Source of the DNA: Haloarcula rubripromontorii
GTDB lineage: Archaea; Halobacteriota; Halobacteria; Halobacteriales; Haloarculaceae
Reading direction: 5' to 3'
Length of the DNA stretch: 64,000 bases
Assembly (NCBI RefSeq): GCF_001280425.1
Contig: NZ_LIUF01000002.1
Location: forward strand, 62,001-126,000
Each line of letters starts with the position of its first letter. The stretch's first letter is position 1. The notes below the pieces were generated by a model that saw only the letters and a program-made list of their open reading frames with translations, made no database searches and was not told the origin of the DNA. Below are positions 1 to 64,000 of this stretch, one piece after another. The position numbers were made by a program, and so were the translations under genes.

Positions 1-1113
1 TTTGAGGGATATTCAACGAAGTTTGACAAGGCATCTACTTTCAAAAAATTGACAGAGAATCTTGAGGAAATGCACCTTGACCAACATAATGACGACTTTG
101 GGGATGCATATGAATTTCTGCTTGAAAAATATGCTGACAAAGCTGAAGGGGCTGGCGAGTACTTTACACCAAGAGAAATCATTCGGGCTATGGTAGAGTT
201 TTCAGAGCCTCAAGTTGATGAAAGCCTCCTTGACCCTGCATCAGGTACAGGAGGATTCCTTATTCACACATATAATTATCTCGCCGATAAGACAGATAAT
301 TTCAAAGACGTGGAGGAAGTGCCTGTGGAAGGCCATTTTAGAGCGCAGGAGATAGTCACCAGCACTCACGAACTTGGTGGAATGAATATGCTTCTTCACG
401 GAATGGACGCTAGTGCTGTCGACAGGAAAGACAGAGACGGAAACCTGAGCAGAGATTCACTAGAGATGTTCAGACGTGATAGATATGAAGAAACGTATGA
501 CTACATTATTGCAAATCCACCATACGGTGGTGATAATGAAGTTGAACCTATTGACCCGAAGTGTACCTCGACTATTGAAATTAATTTCTTAGTGCTTATA
601 ATGAGATTACTAAGCAAGAATGGGAGAGCAAGTGTTGTCATACCGGATGGTATCCTATTCAATCAGTCCTTTTCATCGGTCAGAGAAGAACTTCTAAACT
701 ACTTCGACATAGACTGCATATTGGCACTACCCGAGGGTGCATTTACGCCGTACGCGGGTGTGACGGCGAATGTGATATTCTTTGAGCGGAATAACGAGGG
801 TACAGATGAGTTCTGGTACTATGATGCTCGTTCAGATTTTGATGAAGTTACCAAAGAGGAGAATCCGCTTGACTATAACAAGCATCTCAGGGAGTTTGTT
901 GAGTATAAAGACCAGAGAGAAAACCACGACAAGTATTTTAAAGTAGATGCCGACAAGGTGGATGAGGGTAACTATGAGTTGCATCTAAAGAAGTACAAGG
1001 AATTCAAATATGAAGGGCATCGGCCACCGGCCGAGATAGCACAGGATATCAAAGGCGAACTGGACACGATAAGAACAGAACTCGACCAAATGATTGGTGA
1101 GACAAGTGATTGA
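1..1113 (+). CDS. hsdM: Type I restriction-modification DNA methyltransferase subunit HsdM (5' end missing)
   Basis: N6-adenine methyltransferase subunit of a type I restriction-modification system. The reading frame is open from the first base, so the N-terminus lies outside the window. Visible family motifs are DPASGTGGF (SAM-binding motif I) and NPPYGG (catalytic NPPY). The gene is AT-rich compared with the core genes downstream, with AT-ending codons, which suggests recent transfer. It overlaps the start of hsdS, as expected for an hsdMS operon. No hsdR is visible; it could lie to the left. The family assignment is secure, the full length is unknown. Confidence 0.93.
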   Translation, partial: FEGYSTKFDKASTFKKLTENLEEMHLDQHNDDFGDAYEFLLEKYADKAEGAGEYFTPREIIRAMVEFSEPQVDESLLDPASGTGGFLIHTYNYLADKTDNFKDVEEVPVEGHFRAQEIVTSTHELGGMNMLLHGMDASAVDRKDRDGNLSRDSLEMFRRDRYEETYDYIIANPPYGGDNEVEPIDPKCTSTIEINFLVLIMRLLSKNGRASVVIPDGILFNQSFSSVREELLNYFDIDCILALPEGAFTPYAGVTANVIFFERNNEGTDEFWYYDARSDFDEVTKEENPLDYNKHLREFVEYKDQRENHDKYFKVDADKVDEGNYELHLKKYKEFKYEGHRPPAEIAQDIKGELDTIRTELDQMIGETSD

Positions 1114-2350
1114 AAAAGATGAGCTTCCAACGAACTGGAATCTAAAGACTCTCGGTGAAATAGCGGAATTTCAGAATGGGAATGACTTTAGCAAAAGCCA
1201 GTGGGAGGAAGAAGGTAAACCAATTATTAGGATTCAGAACTTGACAGGAACCGGTGATTCTTACAACTACTTCTCCGGTGAAGTTGACAACAGATACAAA
1301 GTTGAGAAAGGTGACATTTTATTTGCTTGGTCTGGAACTATAGACGCATTCAGGTGGTATGGTGAAGATGCCTGGCTAAACCAACATATATACAAAGTTA
1401 CACAAAGCCAAGATGTGACAGAGGATTATCTGTACAATCTTCTCAAGCATTCTGCGAGAATACTGGAGCGAAAGAAAGTTGGCTCGGGGTTGCAACACAT
1501 AAGAAAATCACACGTTGAAGAGTTAGATGTGCCTGTTCCACCATTGGATGAACAGGAGCGTATTGTGGAAGCAGTGGAGGAGCGGTTGGAACGTGTGGAA
1601 CGGCTAGAAAAAAGCGTCGAGAACGTCGGCAGACTCGCAGATGAATACCAAGATAGTTTCACAATATCTCTATTTGCTGGATTAGACAATCTTAGAGATA
1701 ATGTAGACATCCAGAATCTCAGTGATTCAATACCTGATGAATGGGAAATGAAAAATTTTGGCGAGGTAATCCAGTCATCCCTATACGGTTGCAATCCAGA
1801 AACAGGTGAAGACATAGACGGGGTTCCATATCTTAGAATATCGGATATTAGAGAAGATGGCGGTCTGAAATATAGCGAATTACCAGAAAAAGCAAAATTT
1901 GAGGATGACTCTGGTGCAGAAAAATATAGTCTTAATAATGGAGATATTGTTATAGCAAGAACTGGAGGTCGTCTCTGTGGAAAGTCATACGTGTACGAAC
2001 CTCGGCACGGTGATATGGTATATGCTTCATATCTAATAAGATTTAAATTAAATACGAATAAAGTCGCTAAAGAGTATATCAAAGCATATCTCCAATCTCC
2101 AATTTATTGGAGACAAGTCTGGTCGGGGAAGAAGCCATCTACCTCAACCCGACAAAATATAAATGCAGGAGAAATTAAGTCTTTCAAGATTCCCGTTCCA
2201 CCCATAGAAAAACAGCAGGATATTGTGAATTCTTTAAGAGAAACTGACTACTCTAGTATTCAGCGCGCGAGTGATGACCTATCACATTTATTTAATGAGT
2301 ATCGAGAATCTGTCCTCGCAAGTGCTTTTGGAGGAAAAATAGATTATTAA
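1106..2350 (+). CDS. hsdS: Type I restriction-modification specificity subunit HsdS
   Basis: DNA-recognition subunit that directs HsdM (and HsdR) to a bipartite target. Two target-recognition domains are each followed by the conserved PVPP-(L/I)-(D/E)-x-Q motif: VPVPPLDEQERIVEAV in the middle and IPVPPIEKQQDIVNSL near the C-terminus, with coiled-coil spacers. About 414 residues, normal for the family. I chose the GTG at 1106 because a GGTGA ribosome-binding site lies just upstream; GTG 1097 or TTG 1094 are alternatives. It overlaps hsdM by 8 nt or more. AT-rich like hsdM. Confidence 0.92.
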   Translation: MIEKDELPTNWNLKTLGEIAEFQNGNDFSKSQWEEEGKPIIRIQNLTGTGDSYNYFSGEVDNRYKVEKGDILFAWSGTIDAFRWYGEDAWLNQHIYKVTQSQDVTEDYLYNLLKHSARILERKKVGSGLQHIRKSHVEELDVPVPPLDEQERIVEAVEERLERVERLEKSVENVGRLADEYQDSFTISLFAGLDNLRDNVDIQNLSDSIPDEWEMKNFGEVIQSSLYGCNPETGEDIDGVPYLRISDIREDGGLKYSELPEKAKFEDDSGAEKYSLNNGDIVIARTGGRLCGKSYVYEPRHGDMVYASYLIRFKLNTNKVAKEYIKAYLQSPIYWRQVWSGKKPSTSTRQNINAGEIKSFKIPVPPIEKQQDIVNSLRETDYSSIQRASDDLSHLFNEYRESVLASAFGGKIDY

Positions 2351-2448
2351 TCCCAAGTGATGGTAGCTACAAACCTATGTCTAACTGCCTCATAAGTTTC
2401 ACAGCCGACCAGGCCACGCATCATAACACACATTGAGCTAGAAGCGGC

Positions 2449-3003
2449 TTACGAAACTGCGAGTGTCTCTATTTGGTCGGTGATTTCATCAATTGCCGAC
2501 GAAATCAGGTCAAGGTCAGTAAGTCCAGTACAGACAATCTTCCCGCTGGCGAAAATCAAGATGACAGCATCTTCACCACGGTAGATGAGTGCGGGGAACT
2601 GCTCGGGTTCGTACTCGGTTTGCTCCAGTCCCAATCCGATAGCGATAGCTTCCAACGAGGGAAGTGAGTCCAACTCGGCAGTTGCGACAATGTTCTTGAT
2701 TTCAGCGGTAGGTTCGTAATCAAACTCCAGTAGTTCCCGCATCAACGTGTTCACCTGCCTCACTATCTTCTCGAAATGTTCTGGCGATGTCGCTCCGGCA
2801 ATTGAGCATTTGCCATTCCGATAGAACGGCACGTAGGTGTCATCGGGGGCAAATCGTGTCTGTAGCCAGTGGTTTTCGGCTGGCTCGTAGGTTACAGAGT
2901 TAATTTCGGGACGCTGTTCGAACGTCTCAGCTAACGCTGACAGGTCGAATTCCTGCTGGTAGGCCACCATCCCTACGACGTTCGCAATCTCGAACTCTGC
3001 CAC
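2449..3003 (-). CDS. Divergent TATA-binding protein
   Basis: A TBP-family protein of 184 residues, the usual archaeal length. The second repeat is canonical: IKNIVATAEL, IAIGLGLEQTEYEPEQFPALIYR and IFASGKIVCTG. The first repeat is strongly diverged: the EYEPEQFPGLIYR-type strand is replaced by YEPAENHWLQTRF and the SGKIVCTG strand by RNGKCSIAG. It probably binds promoter DNA or TFB, but with altered specificity (inference). The start is a GTG preceded by a TATA-like tttttattc about 26 nt upstream, so the mRNA looks leaderless. It sits in an integrated element beside zinc-binding proteins, so it is an accessory TBP and not the housekeeping one. Confidence 0.85.
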   Translation of the reverse strand: MAEFEIANVVGMVAYQQEFDLSALAETFEQRPEINSVTYEPAENHWLQTRFAPDDTYVPFYRNGKCSIAGATSPEHFEKIVRQVNTLMRELLEFDYEPTAEIKNIVATAELDSLPSLEAIAIGLGLEQTEYEPEQFPALIYRGEDAVILIFASGKIVCTGLTDLDLISSAIDEITDQIETLAVS

Positions 3004-3072
3004 TATATGGGGTTTGCCACTTCAGAATAAAAAGACACGCCTTTCAAGTGGGTTACTCTGGACCTTTCCTGT

Positions 3073-3348
3073 TTAACAGGGAGACCGGTCTCTCACTTCG
3101 ACCGAGACGAGCCGATGGTTCCAGAAGACGGCTTCGACCATCACCTCATCGGCTCCGTCTGTACCTTCTCCGATAATCGACTCCCCGCACTTCTCGCACC
3201 ACACTCGTCGGAGCGTCCACCCGTCTCGGTCGTAGTGGGTAGCATACGCTCTCACTATGTCGCCAGTCCGAGCTCGCTTATTACAGCGGTCGCAGATGTG
3301 ACCAGTCCGCACTCCGTTGAGGGCCTTCGAAGGGTTGGTGTGAGCCAT
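3073..3348 (-). CDS. Small zinc-finger protein (two CxxC pairs)
   Basis: A 91-residue protein with CDRC near residue 19 and CEKC near residue 51, spaced as a four-cysteine zinc site. The specific role is not recognised. It is the last gene of a leftward operon of four small zinc-binding proteins, starting 6 nt after the stop of the 48-residue protein upstream. The acidic, tryptophan-containing middle part resembles other small haloarchaeal element-borne zinc proteins. Possible roles are nucleic-acid binding or protein-protein adaptor, which I infer only from fold and context. Confidence 0.75.
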   Translation of the reverse strand: MAHTNPSKALNGVRTGHICDRCNKRARTGDIVRAYATHYDRDGWTLRRVWCEKCGESIIGEGTDGADEVMVEAVFWNHRLVSVEVRDRSPC

Positions 3349-3354
3349 CTTTCT

Positions 3355-3501
3355 CTACACCTCCAGCGACGAGTAGACGATGTTGCACTCGTCGCAGGCC
3401 CATCCGCGCTGGCCGGTCACTGTATCGATGAATGCACCGAATTCGAGGCTCCCGCCACACTTGGGACACTGCTTGCCACCGGTCGACCGAGTGTGACTCA
3501 T
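3355..3501 (-). CDS. 48-residue double-CxxC zinc ribbon
   Basis: A very short gene whose translation begins MSHTRSTGGKQCPKCGG and carries a second knuckle CDEC about 20 residues later, a compact zinc ribbon. The ATG overlaps the stop codon of the SWIM-domain gene upstream (ATGA), and the next gene starts 6 nt downstream, so it is translationally coupled within the operon. Function unknown. The conserved cysteine spacing and tight packing make it a real gene despite its size. Confidence 0.75.
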   Translation of the reverse strand: MSHTRSTGGKQCPKCGGSLEFGAFIDTVTGQRGWACDECNIVYSSLEV

Positions 3502-3950
3502 TCCTCGCACACCTCGGCAGGCTCCTCGAAACCGTCACGGTAGCACGGCCAGCAGGGAAGCTCCTCGAAGAGCGGGCTACAGTCACAGTCGTCTGGTCGC
3601 TCGTCGGAGTGGTCGCTCTCGCTTGCTTCGACCGCCACACCTCCGTCTGCCTTCAACGTAGGCTTGGCACTCACCGCTTCGAGGACTGGCTCTCGAATCA
3701 CCACAGCGACTTGGTGCTTACACGACCCCTCTCGGTACTCGAAGGCAGGACAGGAGCAATCTGAGGGAATCCCACCCTCGACGTGAACCGTATACGTGTG
3801 CTCGCTCGGCTTGTCGTGTGAGCTGTTCACCACTTCGACATCACCGTCTCCGAGCATCGTGAACTCGAAGGCTTCCCACGAAGCGCGCTTCTCGACTGTC
3901 GCATCAGCATCCAGCACATCCAGCACTTCGGAGGGGGCTAATTCCGACAT
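3498..3950 (-). CDS. SWIM zinc-finger domain protein
   Basis: A 150-residue protein with a SWIM motif CSCPAFEYREGSCKHQ (CxC...CxH), about residues 67-83, in the classical setting after a TYTVHVEGG-type strand. SWIM domains bind DNA or protein. In haloarchaea such short SWIM proteins are common on plasmids and integrated elements. A second cysteine cluster (CDCSP...CWPC) is near the C-terminus. The start is 2 nt downstream of the stop codon of the 71-residue gene, and the stop overlaps the next start by 4 nt. Role in the element unknown; regulation or replication support is plausible. Confidence 0.82.
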   Translation of the reverse strand: MSELAPSEVLDVLDADATVEKRASWEAFEFTMLGDGDVEVVNSSHDKPSEHTYTVHVEGGIPSDCSCPAFEYREGSCKHQVAVVIREPVLEAVSAKPTLKADGGVAVEASESDHSDERPDDCDCSPLFEELPCWPCYRDGFEEPAEVCEE

Positions 3951-3952
3951 CG

Positions 3953-4168
3953 TTAGCCCTCAATCCACGTCGTGAACTCGTTGCCACACTCACCGCAACG
4001 GTGGGTGAAGATGAGCGAATCGCTGTAGCCCCGCTTCTTGGTGGTCGTGATGCTCTCGATGGAACAGAGGCACGGAACCCCTGCATCGAGACGGAAACCG
4101 GGCAGTTGTCGCAGTCGTTCGACTTGCTGTTCGTCAAGTTCTTGTCCGCTGGCTTGCGTAGTTGGCAT
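3953..4168 (-). CDS. 71-residue zinc-ribbon protein
   Basis: First gene of the leftward four-gene zinc-protein operon. The protein has a CLC motif near residue 33 and CGEC near residue 58, separated by a KRGYSDSLIFTHR strand, consistent with a zinc ribbon. No specific function recognised. Its promoter must lie in the shared region upstream, which contains a long palindrome (4261-4313) between this gene and the divergent winged-helix gene, suggesting joint control. Confidence 0.72.
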   Translation of the reverse strand: MPTTQASGQELDEQQVERLRQLPGFRLDAGVPCLCSIESITTTKKRGYSDSLIFTHRCGECGNEFTTWIEG

Positions 4169-4260
4169 TGGCTTTCTGCTCCAAAGAAGGCCACCGTCCG
4201 CCTGTTCCAGCAGGCGGGCATTTTCCGAGTGATATGCCCCAAATGGACGGCTTCCTTCTC

Positions 4261-4313
4261 ACCTTTTCCTATGCAGGCCAAGGTAATAAGCCTTTGCCTT
4301 TGGAGGAAAAGGT
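4261..4313. promoter_or_regulatory. Nested inverted repeat in a divergent promoter region (putative operator)
   Basis: Perfect 10-bp arms accttttcct (4261-4270) and aggaaaaggt (4304-4313) enclose inner complementary blocks aggc/gcct and aagg/cctt around an AT-rich centre. The dyad lies between the leftward zinc-protein operon and the rightward winged-helix gene at 4342. It is a good candidate for an operator bound by that winged-helix protein (inference). Confidence 0.6.
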
Positions 4314-4341
4314 TATGTTGCTGCCTGTGAGATATGCCAAT

Positions 4342-4572
4342 ATGACGAATCCAGAGCGAGACCCTGAATCGGGAAAACTAACCGAACGGTATTCTGATGA
4401 GGATTTTCTCGAAGCCGTCGCGGAGCTGGAACCAGCGAGTACACGGGAAATTGCTGAAGCAGTAGGATGCTCTCGACGTAACGCTGATGTTCGATTGAGA
4501 AAACTCGAAGAGGCTGGCGAAATACGAAAGAAGAAGGTCGGAAATTCGCTGACGTGGTTTTCGGTAGAGTGA
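4342..4572 (+). CDS. Small winged-helix DNA-binding protein
   Basis: A 76-residue protein consisting almost entirely of a winged helix: FLEAVAELEPASTREIAEAV, then recognition helix CSRRNADVRLRKLEEAGEI and a wing KKKVGNSLTWF. This ArsR/MarR-like layout is common in haloarchaeal element regulators. I chose the ATG at 4342; the frame is open further upstream, but that part overlaps the palindrome and the divergent promoter. Likely an autoregulator of the divergent pair. Confidence 0.8.
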   Translation: MTNPERDPESGKLTERYSDEDFLEAVAELEPASTREIAEAVGCSRRNADVRLRKLEEAGEIRKKKVGNSLTWFSVE

Positions 4573-5134
4573 GTTTTATTTTTTAAGCGATAGCGCGTGA
4601 AGCCGCATACTATAGAGGCCACCCCTTTCGCGGACCTACCCCTCGCTGGAGTGGGGTAAATGCGCTTGGTAACAACTCACACAGAGCGAAATCTTGAGCC
4701 AAGAAAACCGGCTACGCCCAAATTTCATCCCGTCTCAAAATGCGGTCAGATTAATGCGGTCCCATCGAGAATTACGCTGAATCCTGCTAATGACTCTAAA
4801 CATGCGCTATATGCATATATGGAATACACCCTATGCAGCCCAAGGATAGCGGTCAGCGAACTCACCCCAAGAAGTAACAGAATTCTTATTTTAGTGGTTG
4901 CCGCACCCGACAAATCGGGGAGTGTCACGCCTTAGTATAAATTTTCTTATGAAGTATTAGAGGCTATATTGGGGCTGATATAGCCACTCTTAGAAAATAC
5001 GGATGCGAAAAATCACCGGATGAGAAACCGGTTCATATTCCTACTCAGTATCAATCAAATCCTTAATACTAAGTGCCTACCAGCCCTACAATGTAGTACA
5101 TCCCGACGAAAACAACTGGGATGTCTGAGAACCT
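4573..5134. other. Non-coding region with small hairpins inside element 1
   Basis: About 560 bp without a convincing gene; the base composition is more AT-rich than the flanks. It holds short dyads: cccga-caaa-tcggg at 4906-4919, ggctatat/atatagcc at 4962-4985 (8-bp arms, 8-nt loop) and acatccc/gggatgt at 5098-5124. A TATA-like agtataaat is near 4934. A 91-codon open frame here (4660-4935) has no protein-like composition and was not called. Confidence 0.5.
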
Positions 5135-5221
5135 ATGATAGCGCAATACCTGCACGCAGAGCGGATGCTGTACGATTCGCAGAATGAGAGCGGCCAGTCG
5201 GTGGTGTCGAGCGATGAGTGA
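5135..5221 (+). CDS. Possible 28-residue leader peptide or mini-gene
   Basis: A short open frame beginning MIAQYLHAERMLYDSQNESG whose stop codon overlaps the start of the next gene (ATGAGTGA). The coupling suggests it is translated, but there is no homology that I recognise and the size is marginal. Confidence 0.35.
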   Translation: MIAQYLHAERMLYDSQNESGQSVVSSDE

Positions 5222-5798
5222 GTCTGAGCCGTGGTACGCTGGCTTCGACGTGGTCGACTTCGAATCGACTCCGATGAGTGAACTCCCTGAAGACGATGGC
5301 TTCCACCTCATCTGCCCAGTCGAGGGCTGTGACCACGAGGCTGATTTCGATGACCTTCCCGCAGTAGCGGACAGCGGTTGGTCGGAGATGAGCCGGAAAG
5401 ACCACATCCTTACCGATGGGACGACGCTCAAGGAGGCATACTGCCCCGCTCATTCTCTCGATGAGACGGAGACAACTGCTTCCGAGAGTATCGAGGAGGA
5501 CTTCGAGCAGTTCATTTCGGAGCTTCAGGATGGACTCGGAGAGCCACTGGATGCACGGGAGTCGCCACAGAAACCTGATAGAGCGAAGGCCGAGTACGCG
5601 ATGTACGACTTCGCAGAGGGAGAGGTCACACTCGATGGGAGTCTTCTGACCTGTGGCCACGATTCGTGCTACCAGCAGGAGGAAGTCGACGCTCCTGAAG
5701 ATGCGGAGGGTGTGGGTTGGGTGAGTGGCCAAATGGTCGGTATCCTGTCCGATGGGCAGATGCTGTTCGAAGGCCGCTGTCCTGAGCATCGAGAGTAG
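5214..5798 (+). CDS. Acidic protein with two repeated Cys/His zinc-binding units
   Basis: A 194-residue acidic protein. Two similar units are visible: one with CPVEGC, a GW pair, a DGTTLKEAYCPAH end, and a second with CGHDSC, a GW pair and a DGQMLFEGRCPEH end. Each unit could hold one zinc through C-x(3-4)-C and CP-x-H. The two are separated by an acidic helical linker rich in Glu. I do not recognise the family, and no enzyme motif is visible. The start at 5214 was preferred over an upstream in-frame ATG (5184) because it overlaps the preceding mini-ORF and removes a basic, non-haloarchaeal N-terminus. Confidence 0.72.
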   Translation: MSESEPWYAGFDVVDFESTPMSELPEDDGFHLICPVEGCDHEADFDDLPAVADSGWSEMSRKDHILTDGTTLKEAYCPAHSLDETETTASESIEEDFEQFISELQDGLGEPLDARESPQKPDRAKAEYAMYDFAEGEVTLDGSLLTCGHDSCYQQEEVDAPEDAEGVGWVSGQMVGILSDGQMLFEGRCPEHRE

Positions 5799-5841
5799 TC
5801 AGTAACGCGGATTCCACCGAAACACACCAGAATCCACAGCT

Positions 5842-6108
5842 ATGAGTACCACCAATAGCCACTCGTCCGAGCAGACGCTCTGTACCAGCAATCACGGCAG
5901 ACTCCGATGGCAGATGCGGGGAGGGCAACCCGATATACCCCTCAATTCCGTCTGGCATCGCGCAATAGATATCTCTCTGCATCGCCCGCACGGATTCAGC
6001 GAGGTTCGATTCGATGAAGACTCCGATACGCTCCTCTGCCGAACAGGAGAAACCATCGTCACGGTTCTCTGTGCGAATCGGGAGACTTTCTCAGTGAATG
6101 CAGAGTAG
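5842..6108 (+). CDS. Hypothetical protein
   Basis: An 88-residue product that begins 43 nt downstream of the preceding gene on the same strand. The C-terminal half (FDEDSDTLLCRTGETIVTVLC) looks like a beta-rich folded segment; no motif recognised. The acidic composition near the C-terminus supports coding. The N-terminal half is less convincing, so the start is uncertain. Confidence 0.5.
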   Translation: MSTTNSHSSEQTLCTSNHGRLRWQMRGGQPDIPLNSVWHRAIDISLHRPHGFSEVRFDEDSDTLLCRTGETIVTVLCANRETFSVNAE

Positions 6109-6160
6109 CCGCTCACCTACTTAAAGAATCACGTGGGGGAGGAGAAGTGAACCACCCCAA

Positions 6161-6210
6161 GTTGCGGATATTCCCCATATGGAAAGACAATACGGAATGC
6201 TTCCGCAAAA
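6161..6210. repeat. 50-bp dyad element, copy A
   Basis: Outer arms ttgcgga (6162-6168) and tccgcaa (6202-6208) are exact reverse complements, with an inner palindrome ccatatgg. It aligns without gaps to 10043-10092 (37 of 50 positions identical, counted by eye; both outer 8-10 bp blocks fully conserved). The two copies lie either side of the primase-helicase gene. Confidence 0.75.
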
Positions 6211-6300
6211 TAAAATAGCGGCAATATACACCTCAACCAGTAAGTTTACCAAAAAGTTTAAATAGGGGGAGCTCCTATAAAATAACACGAAGAAGTTGAG

Positions 6301-6355
6301 TACCGGTCGGTAAACCGGTATAGCACGAATCGGACGACTGTCTTTTGCCGATTCG
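6301..6355. promoter_or_regulatory. Two adjacent inverted repeats upstream of a small-gene pair
   Basis: taccggt/accggta with a 6-nt spacer (6301-6320) is followed by cgaatcgg/ccgattcg with a 14-nt spacer (6326-6355). Both arms are perfect. The position, upstream of the gene pair at 6436 and 6611, fits an operator, but no regulator can be assigned. Confidence 0.45.
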
Positions 6356-6435
6356 GGTGCTGTCGCGGAGTAATATCCAGCGTTGAGAACAGTCGGAGGT
6401 ATGCGGTTACAATCAGTCAACAAGGAGCTACAACT

Positions 6436-6618
6436 ATGACACGAGATAACACAATCGTCCTGTCGGACGAGGAACGAGAACTGGTCGAACAGGTAAAACA
6501 AGCACGCTATGGCGATGAAAGTCTTCCTCACGGCTTCGTTATCGGGAACGCACTCCGTCGAGACCTGCTCACTTCTCGTGAGACACGCACGGCTACGGAG
6601 GTGTCCATCGATGGGTGA
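6436..6618 (+). CDS. 60-residue hypothetical protein
   Basis: A short, mostly helical protein (DEERELVEQVKQARYGDESLP, then a VIGNALRRDLL helix). The layout resembles small ribbon-helix-helix-like or antitoxin-like proteins, but no motif is decisive. The stop overlaps the start of the next gene by 8 nt, indicating an operon with the zinc-ribbon protein downstream. Confidence 0.6.
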   Translation: MTRDNTIVLSDEERELVEQVKQARYGDESLPHGFVIGNALRRDLLTSRETRTATEVSIDG

Positions 6619-6988
6619 GATTACTGTCGAGGTAGATGGTATCGAACACACGTACGCTACGGAGGAATTTTTCGTCTGTGACCACTGTGACCACGGGTGG
6701 ATGAAATTCCCCGATGAGGACTCCGAAGCGTGTCCCGAGTGTAGAGCCGAAGAAGTCACGCTCACTGCAGAGCAAATCACAGACTATCCGAAGTGGCTCT
6801 GGGATGGTGCCGATAACATCGAGGAGATGGCGGCTCAAACGGAGCACAAAACGAAGCTCCTACGAAAGTTAGCGGAACGGGGATGGGCTCTGAACGAGCC
6901 ACCAAGGGATGGGTATGCGCGTCTGACAAGACCCGCAGAGCAAGACGGAAACTCCGACGAGATAGAGGTGACTCTCTCCGAGCAATAA
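6611..6988 (+). CDS. Zinc-ribbon protein
   Basis: A 125-residue acidic protein with CDHC near residue 21 and CPEC near residue 39, a four-cysteine zinc knuckle after a beta hairpin. The C-terminal part is helical (NIEEMAAQTEHKTKLLRKLAERGW). The start ATG at 6611 overlaps the previous gene; the upstream extension of this frame has non-haloarchaeal composition. The role is unknown. It is the gene immediately upstream of the primase-helicase, separated by a hairpin (6998-7017). Confidence 0.68.
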   Translation: MGEITVEVDGIEHTYATEEFFVCDHCDHGWMKFPDEDSEACPECRAEEVTLTAEQITDYPKWLWDGADNIEEMAAQTEHKTKLLRKLAERGWALNEPPRDGYARLTRPAEQDGNSDEIEVTLSEQ

Positions 6989-6997
6989 GTCTCTGAA

Positions 6998-7017
6998 CCA
7001 GCTATTGGTGTAGCTGG
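6998..7017 (+). terminator. Hairpin downstream of the zinc-ribbon gene
   Basis: ccagcta/tagctgg form a perfect 7-bp stem with a 6-nt loop, 9 nt after the stop codon. No long T tract follows, so termination is only a possibility. Confidence 0.35.
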
Positions 7018-7161
7018 CTCAGGGAGGTCAAAAAGAATGATTCCAGTTAATAGTTATAACCCCAGCGTATTAAAAGTTTCGATTATATTACTCTCGGAAG
7101 AAACTCGGGGAGGGTCGCGGGCTCTCGACCTCGCCATAGCTGCGGCCAGAGGTGAGCTGCT

Positions 7162-10029
7162 ATGAGCACAAGCGTCGGCTCATCGGTCGAGACGACAGCG
7201 ATGGAGCGCAAAGAGGTCGCTACAGCACGAGCGAATGCCGCTGCCCTCCGCCACTCGCTCGCAGAAGTTCATTCGAATCCCGTCACCATCTGGAACACCT
7301 CGGACGAGGAGCGCGCCGACCTGCTGGCCGACTATCTCGATGCCCTCGAAAGAGCCTGTCCGAACCCTCGGCTCATCCCGCTCAACGAAACAGGGAAAGC
7401 GCCAGCTATCGCGCGAACCTGTCCGCTCGACTCACAGCAGGCACACGAGATGCTTCATACACGAGAAGAAGCCATCGCCGCCATCGAACAAGGTGCAAAC
7501 GGCTTCGCCCTCTACGCAGGGCGCTCGGACCACGGAACGGAGGACCTGGTCTTCGCAGACCACGACGATATGCACGCATTTCCGCTCGACACTCTGCCCG
7601 ATACTCTCACTGTCGTCTCTGGGTCGGGCGAGGGCTATCACGAAACCTTCGTGAATGCGGACGATGTCCAGAATGGCAAAAGCGATGCGGGCGAGATTCG
7701 GGCGAGCAACTGGTATGTGGTACTACCCGGTTCCATCCATCCATCTGGCGGTATCTACCACCTCGAAGAATCGCGTCCGCTCGCAGACCTGGAAACTGCC
7801 GACATCCCCGAAGGGCTTCTCCCTGCTGGTTCCTGCGAGGAACACGAGGAGATAGACCTCTCAAAAGGGTCGGGAGACGGCACGTTCACAAACGAGGTAG
7901 GGATGCCGCTTTCGGCAGTTCGGGAGTACGACGAGGAACTCGACGGACTGCTGAACACACCCCCTCGTCCCAACACCGATACGCAAGACGATAGCCGAAT
8001 AGATGCCGCCCTCGTCTGGCGGTTGTGCTTCCATCACTTCGGCTTACCGGCCATCGCCGCCATCTGGAGACAGTACCGTCCTCGTCCAAAGGTGGAGCGC
8101 GACGACTACGTTCAGATGACCCTCCAGTTCGCAGGAACGCACAATACACGGTGTCGTTATGATGGAAGCGAGGAATCCATCGCTCTCCCCGAAACCCCAT
8201 CTACGACTGACTGGGAGTGGCAGGACGGCGCTGCGGACGATGAGGCGGCTCTAACGCTGGATGAAGCGCGTACTCGATGCCAGAGACGGATAGACACTAC
8301 TCTCCGCAACGGCGAACACACGCTGATAGATGCGCTTCCAGCGATGGGGAAAAGCTCTGGCGTCATTCGGGGAGCAGAGAAGACTGATACTCCCATCAGT
8401 GTGTTCACTGCTCGGCACGACCTCTACGGACAGTACAGCGAATGGTGCGAGGAACACGGCCTATCGTATCATCGACTTCCGTCCTTCCACGAGGACTGTC
8501 CTACGGCTCGTGGCGAACACGGCGATGACTGGCGCAAGGACGTGCTCGAACTCTACGACGAGGGAGTGATGGCCAGCGAGATTCATAAGTGGACGGAGCA
8601 GTACTTCGGCCAGTCGCTCCCCTGCGATGATGGGCAAGAATGCGACTACAAACAGGGATGGGATTTCGACTCGGACGAGTTCGAGGTTCTCATCGGTCAC
8701 TACCAGCACGCCTACAATCCAGACCTCACCGCAGGGCGGGTCGCCGTCTTCGACGAGTTTCCCGCCGATTCGTTCCTGTTGGAATTCGAGGGTGACACGG
8801 TTACATCAGCGGTGTCGGCCTATGTTTCCGAACAGGACGGCCTTCCCTTCGAGGACTTCACCGAACTGGTCGAAGGTCGTACCTCCGAAGAAGGGAAAAA
8901 AGCGCGCGAGTGGTTCGATGCCGATGACCTCGAACGAGACGGTGAGCCTGTCCTGAAAGACGCAAGCGGCTCGGCCAATGCCTACGCGCCCCTGCTCACA
9001 TACGCGGTCCTCGTCGGAGAGAACCTCAGGAATGGATGGGAACACACCGACCTCGACCCAGAGGCAGGTGTCGACAATCATCGGAAGGCAGCACGGAATC
9101 GAGATTCGGGGAAGGTGTTCCTGCTCCTATCCCCCGAACTGGATGAGGCACGCGGTGTCCTCGCCCTCGACGGAACGCCGACACCCGACCTCTGGCAACT
9201 CGTGGTCGACACTCGACTGAGCCACGAGCAAGTACTCTCGGACAAGGAACGGGCGGATTATCTCACCCACGCACTCGGCTGTTCCATCGTCCAAACGACG
9301 GACGCTACCAAGACGTATTCGAGCGGCACATACGTCAAACCCGAAGAAGACAGCCTCCTGTTCGAAGCGGTGGCCGAGCGTGAGGGGACAGAGCCAGCCC
9401 TCATCTCGACAGCGAAGGCCATCAGCCAGTACGAACAGGAGGGAGCACTCACCCCTATCGGGAAGCACGAACACTACGGCAATCTGAAGGGGTCGAACCA
9501 GTTCCAAGAGGAGCGGGTCGGAGTCATCACAGGGAGCCAGCACTACGGAGATGACTATGTCGAGATGTGGGGCGCACTCACTGGTGAGGACATCGAACGA
9601 GTCGGTGACAGCAAAGGGATGAACCTCGATTACGGCGAGTTCGGGAACAAAGTTCTTCGCCAAATGCGCGAGCACGAGGTGCTCCAAGCCGTGCTACGGT
9701 TCGGGCGAGACAAGCACCCCACTACCGTCTACGTACATACTGCTGCTCTGCCAGAATGGGTACCAGTCGAAGCAGAGGGGCACATCGAACGCTGGAGCAA
9801 AGGAGTGCAAGAAGTGGTCAAAGTACTGGAGAACGACGCTCCCGACAAGTGGCGGACCAGCGATGTCGCGGAACAGGTGAGCATCTCCACGCGGCAGGTG
9901 CGGACGAACCTTAACAAACTCGCGGATGCTGGCTATGCCGAGAAGCGACAAGAGGGTCGGGGAATTACGTGGGTCGTCACCGAGGAGACAATAGACCGAC
10001 TCGGTCAAGTCGAGTTCCGCTCGTCATAG
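7162..10029 (+). CDS. Primase-polymerase/helicase replication protein
   Basis: A 955-residue multi-domain replication protein. The N-terminal archaeo-eukaryotic primase (PrimPol) domain shows the metal-binding DHD (FADHDD, residues about 131-136) and the SIHPSGG motif (about 191-197), as in pRN1-type PrimPol. A P-loop helicase follows: AMGKSSG (about 394-400), Walker B-like VAVFDEFP (about 528-534) and a late arginine-finger-like AVLRFGRD. The C-terminus is a winged helix (WRTSDVAEQVSISTRQVRTNL...). It most likely primes and unwinds the element's DNA. The start has GGTGAG about 8 nt upstream. A TATA-like gattatatta lies near 7081. Confidence 0.88.
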   Translation: MSTSVGSSVETTAMERKEVATARANAAALRHSLAEVHSNPVTIWNTSDEERADLLADYLDALERACPNPRLIPLNETGKAPAIARTCPLDSQQAHEMLHTREEAIAAIEQGANGFALYAGRSDHGTEDLVFADHDDMHAFPLDTLPDTLTVVSGSGEGYHETFVNADDVQNGKSDAGEIRASNWYVVLPGSIHPSGGIYHLEESRPLADLETADIPEGLLPAGSCEEHEEIDLSKGSGDGTFTNEVGMPLSAVREYDEELDGLLNTPPRPNTDTQDDSRIDAALVWRLCFHHFGLPAIAAIWRQYRPRPKVERDDYVQMTLQFAGTHNTRCRYDGSEESIALPETPSTTDWEWQDGAADDEAALTLDEARTRCQRRIDTTLRNGEHTLIDALPAMGKSSGVIRGAEKTDTPISVFTARHDLYGQYSEWCEEHGLSYHRLPSFHEDCPTARGEHGDDWRKDVLELYDEGVMASEIHKWTEQYFGQSLPCDDGQECDYKQGWDFDSDEFEVLIGHYQHAYNPDLTAGRVAVFDEFPADSFLLEFEGDTVTSAVSAYVSEQDGLPFEDFTELVEGRTSEEGKKAREWFDADDLERDGEPVLKDASGSANAYAPLLTYAVLVGENLRNGWEHTDLDPEAGVDNHRKAARNRDSGKVFLLLSPELDEARGVLALDGTPTPDLWQLVVDTRLSHEQVLSDKERADYLTHALGCSIVQTTDATKTYSSGTYVKPEEDSLLFEAVAEREGTEPALISTAKAISQYEQEGALTPIGKHEHYGNLKGSNQFQEERVGVITGSQHYGDDYVEMWGALTGEDIERVGDSKGMNLDYGEFGNKVLRQMREHEVLQAVLRFGRDKHPTTVYVHTAALPEWVPVEAEGHIERWSKGVQEVVKVLENDAPDKWRTSDVAEQVSISTRQVRTNLNKLADAGYAEKRQEGRGITWVVTEETIDRLGQVEFRSS

Positions 10030-10042
10030 ACAGAGGGCGCGA

Positions 10043-10092
10043 GTTGCGGAGGTTTCCCATATTGGGATACAATATGCCAGAGTTCCGCAAAA
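10043..10092. repeat. 50-bp dyad element, copy B
   Basis: Second copy of the element at 6161-6210. Outer arms ttgcgga and tccgcaa are conserved, with an inner dyad ccca-tat-tggg. It lies between the convergent ends of the primase-helicase and integrase genes, so it cannot be a promoter of either. A replication or partition site, or a structured RNA end, is more likely. Confidence 0.75.
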
Positions 10093-10134
10093 CATCCAGA
10101 CCTACGTGTTTCCCAGAGAGATGAGCGGCTGGTA

Positions 10135-11277
10135 CTATCCCATCCGGTTCAGGGCATCTCGTCTATCATCGGGAGGAGCGTGGTCATATCGAAGGGTCGT
10201 CTTCGAGGAGCGGTGTCGGAGTTGCGCCTGAGCCGCCGCTAACCCCTCTTCTCGCGCCATAAACGTCCCGACGCTGTGGCGAATCGAGTACCAGCTTATG
10301 TCTCGATTCTCGGTGTCAATCCCTGCTTGTTCGCACACTCGTCGGAGGACGTGGTTGAGTGCGTGACTTCCGTAGGGGTTCGCTTGCCGAGTGAGCCAGA
10401 GAGTGTCGGTGCCTTCGTACATCTCGTACTGTTCCCTCTCGTCTAACCAGCGAGCCAAGGCTTCTGCTGTCCGGTCAGTGAGGCTCACAGTCCAGTTGTC
10501 GATATTCTTCGAACTCTCCTCTTTCGGGATACGGAGAACTCGGTTTTGTGCATCGACCCACCCCGTTGTCGCACGTTCGACTTCGATTGGACGTAGGCCA
10601 GTATCGAGTGCGGTCCATATGAGTGAGGGGAACTTCCACGAGTTCGCACGGTCAAAGTCATCTGGACCAACCTCAGTTTTCGGCTTCACGAATCGTTGGG
10701 ACAGGTACTCCTTCCACTCGTCTCGCTCTTCCGGTGACAGAGAATTGTACGAAGGGACAGACCCGTACTCCAAGACTGTTTCTCTAATCTGTTGACGCTC
10801 CTCGACAGAGAGGTAGTCGCGCGGGTTCGTCGTACTGGTGTCGTTGGAGAATGTGAGTTCTGGGTCCCACTCTTCTTCATCGAACTCCCACGTACGCCAT
10901 CGAAACAGGGTCTTCAGCGCCTTCATCATATTCGCTTTCGTGTCTTGTGAGGCGTCACTGTAGGCCAGTTCACGCATATACTCGTCTGCGCACTCGTGCG
11001 AGACGTGCGTGGTGTACCCATCTTCTTGCTCCCACACCCATCGGTAGAACTTATCGACCCTCGCACAACGGATGTCTGCCGTCGCTTCGGCGTACCCCTC
11101 GCCGTGCTCTGGGCCTTTTCCGAGGTTGAGTACCCACTTGATGAACTTCTCCCGATGGGCGCGATAGTCCGAAATCTGGCGTTCTGCAAGCTCTTCTGCC
11201 GTTGGCTCAGTTATGATTGAAATCCCGTGACGGCGCGGGGACGATTCACCCGAACCTGTGTTCTTGGCTTTCGTCAT
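10135..11277 (-). CDS. Tyrosine recombinase / integrase of element 1
   Basis: A 380-residue integrase with an N-terminal SAM-like core-binding domain and a C-terminal catalytic domain. Visible catalytic parts are TGLRPIEV (first Arg), a Lys in the beta hairpin, YSIRHS (box II Arg, with Tyr at the place of the usual His), LRHRSSKTT and the nucleophile Tyr in LRYDHA. It starts 57 nt from the 3' end of tRNA-Arg, the normal position for an integrase acting on that tRNA. The recombination site is presumably the tRNA 3' end; the partner site lies left of the window. Confidence 0.93.
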   Translation of the reverse strand: MTKAKNTGSGESSPRRHGISIITEPTAEELAERQISDYRAHREKFIKWVLNLGKGPEHGEGYAEATADIRCARVDKFYRWVWEQEDGYTTHVSHECADEYMRELAYSDASQDTKANMMKALKTLFRWRTWEFDEEEWDPELTFSNDTSTTNPRDYLSVEERQQIRETVLEYGSVPSYNSLSPEERDEWKEYLSQRFVKPKTEVGPDDFDRANSWKFPSLIWTALDTGLRPIEVERATTGWVDAQNRVLRIPKEESSKNIDNWTVSLTDRTAEALARWLDEREQYEMYEGTDTLWLTRQANPYGSHALNHVLRRVCEQAGIDTENRDISWYSIRHSVGTFMAREEGLAAAQAQLRHRSSKTTLRYDHAPPDDRRDALNRMG

Positions 11278-11282
11278 CGTGT

Positions 11283-11323
11283 GTCTCCGTTCGTCGGAGA
11301 CAGAGAAAACCGCCGTAAGGCGG
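11283..11323 (-). terminator. Two hairpins between tRNA-Arg and the integrase
   Basis: Read on the minus strand, the tRNA is followed by a ccgcc/ggcgg stem (11310-11323) and TTTT, a terminator-like structure. Then comes a perfect 7-bp stem gtctccg/cggagac (11283-11301) just before the integrase start. They may end the tRNA transcript, which has lost its own trailer, and insulate the integrase. Confidence 0.45.
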
Positions 11324-11334
11324 AGGAATTGGAA

Positions 11335-11407
11335 CGTCCGGACGGAGATTTGAACTCCGGTCCCTGGCTCCGCAAGCCAAGAGGATAGTCCACTACCCTA
11401 TCCGGAC
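11335..11407 (-). tRNA. tRNA-Arg (GCG)
   Basis: A 73-nt cloverleaf on the minus strand. The acceptor stem is gtccgga/tccggac. The anticodon loop TTGCGGA gives GCG, reading CGC (Arg). The T arm is ccgga-gttcaaa-tctccg-like. No CCA is encoded. A TATA-like tttttagg lies about 30 nt upstream. The 3' end is the inferred attachment site of element 1. Confidence 0.93.
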
Positions 11408-11542
11408 TCATATCGAGAGAGGGTGGTGCACCTAAAAAGGGTGACGATTCGTGTGCCGTCACGCGACGTGTCGGCACACGTCGCTACAACGCTGGTTTGA
11501 GCGACCGGGAAGAATTTTCAATCGGAATACATTATCGCAGAT

Positions 11543-12013
11543 ATGAAACGGCGCACCCTCCTGCAATACGGTGGTCTCGGCTGTTCGATAGCGCTTGCCG
11601 GCTGCTTTGGCGATGCTCCCGGAAGCGGGGAAACACCCACAGAGGGTCCGAGTGATACCCCGAGTGTGAACGAAACGACATTCAGTGTTACTAGGCGACA
11701 GTCCGGGTCACAGACGAGTTCGGCAACAGTGACTTTCGACGGGGACCAGGTTGTCGTTGAAGGCACTATCTGGGGCGCTGACGGGTGCAAAACGGCCGAC
11801 CTGATAGAGGCAGCGTATGATTCTGGTGCCGATGAACTGAGTATCAGCGTTGGGACGACAGAGATGACCGATGCCGGTGACATGTGTACGCAAGCGATTA
11901 TGGAAATCGACTACCGGGCGACGGTGACGTTTGCGAACGGACTCCCCGGCACAGTGGTCGTTTCTCACGACACTGGCGACGGCCAGAGCACTGTAACAAC
12001 AGCGACACGCTAA
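11543..12013 (+). CDS. Predicted lipoprotein
   Basis: A 156-residue exported protein. The N-terminus MKRRTLLQYGGLGCSIALAGC has a twin-arginine-type start and the lipobox LAGC, so it should be lipid-anchored at the outer face of the membrane. A Thr/Ser/Pro-rich acidic linker follows, then a beta-rich domain with two cysteines (GCK and MCT) that could form a disulfide. No enzyme motif; function unknown. It is the first core gene right of tRNA-Arg. Confidence 0.75.
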   Translation: MKRRTLLQYGGLGCSIALAGCFGDAPGSGETPTEGPSDTPSVNETTFSVTRRQSGSQTSSATVTFDGDQVVVEGTIWGADGCKTADLIEAAYDSGADELSISVGTTEMTDAGDMCTQAIMEIDYRATVTFANGLPGTVVVSHDTGDGQSTVTTATR

Positions 12014-12111
12014 CGGCGACTCGTGTTGCTGTCACTGTGGTGGAATGGTGGCATCTGCTGTCGGGCCGGCCGACAAGGGTTTATATCCTATCCCGTGCCC
12101 ACCATCGAGCA

Positions 12112-12201
12112 ATGGACGGACGACCACCGAAATCGACCGACAGCGGCCGCTCGATCGCCCAACGACAACGCTTAAGCGCGCCCCAGCCCAGCGTCCCATA
12201 G
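12112..12201 (+). CDS. Possible leaderless 29-residue upstream ORF
   Basis: A TATA box (gtttatatcc, near 12079-12088) is about 28 nt before this ATG, the spacing of a leaderless haloarchaeal start. The product begins MDGRPPKSTDSGRS and ends 4 nt before rpa2. It may be the 5' part of the rpa2 transcript with a regulatory uORF, or merely untranslated leader. Confidence 0.3.
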   Translation: MDGRPPKSTDSGRSIAQRQRLSAPQPSVP

Positions 12202-12205
12202 ATAG

Positions 12206-13654
12206 ATGGGTGCGATAGAGGACATTTACGAGGACTTAGAGACGGATGTCTCCGAGGCGGAGTTCCGCGAGGCCGTCGAGGAGAAGGTCGAGCAGATGGG
12301 TGGGCTCGCCGACGAGGAGACGGCCGCGATGCTGTTGGCCCACGAGCTCAACGAGAACGAGGTCAACGCCATCGCCGATATCGAACCCGGGATGGACGAG
12401 GTAAAATTCCTCGCCAAGGTGATGGCCGTCGGCGACCTGAAGACCTTCGAACGCGACGACGAGGACGAAGACGGGCGGGTCATCAACGTCGAGGCCGCTG
12501 ACGAGAGCGGCAGCGTCAGGCTCGCCTTCTGGGACGGCCAGGCCGTCGACATCGACGAGGGACAACTGGAAGTCGGCGACGTGCTCCGGGTCAAGGGCCG
12601 GCCGAAGGACGGCTACAACGGGCTGGAGGTGTCCGTTGACAAGGCAGAGCCTGACGAGGACGCCACGATCGACGTGGAGCCGGGCGCTGGCTCCTCTATC
12701 GACTCGCTGACGATGGGCCAGTCCGACGTGACGCTCCGTGGGCTTGTACTCGATACCGACACGATACGGACCTTCGACCGTGACGACGGCAGCGAGGGCC
12801 GCGTCTCGAACCTGACGCTGGGCGACGAGACGGGTCGCATCCGGGTGACGCTGTGGGACGACCGGGCCGACCGCGCCGAGGAACTCGACGCGGGCGCGGC
12901 TGTCGAAGTCGTCGACGGCTACGTCCGGGAGCGGGACGGCTCGCTCGAACTCCACGTCGGCGATCAGGGGGCTGTCGACGAAGTGGAAGACGACGTGGCC
13001 TTTGAACCCGACGCTGACCCGATTGCCGAGGTCGAACTCGAAGAGACGGTCGATATTGCTGGCGTCGTGCGCTCAGCCGACCCCAAGCGGACGTTCGACC
13101 GGGACGACGGCAGCGAGGGACAGGTTCGGAACGTCCGGATTCAGGACGCGACGGGTGATATCCGCGTGGCGCTGTGGGGCGACAAGGCGGACAAGGACAT
13201 CGCGCCCGGTGACGAGGTTCTCGCGGCTGATGTCGAAATCCAGGACGGCTGGCAGGACGATCTGGAGGCCTCAGCCAGTTGGAACTCGACGATTGTCGTG
13301 CTCGACGACGGTGCGGACCTGGCGACGGGTGGCGCGGGCGAGGGAGCCAGCGCCGAGACGACCGACGCCGAACACGCTGGTCTGTCTTCCTTCGGCGACG
13401 GTGCCGACGACGCGGACGACGACGGCGCGGCCGCGGTCAGCACCACCGGGGGCACGTCCTCCGACGGCGCACAGAGCACTGGCCAGCAGGTGGAGTTCAC
13501 CGGCACCGTCGTCCAGACCGGCGACCCCGTTGTACTCGACGACGGTGAGCAGACGATGAGCGTCGAAACCGGCGAGCGCGTGCAGTTAGGGCAGGAGATA
13601 ACGGTCCGTGGCGAACTCCGTGACGACCGGCTCCACGCTGAGGACGTGTTCTGA
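12206..13654 (+). CDS. rpa2: Single-stranded DNA-binding protein, RPA family
   Basis: A 482-residue RPA-like ssDNA-binding protein used in replication and repair. Three similar OB folds are visible (about residues 70-145, 180-255 and 280-355), each with a TF-(D/E)-RDD(G/E)...GRV or GQV core and an R(V/L)-(T/A)-(L/F)-W-(D/G) strand. A short fourth OB-like C-terminal segment follows an acidic Asp/Ala-rich linker (about 370-425). No zinc finger is present. The gene order rpa2-histone-deacetylase is the one known in Haloferax, where the stand-alone Rpa2 is the essential paralogue, so I use that name. Confidence 0.9.
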   Translation: MGAIEDIYEDLETDVSEAEFREAVEEKVEQMGGLADEETAAMLLAHELNENEVNAIADIEPGMDEVKFLAKVMAVGDLKTFERDDEDEDGRVINVEAADESGSVRLAFWDGQAVDIDEGQLEVGDVLRVKGRPKDGYNGLEVSVDKAEPDEDATIDVEPGAGSSIDSLTMGQSDVTLRGLVLDTDTIRTFDRDDGSEGRVSNLTLGDETGRIRVTLWDDRADRAEELDAGAAVEVVDGYVRERDGSLELHVGDQGAVDEVEDDVAFEPDADPIAEVELEETVDIAGVVRSADPKRTFDRDDGSEGQVRNVRIQDATGDIRVALWGDKADKDIAPGDEVLAADVEIQDGWQDDLEASASWNSTIVVLDDGADLATGGAGEGASAETTDAEHAGLSSFGDGADDADDDGAAAVSTTGGTSSDGAQSTGQQVEFTGTVVQTGDPVVLDDGEQTMSVETGERVQLGQEITVRGELRDDRLHAEDVF

Positions 13655-13709
13655 GTCGGCGAGCGACGCTACGGAAACTCTTAAGACCGCAACACTCCCG
13701 GGTTTGGGT

Positions 13710-14147
13710 ATGAGTGTCGAGCTACCGTTCGCACCGGTGGATGCGGTCATTCGGCGGAACGCGGACGGGCTCCGGGTGAGTGCCGACGCTGCGGAGGAAC
13801 TGGCTCGTCGAATACAGGACCACGGCGCTTCGCTCGCCGTCACGGCAGCCACGGAGGCCACCACGGACGGGCGAAAGACGCTGATGCCGTCCGATTTCGG
13901 CATCGAGCAGGTTCCCGAAAAGGACGGCCTCGAACTCCCCGTCGCGCCGGTCGACCGCATCGCTCGGCTCGACATCAACGATGACTACCGCGTCGCCATG
14001 GACGCCCGCGTCGCGCTCGCGTCGCTCCTTGAAACGTACGCCGACGAGACGGCTGCCGCGGCCGCCACGTTGGCTCGTCACGCTGATCGCCGGACCATCA
14101 AGGCAGCTGACGTGGAAACGTACTTCGAACTCGAACAGTACTACTGA
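13710..14147 (+). CDS. hstA: Archaeal histone (fused doublet)
   Basis: A 145-residue protein made of two histone folds in tandem. Each begins with a LPFAPVD or LPVAPVD segment and contains the long central helix (VSADAAEELARRIQDHGASLA and VAMDARVALASLLETYADETA), ending in a TLMPSDF or TIKAADV strand. Haloarchaea carry such end-to-end fused histones. It acts as a DNA-binding and probably regulatory chromatin protein. The start at 13710 follows the TATA-like cttaaga; upstream in-frame codons overlap the rpa2 end and were not used. The deacetylase-family gene starts right after its stop. Confidence 0.92.
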   Translation: MSVELPFAPVDAVIRRNADGLRVSADAAEELARRIQDHGASLAVTAATEATTDGRKTLMPSDFGIEQVPEKDGLELPVAPVDRIARLDINDDYRVAMDARVALASLLETYADETAAAAATLARHADRRTIKAADVETYFELEQYY

Positions 14148-15155
14148 ATGAACTTCGGCTACCGCGAGGTCTGTCTGGACCACGACACCGGCCCGCGACA
14201 CCCGGAGAGTCCCGACAGACTTCGAGCGATACGGCGCGCGCTCAAGGAGAACCACGGTGTCGAGTACGTCGCCGCCGATGACGCCGACATCGACCTCGTG
14301 CGTACGGTCCACGACAGCGATTACATCGCGGAGTTCCGCGACTTCTGTGACGACGGCGGCGGGAACTGGGACGCCGACACCGTTGCGGTCGAGGAGACGT
14401 GGGACGCCGCGCTTGCCTCGGCCGGCCTCGCCGTCTGGGCGGCGGAGGCTGCGCTTGACGGCAACTCCGGTCGTGATACGCCGTTCTCACTCGGCCGACC
14501 GCCCGGCCATCACGCTGTAGGCGACGACGCCATGGGCTTTTGTTTCATCAACAACGCGGCCGTCGCTGCACAGGCCGCCCTCGAAGCCGACGCCGACCGC
14601 GTCGCTATCTTCGACTGGGATGTCCACCACGGGAACGGCACACAGGACATCTTCTACGACCGTTCGGACGTGTTCTACGCCTCGATACACGAGGACGGGC
14701 TCTACCCCGGAACCGGCGACATCTCGGAGACCGGCACGGGCGACGCCGACGGCACGAACCTCAACGTGAAATACAAGCCCGGTGCTGACACCGTCGACTA
14801 CCTCGCCGCAATCGACGAGTGCATTGCACCGGCCATCGAGGACTACGATCCCGATCTGTTGCTCATTAGCGCCGGCTTCGACGCGCACGAACACGACCCC
14901 ATCTCACGGATGCGTGTCTCTACGGAGGGGTACGGCGCGATGACCGACCGGATGCGATCACTCACAGACGCCTGTGACGCCGCGCTGGGAATCATTCTTG
15001 AAGGCGGCTACGGCCTTGATACGCTCTCGGACTCGGTTACGACCGTCCACGAGGTCTTTGACGGCTACCAGCCGATGGAACCGGACGACGATGTCAGCGA
15101 CGACGCCCGCGATGTTCTCGATGACCTCGCCGATCAGGGCTTCGGCGCGAAGTAG
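14148..15155 (+). CDS. hdaI: Histone deacetylase family protein
   Basis: A class II-like (HDAC/AcuC) Zn-dependent deacetylase, 335 residues. Active-site parts are visible: RPPGHHA (general-base His pair), FDWDVHHGNGT (zinc-binding Asp and His), SAGFDAHEHDP (second zinc Asp) and the late LEGGYGLDTL with the catalytic Tyr. It starts immediately after the histone stop codon, so the two are cotranscribed. Substrates in archaea are not settled; acetylated proteins or polyamines are possible. Confidence 0.92.
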   Translation: MNFGYREVCLDHDTGPRHPESPDRLRAIRRALKENHGVEYVAADDADIDLVRTVHDSDYIAEFRDFCDDGGGNWDADTVAVEETWDAALASAGLAVWAAEAALDGNSGRDTPFSLGRPPGHHAVGDDAMGFCFINNAAVAAQAALEADADRVAIFDWDVHHGNGTQDIFYDRSDVFYASIHEDGLYPGTGDISETGTGDADGTNLNVKYKPGADTVDYLAAIDECIAPAIEDYDPDLLLISAGFDAHEHDPISRMRVSTEGYGAMTDRMRSLTDACDAALGIILEGGYGLDTLSDSVTTVHEVFDGYQPMEPDDDVSDDARDVLDDLADQGFGAK

Positions 15156-16534
15156 ATCGCCAAATCGACACCAAAGCCGTCGGCAAGCGTTGCGATGTCT
15201 GTGCCGACCAGTACGTCGTACCCGCTCTCAAGTGCCGACTCGATCCGCGGCCCCAGCCCGACCTCGTACACTGCATCGCTCGACAGAAACCCAGTAGCTG
15301 TAGTGAATACCCGGGGTCGCTCGACGACGTAGCGCCCGCCGTCGATGAAAGGGCCGGCCACCTCGGAGTTGTCGTCGTACTTTTCAAAGAACCCGCTCGC
15401 GTGCTCGCGGACATGCACCGGCGGCCCCTCGTGACGCTCGACGGCCGGCCGCTGGGCGACGGCGAATTCGAGCAGCAGGACGGCGTCCCGTTCTTGGCTC
15501 TCGCCGTCTGGTGCTTCCTCCGCACCGTTGTCGCCCTCGACGAACGCGGCTGACCGCAGGACCTCGAACCCGCGTCGGTCGAGTTCGCTGCAGAGCCCGC
15601 CGAGGGACTTCCGGAGCTGTGGCCAGAGCTGGTCGTCGACGACATCCGGGGCGGCGAAACGGAGCGCCACTGGCGTCGTTTCCCGCTGTGACACCGCGGC
15701 CTCGATGTCTGCTGCCGTGAACGGGGCCGGGTCGTCCTCGGTGAACAGCGACGCCCGTGGCTCGGCGAGGAGGTCCCGGGCGTAGTGCTGGAGCGTGGCA
15801 ACGTTTGTAGCGGACAACACTGCCGCGACATTGCGCTCCGGGTCCGTCGGATCGATGACGACCAGCGGATCGTCAAACGTCTCGGTTCCGTGGCGCTCGG
15901 GGTCCAGCCGAACTGGCGGGTGCCAGTCCGCGACTGCCTCGACGAACTCCCGGAACCCGCCGTACTCAAGCACCAGTAGCTCCGCTAGATACCCAGAGAA
16001 CCCGCGCGTCCGGAGGTCGCTCCCGTAGACGCCGATGCCTTTCAGGAACTGTTTTGCCACCCGGACCTCACCCGCGCTGTCGTCGTCCAGTCGCGCCTGC
16101 AGGTATCTGGTGTGAAACGGCGTGCGGTCCACTGCGGACTTGATTTCGGTGGCGCCTGCGACCGCATAACAGGGCACCAGGTCGATAGCGTACCCCTCGC
16201 GCTCGCCGACGACGTAGGGATGTTCGGCGTACTCCTCGCGCCCATCTGGGAGGACGTCGTGTCCGACGACCAGGCCGTACTCCTCCAACTGCTCGCGGTC
16301 AAGAGACGGCGGAAAGCAGACGAACACGTCCACATCTCGGTCCCCAGCGGTCCACGTCCCTCGTGCCGTCGAGCCGACCTGCACCACTTCCGCTTCGACC
16401 GGGAGGTCGGCGATGGCTGCTTCGGCGTCGGCTATCACCGCGTCGGCGACCCGCTGTAACTGCGCCTGTTCGTCGTCAGTGGGCGAGACCCGCGTTCGCA
16501 CCGTATCGACGACGGCGTCGAACTCATCGCTCAT
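15134..16534 (-). CDS. cca: CCA-adding enzyme (tRNA nucleotidyltransferase), archaeal class I
   Basis: Adds CCA to tRNA 3' ends; the tRNAs nearby do not encode CCA. The 466-residue protein has the nucleotidyltransferase motif VGSTARGTWTAGDRDVDVFV (GS...DxD) near residues 50-70, the tRNA-NucTransf2 domain (KQFLKGIGVYGSDLRTRGFSGY) and a C-terminal domain, normal for class I. The ATG at 16534 was chosen; the frame is open upstream but that part is low-quality and runs towards tRNA-Asn. It overlaps the convergent hdaI gene by 22 nt. Confidence 0.95.
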   Translation of the reverse strand: MSDEFDAVVDTVRTRVSPTDDEQAQLQRVADAVIADAEAAIADLPVEAEVVQVGSTARGTWTAGDRDVDVFVCFPPSLDREQLEEYGLVVGHDVLPDGREEYAEHPYVVGEREGYAIDLVPCYAVAGATEIKSAVDRTPFHTRYLQARLDDDSAGEVRVAKQFLKGIGVYGSDLRTRGFSGYLAELLVLEYGGFREFVEAVADWHPPVRLDPERHGTETFDDPLVVIDPTDPERNVAAVLSATNVATLQHYARDLLAEPRASLFTEDDPAPFTAADIEAAVSQRETTPVALRFAAPDVVDDQLWPQLRKSLGGLCSELDRRGFEVLRSAAFVEGDNGAEEAPDGESQERDAVLLLEFAVAQRPAVERHEGPPVHVREHASGFFEKYDDNSEVAGPFIDGGRYVVERPRVFTTATGFLSSDAVYEVGLGPRIESALESGYDVLVGTDIATLADGFGVDLAIYFAPKP

Positions 16535-16629
16535 ACCGCCGCTTGCGCACAAGTGCGTGAAAGCGTGTCGATGCCGACTGGAAACGAAAGCCCTAATTAC
16601 CAACTCTGGCAATGACTGAATGCGTTCGC

Positions 16630-16702
16630 GCCGCCGTAGCTCAGTTGGTAGAGCACCTGGTTGTTACCCAGGTTGTCCCAGGTTCGAGCCCTGGCGGTGG
16701 CG
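16630..16702 (+). tRNA. tRNA-Asn (GTT)
   Basis: A 73-nt cloverleaf with acceptor gccgccg/cggtggc. The anticodon stem cctgg/ccagg encloses loop TTGTTAC, giving GTT (Asn). D and T arms are standard. CCA is not encoded. Confidence 0.95.
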
Positions 16703-16808
16703 TCGTTCTCTCGGCCGATTTCACTGCCAGTCTGTCGCTTTCAGCTATCGGAACCCGATGACTCGAACCCGACAGGCTAAAGATGCGGACTCATCAACAT
16801 CGTTCTGA

Positions 16809-16883
16809 GGGCCCTTAGCTTAGTCTGGTTAAAGCGATCGGCTCATAACCGATTGAGCGCTGGTTCAAATCCGGCAGGGCCCA
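16809..16883 (+). tRNA. tRNA with CAT anticodon (Ile2 or elongator Met)
   Basis: A 75-nt cloverleaf with acceptor gggccct/agggccc and anticodon loop CTCATAA (CAT). The gggccc acceptor suggests the agmatidine-modified tRNA-Ile2, but an elongator tRNA-Met cannot be excluded from sequence alone. The T arm is gctgg-ttcaaat-ccggc. Its 3' end, ccggcagggcccat, is repeated exactly at 31041-31054 and is the attachment site of the provirus. Confidence 0.9.
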
Positions 16884-16884
16884 T
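16871..16884. repeat. attL of the provirus (14-bp direct repeat)
   Basis: ccggcagggcccat at the 3' end of the CAT tRNA is repeated exactly at 31041-31054. The integrase gene ends just inside the right copy. The unit between the two copies is about 14.17 kb. Confidence 0.9.
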
Positions 16885-16993
16885 CCCGTTCCTGCCTGAA
16901 TCGTATCCCAAACGAATCGGTAGCTTCAGGTGTGCGAGCGGTTGCAATTCGGCTATATCGGGGTTCGAGTACACCCCCGCTGAAACCTGAGTT

Positions 16994-17010
16994 CAACAAG
17001 CCTCTTGTTG
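16994..17010. promoter_or_regulatory. Hairpin near the left end of the provirus
   Basis: caacaag/cttgttg is a perfect 7-bp stem with a 3-nt loop, about 45 nt before the first provirus gene. It could be a recombinase or regulator arm site, or a transcript leader structure. Confidence 0.35.
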
Positions 17011-17055
17011 GGGGTCGCTGCTGTCCGGCGGTTTTGCGATTCGGAGGTGCGAGTG

Positions 17056-17286
17056 ATGAGTAAGGCGTCAGCGCCTGCTACGCTCCCTGAGAAGGGCGTG
17101 CGGAACCGTTCGCAGTACGCGGACACGCTGCACCGCCTCGACCCTGACGCGGACGAGCCACAACCCGCCTGTCCCGAAGCCGAGTACCGAAGTGACGCGG
17201 AGTTCACGGACGTTCCTATCGCCGCGTATCGGCCCCACTACAAACTCTGTGGGAACCCGGAGTGTTTCGGAGGTGACTGGCGATGA
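17056..17286 (+). CDS. Small provirus protein with C-terminal cysteines
   Basis: A 76-residue protein, first of the rightward early operon. The C-terminal segment YKLCGNPECFGGDWR carries a CxxxxC pair; an upstream Cys (QPACPEAEY) could help form a metal site. No known function. It overlaps the next start codon (ATGA at 17283-17286), so it is translationally coupled with the helix-turn-helix gene. Confidence 0.65.
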   Translation: MSKASAPATLPEKGVRNRSQYADTLHRLDPDADEPQPACPEAEYRSDAEFTDVPIAAYRPHYKLCGNPECFGGDWR

Positions 17287-17480
17287 GTCCGCAGTCGTCG
17301 CTCTTCGACTACGAACCGGACCTGTCGCCGCTGACTGACGCCGAACGGGAGGTGTTCAAAGCTGTGGGCATGGGCCAGTATGGGCCCCGTGAGTACGCCC
17401 GCAAGACCGACCGCGCACCGGGTACAGTCGGGAATCTGCTTCGGCGAGCCCGTGAGAAAATCGAGGTGACCAGCGCGTGA
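17283..17480 (+). CDS. Small helix-turn-helix protein
   Basis: A 65-residue protein with a sigma-region-4-like helix-turn-helix: LTDAEREVFKAVGMGQYGPREYARKTDRAPGTVGNLLRRAREK. Such small HTH proteins are common next to the replication gene of haloarchaeal viruses and plasmids and may regulate it. Its stop overlaps the GTG of the next gene (GTGA). Confidence 0.78.
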   Translation: MSPQSSLFDYEPDLSPLTDAEREVFKAVGMGQYGPREYARKTDRAPGTVGNLLRRAREKIEVTSA

Positions 17481-17620
17481 AGGGGTTTGTTCGAGCCTCC
17501 CGACTGTACGATGTAGAGGCGGGTGAACCCCTTCAGTTCGACTGGACAAACCACCAGCCACTCGCGGAGAGTCAGGCCGAAGTCGAGCGGGCTGTCGCGG
17601 AGATCGAGGGCGGGAGGTAG
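17477..17620 (+). CDS. 47-residue protein, GTG start
   Basis: A short frame (first residues MKGFVRASRLYDVEAGEPLQ) that begins in a GTGA overlap with the HTH gene and ends 2 nt before the start of the large replication gene. The acidic C-terminal helix and tight packing between two coupled genes support translation. Function unknown. Confidence 0.6.
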   Translation: MKGFVRASRLYDVEAGEPLQFDWTNHQPLAESQAEVERAVAEIEGGR

Positions 17621-17622
17621 GG

Positions 17623-19386
17623 ATGTCGCGGCATCTCAAATGTGCCCCTCATGAGGGCGACGTGCGCTTTACGATTGGCGTGCATCCCGACCCCAGCGTG
17701 CCGGAATACGGGCTGAAACCCTACTACGCGATGGATTCCCTCATCAAGGAGTGGGGCGACCGCTGGGAAACCGAAGGGAAGCCGACCAGAGACATCGAGT
17801 TCAACGGCGAAACGTGGGCCACCTGCTTCGACTACTCCGAAAGCGGTCTGGATGCGTGGGACAATCCCGAGTTCCAGATTCAGAACGTCCGCGAGTTCCA
17901 GTTCTACTTCGTCGCGAAGAACTCGCCCACCTACGAGGGGAAGCGGGCAGATCGGGACAAGCGCGTGAAGGGCGGGACGATCACCGTCCGCCCACGGTGG
18001 CCGAACCTCACGTCGGATGGCGAACCCGTGTCTGTACCGGACTACGGCGCGCCGTACATCGACGTGCAGGTGCAGGCATCGAACCTGCCCCACGAGGAGT
18101 ATCTGACGCTGGTGAAGCGCGTGATGGACGCCTACGGAATCGCCGCGCGGTACTTCGACCAGCCACACCCAGACAGCCACATCAGCGACCTCGCGTACTA
18201 CGTCCGGCTGTACCGGGCAGACAGCGGGCCGCTGTACGCGCCGGACGGGCCGATAGCGCGGTGTCACACGCTGATTCAGGGCGACCGCTCAGGCTATCGC
18301 AAGCACGTCGAAGACAACACGAAACTGCCAGGATACTACGTCACTGCCACCGTTGAAGACGAGAAGGCCGACCAGCTGGTCCGTGGGCATGGGCTGGGGA
18401 AGGAACTCAAGCACTACTACCCGAACCACCCGGAGAACTACGAGCCGGATCATCCGATGTACCACCCGAAGTTCGAAGTCGCCTACCAGACCAGCCGAAC
18501 CGAGGAAACCGTTCGGTGGGACCACCTCGACGACGCCCGGCGCGAGCTGGAAGAGACGATCTTGAACTGTCTGGACTGGTGTGGGCTTGCGACCAGCGCT
18601 GATAGCAGTGTATTCGTTGATTTTGATCCGTTCTGGAACGTTCGCGATACGACGGAAGCCCGGAAGTTCGTGCAGTGTCCGCTGCCGAAGATCGAAGACG
18701 ACCAGGAGCACCGCGTGATGCAGCTGTGGGGCGACATGACCACCGCAGACCGCGACGTGACGGAGTTGTTGCTGACCGACGGCGGGAAGGTCTCGCCCCA
18801 GGCGGCAGCTGAGCAGACGGGCTACACCTACCGAACGATCCGGACAGTGATCGACCGGATGGAAGGGCTGATCGAACACACCTACGGCGAACTGGAACTG
18901 TCGTCGAAAAAGATCCAGCAGGAACTGTTGAAGCGAGTTCGCGCCGCCGGTGATCGATTCCAGCAGGAGATCGGGAGCGCGGCGATGGAGTTGGCTGACG
19001 CCGCGGAGGAACGTGCGCGGTCACGATGGGCGCGGGTTCGTCGCGAGTACGCTATCACGGAGACGGACGCTGACGACTGCCGGAAGCTGTTGAAGGTTGG
19101 CTACACGCCGGCTGACTTCGAGGAAGCGCGGAACATCCTGCGTGAGATTCAGACGGCGTACACGCAGTGTGTCGAAGACAACACCTACGGCGTCCACGTG
19201 ACCGTTGAGACGGCCGACGGCGGCCGTGAGCGGTTCCGTGACCTGTCGAAGGCGTTCCGGACGGCCTACCGGTCAGGTGACTACCGACGGGAGGAACGCG
19301 CCGCAGAGAGTGCCCGCGACGGGTTCGACTTCGAGGCGTGGAAAGCGGCCGGCTGTCCGCCGGCCGACGAGTGGCGCGGCGGGTAG
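17623..19386 (+). CDS. Large putative replication protein of the provirus
   Basis: A 587-residue acidic protein in the position of the replication gene in betapleolipovirus-like proviruses: last of the early operon and followed by strong stem-loops. A winged-helix or HTH segment is visible near residues 376-420 (VTELLLTDGGKVSPQAAAEQ...YRTIRTVIDRMEG), preceded by a long N-terminal domain without recognisable catalytic motifs. A helical C-terminal half follows, rich in Arg and Glu. No rolling-circle HUH or primase motif is evident, so the biochemical activity is not established; the replication role is inferred from position and size. Confidence 0.65.
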   Translation: MSRHLKCAPHEGDVRFTIGVHPDPSVPEYGLKPYYAMDSLIKEWGDRWETEGKPTRDIEFNGETWATCFDYSESGLDAWDNPEFQIQNVREFQFYFVAKNSPTYEGKRADRDKRVKGGTITVRPRWPNLTSDGEPVSVPDYGAPYIDVQVQASNLPHEEYLTLVKRVMDAYGIAARYFDQPHPDSHISDLAYYVRLYRADSGPLYAPDGPIARCHTLIQGDRSGYRKHVEDNTKLPGYYVTATVEDEKADQLVRGHGLGKELKHYYPNHPENYEPDHPMYHPKFEVAYQTSRTEETVRWDHLDDARRELEETILNCLDWCGLATSADSSVFVDFDPFWNVRDTTEARKFVQCPLPKIEDDQEHRVMQLWGDMTTADRDVTELLLTDGGKVSPQAAAEQTGYTYRTIRTVIDRMEGLIEHTYGELELSSKKIQQELLKRVRAAGDRFQQEIGSAAMELADAAEERARSRWARVRREYAITETDADDCRKLLKVGYTPADFEEARNILREIQTAYTQCVEDNTYGVHVTVETADGGRERFRDLSKAFRTAYRSGDYRREERAAESARDGFDFEAWKAAGCPPADEWRGG

Positions 19387-19467
19387 CCACGCCCCCTGGA
19401 TAGAGGCATCACTATCTCGCACACGTTTTTAGCGGCAATACTGTGCGTTTTCTCCCGAAAATCGCGT

Positions 19468-19517
19468 GTCGCGCGGCTTGGTTCGTTCCCGCTGGTCACG
19501 TCACCCAGCCGCGCGAC
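19468..19517. promoter_or_regulatory. Long stem-loop 1 downstream of the replication gene
   Basis: gtcgcgcggct (19468-19478) and agccgcgcgac (19507-19517) form a perfect 11-bp stem. After one mismatch a further ggt/acc closes. The remaining loop is about 20 nt. Candidate replication origin or transcription terminator. Confidence 0.6.
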
Positions 19518-19520
19518 CAG

Positions 19521-19553
19521 GGGGAACCCGGAAAGCAAGCTTCCGGGTTCCCC
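19521..19553. promoter_or_regulatory. Long stem-loop 2 downstream of the replication gene
   Basis: ggggaacccggaa (19521-19533) and ttccgggttcccc (19541-19553) form a perfect 13-bp stem with a 7-nt loop agcaagc, 3 nt after stem-loop 1. It is followed by tta rather than a T tract, so origin or structured RNA is as likely as terminator. Confidence 0.65.
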
Positions 19554-19660
19554 TTAGTCGTGTGGCTAAGGCCACCTACCCAAAATACACTGCACAGCTA
19601 CCATTTCGAGCAGAAGCATTGTCGCAGATGTTTTATTTCATCAAAAAGATGGTAGTCACT

Positions 19661-20725
19661 ATGGACTGGCCAAGTCGGTTCGTTACTGCTGAGGAACTAA
19701 GCGAAATGCAAACATCCAGCCGAACCGTTGTCCCATATCATCTGAGATATAAAAACTCTAGCTTGATGTTTGCTGGACTGGTTTACGATGAGAATGATAA
19801 TGAACTCAGTTATCATTACTATCATCCTTATAACAAATCTTGGGAAGTACTTGACAGTATAGAACCAAATAAAGTAGTTTCTGATTGGTCCAGCACGTTT
19901 AAAGGAGATTTGTATGTTTTTGGTGAAGATGCAGTCACATCTAGAGAAAATCACTATCAGCTTGGTGACAAGATATCTTCCATAATTGGCCAACCCATGT
20001 TTCTGTACAGTCACGACTCTCTTCTATCAATAACTGGACGAACACATCCAGATGACTGCGACTGTACCAGAAATGATTTTGATGAAAGACCCATGTCAAT
20101 GGAGAATGAAGGAGGAGAAGATGTTATTTTGATTAAATGCTCAGACTGTGGCGTACCTTATTATATCGGCCATCCAGGCAATGAAATCAGTATAGATACG
20201 GCTCTGACAGAAGACTGGATATTTGACAGATACTCCCCCGAAATTGATGGTACTGTCAACGGACTAGTTTGTTACTACATTGACCCTCCTGCAAGCAGCA
20301 GAATAAACAGTGCCATCACCGCGATGGTTGATGAGGTAAATATTGAAACAGGACTCGCTACGGACTACAATCCAGATATGGACGAATTTGTCCTATTGTC
20401 AAATGGAGAGAACATAATTGGGTTTATTTCTTGGAGTATTCGCTGGGGGCATAAGACTTTACAGCAAGTATACGTACGGGAGAACTCTCGAAATAAGGGA
20501 TACGGGCGAGATGCTATCCAATGGTGGTTTGAAAAATATGGTGAAGATACGGTCTATTCTGACCAAATGAATGAGATAAGCCGGAAAGTATTCACCGATA
20601 TGGGTCTTTTCCGGGATGGGGACCATGAGACAACTGTTGTTGAATTCTCTGACTTTTATCCACAAGGCATAGAGATTGATAAGAAGGTTTATGATGTATA
20701 TCCTAATCAGGCTTTTTCGATCTGA
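19661..20725 (+). CDS. GNAT-domain protein, AT-rich cargo gene
   Basis: A 354-residue protein. The C-terminal third has an acetyltransferase core: LQQVYVRENSRNKGYGRDAIQWWFE, with the acetyl-CoA-binding R/Q-x-x-G-x-G/A-like segment RNKGYG. The N-terminal part is of unknown fold and contains a possible zinc site (DDCDC and CSDC). Codon use and base composition are clearly more AT-rich than neighbouring virus genes, so it looks acquired. The ATG at 19661 was chosen because ttttattt about 27 nt upstream gives a leaderless start. It converges with the nuclease gene, 6 nt apart. Possible roles are superinfection exclusion or toxin; this is speculation from position. Confidence 0.7.
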   Translation: MDWPSRFVTAEELSEMQTSSRTVVPYHLRYKNSSLMFAGLVYDENDNELSYHYYHPYNKSWEVLDSIEPNKVVSDWSSTFKGDLYVFGEDAVTSRENHYQLGDKISSIIGQPMFLYSHDSLLSITGRTHPDDCDCTRNDFDERPMSMENEGGEDVILIKCSDCGVPYYIGHPGNEISIDTALTEDWIFDRYSPEIDGTVNGLVCYYIDPPASSRINSAITAMVDEVNIETGLATDYNPDMDEFVLLSNGENIIGFISWSIRWGHKTLQQVYVRENSRNKGYGRDAIQWWFEKYGEDTVYSDQMNEISRKVFTDMGLFRDGDHETTVVEFSDFYPQGIEIDKKVYDVYPNQAFSI

Positions 20726-20731
20726 ATCAAC

Positions 20732-21121
20732 CTATTTGTTCCCCGCTATACTTCGTATCGACAACTTTGCTTGAAGACTATCCCGGTGTTTTCCACCGCC
20801 ATGCCAATCAAGACGAGGCAACCGTGACGAATGACGCATCTCCCACTCCATGATCTCCACCCCTTGCCCACGAACCCGATACACGCCGAACACATACCAC
20901 CCATTCGCGGCCCGTAACTGCTCATGATACTGGTCGTAGAGTTTGAACGTGCCCGGCTGACCGTCGGCATGGCGGTGCATCGCCGATTTGATTTCGACCG
21001 GCGTTCCATCGGGTCGCTTTGCGTCGTGCCAGCTGCACCGATCTAATTCAAGGTCGTATCGCTCAGCAGCTTTCCGCTCGACGAGTGTACCATAGTGATT
21101 GGCTTTGTGGCTCCGACTCAT
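20732..21121 (-). CDS. PD-(D/E)XK nuclease-like protein
   Basis: A 129-residue protein with the restriction-endonuclease-like core: an N-terminal helix with YGTLVERKAAERYDLEL, then D-G-T-P-V-E-I-K-S-A (D...ExK) near residues 37-46, and a later Gln/His-rich helix. It resembles Holliday-junction-resolvase-like proteins found in haloarchaea and their viruses. It has its own TATA-like tatatatgac about 25 nt upstream of a leaderless ATG, separate from the structural operon that ends 160 nt upstream. Role in virus DNA processing inferred. Confidence 0.7.
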   Translation of the reverse strand: MSRSHKANHYGTLVERKAAERYDLELDRCSWHDAKRPDGTPVEIKSAMHRHADGQPGTFKLYDQYHEQLRAANGWYVFGVYRVRGQGVEIMEWEMRHSSRLPRLDWHGGGKHRDSLQAKLSIRSIAGNK

Positions 21122-21281
21122 TCGCGCACCTCGCGTGCGTCATATATAGATACTCCTCCGGCCTGTTCGCGGCCGTTGCCCATGGCTCTCGAAGCGAGCG
21201 ACAGTGAGCGCCGGCTATGGGCCAATAGAAGGGGTGCGCCGGGGGGTTGGTTGTTGTTGGTTTCCTCGAATCCCGTCGCTG

Positions 21282-22457
21282 TCATGCGGTTAACTCCGTC
21301 ACTTCACCAACCACGTTTCGATGGTCGCCGTCGTGTTCGTACTCGTTCCAGCGCTGTCGGACCCATTCGGCGCTGTACGGGACGAAATCGGCGATTTCGT
21401 GGTTTGGTCTGTCCGGGTCAGACTCCTTCGCCGTGATGACTGTGTAGATCGCGAGCTTCCGCGAGAGGTCCGCCGGGTCCACCTCATCCTCGTCTTCCTC
21501 GCCGCTCGACCAGGACCACGTAGTTGGCTCCTTGTCGTCGTAGCGCCAATCCGTCTCGGGAATACCGGACACCGAGAAGATCGGGTTCACGCCCTTCCGA
21601 CCTTTCACGTCTTCGTAGAACGTCGCCTCTTTCAGGCCTTCCTTGTGGACACAGACGGCGAGTTCCCGAACCAACGGGTGTACGTCGCGGCCGTCGTGGC
21701 CGATGACGATGAGTGAGCCGCCGTACTTGCGGATCTTGTACGTGAGCGGCCCGAGCTTCTGTTTCGTATCGTAGCCGTCCTTCCCGCCGCCACCGGCGTT
21801 ACTGCTGGCCTCGTCGAAGATGAACAGCTTCGGGGCCTGTTCGTTGTGCATCGGATCGCCGTCCTGTTTGAGCCATTCGTTCAGTTCGCCGTAGTTGGCG
21901 AGCCAGCCGTCGCGGCGGTCACCGTGCTTGTCGGTCCACTCGTCGGTCTCTTCGAGCGTTCGGATGTTCGAAGCCACCAGCGCATCCGAACCCTGCTGTT
22001 CCTTCCAGAGTTGACCGAGCAAACAGGCGAAGTTCGACTTTCCCGTTCCGGGTTCGGCCCACTGGTAGAACATCGGCGCGGGCCCGGTCATCTGTGCCCG
22101 GAGCTGGTCGATGGCTTTGATACCGGAGATATCGGCCCGCTGGCCGGCATCGCCGGTGAACTGCTTCAAAGATTGCATATCACCGTTAGCCATCGCTCGG
22201 CGGGCGGTTTCGGTCCCTTCGATGCGGATGATGTCGCGGACGTGGCGGAGGTCTTTGGCCTGACCGGGCATCTTCTCCGGGCGGTCACAGCGCTGAGGAT
22301 CGTAGTGTGTTTCGAGTATCGAGAGGTAGCGAGATAACTTCTCGTCACGGACGATGCCAGCGTGCGCGTGTACTTCGTCGGGGTCACGCTGGCCGTAGCC
22401 GTCCTGGTACTCGCGGAACTGTGCGGGCGTGTAGAGGTCGGTACTGTCGTCAGTCAT
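21282..22457 (-). CDS. P-loop NTPase of pleolipovirus VP8 type
   Basis: A 391-residue ATPase with Walker A in WAEPGTGKSNFACLLG (about residues 133-148) and Walker B-like LFIFDEASS (about 212-220), in the order and size of the NTPase conserved at the end of pleolipovirus structural operons. The N-terminal part has a PAQFREYQ motif and the C-terminus is acidic. It is last in the leftward structural operon, overlapping the preceding gene by 8 nt. Its role may be genome handling or assembly; the exact step is unknown. Confidence 0.82.
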   Translation of the reverse strand: MTDDSTDLYTPAQFREYQDGYGQRDPDEVHAHAGIVRDEKLSRYLSILETHYDPQRCDRPEKMPGQAKDLRHVRDIIRIEGTETARRAMANGDMQSLKQFTGDAGQRADISGIKAIDQLRAQMTGPAPMFYQWAEPGTGKSNFACLLGQLWKEQQGSDALVASNIRTLEETDEWTDKHGDRRDGWLANYGELNEWLKQDGDPMHNEQAPKLFIFDEASSNAGGGGKDGYDTKQKLGPLTYKIRKYGGSLIVIGHDGRDVHPLVRELAVCVHKEGLKEATFYEDVKGRKGVNPIFSVSGIPETDWRYDDKEPTTWSWSSGEEDEDEVDPADLSRKLAIYTVITAKESDPDRPNHEIADFVPYSAEWVRQRWNEYEHDGDHRNVVGEVTELTA

Positions 22458-23238
22458 CGTTCACCTGCGGGTCTTGGTTGTGATCTGTCGGGACTGTCGG
22501 CCCATCGCCCACGGCGGCGTCTGCTGTGGGGTCCGGGGCGTCGGTGAGATCGTGAATCGTCGGTGCGTCGTCGAAGTCTTCGCCGTCCTCGATGAGGTCG
22601 CCGAAGGTGTCCTTGGCGGCGGTCTTCTGGATCATCTGACCGCGCTCGTTCGCTTCGGCTTCGGCCGTGACAAGCTTCTGCTGGAGTTCGACCGAGCCGC
22701 GGGACCAGCGGCCGCGGATGGCTGCGAGTTCCTCGGCACGGTCGATGAGCCAGCCGTGAATGTCCTGCATCTGCTTCTTGCTGGTCATCAGTTGGGTGTC
22801 CTGACAGCCTTCAAGCCAGACGCCCTCGACGCGGAGTTGGTCGATGTCTTCCAGATACTCGTACTCGCGGACGGCCCATGCACTCCCGCCGTTGACGGGG
22901 TAGGGGTCCGGGCCGTCGATTTCTTTCTCGCGCCAGAGTTGCGGCGGGACGTAGTACTTCTCCGTGGTATCCTCGACGGCGTTGACGTGGTGGACTTCGA
23001 CCCAGTTGCGACGGCGAAGCCACCGAGCAATCTTCGCGCCGACGAGATAGCAGGGAATCGCCAGCACGAGCCAGCCGACAGCGATAGCTGGCATCCAGGT
23101 CGGGAGCGTGGGCAGCTGGGGCTGGTAGTAGACGACCAGGACAGCCGCGCCGAGGATCATCCCTGTAACCAGAAGCTTGTACTCGGCAAGCAGGTAGGTG
23201 AGACGGTCGCGGTTGTCCGCGAAGGTCGGTGCGGGCAT
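22450..23238 (-). CDS. Membrane protein of the virus structural operon
   Basis: A 262-residue protein with two N-terminal transmembrane helices (LLVTGMILGAAVLVVYYQPQ and WMPAIAVGWLVLAIPCYLVG), followed by a long soluble, acidic C-terminal domain. The start at 23238 overlaps the stop of the gene upstream by one base (TAATG), so the longer upstream frame was rejected. Such a protein precedes the NTPase in pleolipovirus operons (ORF7-like). Confidence 0.75.
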   Translation of the reverse strand: MPAPTFADNRDRLTYLLAEYKLLVTGMILGAAVLVVYYQPQLPTLPTWMPAIAVGWLVLAIPCYLVGAKIARWLRRRNWVEVHHVNAVEDTTEKYYVPPQLWREKEIDGPDPYPVNGGSAWAVREYEYLEDIDQLRVEGVWLEGCQDTQLMTSKKQMQDIHGWLIDRAEELAAIRGRWSRGSVELQQKLVTAEAEANERGQMIQKTAAKDTFGDLIEDGEDFDDAPTIHDLTDAPDPTADAAVGDGPTVPTDHNQDPQVNDD

Positions 23239-23795
23239 TATGCCACCTCCGGACGGCCGTTCTCGCCGCGCATGACGTTCCAGCCGGCGATAACCATCCA
23301 GACGAACGCGACACCCGCTCCGGCGAGCCACGCTTGGAGTGATGACAGGGCCCGCAGGATGTCGAGACCGCCACCCGACGGCCGCTGAACGATTTCGGCG
23401 TACAGGGGCGTGTTCTCCGTGGAGATGGCGACGCCGACGTAGCCGTCTTGCTCGGTCACGGGAACCTCGACGGTAGTAGTTTCGCCGGATTCGAGTGCCA
23501 CCGAGCGGACGGGAATCTTCCCGCCGCCCTGGAAGCGACCGGCATCGGAGATGCTGACGACTTGGGTGGCGTTCGACCGGAGAGTGATGCGGGCGATACC
23601 CTCGTCAGGTCGGTATTCCGAGCCGACTATCTCAGTGTTCCCGTCGATGCGAGTGGCGTTCGTGTCTGAGTCGTGGGCCGTGGGCTGTGGGCCGGGCGTT
23701 TCGACGGGGACGTTCCCCGCGGACTGTGCGGCGGTCGGGGCGCTGACGCAGCCGAAGCTGACAACGAGCAGCGCGGCGAAAAGAATGGATCGCAT
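23238..23795 (-). CDS. Exported, membrane-anchored protein of the structural operon
   Basis: A 185-residue protein with a signal peptide (MRSILFAALLVVSFGCVSAP), a beta-rich middle domain with a TTTVEVPV-type strand pattern, and a C-terminal transmembrane helix (WLAGAGVAFVWMVIAGW). It follows the spike gene by 5 nt and is likely an envelope protein facing outward. The arrangement spike-small-membrane-protein-NTPase matches pleolipoviruses. Specific function unknown. Confidence 0.75.
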   Translation of the reverse strand: MRSILFAALLVVSFGCVSAPTAAQSAGNVPVETPGPQPTAHDSDTNATRIDGNTEIVGSEYRPDEGIARITLRSNATQVVSISDAGRFQGGGKIPVRSVALESGETTTVEVPVTEQDGYVGVAISTENTPLYAEIVQRPSGGGLDILRALSSLQAWLAGAGVAFVWMVIAGWNVMRGENGRPEVA

Positions 23796-23800
23796 GGGAA

Positions 23801-25665
23801 TTAGTTCTGCAAGACGACGACGGCGAGTAGCGTGCCGATGATGGCGAGCGCGGCGATAGGGCTCACCTTTCCATCACCGAGGAAGCCACCGCCAGCAGAC
23901 TGTTGTAAGGCTTGTTCGCGGGCTTCGATCTGTGCGCGCTTGTAGGCGAGATCTTCGTACTGCTGTTTGAGTTCAGTGACGTTCGTGGTTTCGTAGGTGG
24001 TTTTCTGGATAGTGACGTTCTCGGTGGTCTCACCGCTGGTTGTGGTGATTCTGTCGATGGTGAATGTCCCGTCTAACTCGACGATGCGGTCACTGGTGAC
24101 GACGTACTGCGTGCCGCCGATGTTGGCCGTGTCGTAGGTCGTCCCGTTCTCGAACTGGCCGCTTGCAGGGTTTTCCTGGGAGAATAGGACGCCCTCGTAC
24201 TGCGTGCCGTCCCCAGTGGTGACGTTGAAACTCCCGATCTGGTCGAAGTTCTCCGGGGAGTTCGTCCCGAGCAGGGTGAGCTGTGCAGCGGTCCAGCCCT
24301 GGAAGTCGTCGCCCGCGGACTGCTGGTTCGCTAGCACGTAGGGATCAACGAGGTCGCTGTTATTGATTTCGCCGCTCTGATAGGCTGAGTAGGTATTTTC
24401 GGCCAACGTATCCATGTCATTCCGAACCTGCTGTTCTTGAGACTGGATGTTCGACCACTGCTCCGAGTAGCGGGTCTGATTCACGACGATTACGCGGTCT
24501 ACGTCGGAAGCATAACCCTCGACAGCGAGGCGATCTCCGGCGGCAAACCAGCCACCACCACCAGACAAGTCGTTAAACTGTGCGTACTGGTCGGTGATGG
24601 TTGCAGTCCGAGTGCCTGAGGTGCCACTATTATCCCGACTGAAGTGCCACTTGTGAGCAATAACAGATGTTTGTGTGCCGTTCAGGAGTGTGACTGATTC
24701 AGTCACGGTCCCCTCATAATTGACGTGATTGGAGTATGCTGGATCTGAGGTATCAGTCCACCACGTACGGCCCTCTTCGTCGCGGGTCCGGCCCTGAACG
24801 AAGTTCTGTTGCTTGTAGTCGTCAGTACCGGATTGTAGGCCCTTGGTATCGGCTTGGGTCCGCAGGTAGTCCCACTGGCTAACGGATTGTTCGTACTGGG
24901 AGAGTAGATTAACCTGCTTAGTAGTGTAGTACTCTGTTACGGCCTGTTTCGCGTCTGTTTTGGCCGCTGCTTTGCTACTACCGTTGTTCAGCGACCGGAT
25001 ATAGGCGTTCTTGCCGATAATCCGGGCTTGCGTCTTCGTGTCGGCCAGGTAGTTGTCCAGCGTGGTCTGGTAGTTCTCACTGGCTGCTTTCTGGTTTTGT
25101 GCGGACTGATACAGTTCTATCTCCGTATCCTGCTGGTCGAGGCCGGTTGTGTTGACGGTCGTCGTGCCCGGCTGTGCGGTACAGTCGAGATTCTTGACAC
25201 CACTTACCATGTTGCCAATCTTCTCGTGTGTGTCGCAATTCAAATCGGAATCGCCGCCGGTCGTCCCGACGACGGTACGAACGAGGTTCAAACCACCAAC
25301 GAGGCCATGTTTGGTCTCGAACTTGGGTTCGCCACCGGAGTAGTCCGACACGGTGACGTTCAGCGATTCATACGCGCCCTCGTTGAAGAACAGCAATTGG
25401 TCTTGGTCGAGGTTCGCCGTATTGTACGTTTCACGTGCCATCACGGTTGTCTCGGTAGACGGGCCGCCCTGCGTGGTGTACTCGACGGTGAACTCCGTGC
25501 CGCCGTTGAGGTCACTGGTGTCGACAATGACCGTCATAGGTGAGCCGGTAGCCTCGTAGGTGACTGGCCCGCTGTCGGTGGCTGTCTGTGCTAAGGCGGG
25601 ACCGACAGCACCCACGACGGCGGAGCAGACGATGAGCGCGGCCAGCACGACCGATCGAGAGCGGG

Positions 25666-25669
<4 letters not shown>
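23801..25669 (-). CDS. Spike protein, VP4-like
   Basis: A 622-residue protein with a signal peptide (MTRSRSVVLAALIVCSAVVG, cleavage near ALAQ), a long Thr/Ser/Gln-rich ectodomain and a C-terminal transmembrane helix (IAALAIIGTLLAVVVL) with almost no tail. This is the architecture of the pleolipovirus spike that fuses with the host membrane; the coiled-coil segment rich in Gln and Tyr near the C-terminus (ELKQQYEDLAYKRAQIEAR) is typical. GTG start overlapping the upstream stop (GTGA). The size is in the range of betapleolipovirus spikes. Confidence 0.85.
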
Positions 25670-26445
<776 letters not shown>

Positions 26446-26925
26446 TTATGCGTCAGGTCCGCTGTCCTGTGCTAGCGTCGCAGAGTTATCTCCTTCTTGA
26501 GTTTCGTATACAACTCGAACATTGTAGTCACTTGGAACTCCTCCATCGGCTGTGTCACCAAGACGAGCAGAACTTCCGGCGGTTACCTCTGAATCGGAGT
26601 TGACGCTTCCACCAACTGAGGTCCAGTCACCGGTATTTGAAGCGCCAGTACCGGTATTGTTATCCATATTACTGCCACGAACATACAGCTCGTTCGGACT
26701 GATCGTGTCACCACCGTCGTGCGTAATAGTTAACGCCCGCTGTTCGCCGCCCTCATAGTCAAATGAGAAACTGGCCTGCGGAGTTGCCTGTTGAGCTTGG
26801 TCACCGAGACCAAGCACGAACGATGCGATAACAGCTGCAAGAATTACTGTGATTGCGACCATCAGGATAACACCGATAACCGGGGAGACGGCGTCATCAT
26901 CACGGAATAGTTCTTTCAAATCCAT
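26446..26925 (-). CDS. Type IV pilin-like protein
   Basis: A 159-residue archaeal type IV pilin: the N-terminus DDDAVSPVIGVILMVAITVI is the processing site and hydrophobic helix of the Pilin_N (DUF1628) family, followed by an acidic beta-rich domain. A prepilin peptidase (PibD) site is inferred. A strong minus-strand promoter (ttttaatatg, about 40 nt upstream) precedes a short leader. It lies directly upstream of the virus structural operon but with its own promoter, so it may be cargo that changes the host surface, or a virion component. Confidence 0.85.
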   Translation of the reverse strand: MDLKELFRDDDAVSPVIGVILMVAITVILAAVIASFVLGLGDQAQQATPQASFSFDYEGGEQRALTITHDGGDTISPNELYVRGSNMDNNTGTGASNTGDWTSVGGSVNSDSEVTAGSSARLGDTADGGVPSDYNVRVVYETQEGDNSATLAQDSGPDA

Positions 26926-27420
26926 TGCGATTACTCAACATCTGTATATCATATTAAAACCAATTTACTGTTAGTGTAACATTTCGCCGCTCAGCCTTAG
27001 CTTGAAACCAATATAGAACGGGTTGAAAGTGTGCGTCAAGGGGGGCCTGGATCTGACCCCCTGGTTTGGAGACCAGTATTACCCTTTTGATTTCAGCGGG
27101 AACCAACCCGCAAATGGCCGTTTGGCGGATTTTCTAATATTAATTCCGGTTCTAAAATACTACAAGGCAGGCTTGAACTCAATATAACACTACACAATCC
27201 GATTTTCACTGAACCCACGGGGTCGCAGCTCGAAGATCGTGCTCGACGCGATATGCACACGAGCGGGTACTGGCCGTGTGCATACTCGAAACCAATCGGG
27301 TAGGAACGTCGATGTGATCGTGCTACGATGGGCATGGGCCGCGGCGGTCTTTATCAGTAATCGGTCTTCGAGTTAGTCGAGAATACCTGTCTTTTGACCT
27401 CGTGTTCACGAGCAGGTGGT
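26926..27420. other. Intergenic region with three consecutive hairpins
   Basis: About 495 bp between the divergent pilin and DUF7692-like genes. Near the left it has the pilin promoter. Hairpins aggggg/ccccct (27039-27062), ctggt/accag (27061-27076) and gcggg/cccgc (27096-27111) follow each other. The rest shows no gene. These may be replication or packaging signals. Confidence 0.45.
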
Positions 27421-27675
27421 ATGCGAATCCGCGAAGACGGTAAGCACGCGCACCGCACGGACACTATAGAGCAAGCCGCCGAGTTCTGGGAGTGCAACAA
27501 GACGAAGGCACTCATGCGCTCTGCTGAGTTCTCTTGGCGAATCGAAGAACGAATACAAACCGTACTTTGTCGAGATGATCTTACCATTCAACAGAAGCGG
27601 GAGATCGCCGATACACTGAGTGTACCAGGAACCTATGAAATTGAGGCTACGCAGTTAATCACTACTGAGAAATAG
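27421..27675 (+). CDS. DUF7692-like small protein
   Basis: An 84-residue helical protein, beginning MRIREDGKHAHRTDTIEQAA. The pattern MRIR-x-DGK, a helical EFWECNKTKALM, and IQTVLCRDDLTIQQKREIADTLS resembles a haloarchaeal family seen on many integrated elements (DUF7692 as far as I recall). Probably a ribbon-helix-helix-like DNA-binding protein; unproven. The start at 27421 was chosen over an upstream frame extension of low quality. Confidence 0.65.
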   Translation: MRIREDGKHAHRTDTIEQAAEFWECNKTKALMRSAEFSWRIEERIQTVLCRDDLTIQQKREIADTLSVPGTYEIEATQLITTEK

Positions 27676-27697
27676 CCACTCTAAGCTCTTCTCACAA

Positions 27698-28465
27698 TCA
27701 TTCTTGTATGAGTTTGAATTGAACGTCTTCCTCCTTCGATATAACAATGAAATCTGACATAAGGTATTGGACAAATATACTCCTGTACTTCGCTCGCATT
27801 GTTCTGAATATCTTATAACCGCTGCCGAATATTAGGACGGATCCGAGGCCGATCAGCACTGGATCAATGCCGTAATTTCCTAAAATTGTCGTAGAATCCA
27901 TTACCTCAACTGAATCAGAGGTTCCTGATACCAATATCGCATATCCATAGTAAATAGTGGCTAAAAATGACGAAACAACCCACATACTACCATAAAAGTC
28001 GTAAATAGCTTGGAATGTCCGTGACCGTCCCCGTGAGTCAATGTGCACCTTTGATCGGACTAACGAGTAAAGCATATCAATATCTTCGGAGTGCTCGCCT
28101 TTCTCAAGATTGGCCAGCTTATTAGGGAGGTCTGTCTCGTCGAAGTGAGAAATACACTCTCGATAGAATTGACCAACCAAATCATCAGTCAACTCGGTCG
28201 GGTTGAATAGCTCTTGAATGAATTCATCTCTGTGTGTTGTTGCACCTCCACGCTTTTCTAAGAATAAACGCGCTGCGTGGACAGAGCGTCCAAGCACAAC
28301 GCCACCGATAATAAGGACCGCGACCGCGGCCGCAGCAGGGAAGCTAACGCTGTTCGGTAGGAGTGGGACTATCGCCAAAATAACTGTAGCACCAGGGATG
28401 AAAATGCTAAAGAAGTCATATAGATCAAGTTGTTTAGTCCCCTGTCCGATCATGTATTTGGGCAA
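27698..28465 (-). CDS. Multi-TM membrane protein, cargo
   Basis: A 255-residue protein with two N-terminal helices (FIPGATVILAIVPLL, AAAAVAVLIIGGVVLGRS) and two later ones (MWVVSSFLATIYYGYAIL, IDPVLIGLGSVLIFGSG), with a charged cytoplasmic middle region. It is AT-rich compared with the virus genes and converges with the DUF7692-like gene. No family recognised. Its placement between structural and lysogeny modules suggests a lysogenic conversion or superinfection-exclusion gene (inference only). Confidence 0.65.
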   Translation of the reverse strand: MPKYMIGQGTKQLDLYDFFSIFIPGATVILAIVPLLPNSVSFPAAAAVAVLIIGGVVLGRSVHAARLFLEKRGGATTHRDEFIQELFNPTELTDDLVGQFYRECISHFDETDLPNKLANLEKGEHSEDIDMLYSLVRSKVHIDSRGRSRTFQAIYDFYGSMWVVSSFLATIYYGYAILVSGTSDSVEVMDSTTILGNYGIDPVLIGLGSVLIFGSGYKIFRTMRAKYRSIFVQYLMSDFIVISKEEDVQFKLIQE

Positions 28466-28589
28466 GTGTACGTTGCGGGCAAAAGCCCATCGGTAATTAT
28501 AATGTCATGGAGTGGCATGATTTTGGTAGGAAGTTCAAAGAAGTTAACAAAGTGTATTGAGAGCGTACAAGCAGGCACTCTACCAGAAA

Positions 28590-28802
28590 ATGTCCACAGA
28601 CTCCCAGTCCCGTAGGAAAAACAAGCTATTTGGTGGAATCCTCCGGGTCTTTGACCAGACGCTCCTCAAAATCGTGCCGCTGGCGTTAGTCGCCATGGTT
28701 ATACTACTGCTTTCGGATTATGCACGAGAATTAGGAGCATATTTTTTATTCGGAGCAGTAATTGGTGCTGTGATTTGGGCGACCTACGATGTGCTACAAT
28801 AA
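28590..28802 (+). CDS. Small two-TM membrane protein
   Basis: A 70-residue protein with two adjacent transmembrane helices (IVPLALVAMVILLLSDY and AYFLFGAVIGAVIWATYDV) and a basic N-terminus. It is divergent from the membrane cargo protein. The ATG at 28590 was preferred to an upstream in-frame ATG (28557), which adds a low-quality extension. Function unknown; an accessory or lysis-like protein is possible. Confidence 0.55.
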   Translation: MSTDSQSRRKNKLFGGILRVFDQTLLKIVPLALVAMVILLLSDYARELGAYFLFGAVIGAVIWATYDVLQ

Positions 28803-28919
28803 GCACATAACATATTCTTATTGCACATTGTGCTGATGAAGTCAGTCTATAGCCGAATCAGTAGCTAATGTCCTTGAGGTATGGAATACCTCGCTGTTTC
28901 ACTCTGAGACGTTCCATTT

Positions 28920-29213
28920 TCACCCTCTCAGAACTTTCTTGGCTGATGGCCACGGCTGATTACTGGCATCTAACTGACCTTCCAGATACCGTAGCCCGTA
29001 TCCTGTGATATCGTAGTTCTGGAACTGACGAGTCAACGGTTCGATCATCTGTGCGTACGTAAGCATCCGACAGCGTTCACGCACACGGCCTACAGAGGCA
29101 CGGAGCGATACCTTCTCCGCAATATATCGTGGTGATGACCACCCCTCGGCTTTCAGTATTTCGAGGATTCGTTCATCGAGCGGGACCATCCATTTGGCGG
29201 GCTTGCGTGACAT
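28920..29213 (-). CDS. PhiH1 repressor-like winged-helix protein
   Basis: A 97-residue protein with a winged helix typical of haloarchaeal virus repressors: WMVPLDERILEILKAEGWSSPRYIAEKV, SVGRVRERCRMLTYAQMIEPL, then YDITGYGLRYLEGQLD. It is second in a leftward operon, 17 nt after the related 108-residue gene. It probably controls provirus lysogeny. Confidence 0.8.
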   Translation of the reverse strand: MSRKPAKWMVPLDERILEILKAEGWSSPRYIAEKVSLRASVGRVRERCRMLTYAQMIEPLTRQFQNYDITGYGLRYLEGQLDASNQPWPSAKKVLRG

Positions 29214-29230
29214 GGTTCAGGGCAACGTCG

Positions 29231-29557
29231 TCAACTGTTGATACCGGGACCGTCAGCCGCATCTGCACCATTTTCTTCGTCGGAAGATCCGCCACCGTTG
29301 ATGTAGCGTTCCCTTTCAGCGTCGTATTTTTCTTCGAGATACGCTTCTCCTTCATCAGTTAGGACGTAAACTCCGTTTCCGAGAGGGCGGAGGAGATCGT
29401 GTTCGCCAAGTTTCTGGAGTCGGCGAGAAACCGTTGACTGGGCAATATGGATTTCCTCTCGCTTTGCGAGCTCCGTTGAGGTTCCTGATTCCTCTTCGCG
29501 GATTATCTCCAGTATTCGGTCATCCCAGATAGTCATCCAAGATCCTGACTGACGCAT
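29231..29557 (-). CDS. PhiH1 repressor-like winged-helix protein
   Basis: A 108-residue protein with the same architecture as its downstream neighbour: WMTIWDDRILEIIREEESGTSTELAKR, the recognition helix AQSTVSRRLQKLGEHDLL and a YVLTDEGEAYLEEKY wing, followed by an acidic tail. A gaaataagat box about 30 nt upstream supports the start at 29557 (leaderless or nearly so). Divergent from the integrase operon, it is a likely master repressor acting on the palindromes upstream. Confidence 0.82.
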   Translation of the reverse strand: MRQSGSWMTIWDDRILEIIREEESGTSTELAKREEIHIAQSTVSRRLQKLGEHDLLRPLGNGVYVLTDEGEAYLEEKYDAERERYINGGGSSDEENGADAADGPGINS

Positions 29558-29619
29558 TCATGTCCCACAAGAGTATAGACTATCTTATTTCTCACTAACA
29601 ATTCGAATTAAGGCCACCA

Positions 29620-29633
29620 ATGCATTTATGCAT
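29620..29633. promoter_or_regulatory. Tandem ATGCAT palindromes in the lysogeny control region
   Basis: atgcat-tt-atgcat forms a 14-bp palindrome, midway between the divergent repressor and integrase operons. Candidate operator for the winged-helix repressors. Confidence 0.5.
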
Positions 29634-29703
29634 AATCGGCCTGTTTATGGATATGCGAAGCACCTGATTCGGTCGAAGATGACTCTCCTTGGTTCGTGAC
29701 GAA

Positions 29704-29726
29704 CGGGCGGTCTGGTACACCGCCCG
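29704..29726. promoter_or_regulatory. 8-bp hairpin upstream of the small zinc protein
   Basis: cgggcggt/accgcccg form a perfect stem with a 7-nt loop, followed by aaaa, about 27 nt before the start of the 67-residue gene. It may be an operator or a transcript leader structure. Confidence 0.4.
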
Positions 29727-29753
29727 AAAAGGTGGCTTCGCGCTCTGTAGACC

Positions 29754-29957
29754 ATGAGCGAATCCACCATTACGGGGCTACAGCCCCGCACGAACACTGA
29801 AGCATCGCAATCGAATAGTTCTGACGACGGCAGTTGCGCCACCTGTCGAGCTGACGCTGACGGGATTGATGCACGGACCCTCAAGCCGACCTGTTCAGAC
29901 TGTGCGGCCCGCAGCTCTGACGATGGGCGACCAGTGTGCGGAGGTGAGAAGGCGTGA
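29754..29957 (+). CDS. Small zinc-finger protein upstream of the integrase
   Basis: A 67-residue protein with CATC near residue 29 and CSDC near residue 48 (plus CGG near the end), a small zinc knuckle on a Ser/Asp-rich scaffold. It overlaps the integrase start (GTGA), so the two are coupled. It could be a directionality factor or regulator of the integrase; not proven. Confidence 0.65.
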   Translation: MSESTITGLQPRTNTEASQSNSSDDGSCATCRADADGIDARTLKPTCSDCAARSSDDGRPVCGGEKA

Positions 29958-30991
29958 GTAACGATCTCCAACCACTGGAACCGGGCCGCGCTATCAGTAT
30001 GTACCTCAAGGCCCGGCAGGACGAACTAACCGAATCGACGATACAGTCACAGGAGTACCGTCTGGAAGCATTCGAACAGTTCTGCCGCGAGGAAGGTATT
30101 GAGAACCTGAACGACCTTTCGGGGCGGGACCTGTACGCCTATCGCGTCTGGCGACGGGAGGGGAACGGGAAAGAGCGAGAGAGCATCGAGCCCATCACCC
30201 TTCGAGGCCAGCTGGCGACAGTCCGCTCGTTCCTTCGCTTCGCTGCCGAAGTGGATGCCGTTCCAGAGAATCTTCGAACCAAAGTCCCGCTTCCGACGAT
30301 CAACGGCGCTGGTGAGGTGAGTGCATCCACGCTCGACCCTGAGCGTGCCGATGTAATTCTCGACTACCTACAGATGTACAAGTACGCGTCGAGGACTCAC
30401 GTCATCGCCCTTCTGCTGTGGCATACCGGTGCGCGTATGGGCGCGATTCGTGGGCTGGATATCGATGATTGCGAGCTCGAAGCGAGTGACCCTGGTATCG
30501 AGTTCGTCCATCGCCCACAGTCCGACACGCCGCTGAAGAACGGCGAGAAGGGACAACGCTGGAACGCTATCAGCGAACACGTTGCTACCGTCGTACAGGA
30601 CTACATTGACGGTCCCCGTGAATCGGTTTTTGACGAACACGGCCGCCGTCCGCTCATCACGACTCAGCAGGGGCGTGCCTCCACGTCGACGTTCCGGATG
30701 ACGATGTACAGGGTCACTCGGCCGTGCTGGCGGGGAGCGGAATGCCCGCATGACCGTGATCCGGAAGAGTGCGAAGCTACGTCCAACAAGAAGGCCTCAA
30801 CGTGTCCGTCCGCTCGGTCACCACATGACGTTCGGAGTGGCAGAGTCACCGCGTATCGGCGTGAGGATGTCCCGCGCCGTGTGGTGTCGGACCGACTGAA
30901 CGCGAGCGACCAGATTCTCGACAAGCATTACGACCGCCGTGGCGAGCGTGAGAAGTCCGAACAGCGCCGCGATTACCTCCCTGAGGTGTAA
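29954..30991 (+). CDS. Tyrosine recombinase / integrase of the provirus
   Basis: A 345-residue integrase with an N-terminal SAM-like domain (LDEL...TIQSQEYRLEAFEQFCR) and a catalytic domain. Catalytic parts visible are TGARMGAIRGL (Arg I), a Lys hairpin after LKNGEKGQRW, SPHDVRSGRV (HxxR box) and the Tyr nucleophile in ILDKHYDRR. GTG start overlapping the upstream stop. It ends about 50 nt before the right att repeat, the usual arrangement for an integrase acting on a tRNA 3' end. Confidence 0.92.
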   Translation: MSNDLQPLEPGRAISMYLKARQDELTESTIQSQEYRLEAFEQFCREEGIENLNDLSGRDLYAYRVWRREGNGKERESIEPITLRGQLATVRSFLRFAAEVDAVPENLRTKVPLPTINGAGEVSASTLDPERADVILDYLQMYKYASRTHVIALLLWHTGARMGAIRGLDIDDCELEASDPGIEFVHRPQSDTPLKNGEKGQRWNAISEHVATVVQDYIDGPRESVFDEHGRRPLITTQQGRASTSTFRMTMYRVTRPCWRGAECPHDRDPEECEATSNKKASTCPSARSPHDVRSGRVTAYRREDVPRRVVSDRLNASDQILDKHYDRRGEREKSEQRRDYLPEV

Positions 30992-31040
30992 CAATGACTC
31001 ATCGACTTACTTTCAGTAACCGCAGGACGGAACCGCGAAA

Positions 31041-31054
31041 CCGGCAGGGCCCAT
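31041..31054. repeat. attR of the provirus (14-bp direct repeat)
   Basis: Exact copy of ccggcagggcccat at 16871-16884. The sequence that follows is presumably the original trailer of the interrupted CAT tRNA. Confidence 0.9.
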
Positions 31055-31145
31055 TTCTGTTGTCTCGAAGCCGCGTATAAGAGAGCTATCTGCTGAACCG
31101 AATGGCCCTATCGCTTCGGGATCGCTCTCGCTCGCGGTCCGCTGC

Positions 31146-31556
31146 TCACTCGTCGACGACCACGACCTTGACCTGCTGGACGCCACCGATGGCCCGGAGT
31201 CGGTTGGCCAACTCCGTGATCGTGTCGCCCGCGCCCTCGACGACTAGCGTCTCCATACAGGTGTCGTGGGAGAGGTGGATGTGCTGCACGGAGGTGATGA
31301 TGTCGGCCATTTCGTGTTGGACGGTCTGGAGTTCGTCAGCGATGCCCGAGACGTGGTGGTCGTGGACGATGACGATGGTCCCGTGGTGGTGTTGCTCGTC
31401 GCCGGATTCCCATTCGTAGGCCGCAAAGAAGTCGCGTAGCGAGTCGCGTATCGCCTCCGACCGACTCGCGTATTCCCATTCGTCGACGATGCCGTCGAGT
31501 CGGTCGACCATCGACGATGGAAGTGTCAGGCTGATCCGGTCGAGATCCTCACTCAT
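31146..31556 (-). CDS. nikR: Nickel-responsive regulator NikR
   Basis: A 136-residue NikR. The N-terminal ribbon-helix-helix ISLTLPSSMVDRLDGIVDEWEYASRSEAIRDSLRDFF is followed by an ACT-type nickel-binding domain with the His-rich segment HHHGTIVIVHDHHVSG and the downstream VQHIHLSHDTCMETLVVEG. All nickel-ligand positions (His, His, His, Cys) appear present. It is divergent from the ECF transporter operon, with which it shares the promoter region. Confidence 0.93.
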   Translation of the reverse strand: MSEDLDRISLTLPSSMVDRLDGIVDEWEYASRSEAIRDSLRDFFAAYEWESGDEQHHHGTIVIVHDHHVSGIADELQTVQHEMADIITSVQHIHLSHDTCMETLVVEGAGDTITELANRLRAIGGVQQVKVVVVDE

Positions 31557-31600
31557 GTGTGCCGATAGGGACGGGCCTGCATATGGGTATCCGGGCTTCG

Positions 31601-31650
31601 GTAATACTCACCCGCCGTCAGTAATACTGCCCGATGAAAAAGTATTATTA
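31601..31650. promoter_or_regulatory. NikR operator candidate and promoter of the transporter operon
   Basis: Half-sites gtaatact at 31601 and 31621, and agtattat (the inverted form with one mismatch) at 31641, are exactly 20 bp apart. The last overlaps a TATA-like tattatta about 30 nt before the cbiM start, so bound NikR would block transcription. Confidence 0.65.
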
Positions 31651-31676
31651 CATCGCCGGGACCAGACGTGAGTAGT

Positions 31677-32315
31677 ATGCACATTCCGGACGGATATATC
31701 GATCTGCCGCTTGCACTGCTGTTTGGTGCGCTTGCGGTTGTCGTTCTGAGCGTCGCTGCGAAGCGCGTCAACGGTGAGATATCTGATGCGCGCGCACCGT
31801 TGCTCGGCGTCGTCGCGGCGAGCATCTTTGCCGCACAGATGCTCGACTGGCCGATTCCGGGCGGGACTAGCGCCCACTTCGTCGGGGGCGCGTTCGCGGC
31901 GATTCTCCTCGGCCCGCATCTGGGCGCGCTCTGTGTCGCCACTGTCGTCACGATTCAGGCGCTCGTCTTCGGCGATGGCGGGCTCGTGGTGCTTGGCGCG
32001 AACGTGTTCAACATGGCTATCGTCGAGGTGTACGTCGGCTATGCAATCTATCGCCTGCTCGTCCCTTACGGTGAATTTCGCGCTGCCCTCGTCGCGGGGT
32101 GGCTGGGAATCACGGCCGGTGCGCTGACCGCCGCCCTCCAGCTCGGTCTCTCCTCGGCGTTCCAGTACCAGTTGCTGACGACACTGTCGATAATGGGCGT
32201 CGGACACCTCGTGCTAGGGCTGATTGAGGGTGCCATCACCGCCTCGGTGTACCGCTACCTCGCTCGCGCTCGCCCTGACCTCCGGCCCAACGCCGCACCG
32301 GAGGTGAGCGCGTGA
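31677..32315 (+). CDS. cbiM: ECF transporter substrate-binding membrane protein CbiM/NikM
   Basis: A 212-residue, seven-TM substrate-binding component of a nickel or cobalt ECF transporter. The start at 31677 gives the N-terminus MHIPDGYIDLP, and the free Met-His-Ile-Pro N-terminus is essential for metal binding in this family, so this choice is strong. The gene is divergent from nikR, which argues for nickel as substrate. It overlaps the next gene by one base (TGATG). Confidence 0.92.
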   Translation: MHIPDGYIDLPLALLFGALAVVVLSVAAKRVNGEISDARAPLLGVVAASIFAAQMLDWPIPGGTSAHFVGGAFAAILLGPHLGALCVATVVTIQALVFGDGGLVVLGANVFNMAIVEVYVGYAIYRLLVPYGEFRAALVAGWLGITAGALTAALQLGLSSAFQYQLLTTLSIMGVGHLVLGLIEGAITASVYRYLARARPDLRPNAAPEVSA

Positions 32316-32629
32316 TGGCCCCGGAATACCCCGACTGGCTACCCCGTGCGCTCGCCGCGCTACTTGTCCTGACGCTGCTCGCGCCGGTGTTCGGGTGGGC
32401 GGCCGGTCAGGTCGGCTACGCCGAACCGCTGGAAAATGCCGCCGAGGCGACCGGCGCGACAGAACACGCCACCGCCGTCGGAACGGCGCTGTTCCCGGAC
32501 TACGGCGTCCCTGGCCTCGGCGGCGCGACCGGGACGTTCGTGTCGGCTGTCGTCGGGACGGCGCTGACGCTCCTCCTCGGTGCCGTTATCGGACGCGTAC
32601 TCGGAACGGACGCCGACGGACGGCAATAG
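32315..32629 (+). CDS. CbiN-like (PDGLE-type) accessory membrane protein
   Basis: A 104-residue protein with an N-terminal helix (ALAALLVLTLLAPVFGWAAG), a soluble loop with FPDYGVPG, and a C-terminal helix (VSAVVGTALTLLLGAVIG). This is the pattern of the small accessory component of CbiMNQO/NikMNQO transporters. An ATG overlapping the cbiM stop was chosen over a GTG 3 nt earlier. Confidence 0.78.
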   Translation: MAPEYPDWLPRALAALLVLTLLAPVFGWAAGQVGYAEPLENAAEATGATEHATAVGTALFPDYGVPGLGGATGTFVSAVVGTALTLLLGAVIGRVLGTDADGRQ

Positions 32630-32632
32630 CGC

Positions 32633-33427
32633 ATGTCCGGCAGGGACCTGCTCGACCGAACGATCGCAGCCATTGCGGCCAGCGCCCAGTGGTTCCTGCT
32701 TGCTGAGGAGCTGCCGGATCGAGACGGGTTCCTCCAGGCCGTTACGCCGACGGTCAAGCTCGTCGGTATCGCGACGCTCGTCGCGCTTACCGTGACACAG
32801 CAGGCGCTGGCAGTCGTCAGCGCGCTCGCGCTCCTCGCGACGGCGCTTGCGGCTATTTCTCGGGTACCTCTCCGTACTTTTCTGGGTCGCCTGACCGGCC
32901 CACCGGTGTTTGCGTTCGTCGTCGTCGCCCCGCAAGCGTTCCTGATGCATGGCCCCTCGCTGGGTTCGCTCCCCCTCTCGGCCGCTGGCGTCGACTATGT
33001 GCTCACGTTCGCCGTCCGCGTAACTGCGTGTGTCGGCTTTCTGTCTGTGCTGTTGTTGACGACTCGTTTCGCCGACCTGCTGGCGGCGTTTCGCCGGCTT
33101 CGGGTCCCGTCGATTGTCGTTTCGCTGCTCGGAATCACGTATCGCTATCTCCTCCTCTTTTTTGCTGAACTCGAACGCATGGTCCGGGCTCGACGGAGCC
33201 GGACCATCGCCGAGCCGAGCCTCCGCCGGAACTGGCGCGATTCGGGACACTTCGTCGGCTCGTTTCTCGTCCGGAGCTTAGAGCGTGGGGAGCGGGTCCA
33301 GCGGGCCGCCCGCGCCCGCGGCGGCACTGGCCCGACGCCGGCACAGCCCCGGAAACCGCTCGGGCGGGCCGATCTCACCTTCGGTCTGATCGTCGCATTC
33401 GCTGTCGCGGTGGTGGTGGTCGCGTGA
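32633..33427 (+). CDS. cbiQ: ECF transporter T component CbiQ
   Basis: A 264-residue membrane protein with several transmembrane helices and the T-component motifs near the C-terminus (ARRSRTI and ERGERVQRAARARG) that couple to the ATPases. It follows the small accessory gene by 3 nt and overlaps cbiO by 4 nt. Confidence 0.9.
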   Translation: MSGRDLLDRTIAAIAASAQWFLLAEELPDRDGFLQAVTPTVKLVGIATLVALTVTQQALAVVSALALLATALAAISRVPLRTFLGRLTGPPVFAFVVVAPQAFLMHGPSLGSLPLSAAGVDYVLTFAVRVTACVGFLSVLLLTTRFADLLAAFRRLRVPSIVVSLLGITYRYLLLFFAELERMVRARRSRTIAEPSLRRNWRDSGHFVGSFLVRSLERGERVQRAARARGGTGPTPAQPRKPLGRADLTFGLIVAFAVAVVVVA

Positions 33428-34236
33428 CCGCTATCGAGGCCACCGACCTCCGCTACGCCTACCCTGACGGGACGCTGGCCGTCGACGGCGTCGACGCATC
33501 CATCGAGCGCGGCGAGCGTGTGGCACTGCTCGGTCCGAACGGGGCTGGCAAGTCGACGCTGCTGGAACTGCTGGGCGGTCTGGTCGACCCTGACGGCGGG
33601 CAGGTGCGGTACTTCGGGGAGACGACCGACGCAGACACCGTCCGCAGCCGCCTCAGTGTCCTCACGCAGAACCCTGCCGATTACCTGTTCAATCCGACTG
33701 TCCGAGAGGATCTCGCCTACGGGCCGGCACAGCTCGACTGCGACCGTGCGGAAGTCGAGCGCCGCGTCCAGCGAGTCGCGGACCGGCTTGCCCTCAATGG
33801 CCTCCTGTCAAAGCCGCCGTTCCGACTTAGCGGCGGCGAACAGCGCCGAGCCGCTCTTGCAAGCGCACTCACCGTCGAGCCGGACGTGCTGTTGCTCGAT
33901 GAGCCGGTGAGCAACGTCGACGCTGCGAACCGGGGAACGATTCTCGACTTGCTCGACGAACTTGCGGCCGATGGCGTCACGCTCGTCGTCTCGACGCCGG
34001 ACACCGAACTCGTCCCCCACGTCGCCGACCGGGTGCTGTTGCTCGACGATACCGGCGCGGTTGCCGCGAGGGGGACGACCCGACGGATCCTGACCGACAC
34101 CGAGCTACTTCGGGACTGTGACCTGCGCCCGCCACAGGTCGTCAGACTGTTCGAGGGTCGAACAGAGAACGTGCCGTTGACCGTCGACGGGGCTGCCGAA
34201 CGGCTGGATACGGACGGTCCGGATACCGTGGAGTGA
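33424..34236 (+). CDS. cbiO: ECF transporter ATPase CbiO
   Basis: A 270-residue ABC ATPase with Walker A LLGPNGAGKSTLLELL, Q-loop LTQNP, signature LSGGEQRRAALA, Walker B VLLLDEPVSNVD and an H-loop region. GTG start (33424) overlapping cbiQ. It energises the metal uptake system; operon order M-N-Q-O. Confidence 0.93.
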   Translation: MTAIEATDLRYAYPDGTLAVDGVDASIERGERVALLGPNGAGKSTLLELLGGLVDPDGGQVRYFGETTDADTVRSRLSVLTQNPADYLFNPTVREDLAYGPAQLDCDRAEVERRVQRVADRLALNGLLSKPPFRLSGGEQRRAALASALTVEPDVLLLDEPVSNVDAANRGTILDLLDELAADGVTLVVSTPDTELVPHVADRVLLLDDTGAVAARGTTRRILTDTELLRDCDLRPPQVVRLFEGRTENVPLTVDGAAERLDTDGPDTVE

Positions 34237-34274
34237 CAGCTCGGGTCCGGGGACGAACTTCTAACTGGCCGCTG

Positions 34275-34799
34275 TCATTCCGAGGCGAGCAGGCGGCCGT
34301 GTACGTCGATTTCGCCGTTCCGGATCCGGGTGCTGCTGATCCGCGTGCCGTCTTCGGCGACGACGAACGGCGGCGTGTGGATTTCCAGCGGGTGGAGCCC
34401 CGCGTCTCGCCGCTGTTGATTGAGTTCGTATGCGCGCCGCTGTGCCTTCGCCTCCGGCGAGGCGACGAGCGCGTCCACGTCCGCCCGTGTCGCGGCCGGT
34501 CCCTGCGTGTCGTCTAACCGCACAATCTCATACGTGGCGGTGTACGGCTCACCCAACTGGTCCAGTTCGGACGCGAGCGCGCTTCGACGGTCATCGTACG
34601 CACCCAACTGTTTGACGTGTGTCGGATCACTACGCGTCTCTGTGGCCAGCTCGGGGCTGGTCAGACCAACGATGACGTGACCATCGCCGCTCCCGTCGTG
34701 GCTTGCGGTCTGAAACGCCTTGTGCAGGAGCGCCCGGTGGCCGTTGTGAATCGGTGTGAAGGTCCCGCCGAGAATCGCTGTCCGGTCCGCGTCTGCCAT
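34275..34799 (-). CDS. coaD: Phosphopantetheine adenylyltransferase-like protein
   Basis: A 174-residue nucleotidyltransferase with GGTFTPIHNGHRALL (the [T/H]xGH motif) and the C-terminal ISSTRIR motif, as in archaeal PPAT, which makes dephospho-CoA from phosphopantetheine. The ATG at 34799 was chosen because it begins right before the core strand ILGGTF; the longer frame adds a low-quality extension. Convergent with cbiO. Confidence 0.85.
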   Translation of the reverse strand: MADADRTAILGGTFTPIHNGHRALLHKAFQTASHDGSGDGHVIVGLTSPELATETRSDPTHVKQLGAYDDRRSALASELDQLGEPYTATYEIVRLDDTQGPAATRADVDALVASPEAKAQRRAYELNQQRRDAGLHPLEIHTPPFVVAEDGTRISSTRIRNGEIDVHGRLLASE

Positions 34800-34936
34800 A
34801 CGCGAATGTCCCACCAGCGTCATATATAATTGCTGTCCGTCGCACGACTCGTCAGTCCCATCCGTTTCTACGGATAGTAACCCGGTAACACTCGCGTCAG
34901 CAGTCATTGAAGTAGTTTCGGCACGTATCGATACTA

Positions 34937-35926
34937 ATGACCGAAGTCACCCCGACACCGGGTATCCACCACGTCACGTGTATCGCCAGCGACCCACAGC
35001 AAAACATGGACTTCTGGGCCGAAACGCTCGGTCTCCGGCTCGTCAAGCGCTCGATCAATCAGGACGACCCCAGTACGTACCACTTCTTCTTTGCCGACGC
35101 TGAGGGGAACCCGGGGACGAGCATGACGTTCTTCCCGTGGGAAAACCACACACAGGGGACGGTCGGCTCCGGACAGGTCTCACGCACAGCGTTCCGCGTG
35201 CCGGAGGGAAGCCTCGACTACTGGGAGGGCCGCTTCGACGAGTACGGCGTCGACTACGACGACCGCGTCGAGCGATTCGGTGAGACTGTCCTCCCGTTCC
35301 GCGACCCGGACGGACTTCCGGTCGAACTGGTCGAAGTCGAGATTCCTGACGACGACCCGACCGAGCCGTGGACGGCGTTCGTCCCCGAAGACGCCGCGAT
35401 CCGTGGCTTCCACTCCGTGACGCTGTGGCTGGCTGACCCCGAACCCACGGAGGACCTGCTCCGGACGATGGGTCTAGAGGAAGTCGGTACCGAGCAGGCA
35501 CAGGGCGACACGCCCGGCGACGAGCGGACTCGATTTGCCGCGCCGGGGTCCGTTGGGAAGTACGTCGACGTGTTGCCGACCATCGAAGGCGGCCGGCAGG
35601 GTCACGGCACGGTCCACCACGTTGCCTTCCAGACGCCGACCGACGAGGACCAGCAGTCGATGCGCGACGCCGTCCGCAACGCGGGGCTGCGCCCCACGTC
35701 ACAGATCGACCGCCACTGGTTCCGGTCGGTCTACTTCCGGGAGTTCGGCGGCATCCTGTTCGAACTCGCCACGAGCGGTCCCGGCTACGACAGCGACGAA
35801 CCGCTCGATGACCTCGGCGGCCGGCTGGTCCTGCCCGGGAAGTTCGAGGACCGCCGCGAGGAAATCGAAGCGGGCCTCACCGACGTGATGATTCCCCGAG
35901 CGGAGTCGGCCGAAGCCGACGACTAA
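34937..35926 (+). CDS. VOC-family ring-cleaving dioxygenase-like protein
   Basis: A 329-residue protein with two VOC (glyoxalase/dioxygenase) modules: GIHHVTCIASDPQQNMDFW with early metal His, and GFHSVTLWLADPEPTEDLLRTMG in the second, plus GTVHHVAFQT and FELATSGPGYDSDE. Family members (MhqO/DoxX-like group) are extradiol-type dioxygenases acting on hydroquinones. Substrate unknown. Confidence 0.82.
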   Translation: MTEVTPTPGIHHVTCIASDPQQNMDFWAETLGLRLVKRSINQDDPSTYHFFFADAEGNPGTSMTFFPWENHTQGTVGSGQVSRTAFRVPEGSLDYWEGRFDEYGVDYDDRVERFGETVLPFRDPDGLPVELVEVEIPDDDPTEPWTAFVPEDAAIRGFHSVTLWLADPEPTEDLLRTMGLEEVGTEQAQGDTPGDERTRFAAPGSVGKYVDVLPTIEGGRQGHGTVHHVAFQTPTDEDQQSMRDAVRNAGLRPTSQIDRHWFRSVYFREFGGILFELATSGPGYDSDEPLDDLGGRLVLPGKFEDRREEIEAGLTDVMIPRAESAEADD

Positions 35927-36008
35927 CGCCGATGAGACGGCCGGTATTCGCTTCATTCTCTCTGTTAGTCTGCGAGTAAATATGCGTGCCCGGAGTGTCT
36001 CGTGTTAC

Positions 36009-36380
36009 ATGTCCACAGAGGGACAGGAGTACGTTATCGCGCCGTGGGGGGAGAGTGAGTGTGAGACGACCGACGTGACGGTTGACCTGCCGTCACGAGA
36101 CATTGCGGCGCAGCTGGAAGTCCCGACAAGCGTGCTAAACCGCATGGCACAGCTCGGCGACGAGCACGACATCCCGGTGACGCAGGCGCTCGGGGAGCGA
36201 CTGGAGATTAACCGGGCGCGGGTGTCGCTCTATGCCGCGAAGTCGGTAGATGAGGTGGCCGCGGTCAAGCAGCACCTCACTGACGCCCGCGAGTACCTGT
36301 CCGGTGTCGAGGCGCTCGATACGGCCGATATCGAAGCCGACATCGACCACCTCTGGACCGACGAACTCGGCAGTGCGTAA
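36009..36380 (+). CDS. Hypothetical protein
   Basis: A 123-residue protein without recognised domain. The first part is a beta-rich acidic stretch, then helices (DIAAQLEVPTSVLNRMAQLG, NRARVSLYAAKSVDEVAAVKQ). The ATG at 36009 was chosen because a TATA-like gtaaatat lies about 30 nt upstream. Probably a small regulatory or structural haloarchaeal protein; function unknown. Confidence 0.6.
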   Translation: MSTEGQEYVIAPWGESECETTDVTVDLPSRDIAAQLEVPTSVLNRMAQLGDEHDIPVTQALGERLEINRARVSLYAAKSVDEVAAVKQHLTDAREYLSGVEALDTADIEADIDHLWTDELGSA

Positions 36381-36630
36381 CCTCGTCGGTGGGGTGGGTA
36401 CCGGAGTGAGAGCGGCTATCTGTGGCTATCGTTGCGTAGAAGACTGGGTTTATCCGCAACCCCGAATAGCCGGTAATGAATGACGGTACGATACGTGGCC
36501 CAGAGAACTCGGCCGCTTTTCAACGGGTTAGCGTCCCATTTCCAGCTTCACTCTCAATTCTTTACCGTTAGCCCGGAGTTTACAGTAACTTTAATTTCCT
36601 GAGTGTCTCACCTGTTCCCGTGGAATTATA

Positions 36631-38391
36631 ATGAACAATAACAGACAGTTGTGGATCGTAGCTGCAGTGTCGTTGCTCCTGATATTCAGCGGGAGCGGGC
36701 TCGCATGGACAGTACAGACAGATGGCGGTTCCGTCGAGGTTCGCGACGTGACGTTTTCCGGGACCAACGGAACGATGATGAGCGGGACGCTGTATATCCC
36801 TGAAGAGGCCAGCAGCGCGTCCCCGCAACCGGGGGTGTTGGCCGTCCACGGGTACATCAACTCGAAAGAGACCCAGTCGCCGTTCGCTATCGAGTACGCA
36901 CGACGGGGTTTTGTGGTCCTGGCTATTGACCAGACCGGCCACGGCTACTCTGACCCGCCGGCGTTCAACAACGGGTACGGTGGCCCTGACAGCCTCGAAT
37001 ACCTCCGGTCGCTGGACTATGTCGACAACGAAAACATCGGCCTCGAAGGGCATTCGATGGGCGGCTGGACCGTCATCACGGCGGCCGCGGCCCACCCGGA
37101 CGGGTACGAGTCGATGGTCATCGAGGGGTCATCGACTGGATCGAACCGCGCTCCCGAAGGCACTGCTTCGTTCCCACGGAACCTCGCTGTCGTGTTCAGC
37201 GAGTACGACGAGTTCTCCCCGCTGATGTGGGGGACGGCGAGTGCGTCCGACGTTGAGCAGAGCGACAAACTCCAGACTGTGTTCGGGACGGACAGCGCTG
37301 TCAAGGAGAGCCGTACCTACGGGAGCGTTGATGACGGCACCGCACGGCGGCTATACACGCCGGCAACGACGCATCCCGGCGACCACTTCTCGACCGCAGC
37401 CATCGGTGCATCCATCGAGTGGCTCCAGCTAACGCTCGAGGGCGAAGACGAGATGGATCCGAGCAATCAGGTCTGGTACTGGAAATCGCTGGGAACCTTT
37501 ATCGCCCTCATCGGTGGTGTGCTGTCACTGTTCCCCGCTGGTGGTCTGCTCATCGAACGAGCATCGACTGACAGGCTCCGGCGAGAGTACCCCGAAGGGA
37601 AGGGGATGACCGGCGCGAAACGCTACGCGGCGTCGCTACTTGCCGCCACAATTCCGATTGTGACGTACTTCCCGCTACAGGACGCCGCACCGGCGATTAT
37701 CGGGCTCAGTTGGCTGTTCCCACAGCAGATCAACAACGGCGTGATCGTCTGGGCGCTGGGGAACGCGGTCATCACAGCGGTCCTGTTCGCGGTGTGGCAT
37801 TACACGAGCAACGCTGACGACCCGTCGGTGTCGCTGGCGAACTACGGCCTCGATACGGGCGACGGCGCGCGAACGGTCGGTGTCTCGGTCTTGGCCGGCG
37901 TCGGCACCGTCGCCGTGCTGTACCTGCTGGAAGCCGTCGTGGCGTTCCTGTTCCAGACGGACTTCCGCATCTGGGTGTTCGCCATCAAACTCCTCTCACC
38001 GGCGCAGTTCCGGATCAGCTTCTCGTATCTCCTGCCGCTGTTTGCCTTCTTCGTCGTCCTCGGCGCACTCTTGCACGGCCAGCTCCGTCCCGAGGGCGAG
38101 TCCCGGTCGCTCCGCCGTGCGATGGCGACGAACTGGCTCATCGTCGTCGGCGGGTTCGTCGTGTTGCTGGCGGTTCAGTACATCCCGCTGCTGTCCGGCC
38201 AGCCACTGCCGCTTGGCCACCCGCTGCTGACGATTCTGGCGCTACAGTTCGTCGCCCTGCTCAGCATCGTGGCCTTCGTTAGCACTTACTTCTTCAGGAA
38301 AACGGGTCGGGTCTGGGTCGGCGCGACGATCAACGCCGTCCTCGTGACGTGGGTTATCGTCGCCGGAACCGCGACGCAGTTCCCCGTCTAG
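36631..38391 (+). CDS. Alpha/beta hydrolase with C-terminal multi-TM domain
   Basis: A 586-residue protein with a signal or anchor helix (LWIVAAVSLLLIFSGSGLAW), an alpha/beta-hydrolase domain with VLAVHGYINSKET, the nucleophile elbow EGHSMGGW, and a candidate His in TTHPGDHFS, followed by about nine transmembrane helices. The hydrolase faces outward by topology (inference). Substrate unknown; possibly an esterase acting at the envelope. Confidence 0.8.
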   Translation: MNNNRQLWIVAAVSLLLIFSGSGLAWTVQTDGGSVEVRDVTFSGTNGTMMSGTLYIPEEASSASPQPGVLAVHGYINSKETQSPFAIEYARRGFVVLAIDQTGHGYSDPPAFNNGYGGPDSLEYLRSLDYVDNENIGLEGHSMGGWTVITAAAAHPDGYESMVIEGSSTGSNRAPEGTASFPRNLAVVFSEYDEFSPLMWGTASASDVEQSDKLQTVFGTDSAVKESRTYGSVDDGTARRLYTPATTHPGDHFSTAAIGASIEWLQLTLEGEDEMDPSNQVWYWKSLGTFIALIGGVLSLFPAGGLLIERASTDRLRREYPEGKGMTGAKRYAASLLAATIPIVTYFPLQDAAPAIIGLSWLFPQQINNGVIVWALGNAVITAVLFAVWHYTSNADDPSVSLANYGLDTGDGARTVGVSVLAGVGTVAVLYLLEAVVAFLFQTDFRIWVFAIKLLSPAQFRISFSYLLPLFAFFVVLGALLHGQLRPEGESRSLRRAMATNWLIVVGGFVVLLAVQYIPLLSGQPLPLGHPLLTILALQFVALLSIVAFVSTYFFRKTGRVWVGATINAVLVTWVIVAGTATQFPV

Positions 38392-38473
38392 ATCCGGCGT
38401 TTCACTTTCCTCTCGTTTCTGTCCGCCAATCGTGTTTCGGTTGTGACGACGCACAGCCGAAACCCGACGCGGT

Positions 38474-40756
38474 TCAGTCGTCGCTCATCACACCCTCCGC
38501 GACGGCCATGTCCTCGACCGTGGGATCGTCCTCGGACGCCCGGAGGACGAACCGCTTGCGGACGAGGTCGGCCGCGTAGATGGCCGTCCCGAGGATGATG
38601 AGCGTGTCACCGGGGAGGCGCGCCCAGAACAGCGTCTGGACGAGCGGCTGGTTGTAGAACGCCACGCTCCGGGCCGCAGCGTAGCTGCCGGTAAAGGCCG
38701 CCTCCAGCTGGAGGAAGCCAACGGGCAGGACAGAGACGAACACCATCAGCGCCAGACCGACGTTCCAGCACCAGAACGCCGCCCGGAGCCAGGACCCGTT
38801 CCAGCGACCGGGTTTGATGGCGAGCTGGAGCATGTAGGTGACCATCCCCAGTGCGAGGAAGCCGAAGGCTCCGAACATCGCAGCGTGGGCGTGGCCGACG
38901 GTGAGGTAGGTGCCGTGCTCGTAGTAGTTGATCAGCGGGAGGTTGATGAAGAAGCCGAGCACGCCGGCCCCGACGAAGTTCCAGACGCCGCTGGCGATGA
39001 TGAACATGAACGGGAGCTTGTAGGGGAACCCACCGGTCTCGGACATCGCCCGGTACTGGCCCAGCGCCTCGTAGAGGATGAACACCAGCGGGAGCAGCTC
39101 TAGCGTCGAGAACACGCTCCCGATGGGGACCCACATGTCGGGCATGCCGACCCACCAGTAGTGGTGAGAGACGCCGATGACACCCGTACTCATCACCAGC
39201 AAGGCCTGGAGCATGACCGCTTTCTCGGCGCTGCGGCGGCTCAGCAGGTTCATCGACACCAGCGTCAGGCCGATGATGGCGACGATGAAGAACTCGAAGG
39301 CCCCTTCGACCCACATGTGGACGACCCACCAGCGCCAGAACTCCGTGACGGCGATGTTGGTCTCCGGCGTGAAGAAGAACCCGGCGGTAAACAGCAGTGC
39401 GATGGAGCCGCCGGCGTACAGAATCATGTGTGCGAGGCCGAACACCGGCTCGCGGTCGAGCAGCGGCTTCAGCCCGCGAATCGAGAGGACCGCCCACAGA
39501 CCGAAGCCGACGAGCAGCCCGACCTGCCAGAGCTTCCCGACTTCGAGGTACTCCAGCCCCTCGTTGCCGACGAGCCACCAGAGGTCGCCGAAGTAGCCGT
39601 GCGACCCGAGCCAGATGCCGCCGAGGCCGCCGACGGTGACGACGACAATCGCGACGAGCAACACGTCGATGTACGTCGACTGGCGTTTGGGTTCGTGGCC
39701 GGTCAGCAGCGGTGGGAGGAACAGCCCCGCACCGAGCCAGGTCGCGGCGATCCAGAGGATGCCCAGGTCGATGTGCCAGGTCTTCGCCATGGCAAAGGGC
39801 AGTAGCTGGAGGATGTGGACGCCGAAGATTTCCTCGATGCCGAAGAAGCCGGCCCGCTCGATGTAGAAGTGAGCGAGCAACCCACCGAGCAACACCTGTG
39901 CGAGGAACAGCCCCGCGGCGACCGGGATGAACCGCAGGGCGGCCCGCTGGCTGGGGAAGATGCTCACGTCGCCCGGCTCGGGCACCGAGAGGTCTCCGGC
40001 GGACGGCTCCGGGAGGCTGACGGCGTTGTAGAGCCAGATGCCGGCACCGGCGGCACCGACGAGGAGGACCATGGCGACGACGCTCCAGGTCATCGCCGCG
40101 CCGGTCGCGTCGTTGCCGGCCGCGGGCTCGTAGGGCCAGTCGTTCGTGTAGGAGTGCTCGCCGCCCGGGCGGTCGGTGTGGGAGAACCACGCCGTCCACA
40201 TGGCGAAGTCGGCGAACTGCCGGGCGTCGGCCTCGGAGTCAATCATCCCCTCGGGGACGCCCCGCTCGTGGCTCCCCTCGTGGTACCGCTCGACGTACTC
40301 CTGGCGGACCTGCTCGTGGGCGTATAGCTCGGCGGCGGAGTACTTGATGTTCCCGCCCTCGTACTCCCCGCTGAGGTCCTGTTTGACGTCATCGTCGACG
40401 GCAGCCTGTTCGGCCGTCGACAGCGAGTCGTACTCGGTTCCGTAGCGCTCCTCGGCGTAGTACGTCCGCATGTGCTGGGTCTTTAACTCCAGCGAGTCGG
40501 CGGTGTAGTCTGCGCCGTAGTACGCGCCGTTGCCGAGAATCGACCCGTGGTTCATCAGCCCGTTCTTCTGGAACGTCTTCTTGCCCTCGCGGATGTCTTC
40601 ACCCGTGAGAACCGTCTCGCCGTCAGGTCCAACGACTTGCTCCGGGATGGGTGGCGCTTCCTGATACGCAATCCACGCGCCAGCCCCCATGACGACGAGG
40701 TTGAAGACGAACGCGGCGGCGATTACCTTCGCGATCGTTTTGCGTTTGAGTTCCAT
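38474..40756 (-). CDS. norB: Quinol-dependent nitric oxide reductase (qNOR)
   Basis: A 760-residue, 14-TM member of the haem-copper oxidase superfamily that reduces NO to N2O using quinol. The N-terminal extension with GKKTFQKNGLMNHGSILGNGAYYGADY is the fused NorC-like part typical of qNOR; downstream helices carry the haem/FeB histidines (VGHAHAAMFGAFGF, HMWVEGAFEF, GVSHHYWWVG). The ATG at 40756 was chosen over an upstream extension. The gene stands alone, with no other denitrification genes nearby, so it may act in NO detoxification. Confidence 0.92.
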   Translation of the reverse strand: MELKRKTIAKVIAAAFVFNLVVMGAGAWIAYQEAPPIPEQVVGPDGETVLTGEDIREGKKTFQKNGLMNHGSILGNGAYYGADYTADSLELKTQHMRTYYAEERYGTEYDSLSTAEQAAVDDDVKQDLSGEYEGGNIKYSAAELYAHEQVRQEYVERYHEGSHERGVPEGMIDSEADARQFADFAMWTAWFSHTDRPGGEHSYTNDWPYEPAAGNDATGAAMTWSVVAMVLLVGAAGAGIWLYNAVSLPEPSAGDLSVPEPGDVSIFPSQRAALRFIPVAAGLFLAQVLLGGLLAHFYIERAGFFGIEEIFGVHILQLLPFAMAKTWHIDLGILWIAATWLGAGLFLPPLLTGHEPKRQSTYIDVLLVAIVVVTVGGLGGIWLGSHGYFGDLWWLVGNEGLEYLEVGKLWQVGLLVGFGLWAVLSIRGLKPLLDREPVFGLAHMILYAGGSIALLFTAGFFFTPETNIAVTEFWRWWVVHMWVEGAFEFFIVAIIGLTLVSMNLLSRRSAEKAVMLQALLVMSTGVIGVSHHYWWVGMPDMWVPIGSVFSTLELLPLVFILYEALGQYRAMSETGGFPYKLPFMFIIASGVWNFVGAGVLGFFINLPLINYYEHGTYLTVGHAHAAMFGAFGFLALGMVTYMLQLAIKPGRWNGSWLRAAFWCWNVGLALMVFVSVLPVGFLQLEAAFTGSYAAARSVAFYNQPLVQTLFWARLPGDTLIILGTAIYAADLVRKRFVLRASEDDPTVEDMAVAEGVMSDD

Positions 40757-40931
40757 GTGGTTGGAACTCCAGGACCCCAAAATAAGAAGGGGGTAAGACG
40801 TTCTCAGTCGCTGGCGACGGGCGGGAACATGTTCGCCCTGATATGGACCAGTGGTGTCCTGCCCCCGGATTCGACGTGGGGCGTGACGGGGTATCACAAG
40901 GCAGATTACTACCTGCCCCTCTCACTCTGGT

Positions 40932-41504
40932 ATGCGCCGTCGCCACTTCGTCCAGACGCTCGGGGCGTCTGCACTGGTCGGGAGCGCGGGCTGTACCGAG
41001 CAGTCGGACGACACAACATCGGCCTTTGAAGTGTCGAGCCCCGCGTTCAGTTCCGGGGACGCGCTTCCGGCCCGATTCACCTGTGACGGCGAGGGCGTTT
41101 CGCCTCCATTTGTCATCGAGCGTGTCCCGGAGCCGACGGCAGCACTTGCCGTCACAGCCGAGTACGACGGTGGCGTGTTCAGTCAGCCCGTGTTCTGGAC
41201 GCTGTGGAACGTCCCGCCGGAGACGGAGCGGATTCCGGCCGGACTTCCTCGCAAACCGACCCTCGAGACGCTCGGCGGCGCTCGACAGGGAACACAGCCC
41301 CCAAACGAGGCGGGGTATGAACCGCCGTGCCCACCGGCCGGACAGCCCTACGAACACCGGTTTCAGGTGTACGCACTCGGTGAGGAGCTCTCTATCGAGG
41401 GTGGAACCGAGCAAGAAGAAGCGTCAGAGACCATCGCGAACGCACTCATCGCAAGCACTCGTCTCACTGTTGACTACACCCACCCGGCTGGGACCGACAA
41501 CTAA
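40932..41504 (+). CDS. PEBP/YbhB-family lipoprotein
   Basis: A 190-residue exported protein with a twin-Arg-like start (MRRRHFVQTLGASALVGSAGC) and lipobox, followed by the Raf-kinase-inhibitor-like YbhB/YbcL domain (FSSGDALPARFTCDGEGVSPP, FWTLWNVPPETERIP, PCPPAGQPYEHRFQVYAL). Probably attached to the outer face of the membrane. Substrate unknown. Confidence 0.85.
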   Translation: MRRRHFVQTLGASALVGSAGCTEQSDDTTSAFEVSSPAFSSGDALPARFTCDGEGVSPPFVIERVPEPTAALAVTAEYDGGVFSQPVFWTLWNVPPETERIPAGLPRKPTLETLGGARQGTQPPNEAGYEPPCPPAGQPYEHRFQVYALGEELSIEGGTEQEEASETIANALIASTRLTVDYTHPAGTDN

Positions 41505-41703
41505 CGAGTGCGGCCTCGGTCTATCCGAACCCAGCACACTGGCTGAACGACTGCCTATCTGTTGCTGTCTGCCGGTTGGGCGGCTCCTGAGTGACACGGC
41601 TCGCTGTTACCGACCAGTTCATGATGTGTGGCGCGCGGCTAATTGTGACAATGGTTCACAATACCATTAAACCTATATACTGATGTGTTATACCATATCA
41701 TGT

Positions 41704-41883
41704 ATGGCGTCCGCACCGAGTAGTGACGATATGTTCGACGAGTTCCTCTCCCAGCGTGGCCACGATGTGGAGCAGAGTGGTTGGGAAGAGAGCTATAACA
41801 AGAAGCAGTGCCCTGATTGCGGCGGTCTTCACGAGTCGACAGCGGCACAGTGCTCGGTGTGTGGCTGGACACCGGTACGGTAA
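41704..41883 (+). CDS. HVO_0416-type small zinc finger protein
   Basis: A 59-residue protein starting MASAPSSDDMFDEFLSQRGH and carrying CPDC and CSVC, a compact zinc ribbon. It resembles the HVO_0416 family of haloarchaeal zinc fingers. A TATA-like tatatactg about 30 nt upstream supports a leaderless start at 41704. Function unknown. Confidence 0.82.
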   Translation: MASAPSSDDMFDEFLSQRGHDVEQSGWEESYNKKQCPDCGGLHESTAAQCSVCGWTPVR

Positions 41884-42060
41884 GGATACTCCGGTTTTTC
41901 GTCTTCCACCGTTCATCCAGTAGCGACAGTATCGACCAGTAGAGCCGGCAGTTCGATCTCTGCCGGGATGTATCTCACTCTGCTTCTTGACACACCAGCC
42001 CAGACGGTCGGACCTGCGTCACGTTGCGCAGAAAGGAAGTGGGGGAGTCTTTGCGTGGCC

Positions 42061-42240
42061 AGCCGACGGTTGGGGGGTCGTGTGTCGGCGGGCCGACCGG
42101 TTCGTAGCCGACAATTGGGGGGTCGTGTGTCGGCGGGCCGACCGGTTCGTAGCCGACAATTGGGGGGTCGTGTGTCGGCGGGCCGACCGGTTCGTAGCCG
42201 ACAATTGGGGGGTCGCGTGTCGGCGGACTGACCGGCCTGT
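42061..42240. repeat. Minisatellite: four tandem 45-bp units
   Basis: Four consecutive units of exactly 45 bp, starting at 42061, 42106, 42151 and 42196. Units 2 and 3 are identical, unit 1 differs at the start and unit 4 at its end. It ends 5 nt from the stop codon of the padR-like gene. The period is a multiple of 3, so reading frames through it show apparent 15-residue repeats on both strands. The rest of the 41884-42245 gap holds no gene. Confidence 0.92.
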
Positions 42241-42245
42241 GGTGG

Positions 42246-42743
42246 TTACAGCGAATCCAGCGCCGCATGGAGGTAGAGTCCGAGCGCGAGATGTTGGTAC
42301 GCAGATGTCGCGATCTGCTCTTTCGCAGCCGCGTCGTCCGCGATTCCGTACTGTTTCGTCTGGACGAGTTCGTGCATCTGGAGCGTGCCATCCGCTTCTA
42401 ACTCGTGCAGCCGGGGGTACACTGTCCCCGGACTCAGTTCGGCACCGAACTGGGCTTCCAGTTCCTCCATCAGTCCGGTCCCGTGGGTGCCACCATCGGC
42501 GACTGCGATCATCGCCAGTAGAATCTCTTCCAGACTCTGTGTGACTATTCCGTCATCAACTGCGGTCTCGCCGTTGACGACGTCGTCAATGACCGGGTCC
42601 AACAACGACTCCGTGATGGCGTCACGACTGGGTGGGTCATGCGATTCCGGGCGCTCTGAATCGCCGAGAGGGGTCACTCGCTCATCGGCGCTCTGGCCAT
42701 GCATCTTGCCCGTCGTCACGCGACGGAGGTTGTCTCCGGACAT
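42246..42743 (-). CDS. PadR-family transcription regulator
   Basis: A 165-residue PadR-type regulator. The winged helix is at the C-terminal half: LEEILLAMIAVADGGTHGTGLMEELEAQFGAELSPGTVYPRLHELEADGTL, then a YGIADDAAAKEQI wing. The N-terminal third is acidic and disordered. The ATG at 42743 was used; a TTG start 18 nt upstream is also open. It ends against a minisatellite that may alter the 3' end of its transcript. Confidence 0.82.
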   Translation of the reverse strand: MSGDNLRRVTTGKMHGQSADERVTPLGDSERPESHDPPSRDAITESLLDPVIDDVVNGETAVDDGIVTQSLEEILLAMIAVADGGTHGTGLMEELEAQFGAELSPGTVYPRLHELEADGTLQMHELVQTKQYGIADDAAAKEQIATSAYQHLALGLYLHAALDSL

Positions 42744-42875
42744 CGTCTCACCTGAACGCAATCCGCAGTGAGTGCTACAGGGGCTATCATCATATAAACG
42801 GGGCAGTGTTTTCTGAGCGTGAAATCACCACAGTGCTCGAAAACGCTTATATAATATGACGCGAATCTTGGTGTA

Positions 42876-43226
42876 GTGGCTGAGGAACAGAGCATCGAGG
42901 AGATTCTCGATACGATCGGCGACCAGCACGCACGCCGTGTACTCGCCGCGATCAGTCGAGAACCGCAGTCGGCGAAGGAACTCGCGGAGGAGTGTGACCT
43001 CTCATTGCCGACGGTGTATCGACGTATCGAACTGCTCGACGAGTACGACCTCGTCACCGACCGGACACTCGTCGCCGAGGACGGGAACCACTACAAGGTG
43101 TACGAGTCCAACTTCGAGTCGACGGTCATCTCGCTCGAAGACGAGGAGTATAAAGTACGCATCTATCGGGAAGAGAACCTCCCGGACCGGTTTAGTCAGC
43201 TCTGGGACGAGCTGAACCCGGAATGA
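42876..43226 (+). CDS. ArsR-like winged-helix regulator
   Basis: A 116-residue helix-turn-helix protein: IEEILDTIGDQHARRVLAAISREPQSAKELAEECDLSLPTVYRRIELLDEYDLV, then a beta wing and acidic C-terminus. A strong TATA box (ttatataata, about 27 nt upstream) makes the GTG at 42876 a leaderless start. Coupled in orientation with the small membrane protein 28 nt downstream, as in many haloarchaeal HTH-DUF7521 pairs. Confidence 0.82.
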   Translation: MAEEQSIEEILDTIGDQHARRVLAAISREPQSAKELAEECDLSLPTVYRRIELLDEYDLVTDRTLVAEDGNHYKVYESNFESTVISLEDEEYKVRIYREENLPDRFSQLWDELNPE

Positions 43227-43254
43227 GCGTGCCGACCAGTGGACGGGTGATCGC

Positions 43255-43554
43255 ATGACGACCGGCGTGACTATCGCACGTAGCGCGCTCATCCTGATGC
43301 GGATGGTGGTGTTCGGGCTGACACTCGGTATCACGCTGATTAGCTTTCAGGCCTACCGGAAACGGCCGTCAGAACGCCTCCAGTACGCGTTCGTCGGATT
43401 TGCGTTCATCAGTATGGGTGTCGCTATCTCCAGCGTTATCACACAACTGAGCGCCGGCGAGACTGGTGCCATCGTCCGCGTGTTCTTCCAGATGGCAGAG
43501 ACAATCCCGTTCATCATCGGGTTCGCGATGCTGTACGTGTCGCTGTACCGGTGA
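43255..43554 (+). CDS. Small membrane protein (DUF7521-like)
   Basis: A 99-residue protein with three predicted transmembrane helices (LILMRMVVFGLTLGITLISF, AFVGFAFISMGVAISSVIT, IPFIIGFAMLYVSLY). It follows the winged-helix regulator closely, a common haloarchaeal pair (DUF7521 as far as I recall). Possibly a membrane partner of the regulator; not established. Confidence 0.72.
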   Translation: MTTGVTIARSALILMRMVVFGLTLGITLISFQAYRKRPSERLQYAFVGFAFISMGVAISSVITQLSAGETGAIVRVFFQMAETIPFIIGFAMLYVSLYR

Positions 43555-43635
43555 GAAATCCGTTCGGGTGCACCGGTCAGTTGTCGTCCCGGTAAAGCAC
43601 GTTGTTTATTTGGCCGCGGTTCCACTACATGTTCA

Positions 43636-45477
43636 ATGACTGATTCGACCACCGAGGTTGTCCGCCTGTTCGGTGGGCCCGGTAGCGGGAAGACGACGGC
43701 GCTGCTTGACCGTGTGGACGAACTGCTGGAAGACGACGACGTAGACTTCCGTGACGTACTGGTTGTCTCGTACACCCGTGCGGCAGCCGCCGAGATCCGT
43801 GAGCGACTCGCGGACCGACTCGGCCTGTCTCCTCGTGCGCTCCGTGGGAACGTCTGCACGATGCACGCGAAGGCGTACGAACTGCTGAACCTCTCCCGTG
43901 GCGATGTCGTCGGCGAGGACGACAAGGAGGCCTTCTGCGAGGAGTTCGGCATCGACTACGAGGACGAGTACGAGGGGTCTCGGCGTCGGTCGGCCCGCTC
44001 GACCACCCTCGGGAACAAGATTATCGCGACCAGCCAGTGGCTCCAGCGGACCCGCCGCGACGTCGCCGACTGGTACGACGTCCCGTTCAAGTGGGACGAC
44101 GAGGAGGTCCGGCTCCCGCCGGAAATCGACGAGAACGCCCAGACCGGCAACAAGTACACGCCGACCTGGCCGACCGACGACGACCGCGTCGATGTCCCCA
44201 GCGCCATTCGCGGCTGGCGCACGTATAAAGGCGAGAACGACCTGACCGGCTTCGCCGATATGCTTGAGCGGGTCGCCCAGCGCTCGCTACTCCCCAACGT
44301 CGATTACCTCATTATCGACGAGTTTCAGGACATCACGACGCTGCAGTACGACGTGTACGACGAGTGGAAACCCCACATGGAGCGGGTGCTCATCGCCGGC
44401 GACGACGACCAGGTCGTCTACGCTTGGCAGGGCGCTGACCCAGACCTCCTGCTTGAGGAAGTCGTTACCCAAGACGAGGTCCTGCCGAACTCTTACCGGC
44501 TCCCCTCGCGCATCCTGAACGTCGTCAACCGCGAGGTGCGCCACATCGAGAAGCGCCAGGAGAAAGACCTCAATCCGCGCAAGGAGGGCGGCCGCGTCGA
44601 GGCGGTCCAGAACCCATCGATGTTCGACCTCTCGCGGAACGTCACCCGGACCATCGAGCAGTCCGACGAGACGGTGATGGTCCTGTTCCGGGCCCGCTAC
44701 CAGATGTTCCAGTTCATCGACGAGTTCATCGACAACGGGATTCCGTTCTCCTGTCTCACCGACCAGCGGATGTGGACCGACCGGCTCACCCAGTACGTCA
44801 ACGGGCTTGAAGCCGTCGAGGCCGACGAACCGCTCACGGTGCTCGAAGCGCGCCGGCTCGCTGACATGCTCGTCGACTCCGCGTTCGGCACCGGCGAGCG
44901 CGACGACCTCTTCGACGCGCTCGAAGAGATAGACGAGTCCCACGAGGACCAGGACATCGCCGACATCGAAATCGAACCCGACGTGGTTCGCGAGCACGTG
45001 CCGTTCCTCCCGGACGCGGCCTCGGCAGGCGATATGCTCCGGAAAGTGACCAACTTCCAGGAGCGGACCGTCGACGCGTACTTCACCGGTGACTACACCG
45101 GGATGGACGCCGACCGCGTCCGCGTCGGGACCATCCACTCCGCCAAGGGCCGCGAGGCCGATCACGTGTTCGTCGCGACGGACCTCACGGAGAAAGTCGT
45201 CGAACAGATGGCCGCCACGGTCGACCAGCAGGGTATCGAGGTGCCGGGTATGGATGAGTTCACGAAACACACCAGTCCCGTGCCGACGCTGACCGACAAC
45301 GAACGGCGTGTGTTCTACGTTGGGATGTCTCGGGCTCGCGAGCGACTCGTGCTACTCGAGAACCTTGTCGACGGCGCGCCGACGCTCCCTATCGACGTGT
45401 TGCTGGAAAACGAGCCAAGCGACCGCTCCATCGAGCAACTGCTTGACGACGCCAGCGAGACCATCGCGGCCGACTGA
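43636..45477 (+). CDS. UvrD/Rep-type superfamily 1 DNA helicase
   Basis: A 613-residue SF1A helicase with all main motifs: FGGPGSGKTTALL (Walker A), VDYLIIDEFQDITTLQYDVY (DEFQD), LIAGDDDQVVYAWQGA, GTIHSAKGREADHVFV and VFYVGMSRARERLVLL. The archaeal UvrD-like helicases act in DNA repair. It stands alone between the membrane protein and the leftward RNA ligase, with which it converges. Confidence 0.93.
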   Translation: MTDSTTEVVRLFGGPGSGKTTALLDRVDELLEDDDVDFRDVLVVSYTRAAAAEIRERLADRLGLSPRALRGNVCTMHAKAYELLNLSRGDVVGEDDKEAFCEEFGIDYEDEYEGSRRRSARSTTLGNKIIATSQWLQRTRRDVADWYDVPFKWDDEEVRLPPEIDENAQTGNKYTPTWPTDDDRVDVPSAIRGWRTYKGENDLTGFADMLERVAQRSLLPNVDYLIIDEFQDITTLQYDVYDEWKPHMERVLIAGDDDQVVYAWQGADPDLLLEEVVTQDEVLPNSYRLPSRILNVVNREVRHIEKRQEKDLNPRKEGGRVEAVQNPSMFDLSRNVTRTIEQSDETVMVLFRARYQMFQFIDEFIDNGIPFSCLTDQRMWTDRLTQYVNGLEAVEADEPLTVLEARRLADMLVDSAFGTGERDDLFDALEEIDESHEDQDIADIEIEPDVVREHVPFLPDAASAGDMLRKVTNFQERTVDAYFTGDYTGMDADRVRVGTIHSAKGREADHVFVATDLTEKVVEQMAATVDQQGIEVPGMDEFTKHTSPVPTLTDNERRVFYVGMSRARERLVLLENLVDGAPTLPIDVLLENEPSDRSIEQLLDDASETIAAD

Positions 45478-45491
45478 AGCGGTCGCGCTCC

Positions 45492-46604
45492 TCACTCGTC
45501 GATGGTCCCACCCGCTAGGTAGTACCGCGTCTTGTCACGCGTTGACTGGGCGATTTTGGTAAACGTGACAACACGCTGGTCGCCATCCGTCTCGTCACGC
45601 TCGATATGCAGTTCCAGCCCCTGGTCGCGGAAGTACGACAGCAGGTCGTCGATGGTTTTCGGGTCGCCGCGAACGGTGTGTGTTTCGCCGACCGGGTCAC
45701 CCCTGTCTACCGCCCGTATTGTTTCGACTGCAGGCTGAAGAATGGCCTCACCCAACTTGTGTGCCCGCTCGCGGACTGCTGCCGGCGACTCACCGCGTTC
45801 GACGGCCTGGAAGGCCTCTCGTATGACGCGCGTGAACACGAAGTCTCGCCCGTAGTCGAAGGGGAGTTCGAACGCGTGTTCGAGGTCGGCCTGATGGATC
45901 GCGCTCGTCGTGTACTTCAGCGCCGTCTCTCCGTCCATCGATTTCAGGACCACGCCCTCCCGGCCGCGAGCGTTCAGGTCGTCGATCCGTTCGCGGGCGG
46001 CGTCGACGGCCGCTGCCGGGGTGTAGGTCCCGTAGTGGTCGACGCTGTCGAGGCCGTAGGTCTCACACCGGTCGAGCCGGCGCTCGACGCCCATCGGCGT
46101 CCCGCTCTCGCGGTGGCGGATGCCGAACACGTAGAACCCGACCTCGTCGACCTCGCTGTACTCGTGGTCGGTGTAGGGGTTCTCCGGGCCGACGAGTTCG
46201 CCACACAGCATGTGTTCGGGGTGGTCGTCGAAGAACCCCTCTGCGTCCAGTAGCGCCTCGACCTTCCGCGTGGTGTAGGGACAGACGAACCCGCTCCGGG
46301 TGAACGCGAGGCGGTCCCCGTCGATTCGTGCGATCCTGACGTTGTAGCCGTTGAGCTTCTCCTCGATGGCGACGGGGCCGTCGAAGGCCTCCCGAATCGC
46401 CGGTTCGAGGACGAGCGCACGCGGCATCGAGGGGTAGCCCCGGACGACCGCGTCGCCGACGAGCGCCGTCCCGCGTTCGATACCGTGGCGCTCGTCGGTG
46501 AGATGGCGGTACCGCTGTCCGCGAAACCACTCGGTGTCGAAGTGTTCCAGCAGGTCCTCGGGGTCGGTGTCGACATTGAACAGCGACCCCCAGTCTCTCG
46601 ACAT
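45492..46604 (-). CDS. ATP-dependent RNA ligase, Rnl3 type
   Basis: A 370-residue RNA ligase of the archaeal Rnl3/Pab1020 type, with the nucleotidyl-lysine motif EEKLNGYNVRI (KxNG), the downstream RSGFVCPYTTRK and GREGVVLKSMDG (motif IV-like) and a dimerising C-terminal domain. The ATG at 46604 was chosen. It is divergent from its partner gene (rlp) with about 96 nt between starts. Likely involved in RNA repair or circularisation. Confidence 0.9.
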   Translation of the reverse strand: MSRDWGSLFNVDTDPEDLLEHFDTEWFRGQRYRHLTDERHGIERGTALVGDAVVRGYPSMPRALVLEPAIREAFDGPVAIEEKLNGYNVRIARIDGDRLAFTRSGFVCPYTTRKVEALLDAEGFFDDHPEHMLCGELVGPENPYTDHEYSEVDEVGFYVFGIRHRESGTPMGVERRLDRCETYGLDSVDHYGTYTPAAAVDAARERIDDLNARGREGVVLKSMDGETALKYTTSAIHQADLEHAFELPFDYGRDFVFTRVIREAFQAVERGESPAAVRERAHKLGEAILQPAVETIRAVDRGDPVGETHTVRGDPKTIDDLLSYFRDQGLELHIERDETDGDQRVVTFTKIAQSTRDKTRYYLAGGTIDE

Positions 46605-46700
46605 ACGTGTGTCTTGTTGACATGACACTAAAGTTCTGCTGGCACGGGGCACCGCCGTAACTGCCAGAGGGAATTAGTGGCAGGCTATCGTAGCGTCAGT

Positions 46701-47375
46701 ATGGTCGACCGCCCGCTCAAGCAACGGTTCGTCCTCGACACGTCGCTGTTTCTCACCCCCGAAATCAGGAGCGGCGACGAGGACCTGGAGGCGGCCTGCC
46801 TGGAACTGCTCGAACTCATCTCTGAGGCGAAACTGGTCCACAACATCTCCTGTTACATGCCGCCGTCGATACAGGCGGAACTGACGACGATGCTCGAAGA
46901 CCGGGCCATCAGCGATGACGTGCTGACGAAACTGGATACGTGGGTCATTACGAAGTCACCGGCTCACCACGAGGTGCGGATTCCGGCAGACCTCGTCTAC
47001 GAGTTCATCGACGAGATGTCCGAGCGGGTGGACCGCGGCCTGCGCGTCTCCGAGAAGGCCGTCCGGAAGGCCGAGGAGTCGCGGGCCGAGACGGTTGAGG
47101 AACACGACCACATGACTGAAGTGGACAAGGTCATCTCGGACCTGCGCGACGAGTACCGGGACACGCTCCGGCAGGGCGTCCTCGACTCCCGGGAGGATTT
47201 CGACCTCCTGATACTCGCACAGGAACTGGACGCCGGCGTCGTCACGGAGGACCAGGGCATCATCAACTGGGCGGAGGACTTCGGACTGCGGTATCTCAAG
47301 GGACGGAACTTTCCACCGCTGCTCAGAGAGTATCTCGCCGCCGACGACCCGGACCGCTGGCGCGACGAGAGCTAG
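46701..47375 (+). CDS. RNA ligase partner protein (PIN domain)
   Basis: A 224-residue protein of the RNA ligase partner (RLP) family. The PIN-like nuclease fold has FVLDTSLFL near the start and acidic residues [22 protein letters not shown] later. The partner family always neighbours the Rnl3 ligase in archaea, as here, and probably trims or protects RNA ends. The ATG at 46701 was chosen over upstream codons in a low-quality extension. Confidence 0.9.
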
Positions 47376-47623
47376 TCGTCGTCGCTGTCCGGCGGTTTCC
47401 CACCGGGAAGCGCACTGCGTGCCCGCCCGGCGATTGCGCCGGGGATGTCCGTCGGGGAGGGAGCGACCCACTCGATGACCAGTAATGCGGCGGCTAACCC
47501 GAGAAAGACCACACCGATCGCTGTCTGACCGCGAGCGAGGTTGTCGACGCCGAGGAGGGTGACCCGCGCGGCGAGTACGACCGCGACCATCAGCTCGATT
47601 GTCCCGATGAGTCCCCGTGCCAT
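47372..47623 (-). CDS. Small membrane protein
   Basis: An 83-residue protein with two transmembrane helices ([40 protein letters not shown]) and an acidic tail. Convergent with the RNA ligase partner, sharing a CTAG (47372-47375) where both stop codons overlap. Known only as a haloarchaeal conserved membrane protein. Confidence 0.7.
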
Positions 47624-47734
47624 CGGTCGTCGTAGACGGTGCCTGAACAAAAGCATCGTGCCTGCGTGACGCCTGCGGCCTCACCAGCGGCGGGGGACAT
47701 ACGTTGAAGTCGCTGCCGACTGAAGGTCGCTGGT

Positions 47735-48226
47735 ATGCTGATCGGCATCGTCTCGGACACGCACGACAACGCGCCGCAGGTCGAAGCCGCAGTTGAGACG
47801 TTCGCTGACACGGGCTGTGAGACGGTCGTCCACTGCGGCGACTTCGTCGCCCCGTTCTCTGTGACGCCGTTCGACGGCGACTGGTCGTTCTACGCCGTTC
47901 GCGGCAACAACGACGGCGAGTGGGCGGTCCAGTCCACCGTCGAGGACTTCGGCACGTACTTCGGCGAGATGGGCGAGCTAACCGTTGACGGACACGGCAT
48001 CGCCGTGTACCACGGCACCAGCGGCGAACTCGTCGACGCGCTGGTCGAGTGTGGCACCTACGACTACGTGCTCCACGGGCACACCCACGAACGCGGCCGC
48101 GAGGAGCGCGGGGGCACGGTACGAATCAACCCCGGCGGTATCTCGATTCCGCCGGCTCCCGAGCCGTTCTCGGTCGCGACGCTCTCGACGGAGACCGGCG
48201 AGGTCGAATTCCACGAACTGGGGTGA
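47735..48226 (+). CDS. Metallophosphoesterase, YfcE/MJ0936 family
   Basis: A 163-residue phosphodiesterase with the metal-binding motifs GIVSDTHDNAPQ, VHCGDFV, VRGNNDG, LHGHTHERGREE and NPGG. YfcE-type enzymes hydrolyse phosphodiester bonds; natural substrate unknown. It converges with gap, ending 4 nt before its stop. Confidence 0.9.
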   Translation: MLIGIVSDTHDNAPQVEAAVETFADTGCETVVHCGDFVAPFSVTPFDGDWSFYAVRGNNDGEWAVQSTVEDFGTYFGEMGELTVDGHGIAVYHGTSGELVDALVECGTYDYVLHGHTHERGREERGGTVRINPGGISIPPAPEPFSVATLSTETGEVEFHELG

Positions 48227-48229
48227 GAA

Positions 48230-49294
48230 TCAGTCGTCGGCGTGACTGTCGACGCGCTGTGGGCTGCCGTCGTGTTCGACGAGGCCGCGACCGACACCGA
48301 GCGCTTCGTCGGTGCGTCGGATGCTCTTCTCGGCGCTTGCGGTCCGTTCGGAGAGCGCGCGAATGGCGTCGATGTTCTCCGGCACGACATCGGCTTCCTG
48401 GTGGATGGCCTGGAACAGGTAGAGGTCCCGGCCTTCGACCGTGATGGATTCGGCCCAGATACAGTTTTCCCACACGTCACCGCGCGGGCGACCAGCGTCG
48501 CGGGTGTACTCCTTGAGCTTCCCTGCACCGTCGATACCAAGCGTCTCAGGAATGAGGAACAGCCGCGATTCGTCAGTCAGCAGTGACGTGACCTCCTCTG
48601 TCGTTGGCTCGCTTTCCAGCGTGACATTGACACTGTGAGTGTGCATCTGCGTTGTCGGGACCTTCATTCCCATCGTGTCGATGTCGAGGTCGGGAAAAAT
48701 CGTCTGGACGTCAGGACCGTGGTGGGAGGGGATTTCGACGGGGTCGGGAAGTGTGTCGTTGATCGGGCCGCGCCCGGTCTGGCCCGGATCAGCACCGCGC
48801 CGGACCAGTGTCACACGTGATTTCTCAACGCCGTATGATTCCTTGAGCGGTGCGAGGAGGCGTGACAGGCCTGTTGTATTGCAGGAGACGACGCGGGCCG
48901 TGTCAGCCCCGACCGCATTTTCGTAGTTTGCGCGAGCATTGAAACTCACATCTGCCACAGCAGCGTCCTCCCCACCCTGGAAGATGGCTGGCGTGTCGTG
49001 TTCGGCATACAGCGATGCGTTAGCCGCGCCGACGCCACTTGGCGTGGTGTCGACGATCACGTCGCTCGTTTCAATGAGGTCATGGACCGTACCGGCCGTC
49101 GCGAGATCGGCTTCATCGAACGGTTCGCGGCCGTCCGCGGCATAGAGGTCGTAGCCGCGGTCGTCTGCGATAGTTGCCTCGAAGTTCGGCGAGCGCTTTG
49201 CGACGCCCGCTACTGTCATATCTGGCTGGACACGCACCGCGTCAGCGACGCGTTTCCCGATGGTGCCGAAGCCGTTGATGCCCACGTGGAGCAT
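48230..49294 (-). CDS. gapII: Type II (archaeal) glyceraldehyde-3-phosphate dehydrogenase
   Basis: A 354-residue archaeal GAPDH with the NAD(P)-binding [16 protein letters not shown] and the catalytic Cys in [13 protein letters not shown]; type II enzymes act in gluconeogenesis in haloarchaea. Upstream (minus strand) a gtatatt/aatatac inverted repeat with a TATA-like element and a TrmB-like site occupy 49304-49341. A GGAGG lies about 11 nt before the ATG. Confidence 0.92.
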
Positions 49295-49303
49295 GTACGC
49301 ACA

Positions 49304-49341
49304 TACCTCCGGGGAGAGTATATTCTTTGTGATTAATATAC
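49304..49341. promoter_or_regulatory. Promoter/operator region of gapII
   Basis: gtatatt (49318-49324) and aatatac (49335-49341) form a dyad over the minus-strand TATA. tacc-N8-gagta (49304-49320) is one mismatch from the TrmB consensus tact-N7/8-gagta known in Halobacterium. The arrangement is suggestive, not proven. Confidence 0.45.
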
Positions 49342-49486
49342 GGAGAAATTAACTCAGATAGTTGTACCTCTGGATATTGTGAACTTTTAGCACGAATTAT
49401 CAGAAAACACCGAGATGTGGCGTGTTTCCATGCAATACGCCGACAGTCTATCAAGAGTTATTCAGGCGGAGTACGCAGTCAGTTGT

Positions 49487-50446
49487 ATGGACAACTCGTC
49501 GCTCCGCGCGCCCGCCGAGACTGCCGTCAAACAGTGCCTGAACCTCCAGTCCGACGAATCGTGTGCGGTTGTCACTGACGACCAGCGGAAATCAATCGGC
49601 GAAGCGCTGTATCGCGTCGCCACAGAGATTACCGACGACTCCGTTTTCGTTCGCTACCCGCCGGGCGAACAACACGGTGCGGAGCCGCCCGCGCCGGTCG
49701 CTGGCGCGATGGCAACCGCCGATGTCGTGCTCGCCCCGACGACCAAGAGCCTGAGCCACACCGAGGCCCGGACCGACGCCAACGAGGCCGGTGCTCGCGT
49801 TGCGACCCTGCCCGGGATTAGCGAGGGCGTGTTCCTCATGGGGTTAGACGCCGACTACCACCGCATCGAACAGCACTGCGAGGATGTGCTGGCACAGGTG
49901 AAAGACGCCGATGAAATCCGGGTCACCTCGCCACAGGGTACCGACATCACGTTCGGCATCGGCGCTCGCGAGTGGCATATGGACACTGGCATCGTCCACG
50001 AGCCCGGCGAGATGTCGAACCTCCCTGCCGGTGAAGTGTTCCTCGCCCCGGAGACGGCCGACGGCACATTCGTCGTCGACGGGACGATGCGCCCCCACGG
50101 CAAACTCGACGGGAAGCGCCTCACCTTCGAGGTCGAGGACGGCTACGTCACGGATATCGACGACCCCGACATCCGCGCGCAGGTCGAGGACGCCGCCGAT
50201 GAGGTCGGACGGGACGCCTACAACCTCGCCGAGCTCGGTATCGGCACGAACGTCGCTGTGACCGAACTCGTCGGCTCCGTCCTGTTAGACGAGAAGGCCG
50301 GCGGGACGGTCCATATCGCTATCGGCGACGACCACGCGATGGGCGGGGACGTCCATGCGCCGATTCACCTGGACGGGATTCTGACGGAACCGACCGTGTA
50401 TGCAGATGGGGAGGTTATAGACCTCCCAGAAACGAACGGCGACTGA
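49487..50446 (+). CDS. M29-like aminopeptidase
   Basis: A 319-residue metallo-aminopeptidase of the M29 (thermophilic) type. The late motifs NLPAGEVFLAPE, ELGIGTN and GTVHIAIGDDHAMGGDVHAPIH contain the metal-ligand Glu/His residues of the family. The ATG at 49487 was chosen. It is probably a cytosolic enzyme in peptide turnover. Confidence 0.82.
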   Translation: MDNSSLRAPAETAVKQCLNLQSDESCAVVTDDQRKSIGEALYRVATEITDDSVFVRYPPGEQHGAEPPAPVAGAMATADVVLAPTTKSLSHTEARTDANEAGARVATLPGISEGVFLMGLDADYHRIEQHCEDVLAQVKDADEIRVTSPQGTDITFGIGAREWHMDTGIVHEPGEMSNLPAGEVFLAPETADGTFVVDGTMRPHGKLDGKRLTFEVEDGYVTDIDDPDIRAQVEDAADEVGRDAYNLAELGIGTNVAVTELVGSVLLDEKAGGTVHIAIGDDHAMGGDVHAPIHLDGILTEPTVYADGEVIDLPETNGD

Positions 50447-50567
50447 CGGGAGCCGTGAGGACGGCGAGGAAGCGGAACTTCCTCGCGTTGAGTACGAGGC
50501 CAGAACGGTTCTGCGACAAACAGAAATAGAAGCGTGGGTCGCCCATGCCGACCGCTGGTAGTTTCTG

Positions 50568-50984
50568 CTACCCGTGTGCATATTCCGTCTTCACAGCGTA
50601 CCCGACGACGAAAGCCGCCCAGACGAGCGATCCGACGAGGACGAGGTCGAACGGGACCGGGTAGCCGAGGTTCCACGCGAGTACGAGCCCGTGTATCGCC
50701 CCCATGAACGCCATCGTTGCGACGGTGACGGTGGCCGCTACGTGCGGCACGTCCGGCGGGTCGTAGCGGAACGTCCACTTTAGCACGACGAGCGTAGCGA
50801 TCATCAGTGCCGGCATAAGAACGACACCGACCGGCTTCGAAACGTAGTTATCGGGCCTGCCCGACGCGGAGAAGTGAATCGCGACTTCGGCGGGGAGGCG
50901 AGACCAGACCGCCACGCCGGCCAGGGCTGTCAGGGCGATGATGACACCGCTTACGATGTCGGCACGGCTCTGTTGGCGCGCCAT
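50568..50984 (-). CDS. DUF1648-like membrane protein
   Basis: A 138-residue membrane protein with four transmembrane helices and the SdpI/DUF1648-type motif RLPAEVAIHFSASGRPDNYVSKPVGVVLMP. Such proteins are related to SdpI-type immunity modules but function here is unknown. Confidence 0.75.
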   Translation of the reverse strand: MARQQSRADIVSGVIIALTALAGVAVWSRLPAEVAIHFSASGRPDNYVSKPVGVVLMPALMIATLVVLKWTFRYDPPDVPHVAATVTVATMAFMGAIHGLVLAWNLGYPVPFDLVLVGSLVWAAFVVGYAVKTEYAHG

Positions 50985-51094
50985 ACCCGTCGTTTGATCC
51001 GGCGGCGCAAGAAAGGCAGCGTGACTATGCGAGACAGAACCACGAGCAGCGCCGTGGCGACGACCATTTACGGGAGCGCAGTCAACGCCTGCAT

Positions 51095-51748
51095 ATGACA
51101 GACGCTACACCGGGCGACCGCATCGCCCTCCCGTGTCCGGCCTGCTCGCCGGACCTGGAAACGGTTCACGAGGTGCTGAAGCCGGGCGGCCACGTGACGG
51201 TTCGCTGTACGGACTGTGACCACGTCCACAAGGAACAACTGCCGGAGGAGGAGACACTAGAGCGAAGCGTCGTCGTCTCACAGGACGGGGACTCCTTCAC
51301 CGCGGAGGTCGACGTGCCAGCCGAAGAAGAACTGTCCGTCGGCGAGGAGTTCCTGCTGGAGACCGAAGAGGCCGTCGTGACCGCGCGCATCACCAGTTTA
51401 GAGACCGCGGACGGCCGCGAAGACGAGGCGGCCGCCGAGGACGTCGAGACCATCTGGTCGCGGGCCGTCGGCAACGTCTCGGTCAACGTCACGATGCACC
51501 CGAAAGACGGCACGCACGACGAGACCGAGAGCTTCAAACTCCACGTCCCCGGCGACTACGAGTTCGTCGTCGGCGAAACCGAAGCGTTCGGTGAGGAGGA
51601 GTTCACCGTTGAGGGGATTCACGTCCGCGACGACGCCCACGGCTACGACCACGAGAACATGGACCACGACGGTGACATGGGCATCGCGAAGGACATCAAC
51701 CGGCTGTACGTCAGGGACGAGTCGACCACGGCGTGGTCTGCGTGGTAG
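51095..51748 (+). CDS. HVO_0476-family zinc finger protein
   Basis: A 217-residue protein with an N-terminal zinc finger (LPCPACSPDL...VRCTDCDHVH) and a long acidic domain with SVVVSQDGDSFTAEVDVP and KLHVPGDYEFVVGE. It resembles the HVO_0476 family. Function unknown. The pcm gene starts 1 nt after its stop, so they are cotranscribed. Confidence 0.87.
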   Translation: MTDATPGDRIALPCPACSPDLETVHEVLKPGGHVTVRCTDCDHVHKEQLPEEETLERSVVVSQDGDSFTAEVDVPAEEELSVGEEFLLETEEAVVTARITSLETADGREDEAAAEDVETIWSRAVGNVSVNVTMHPKDGTHDETESFKLHVPGDYEFVVGETEAFGEEEFTVEGIHVRDDAHGYDHENMDHDGDMGIAKDINRLYVRDESTTAWSAW

Positions 51749-51749
51749 G

Positions 51750-52373
51750 ATGGCGGACTGGGACCGGCAGCGGTCGCGGCTGTCTGACCGTCTCCGAGAG
51801 CGGGTCGTCGACGAGGACGTTCTCGCGGCGATAGCGTCGGTTCCGCGCCACCTGTTCGTCCCGGACGACAAGCGACACGCTGCCTACGCCGACCGCCCGC
51901 TCCCGATCGGGTCGGGTCAGACGATTTCTGCGCCACACATGGTCGCAATCATGGCTGAGATACTCGACCTGTCTCCCGGAGACCAGGTGCTTGAGATCGG
52001 CACTGGGTGTGGCTACCACGCCGCGGTGACTGCTGAACTGGTCGGCCCCGAGAACGTCTACAGCGTGGAGTACCATGCGCCGCTCGCCGACGACGCACGG
52101 GAAACGCTAGATGCGACCGGCTACGGCGAGGTTTCGGTTCGAGCCGGCGACGGCAAGCAGGGGTGGCCAGAACACGCGCCTTATGACCGGACGTATCTGA
52201 CCTGTGCCGCGCCGGAGTTCCCCGCCCCGCTCGTCGACCAGACCCGCGACAGCGGTGTCCTCCTGGCCCCGCTCGGCGACGGACAACAGCGCCTTATCCG
52301 GGCGGAGAAACAGGCTGACGGCACAGTTAATCGCGTCGACCACGGCGGGGTTCGATTCGTCCCGCTCCAGTAG
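51750..52373 (+). CDS. pcm: Protein-L-isoaspartate O-methyltransferase, copy 1
   Basis: A 207-residue SAM-dependent methyltransferase that repairs isoaspartyl residues. It has PRHLFVPDDKRHAAYADRPLPIGSGQTISAPHM (conserved PCMT start), LEIGTGCGYHAA (SAM motif I) and GDGKQGWPEHAPYDR. The start at 51750 is next to the previous stop; upstream in-frame codons overlap that gene. Confidence 0.93.
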   Translation: MADWDRQRSRLSDRLRERVVDEDVLAAIASVPRHLFVPDDKRHAAYADRPLPIGSGQTISAPHMVAIMAEILDLSPGDQVLEIGTGCGYHAAVTAELVGPENVYSVEYHAPLADDARETLDATGYGEVSVRAGDGKQGWPEHAPYDRTYLTCAAPEFPAPLVDQTRDSGVLLAPLGDGQQRLIRAEKQADGTVNRVDHGGVRFVPLQ

Positions 52374-52434
52374 CGGTTTCGACAGACGTGGCCGTTGTCG
52401 CGCCATTGATATAGCTCTGGCCGAATATAGTGGT

Positions 52435-53166
52435 ATGGACCCGGCGGTACTGCGGGACGACATGGTCGACAGCCTGCAACACGACAGCAAGGGTGTCGTC
52501 CGGAGCGCGTGGCTGTCGACAGCGATGCGCGCCGTCCCCCGCGAGGCCTTCGTCGGCGAGCAACAGGCCTACTCCGACCGCCCCTTCGAGCGCCTTGGAA
52601 CGCGCGTCCTCTCGCCCAGCACCGCCGGCCGAGTACTCGAAACTCTGTCACCTGCGGAAGACGACGATGTGCTCGTGGTCGGTGCTGGTGTCGGCTACAC
52701 GGCCGCAGTGCTGGCAGAACACGTCGGCGCAGCGAACGTGCATGCAATAGATATCACGCGCCGCCTCGTGATTGAAGCCCGGCAGAACTTGGCAGAAGCA
52801 GGCTACGAAGCCGTCCTCGTCGACCGCCGCGACGGGGCCGACGGACTGCCCGAATACGCTCCGTACGACCGGATTCTTCTGGAAGCCGCCGCAATCGACC
52901 CGCCCAGGGCGCTCCTCAAGCAACTGACCGACGACGGGCGGCTGGTGATGCCGCTGGGAACCGGCGAGCAGTCGCTGGCCGTCGTCGACGCCGACGGGTC
53001 GGTCGAGCGACACGGCACCGTCGCCTTCCAGCCGATGCTCGTCGAGGGTGAGCAGGCCGACACCGTCGAGCGCAACCGGACCCACCGCGAGGACCGCGAA
53101 CACGCCCGGCGGGCGGCCCAGTCTCGCGCCGGCTGGGAGCAGGAGTGGATCGACTGGGACGGCTAG
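52435..53166 (+). CDS. Protein-L-isoaspartate O-methyltransferase paralogue, copy 2
   Basis: A 243-residue paralogue of pcm with PREAFVGEQQAYSDRPFERLGTRVLSPS and VVGAGVGYTAAVLAEHV, RRDGADGLPEYAPYDR, and a C-terminal extension with many acidic and Arg residues. The SGQTIS loop seen in copy 1 is changed (GTRVLSPS), so substrate or activity may differ. It begins 61 nt after copy 1. Confidence 0.87.
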   Translation: MDPAVLRDDMVDSLQHDSKGVVRSAWLSTAMRAVPREAFVGEQQAYSDRPFERLGTRVLSPSTAGRVLETLSPAEDDDVLVVGAGVGYTAAVLAEHVGAANVHAIDITRRLVIEARQNLAEAGYEAVLVDRRDGADGLPEYAPYDRILLEAAAIDPPRALLKQLTDDGRLVMPLGTGEQSLAVVDADGSVERHGTVAFQPMLVEGEQADTVERNRTHREDREHARRAAQSRAGWEQEWIDWDG

Positions 53167-53609
53167 GGCGACTTGACGACGAGCAGGTCGGTGTTCGAGC
53201 GAGCGTCCTTGTAGCTGCTTCCCGCCGGCGGTTTCACCTCGAACGTGACCGTGCCGTCCTGTTGATTCGGCCCGAGCGACGGCGACAGCGAGAGAGTCGC
53301 GTTCCCTTCACCACCTGTCTCGCCGGTCTTGACTGACGAGAGCGTCGCCGTCCCGCTCTTGGCGACGACCGTTGCGCCGGAGACGGGAGACCCCTTCGAG
53401 TCGACGACAGTGACAACGATGTCCTGTGACCCCGGATTCGCCACTTCCGGGTGTGGCTCAACGTCGACTTCCGTCACTTGTAGCGTCTCGATTCCCGAAA
53501 TAGTGCTCATCATCACGGAGAGGCAGGCGACGCCGACCACCAGCGCGATAACGAGGCGAATCGGCAGTCCTTCGATAGCACGCTCGTCGCGCCACAGCGA
53601 ATCTGACAT
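53163..53609 (-). CDS. Single-TM protein with an Ig-like outer domain
   Basis: A 148-residue protein: an N-terminal transmembrane helix (LVIALVVGVACLSVMMSTISG), followed by an Ig-like beta domain (QDIVVTVVDSKGSPVSGATVVAK, GEGNATLSLSPSL) of the bacterial-Ig type. Likely a type IV pilin-like or membrane-anchored surface protein (DUF7382-like). It converges with pcm copy 2, overlapping by 4 nt. Confidence 0.72.
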   Translation of the reverse strand: MSDSLWRDERAIEGLPIRLVIALVVGVACLSVMMSTISGIETLQVTEVDVEPHPEVANPGSQDIVVTVVDSKGSPVSGATVVAKSGTATLSSVKTGETGGEGNATLSLSPSLGPNQQDGTVTFEVKPPAGSSYKDARSNTDLLVVKSP

Positions 53610-53684
53610 GGACTGGTGTGGTTCCGAACTCGTATTTGAACCCTCGGACGAACGTTCAAATACCGGAACGGGGCAACCGCCGGC

Positions 53685-54749
53685 ATGGTCGTTCTCGGAC
53701 GCGAGGAAGCGACGGGGCCAACGACACGGCTGGGCCACTATCGGGCCCGCGACGGGAGCCGCGGTGCTGAAGTCGATCTCGATGTCGACCGGCCACACGT
53801 CGGCCTCGTCGTTGGCAAACGCGGGTCGGGGAAGACGTACACGCTCGGTGTCCTCGCCGAGGGATTGGTTGCTGCTGAGGGGGTCGCCCCGGTCGTCATC
53901 GACCCGATGGGGGCGTTCACGCCGCTCGGAACTGCGGATGTGCCTGCGACGGTCATGCATCCCAGCGTTCGTGCGGACGCGCTCGACCCGCGTCAGTGGT
54001 GTACGGTGCTCGGCCTCGACCCCGAACAGGGGCCGGGAGCACTTGTGTGGCGAGCGGCGGCCGAGTGCGCAACCCTCGATGGGATGCGCTCGTGGGTGGC
54101 CGACGCGGATGCGGCGGCGGGGACTACCCGCTCGGCAGCGAACTATCTCGCGCTCGCCGCATCATGGGATATCTTCGATGCTGCGGGTATCGAGACGGGA
54201 ACGCTGTGCAGCGATAGCCTGACTGTGCTCGATATGTCGGGACTCGCCGCTCGACCAGCCGGTGCGGTTCTCGCCGCTGTCGCGACTTCGCTGTACGACG
54301 CTCGGATGGCCGAACAGACGTGCCGACTGCCGTGGCTGCTGGTCGACGAAGCCCACGCGTTTACCGACGGCGTTGCTCGGCGTCCGCTCCGCCGTCTCGT
54401 CACGCGAGGCCGTCAGCCCGGTGTGAGTTGTGTGCTGGCGACACAGCGACCCAGCGCCGTGCCGGCGACGACCGTCTCTCAGACCGACTTGCTCGTCGCC
54501 CACCGACTGACGAGTGCGGCTGACATCGACGCACTGCAGGCCGCCCAGCCGACGTATCTCGACGGCGATTTCGCGGCCCGGCTCCCGGAGACGACCGGTG
54601 ACGCGCTCGTCGTCGACGACGGCACCGAATCCGTCCATCACGTGACCGTCCGCGAGCGGCGGACACCCCACGGTGGCGGGACCCCGCGGGCAAGCGACCT
54701 CGACGCAGACAGAGAGCAGGAATGCTCTGTGGCACGTGCTGAAAAATGA
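53685..54749 (+). CDS. HerA-like ATPase
   Basis: A 354-residue ATPase of the HerA/FtsK type. Walker A VGKRGSGKTYTLGVLAE (about residues 43-59), VVIDPMGAF, Walker B LPWLLVDEAHAF, and VLATQRPSAVP with a late arginine-finger-like segment. No nuclease (NurA) is adjacent. The C-terminal tail is charged and variable. Function unknown; a DNA-translocase role by family. Confidence 0.85.
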   Translation: MVVLGREEATGPTTRLGHYRARDGSRGAEVDLDVDRPHVGLVVGKRGSGKTYTLGVLAEGLVAAEGVAPVVIDPMGAFTPLGTADVPATVMHPSVRADALDPRQWCTVLGLDPEQGPGALVWRAAAECATLDGMRSWVADADAAAGTTRSAANYLALAASWDIFDAAGIETGTLCSDSLTVLDMSGLAARPAGAVLAAVATSLYDARMAEQTCRLPWLLVDEAHAFTDGVARRPLRRLVTRGRQPGVSCVLATQRPSAVPATTVSQTDLLVAHRLTSAADIDALQAAQPTYLDGDFAARLPETTGDALVVDDGTESVHHVTVRERRTPHGGGTPRASDLDADREQECSVARAEK

Positions 54750-54761
54750 CGACTCTATGAG

Positions 54762-55121
54762 TCACACGACCTGCACGAGGCCCCAGGCCAGCCCGATTGC
54801 GGCCAGCGCACAGACGAGGTTGCCGACGGCGTTGAGAGCGGCCAGCGCCACGTGGCCGTCCTCCCACAATCGAACCGTTGCGACCGAAAACGAGGAAAAC
54901 GTCGTGAACGACCCGCACGCGCCGACGCCGACCAGTAATGCCGCGTCACCGGTCACACCGGCGAACGTGACCAGTCCCAAAACGAAGCTCCCGATGACGT
55001 TCACGGTAAATGTCCCGAGCGGGAACGTCTCTTGTTTGACGGCCCCTGCCAGATAGTGGCGACAGAGTGCCCCGAGTGCCCCACCGGTCCCGACCAGATG
55101 CGCCGGTTCGATAGCGACCAT
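54762..55121 (-). CDS. crcB: Fluoride channel CrcB/Fluc subunit
   Basis: A 119-residue membrane protein with the CrcB motifs GALCRHYLAG, FPLGTFTVNVIGSFVLG and VGACGSFTTFSSFSV. It exports fluoride. It overlaps its paralogue by one base, forming a probable heterodimer. Confidence 0.92.
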   Translation of the reverse strand: MVAIEPAHLVGTGGALGALCRHYLAGAVKQETFPLGTFTVNVIGSFVLGLVTFAGVTGDAALLVGVGACGSFTTFSSFSVATVRLWEDGHVALAALNAVGNLVCALAAIGLAWGLVQVV

Positions 55122-55504
55122 CAGCGCTCACCTCCGGTGACCAGCCGGACGGTTTCACGGCCGACAAGGACGCCGGCAAACCCCAACGCGTAGCTCCCAA
55201 CGACGTTCGCAACAGCCCACTCGGGTGTCAATACTGTCTCCACCGCGAACGTGCTGTAGGTGGTAAACGAAGAGATGAAGCCGGTCGAAGCGGCCAGTTT
55301 CGTTTCGCTGGCCAGCGCACCGACCTGCAGCCCTTCGTACACGAGTACACCGAGTGCGAAACTGCCACAGACGTTGACCAGCAGCGTCCCCTGTAGTCCC
55401 GGAAAAAAGAGGCCGACGAAGTACCGAAGGTTCGAACCGGCGAACCCTCCGAGGCCTACGAGAACGATAGTTTCGACCGTTACCAGCGGGTGGGTATCCG
55501 CCAT
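55121..55504 (-). CDS. crcB: Fluoride channel CrcB/Fluc subunit
   Basis: A 127-residue CrcB paralogue with GGFAGSNLRYFVG, LLVNVCGSFALG and STGFISSFTTYSTFAVETV. Tandem crcB genes normally give the two halves of a heterodimeric channel. It is 2 nt downstream of the upstream gene of this leftward operon. Confidence 0.92.
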   Translation of the reverse strand: MADTHPLVTVETIVLVGLGGFAGSNLRYFVGLFFPGLQGTLLVNVCGSFALGVLVYEGLQVGALASETKLAASTGFISSFTTYSTFAVETVLTPEWAVANVVGSYALGFAGVLVGRETVRLVTGGER

Positions 55505-55506
55505 CG

Positions 55507-55854
55507 CTACTCTCCGAGTATCTCCGCCAGCCGTGCTTCACCGAGTGTGTCGACGAGCTGTGCGAGTTCGATAACTCGCTCTTCGCCGAGCGCATCCACG
55601 AGTTCACGGATCTCTGCCGGGTCGAACGTCCGGGCGACGTAGCCGAGATTCTCTACCATTCGCGTGGTCCGGTCGAGTGTTTCTTCATCGGGGCGCAATG
55701 TCAACGGCCGATTAGTGAACTTCCCGTTTTCGTTGAAGTAGCAGAACCGTAACTCGGCGGTGTCGCTGTCATCCGGATCGACGATCTGCAAGACGCCGTA
55801 CCCACTGTCCCACTCGTCCAGTTCGACCTCAAGTAGCGTTTCGTAGCGGGTCAC
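55507..55854 (-). CDS. Hypothetical protein upstream of the CrcB pair
   Basis: A 115-residue protein with an N-terminal beta-rich part (YETLLEVELDEWDSGYGVLQIV) and a helical C-terminal half (DALGEERVIELAQLVDTLGEARLAEIL). I chose the GTG at 55854 because a tctataag box about 27 nt upstream gives a leaderless start; an ATG at 55893 is open too. It may be a regulator or helper of the fluoride channel pair; no family recognised. Confidence 0.62.
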   Translation of the reverse strand: MTRYETLLEVELDEWDSGYGVLQIVDPDDSDTAELRFCYFNENGKFTNRPLTLRPDEETLDRTTRMVENLGYVARTFDPAEIRELVDALGEERVIELAQLVDTLGEARLAEILGE

Positions 55855-56159
55855 AGGACTTGCTTCTAAACACGTAGACTTATAGATTGGCATATCGAGA
55901 ACGAAAACAAGCGATATAAATTACCAATCACAACAAAACAGCAATCAAGCGAGAACAGGACGCACTTCCTCGGCGATAACGCTGTACCGGAATAATATTG
56001 GTACAGGTGTTATTCCGGAACGGTTGTCGGCGTATCGACAGTCTGGTGTATCCCATCGTGTCGAGCCTTCCGCTGTAACCCGTCACCAGAGACGCCAGTG
56101 GCTAAAATGGTTTTCGGCAATGAAATTATTTTTATATCCGCTCCAACTACGGCAGAGCA

Positions 56160-58121
56160 ATGCCAGAATCAAAACAGGGATATAGTGTCGCCCATTTCGA
56201 GGTCACCAATATCGGTGGGATCGATGAGACAGCAGTCGATATTCCGCCGGGCGTGACGGTCCTGACGGGGAAGAACGCCACAAACCGGACGTCGTTTCTA
56301 CAGTCTATTATGGCGGCGATGGGGAGTACGCAGGCCACGCTGAAAGGCGACGCCGACGAGGGGCGCGTTGCCCTCACGTACGGCGATGAAGTGTACGAAC
56401 GGACGCTCACGCGAGCGGGGGACGCTGTCCAGTTTGACGGTGAGGGATACCTTGACGATCCAGCGGTCGCCGACCTGTTCGCGTTCCTCCTCGAAACCAA
56501 CGAGGCGCGCCGGTCAGTTGCCCGCGGCGACGATCTCCGCGAAATCATCATGCGGCCGGTCGACATCGACGCGATCCGTTCGGAAGTCGAACAACTGGAA
56601 GCGGAGAAAGGCGAGATCAACGACGAGCTTGCCACGGTTGAATCCCGCCAGCGTGACCTTCCGGACCTCGAACAGCGCCGGACCGAACTCCGCGAGCAGA
56701 TTGAGGAGAAACGCGAGAAACTCGCCGAGCGCGAGGAGGAGATAGACAACAGCAGCCGGGATATCGAGGAGAGCCGTCAGGAACAGGATGTCCTCGAAGA
56801 GAAACTCGACGAACTCCGCTCGACGCGGTCAGACCTCGAATCTGTCCGGCGTGATATCGAGGCACAGGAGGAGAGTATCTCCTCGCTGAAACGCGAACGA
56901 TCCGATCTCGAAGACGAGCTGGACGAACTACCGGAGACGCCGATGGGCGACCAGCAGCACCTCGAAGACGAAATCGCAAGCCTGCGTGACCAGCGCCAGC
57001 GGCTGAACAGCGAGATATCCGATCTTCAGAGCCTGATCCAGTACAACGAGGAACGGCTCGAAGAGGAAGACTACGACGTCATCCAGTCGCTTGAAGACGC
57101 GCCCGAAGGCTCCGGCGGCGCGGTGACAGAGCAACTCCTCGAAAGCGAGGACGAGGAATCCGTCGTCTGCTGGACGTGCGGCTCGACGGTCGACCGGGAG
57201 CAGATCGAAGATACTGTCGACCGCCTGCAGGACCTCCGCCGGGGGAAAGTCGAGGATCTCAACGACATCAAGTCGGAACTCGACGATCTCAAAACCGACC
57301 AGCGCGAAGCCGAAAAGAAGCAGCGCCGCCGCGAGAACGTCGAACGGAAGATACAGGAGACCGAAACGGAGATCGAACGCCGCGAGGAGCAGATCTCCTC
57401 GTTGAAGGACCGGCGCGAGGAACTGACTGCGGACGTCGAGTCACTGGAAGACGAGGTCGACAACCTCGAATCCGAGGACTTCGACGAGATCCTCGCGCTA
57501 CACCGGGAGGCGAACCAGCTCGAGTTCGAGATCGACAGTCTGGAGTCCGACCTCGATGACGTGTCCGCTGAGATTGAGGAGATCGAGGAGCTGGTCAATC
57601 GGGCCGACGACCTCCGTGAGGAGCGCGACGCCCTCGTCGAGGAACTCACCGACAAGCGGACGAAAATCGACCAGATCGAAGCCAACGCCGTCGACCAGTT
57701 CAACGAGCACATGGACGCCATTCTCGGTATCCTGGAGTACGAGAACCTCGAACGAATCTGGATCGAACGCATCGAGCAAACCGTCCGTGAGGGGCGACAG
57801 AAGGTCGACAGAACGGTGTTTGAGCTCCACATCGTTCGAACCACCGAGAACGGCGCGGCTTACGAGGACACCATCGAACACCTCAGCGAGAGCGAGCGTG
57901 AGGTGACCGGCCTCATCTTCGCCCTCGCGGGCTATCTGGTGCATGACCTCCACGAGAGCGTTCCGTTCATGCTGCTTGACTCGCTGGAAGCCATCGACTC
58001 GGCGCGGATCGCCGAACTCGTCGAGTACTTCGCTGACTACGCCGAGCATCTCGTCGTGGCCCTCCTACCGGAGGATGCGCAGGCGCTGGACGACGACTTC
58101 AACCGCATCACCTCGATCTAA
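56160..58121 (+). CDS. sph3: Archaea-specific SMC-related protein (Sph family)
   Basis: A 653-residue SMC/Rad50-like protein with N-terminal ATPase half (AHFEVTNIGGIDETAVDIPP, LTGKNATNRTSFLQSIMAAMG), two long coiled coils, a hinge with CWTCGS (CxxC zinc hook, near residue 339) and the C-terminal half with LSESEREVTGLIFALAGY and PFMLLDSLEAID. The P-loop is unusual (GKNATNRTS). It precedes rdfA, as in Haloferax where this pair affects cell shape; the sph3 name follows that context. Confidence 0.9.
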   Translation: MPESKQGYSVAHFEVTNIGGIDETAVDIPPGVTVLTGKNATNRTSFLQSIMAAMGSTQATLKGDADEGRVALTYGDEVYERTLTRAGDAVQFDGEGYLDDPAVADLFAFLLETNEARRSVARGDDLREIIMRPVDIDAIRSEVEQLEAEKGEINDELATVESRQRDLPDLEQRRTELREQIEEKREKLAEREEEIDNSSRDIEESRQEQDVLEEKLDELRSTRSDLESVRRDIEAQEESISSLKRERSDLEDELDELPETPMGDQQHLEDEIASLRDQRQRLNSEISDLQSLIQYNEERLEEEDYDVIQSLEDAPEGSGGAVTEQLLESEDEESVVCWTCGSTVDREQIEDTVDRLQDLRRGKVEDLNDIKSELDDLKTDQREAEKKQRRRENVERKIQETETEIERREEQISSLKDRREELTADVESLEDEVDNLESEDFDEILALHREANQLEFEIDSLESDLDDVSAEIEEIEELVNRADDLREERDALVEELTDKRTKIDQIEANAVDQFNEHMDAILGILEYENLERIWIERIEQTVREGRQKVDRTVFELHIVRTTENGAAYEDTIEHLSESEREVTGLIFALAGYLVHDLHESVPFMLLDSLEAIDSARIAELVEYFADYAEHLVVALLPEDAQALDDDFNRITSI

Positions 58122-58165
58122 CCCCGTAGTCTTTTAGTTCCGGTTACCGTACGTGGGACCAACAG

Positions 58166-58783
58166 ATGGCGAATACGACAGACGGCCGGCCGTCGAGCAA
58201 GGTCGCTCGACTTATCGACGAGTACGAACTTGATGGACTCGGTGCGGAGATGGAGGCTCGCTGGACGGGTGACGGTGAAGAGCGGATGAGTCTCCGTGAT
58301 CTCGCGGAGTTTTTCAACAAGCGCCTCCTCGAACGTGAACTGGTCGATGCGGGCCTGAGCGCGCTTGAAAGTGACGTGGAATCGACCTACGAGAACCTCA
58401 CTGGTGACGACATCAGCACGGGCGTTCGGACTGATACCGTCAACCGACTCGAACGCAACGGTGTCGATGTCGACCGTCTCGAAACCGATTTCATCACCTA
58501 CCAGGCCATCCGGTCGTATCTGAAGGAATGGCGCGGCGCGGAGTATCAGGGGCTGTCCGACGACGAGAAGATCGAAAAGGACCTCGAAAGCATTCAGCGA
58601 CTCCTGACCCGAACGCTGTCGGTCACCGACCAGCGTATCGAGAAACTGCGCGATACGGGCCGCATCGACATCGAGGACTTCGAGGTATTTCTGGACGCGC
58701 AGGTGCTGTGCCAGTCCTGTGGCAGCCAGTACGCCGTCGCGGAGTTCTTCGACCAGGGCGGCTGTGCGTGTCAGCAGGACTGA
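58166..58783 (+). CDS. rdfA: Rod-determining factor RdfA
   Basis: A 205-residue protein with helical N-terminal part (SSKVARLIDEYELDGLGAEMEARWTG...LRDLAEFFN) and a C-terminal zinc-ribbon CQSCGSQYAVAEFF...CACQ. RdfA is needed for rod shape in Haloferax and neighbours the Sph gene. It starts about 45 nt after sph. Function beyond shape unknown. Confidence 0.87.
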   Translation: MANTTDGRPSSKVARLIDEYELDGLGAEMEARWTGDGEERMSLRDLAEFFNKRLLERELVDAGLSALESDVESTYENLTGDDISTGVRTDTVNRLERNGVDVDRLETDFITYQAIRSYLKEWRGAEYQGLSDDEKIEKDLESIQRLLTRTLSVTDQRIEKLRDTGRIDIEDFEVFLDAQVLCQSCGSQYAVAEFFDQGGCACQQD

Positions 58784-58999
58784 GCGCCACTTCGGACTCT
58801 CTCTGAATTCGCGGAGGCATCCGCAACGACATTGAATTAGTAGAACAACCGATAGCGGTTGTGGAATCCAACGAAACAAACGATTTGAGGATACCGGGCT
58901 GCCGTAGAATGGAACCGTACTGCCGTCCCGGGAATCCGCCGTCGTAGCTGCCTGCTGAGTCACACAGGGCTGAAGACATCGGGGGCCATTGGAACGGAC

Positions 59000-60103
59000 A
59001 TGGACCCAGGCGACCTCCGAGCGTCGATTCCGGCACTCGAACGGTGTACGTATTTCAACACAGGGGCAAGCGGGCCGACGCCGCGCCCAGTGGTCGACGC
59101 TGCGACGGCGTTTCTCGAACGTCACGCTTTCGACGCGCCTGCGGCTGAGGGACCCTATACAGTTGCGTGGGACGCTATCGCGGCGGCCCGCGACGTCGTT
59201 GCCGGCCATATCGGGACCGACGCCGCCAACGTCGCGTTCACTCGCAGTACCGCCGACGGGGTCAACATGGTCGCGGGGGCCATAGACTGGCAACCCGGCG
59301 ACGTGGTAGTCCGGACCGACCTCGAACACCCGGCCTGTACGCTCCCCTGGGACCGGCTGGCCGACACCCACGATGTCGAGGTCCGGCTGCTGGAGACCGA
59401 CGGCGGGCGGCTCGACATGGCAGCCGTGAACGATGTCGTGGCCGACGCCAGGCTCGTGGCGCTGAGTTCGCTCACCTGGACCCACGGGACAAGACTCCCG
59501 GTTTCGGCCGTCGTCGACGCGGCCCACGACGCCGGCGCGCAGGTGCTCGTCGACGCCGTCCAGTCCGTCGGGCAACATCCCGTTGACGTGACCGAATGGG
59601 GCGCGGACTTCGTGACCGCGGCGGGGCACAAGTGGTTGCTGGGCGTCTGGGGAGGCGGGTTCCTCTACGTCGACCCGGATGCGTATGACCGACTCCACCA
59701 GACCCGCATTGGCTATCGAAGCGTCGAAGACCCCGGCGCTGACGGATACGACTACCACGAGGGTGCGCGCCGCTTCGAGGTCGGCACCACCTCGCCGGTT
59801 CCCTACGTCGCGCTCGCACATGCCATCGAAACGGTCGAGGCCGTCGGGTTCGACACGATTCAGCCCCGCGTCGAACGGCTGACCGACCGGCTCAAGGACG
59901 GGCTCGGCGACCGACTGCTGAGTCCCCGCGACTACGAGTCGGGACTCGTGACGTTCACTGCTGATGACCCCGAGGCGACCGTCGAGCGACTCGCGGCTGA
60001 GGGTATCATCATCAGGTCGCTCCCCCATCCCGAGGCGCTCCGGGCGTCCGTCCACGCGTTCAATACGGCCGACGACATCGACCGCCTGCTCGACGCGCTA
60101 TAG
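59000..60103 (+). CDS. Class V aminotransferase (cysteine desulfurase-like)
   Basis: A 367-residue PLP-dependent enzyme with FNTGASGPTPRPVVDA, the PLP-lysine in AAGHKWLLGVWGGGFLYV, the ALSSLTWTHGTRLPV segment and VLVDAVQSVGQHPVDV, as in class V aminotransferases. Whether it acts as a cysteine desulfurase, a selenocysteine lyase or another enzyme cannot be decided. No scaffold gene is adjacent. Confidence 0.87.
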   Translation: MDPGDLRASIPALERCTYFNTGASGPTPRPVVDAATAFLERHAFDAPAAEGPYTVAWDAIAAARDVVAGHIGTDAANVAFTRSTADGVNMVAGAIDWQPGDVVVRTDLEHPACTLPWDRLADTHDVEVRLLETDGGRLDMAAVNDVVADARLVALSSLTWTHGTRLPVSAVVDAAHDAGAQVLVDAVQSVGQHPVDVTEWGADFVTAAGHKWLLGVWGGGFLYVDPDAYDRLHQTRIGYRSVEDPGADGYDYHEGARRFEVGTTSPVPYVALAHAIETVEAVGFDTIQPRVERLTDRLKDGLGDRLLSPRDYESGLVTFTADDPEATVERLAAEGIIIRSLPHPEALRASVHAFNTADDIDRLLDAL

Positions 60104-60176
60104 CCTTTACAGCGTCCTGCTGTGACTGGCGTTACAGCCCCGGAGTTTCTTGCCCTGACCGGCCGTTCCTCCTCGC

Positions 60177-61472
60177 ATGGAGACACGCCCCGTCCTGACG
60201 TGCTTCCTGCGCAGCGAAGGCGAGGTGCTGCTGTTGCGCCGGAGCGGTGCGGTCGGCTCGTATCGGGGCCAGTGGGGCGGTATGGCAGGACACGTTGCCG
60301 ACGATGCCGGGCGGGACCGGGACCCGGAGACAGCCGCCCGGGCCGAAATCGATGAGGAGACCGGGCTGGCCGACGCGGTGACGCTTGTCCGGCAGGGCGA
60401 CTCGTTTCAGGTCACAGACGCCGACCATGGGGTCCGCTGGCAGGTCCACCCGTTTCTGTTCGACTGCGAGGCCCGCACAGTCACGACGAACGAGGAGACG
60501 ACCGAGACCGCGTGGGTCCACCCGCCTGAAATCCTGATCCGTGAGACGGTCCCGCGGCTGTGGACCGCCTGGGACCGTGTTCGGCCGCGAGTGGCGACCG
60601 TTCGCGAGGACCGGACTCACGGCTCGGCGTGGCTGTCACTCCGGGCGCTGGAGGTGCTACGCGACGAAGCCGCCCTGGCTGACGCCGGACGGAGCGACGA
60701 CCTAGAGACGGCCGAGCGGGACGGCGACGACTGGGACGCGCTCGCCGCGCTCGCCGCCGAAATCCGCGAGGCCCGCCCCTCGATGGTCGTCGTCGCCAAC
60801 CGGGTCAACCGAGCGATGGCCGCCGTCACCGCCGAGTCGCCGATGGCCGTCGAACAGGCTGCGACAGAGACACTGAACCACGCGGTGACCGCCGACCGCG
60901 TGGCCGCCGCTGTCGCCGCCGAAAAAGTCGGCGACCGCCTTGCCACGCTGTCTCGGTCCGGGACAGTCCGCGCAGTGGTCGACGCCACTGCTCCCGAGGC
61001 CGTACTCATCGCCGAGTCACGGCCCGGCAGTGAAGGCGTCGGCGTCGCAGAGACACTCGCTGATAGCACTGCTGTGACACTGACAACCGACGCGGCCTTC
61101 GGCCACGGATTGGATGCGTGGAGCGCCGACACGCTCGTCGTCGGGGCCGACCGCGTCTTCCCAGACGGTCGCGTGGTCAACAAAGTCGGGACCCGGTCGG
61201 CGGCCCTGTCGGCGGCCGCCGCGGAGACGGACTGCTACGCGGTGTGTGCAACGGACAAGATCGCGCCACGCGCTACGTGGGACAGCGAGGAGCGAGAGCC
61301 ACAGGGGATGTACGACGGCGACGCCGACATCGCCGTATTGAATCCGACTTTCGACGTGACGCCGGCGTCGGCAGTGACGGTCGTCACCGAACGCGGCGTT
61401 CTGGAGACGAGCGATATTGAAAAGATCGCTGACGCCCACCAAGACCGGAGTGAGTGGGCCGAGCGGCGGTGA
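60177..61472 (+). CDS. Nudix hydrolase fused to an eIF2B-alpha-like domain
   Basis: A 431-residue two-domain protein. N-terminal Nudix domain with the box GHVADDAGRDRDPETAARAEIDEETGL (GX5EX7REUXEEXGU-type with variation). The C-terminal domain is of the initiation factor 2B alpha/ribose-1,5-bisphosphate isomerase family: VANRVNRAMA, VLIAESRPGSEGVGVA, DTLVVGADRVFPDGRVVNKVGT. The fusion suggests a coupled nucleotide or sugar-phosphate pathway, possibly AMP/ribose-phosphate metabolism; this is inferred. Confidence 0.88.
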   Translation: METRPVLTCFLRSEGEVLLLRRSGAVGSYRGQWGGMAGHVADDAGRDRDPETAARAEIDEETGLADAVTLVRQGDSFQVTDADHGVRWQVHPFLFDCEARTVTTNEETTETAWVHPPEILIRETVPRLWTAWDRVRPRVATVREDRTHGSAWLSLRALEVLRDEAALADAGRSDDLETAERDGDDWDALAALAAEIREARPSMVVVANRVNRAMAAVTAESPMAVEQAATETLNHAVTADRVAAAVAAEKVGDRLATLSRSGTVRAVVDATAPEAVLIAESRPGSEGVGVAETLADSTAVTLTTDAAFGHGLDAWSADTLVVGADRVFPDGRVVNKVGTRSAALSAAAAETDCYAVCATDKIAPRATWDSEEREPQGMYDGDADIAVLNPTFDVTPASAVTVVTERGVLETSDIEKIADAHQDRSEWAERR

Positions 61473-61496
61473 TATCCGAGAGCTGCAGGCGCTGGC

Positions 61497-62243
61497 TCAT
61501 TGCTCGTCTAGCACGACTGGAACGCCGGCTTCGGCCACGTCGGCGGCGAACTCACGGGAGTCGGCTTCGAGGTTAGAGAAGGTGTTGTAGTGGACAGGCA
61601 TCACGAGGTCCGGGTCGATGGTTGCGGCAAGGGAAGCGGCCTCGTGGCGGTCCATCGTCGCCCGCGGGCCGATGGGTGGACACAGCAGCGAGACTTCGAG
61701 CGTCCGGTGGCCGGGCAGCACGTCTGAATCCCCCGGATAGAAGGCTCTGGTCCCCTCGACGGCGATCATGAAGCCACAGCCAAAGCCCTCCGGGTGGTAC
61801 GGGCTGCCATCTGGCCGCGTATGTGGGCCGTCCGGTTCGTTGTACGCCGGCGTCGACCATATCGGCACGTCCCCGACTGTCGTCTGTGATTTCATCCCGA
61901 CTTCGACAACGTCGTAGGGCAGCGAGGACAGCGGCGGGAGGTCCCGGTCGCCGACACGCTCATCGATCCCCTCGTAGGCGACGATTGTCGCGTCCTCGCT
62001 CGCGACGCGCTCGATACCGTCCGGGTCGTAGTGGTGGACGTGAGTCACACAGACAACGTCGCCGTCTTCTGCGCGGTAGTCGCTGCTCGGTGGATGACCG
62101 ATTCCGTCCGTGTGGGGTTCCCACTCGCCGGTGAGGACGCCGTACCGGCCCGGGTCGACGTACACCACCGTGTCGTCGCCGGCGAACCGGAGCGTCGCGT
62201 ACCCCAGCCAGTCGACGGTCAGCCCGTCGTGTCGAACTGTCAT
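61497..62243 (-). CDS. MBL-fold metal-dependent hydrolase
   Basis: A 248-residue metallo-beta-lactamase-fold protein of the UlaG type, with VDWLGYATLRFAGDDTVVYVDPG, VTHVHHYDPDGIE (metal site), FYPGDSDVLPG and VMPVHYNTF. The histidine motif lacks one usual His (HxHHYD instead of HxHxDH), but the late residues are present. Substrate unknown. Confidence 0.85.
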   Translation of the reverse strand: MTVRHDGLTVDWLGYATLRFAGDDTVVYVDPGRYGVLTGEWEPHTDGIGHPPSSDYRAEDGDVVCVTHVHHYDPDGIERVASEDATIVAYEGIDERVGDRDLPPLSSLPYDVVEVGMKSQTTVGDVPIWSTPAYNEPDGPHTRPDGSPYHPEGFGCGFMIAVEGTRAFYPGDSDVLPGHRTLEVSLLCPPIGPRATMDRHEAASLAATIDPDLVMPVHYNTFSNLEADSREFAADVAEAGVPVVLDEQ

Positions 62244-62340
62244 TGACCGTCGGTACGCGCTACACCCTGAATAAGTCCGCTACTCGTCGGCGTCGGTCCC
62301 CGGCAGAAGATATACCCGACCGGTGCCCGTCTGCTCGCCT

Positions 62341-63477
62341 GTGCGAAACTTCCACATCACGACGGTCTGGGGGATTCCGATACGGGTCAACATCTCGTTG
62401 CTGGTCTTTTTGCCGGTGCTGGCCTGGATTATCGGCAGCGGGGCGCAGATAGCGGTGTACGCGGGCATCGTGAGTGCCCTGTCGGGCGTGTCGCTCGACC
62501 TCACGGTCCTGACCGCGGGCCAGACCCCATGGCTCATCGGGACCGCCGCGGCCGTCGGCCTGTTCGCCAGCGTCGCCCTCCACGAACTGGGCCACGCATG
62601 GGCAGCGATGCGCTACGGCCTCCGGGTCGAGTCGATTACGCTCTGGATTCTCGGCGGTCTCGCCAACCTCGAAGCTATGCCCAAAGAGTGGAACCGGGAA
62701 CTCGTCATCGCGCTGGCCGGCCCGGCGGTGAGTATTCTGACCGGGCTTGCCTGCTACGCCGCACTGTTTGCCCTGCCCGCGAGCGCGCAGGTGACGCTGT
62801 TCGTTATCGGCTGGCTAGCCGTCACGAACATCTTTCTCGCCGTGTTCAACATGCTGCCGGCCTTCCCGATGGACGGCGGCCGCGTGCTCCGGGCACTGCT
62901 CGCACGAAAGCGGCCGTATGCGACGGCGACCCGAATCGCCGCTCGGATCGGGACCGGGTTCGCCGTGCTGTTCGCCGTCATCGGCGTCCTCTCGTTCAGC
63001 CCGCTGTTGCTGCTACTCGCGCTGTTCGTCTACGGTGCTGCATCGAGTGAATCCCGTACCGTCGCGCTGGCAGCGCTGCTTGAGGGGCTGACCGTCGATG
63101 ACGTGGCCAGCCCGCTCGACGCAACTATCGAGGCCGACGCAACCGTCGAGGACCTCGTCGACCGGATGTTCGCTGATCGGCGGACCGAGTTCGCTGTCAC
63201 GCGCGGCGGCGACGTGATTGGCGTCGTCACAGTCGGCGATTTCAGGACACTCTCGAAGACCGAACGCGAAGCCGACACCGTCGCCGACCTGATGGACACC
63301 GACCTGCCGCGATTTGCCTCGGAGACGGCAGCCTTCGATGCGCTCGTCGAACTCGACACCGCCAGAGCCACTGCCGCATTCGTCGACGGCCCCGAGGGAA
63401 CCCGTGTTGTCTCCCGCGAAGACTTTGCCAGTGCGATGGAGATGCGGCGGCTCGTCGGCTCGCCGGAACCGTTCTAG
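62341..63477 (+). CDS. Site-2 protease (M50) with CBS domains
   Basis: A 378-residue intramembrane zinc protease. [16 protein letters not shown] is the HExxH-type active site (HELGH), [18 protein letters not shown] carries the NxxPxxxxDG-type Asp. The C-terminal part has CBS domains ([23 protein letters not shown]). The GTG at 62341 was chosen because a tatacccg element about 30 nt upstream gives a near-leaderless start. It faces the membrane with several TM helices; regulatory role inferred. Confidence 0.92.
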
Positions 63478-63587
63478 CAGCGGGGCTGAGTCGCTGAGGC
63501 GTTTTCGAACAGCCAGATCGAACTGGTCCGCCACTCCCGCGCTAACGGTCGGTACACCCAAGAGGTGGCGACGTGCACTACTGGACA

Positions 63588-64000
63588 ATGCAATCCGGGT
63601 TCGTCGACCTGTTCGTCGACCTCGTCGGCACCGACCCGCTGATAAACGGCCTCGTTGGCGGGCTCATCATCGCGACGATGAATCTCTTCGGCGCGTCGCT
63701 CGTGCTGGTCTGGCGTGACCCTTCTGAGCGGGCGCTGGACACGGCGCTTGGGTTCGCCGCCGGCGTGATGCTGGCCGCCGCGTTCACGAGCCTCATCATC
63801 CCCGGCATCGAGCAGTATTCGGACGGAAACCCGGTTCCGACGCTCGTCGGCGTGGGCCTGGGAGCGCTGTTCCTCGACCGGGCCGACGGGCTCGTCCCAC
63901 ACGCCCATTACCTGCTGACCGGCAGCCGTCGGTCGGACGCGGCAAACCCCAGTCAGACCCTCCCGGTCGACGAGTCGAAACTGACGGGCGTCATCCTGTT
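63588..64000 (+). CDS. ZIP-family metal transporter (3' end missing)
   Basis: A partial gene, open at the window end. The N-terminus MQSGFVDLFVDLVGTDPLIN is followed by TM helices with LIIATMNLFGASLVLVW, GFAAGVMLAAAFTSLIIPGIEQ and TLVGVGLGALFLDRADGLVPHAHY, typical of ZIP zinc transporters (ZupT-like). Metal not known. Confidence 0.88.
   Translation, partial: MQSGFVDLFVDLVGTDPLINGLVGGLIIATMNLFGASLVLVWRDPSERALDTALGFAAGVMLAAAFTSLIIPGIEQYSDGNPVPTLVGVGLGALFLDRADGLVPHAHYLLTGSRRSDAANPSQTLPVDESKLTGVIL

Follow-up and report, generated by a model that had tools for sequence, protein, structure and literature searches.

A symmetrical dyad directly behind the rep gene of an integrated element in Haloarcula rubripromontorii is probably that element's replication origin, a reading to which we assign a probability of roughly 0.6. 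The element carries three copies of the dyad, here called c1, c2, and c3. In our analysis, c2 is the likely origin, and c1 and c3 are copies that Rep, the element's initiator, would also read. The basis is what was observed: dyads recur at rep 3′ ends, their arms covary between families, the copies occupy particular positions, and homology breaks at them. From these observations, we infer Rep binding, initiation, and the roles of c1 and c3. Specifically, c2 is judged to be the origin because the haloarchaeal dyads share with the origin of plasmid pRN1 its position, a symmetry maintained without sequence conservation, and association with a winged-helix Rep. Origins have been defined for only a minority of archaeal plasmids and integrated elements. 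Searches of the open-paper literature returned no earlier report of these haloarchaeal dyads, and no binding or replication data for any haloarchaeal member.

Dyad copies and the element that carries them

Two copies, c1 (6161–6210, + strand) and c2 (10043–10092, + strand), lie in the window, the 64-kb stretch of DNA under analysis. As an earlier note on this DNA stated, they match at 37 of 50 positions without gaps; among other 50-mers of the window, the top score is 27. Roughly 0.007 ungapped pairs as good as this one are expected in the window, and a degenerate family pattern finds exactly c1 and c2 there and nothing in 100 shuffles. The conserved outer arms and inner dyad described earlier are present in both copies, each an imperfect dyad with outer TTGCGGA/TCCGCAA and inner CATAT-n9-ATATG-like sequences. 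The core consists of two inverted half-sites of ~19 bp around a 9-nt centre. The 50-bp extent holds for the dyads themselves, but most copies are part of a larger nested dyad, approximately CCGCTCATCT-n6-GAAGCACGTG-(47-bp core)-n18-CACGTGCTTC-n6-AGATGAGCGG, with outer arm pairs CCGCTCATCT/AGATGAGCGG and GAAGCACGTG/CACGTGCTTC. Extended c2 is a 112-bp nested dyad (10017–10128, +) whose left arm overlaps the Rep stop and whose right arm reaches to within 6 bp of the integrase stop. The left outer arms of c1 (CCGCTCACCT ... CACGTG) occupy 6109–6160 (+).

The elements had been described as a pair. Both exist, but the total is three: c3 lies outside the window, 3 kb to its left (G000:C2:58997–59046) and 274 bp inside the left attachment site. 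A site-model search of the host genome (G000) yields exactly these three copies, and no other site with this core, allowing up to 3 mismatches, occurs in the 3.97-Mb genome. Neither position nor element gives a clear grouping of the copies. As single-stranded DNA, c1 and c2 fold moderately (z −2.3 and −1.8), c3 folds poorly and no better than chance (z −1.5), and the c3 of a sister element, in genome G036, folds end to end (z −6.0). A test of a hairpin-RNA reading revealed no compensatory arm changes within the window element's own site family. With arm changes uncompensated there, what that family keeps is not the folded hairpin itself; the pattern fits protein-read half-sites more readily than an obligatory hairpin.

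The element is 14,656 bp long and is integrated in a tRNA-Arg(GCG) gene (11335–11407, − strand; ARAGORN). It is bounded by an exact 47-bp repeat of the 3′ half of tRNA-Arg, with attR at 11332–11378 and attL at G000:C2:58676–58722, 3.3 kb outside the window. The order, left to right, is attL, c3, cargo, c1, replication operon, c2, tyrosine integrase, and attR. Viewed as a circle, c1, c2, and c3 part the cargo, replication, and integration (int + attP) modules. The cargo comprises a type I restriction system, a TBP-like gene, a SWIM zinc-finger gene, and small genes. The TBP-family gene (2449–3003) adjoins the type I restriction-modification system. A further cargo stretch of ~650 bp (4575–5228) is 86% identical to DNA of a second sister element, in genome G289, and has no convincing acidic ORF; it is possibly a conserved non-coding or small-ORF region. 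The 7-mer TTGCGGA also occurs in the anticodon loop of tRNA-Arg. We considered whether this is an att relic and treat it as coincidence, because genomes G289 and G050 carry the site yet use tRNA-Val and adjoin tRNA-Ile, respectively.

The earlier placement of one copy upstream of a gene and the other between convergent genes is borne out. Copy c1 is the upstream border of the replication module; 226 bp downstream of it comes the 60-aa ORF (6436–6618, +) that opens the replication operon. That ORF is kept in G036 and G289 and has no informative family match. Downstream of c1 is a TATA-like box (AGTTTAAATA; 6255–6264, +), kept in the sister elements and presumably part of a promoter. A Zn-ribbon-like ORF (6611–6988, +, read from the ATG at 6611) is kept in G036; no match to it was found in G289. 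The 955-aa Rep (7162–10029, +) was characterized by Pfam, NCBIfam, a PDB profile, an AlphaFold model, and Foldseek. Copy c2 lies between the convergent stops of Rep (10029) and a 380-aa tyrosine integrase (10135–11277, −), its core centred 37 bp past the Rep stop.

Rep proteins and the dyads behind their genes

The Rep of the window has an N-terminal AEP Prim-Pol domain (aa 70–210; Pfam) and, at its C-terminus, a winged helix (roughly aa 895–946; NCBIfam and PDB profile). The AlphaFold model of aa 316–955 (mean pLDDT 85) has XPD and DinG helicases as its best Foldseek matches. Thus, by its model, the Rep helicase resembles XPD/DinG and is of SF2, unlike the SF3 helicase of pRN1. The G036 Rep is 84% identical in its helicase–winged-helix part and has a DnaG-type N-terminus (DNAG_N + Toprim_2). 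With SF2 helicases, and in G036 a DnaG-type primase, these proteins depart from the pRN1-type arrangement of AEP, SF3 helicase, and winged helix. The primase swap is visible at one and the same tRNA-Arg site: window 7162–8160 encodes the Prim-Pol and L036:8766–9973 the DnaG-type primase. Many homologues, at 600–650 aa, leave no room for a fused primase. The dyad accompanies all three kinds of Rep and so follows the helicase–winged-helix part. Site divergence correlates equally strongly with helicase and winged-helix divergence, and partial Mantel tests did not separate the two effects; site divergence therefore does not point to the winged helix in particular as the reader. No phage records encoding a related Rep were found.

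Homologous Rep proteins occur in 137 of 391 genomes. We scanned 68 distinct Rep loci for palindromes between −150 and +60 of the rep stop. At least 15 of 21 pairs are found at 28 of the 68 loci; control windows reach this level in 2.5% of cases and shuffled sequences in 0.5%. With one locus per 60%-identity cluster, 18/39 reach that threshold (control windows, 1.8%) and 13/39 have at least 16 of 21 pairs (0.06%). In many families, a 46–50-bp dyad lies 11–58 bp past the rep stop and the arms differ (for example, CACGTGAGTCAT/ATGACTCACGTG and ATCGGTGGAAA/TTTCCACCGAT). In one class with a C-terminal extension, the dyad is inside the coding frame, ~108–141 nt before the stop. Haloarchaeal plasmids and integrated elements carry dyads alike, among them two circular plasmids (8.9 and 10.8 kb) in which the 3′ end of rep holds the dyad. 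Twenty loci (~30%) score below 13/21 near the rep stop and have no convincing dyad there.

The dyads had been chosen as best palindromes, so we measured covariation in the class with the coding extension, where the gene fixes the position. Across 13 homologous dyads in the shared extension, 88% of cells are paired, and covariation is 0.41 versus 0.135 for shuffles (0 of 500 reach the observed value) and at most 0.125 for slid controls. Symmetry is maintained while sequence varies between families, and not within the window element's own family. A half-site plan is common across the families compared, with an outer CGGAACT-like box and an inner CGTATAG-like box. The half-sites of L018 (GTGCGGAACTGGCGCGTA) and window c2 (TTGCGGAACTCTGGCATAT) are nearly identical.

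Most relatives possess a single dyad, behind rep. Exceptions include G117, with a second dyad upstream of the rep frame, and G048, with two copies. In G223 and G230, whose arm sequences are different, a second copy lies 164–169 bp from tRNA-Ala, as c3 lies near its tRNA in the window element. These second copies match at 32/46 and 29/46 positions, versus means of ~21–23 in random 600-bp stretches. The host itself encodes a Rep paralog (G000:C1:292764–295412; L037) that is 38% identical and belongs to another element, at tRNA-Ile, with a 29-bp att duplication; a 15/21 palindrome lies upstream of this gene and none in the downstream position. The small plasmids NZ_CP100453.1 and NZ_CP095486.1 (regions L146:10441 and L147:8497) have another palindrome in common, distinct from the dyad and immediately upstream of a small integrase gene, possibly the attP core of that integrase.

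Sister elements and module borders

We searched the site model against 391 haloarchaeal species genomes, to which the families of the window and G289 genomes were added. Strong matches are confined to five genomes in that set. Nine others give weak matches (E up to 0.05), no more than chance allows, and neither sequence inspection nor tRNA genes near the matches, checked in most of the nine, supported them. Exact-pattern scans of viral contigs and of genome contigs gave no match, which for the genome contigs may reflect the very degenerate pattern. The G036 element occupies the same tRNA-Arg site, with a 46-bp att duplication and three copies (L036 2358, 7766, and 11854). The G289 element has four copies and is integrated in tRNA-Val, where its att duplication is 25 bp long. 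In all three elements, the copies are at corresponding places and in direct orientation; the counterparts of c1, for example, are L036:7766 and L035:7880. Thus, the earlier proposal to look for further copies near homologous PrimPol genes was productive, and the wider set of Rep genes revealed a dyad of the same build at many 3′ ends, where the pRN1 origin lies. Two orphan copies are also known. One (L081:9467, in G050) is ~200 bp from tRNA-Ile, with no Rep homologue reported nearby, and the other (L082:13670, in G205) is ~250 bp from tRNA-Arg(CCG), on a contig that ends in the site. No close Rep was found for either locus.

DNA homology between the elements mostly starts or stops at the copies. 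In blastn comparisons, in which window-element coordinates are window positions plus 10,000, homology between the window and G036 elements ends at 7092, the end of the c3 right arm, and resumes at 16161, exactly where c1 starts. Homology between the window and G289 elements runs from 16158 to 20128, the c2 right arm (window 10128), followed by a different integrase module. The G036–G289 homology begins at 2423, immediately past c3, and extends to 11939. Breakpoints also occur away from copies, such as inside the cargo and at the rep start. Directly repeated sites thus bound exchangeable modules in these elements, as they do in pdif/Xer modules. The window integrase is 94% identical in G036 and has no convincing similarity to that of G289 (best match, E = 0.04). 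Because c2 nonetheless belongs to the same family in the window and G289 elements, the integrase is unlikely to be its reader; between these two, the site sequence does not follow the integrase as Int arm or core sites do.

A candidate origin, its alternatives, and known systems

The hypothesis is that the Rep encoded by the element recognizes the dyads and that c2 acts like the stem-loop 3′ of pRN1 orf904. Once the element excises, the C-terminal winged helix of Rep would bind the dyad half-sites. Subsequently, the XPD/DinG-like helicase would open the DNA, and the N-terminal primase, or a host primase where none is fused, would start synthesis. In the lineage of the window element, the origin unit would have been multiplied to three or four places in a single orientation. 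Copy c1, upstream of the rep operon promoter, could permit autoregulation. Copy c3 sits ~200–300 bp in from the attachment site, where it could link replication with integration or excision, and the copies, as conserved islands, may be linkers at which modules are exchanged. This multiplication and att-proximal placement are the unusual part of the system.

Several observations count against c2 being an origin. The 20 loci scoring below 13/21 and the upstream palindrome of the host paralog do not follow the rule, arm changes in the element's own family are uncompensated, c3 folds no better than chance, and the helicase class differs from that of pRN1. Since most relatives have a single dyad, the additional copies would have to be accounted for separately. 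GC skew computed on the circularised elements gave no origin signal. The earlier note offered origin iterons as one possibility; an origin is the best supported of the readings, but "iterons" is a loose term for a dyad that is single in most relatives.

The same note raised recombination sites defining a mobile module. Here, the copies would be pdif-like sites of a site-specific system whose recombinase swaps cargo, replication, and integration modules at the core. The direct orientation of every copy in three elements, their location at module borders, and the blastn breakpoints agree with this idea. Yet the breakpoints mark the outer edges of extended sites rather than the core centre, the cargo–rep–int order is conserved, and single-copy members, plasmids included, retain the dyad behind rep. 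Moreover, Rep is the best common candidate reader, the integrases differ, and no recombinase is implicated. Use of host Xer/dif is likewise disfavoured by the lack of any other core site in the genome, where the search found only the three element copies and did not pick out the host dif. For the breakpoints, homologous recombination between conserved linkers is as good an explanation as dedicated sites, and we consider the latter unlikely. Dyads acting as regulator-bound operators, or as terminators ending convergent transcripts, are somewhat less likely still. The position of c1 upstream of the TATA-like box, that of c2 between convergent stops, and the several copies abutting gene 3′ ends would suit such functions. 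Archaeal terminators, in turn, are normally T-rich tracts and not long dyads such as these. One dyad class is inside a coding frame, and c3 of G036, between att and a gene 3′ end, is upstream of no gene. Finally, partition (centromere-like) or incompatibility sites for an element-encoded winged-helix protein are improbable. Several copies per element would accord with such a role, as would a weak PDB-profile match of the Rep winged helix to the centromere-binding protein TubR, one among many others; against it, in most elements only one dyad is present, behind rep, and no ParA/TubZ partner gene is seen in the replication module.

If c2 is an origin, a sequence rule would exist for locating candidate origins in dozens of haloarchaeal elements, the pRN1-type origin would be known from a further phylum and with an initiator whose helicase is of XPD/DinG type, and a concrete cis element would be available for vectors. 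Copies at conserved borders suggest a route for swapping primases, integrases, and cargo. We speculate, with considerable doubt, that these elements form a replicon class with a swappable primase, an XPD/DinG-type initiator, and several origin copies that double as module-exchange borders, the copy beside attP coupling replication to integration or excision. If so, the G050 and G205 loci could be satellites that use a helper's Rep.

Known systems provide partial parallels. pdif sites are ~28 bp long and are used by host XerC/D. Unlike them, the haloarchaeal sites are 47–125 bp, have no matching chromosomal site, and occur in a conserved module order. Two reports on Acinetobacter plasmids describe short pdif dyads flanking exchangeable replicon modules (PMC13141974, PMC6449649), and to that extent the haloarchaeal dyads are similar. 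The phage P4 alpha protein is, like Rep, a primase–helicase–winged-helix initiator; it reads its origin via the winged helix, and the G036 Rep even has a DnaG/Toprim-type primase. The alpha helicase is of SF3. The haloarchaeal elements, with an SF2 helicase and symmetrical dyads, differ from P4, whose origin uses iterons (PMC4234260).

The closest counterpart is pRN1 of Sulfolobus. Its 100-bp stem-loop begins 54 bp 3′ of orf904, which encodes an AEP–helicase–winged-helix protein; the stem-loop is required, changes to its structure abolish replication, and in isolation, even relocated, it restores replication of an origin-less construct (PMC4234260; PMC3869888). Among pRN1 relatives, the structure of the stem-loop is kept and its sequence is not (PMC4234260; PMC3869888). 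The haloarchaeal system differs in its XPD/DinG-like SF2 helicase, where pRN1 has SF3, in a primase that is interchangeable or absent, and in a 46–50-bp core with unpaired inner stretches, present in three or four copies in the lineage of the window element and so far a candidate origin only. Like pRN1, it has a small upstream gene in the same operon as rep and a symmetry conserved between relatives whose sequences are not (PMC4234260). Both place a large dyad directly 3′ of the gene for a primase–helicase–winged-helix Rep, as seen at c2 and in the enrichment over 39 clusters.
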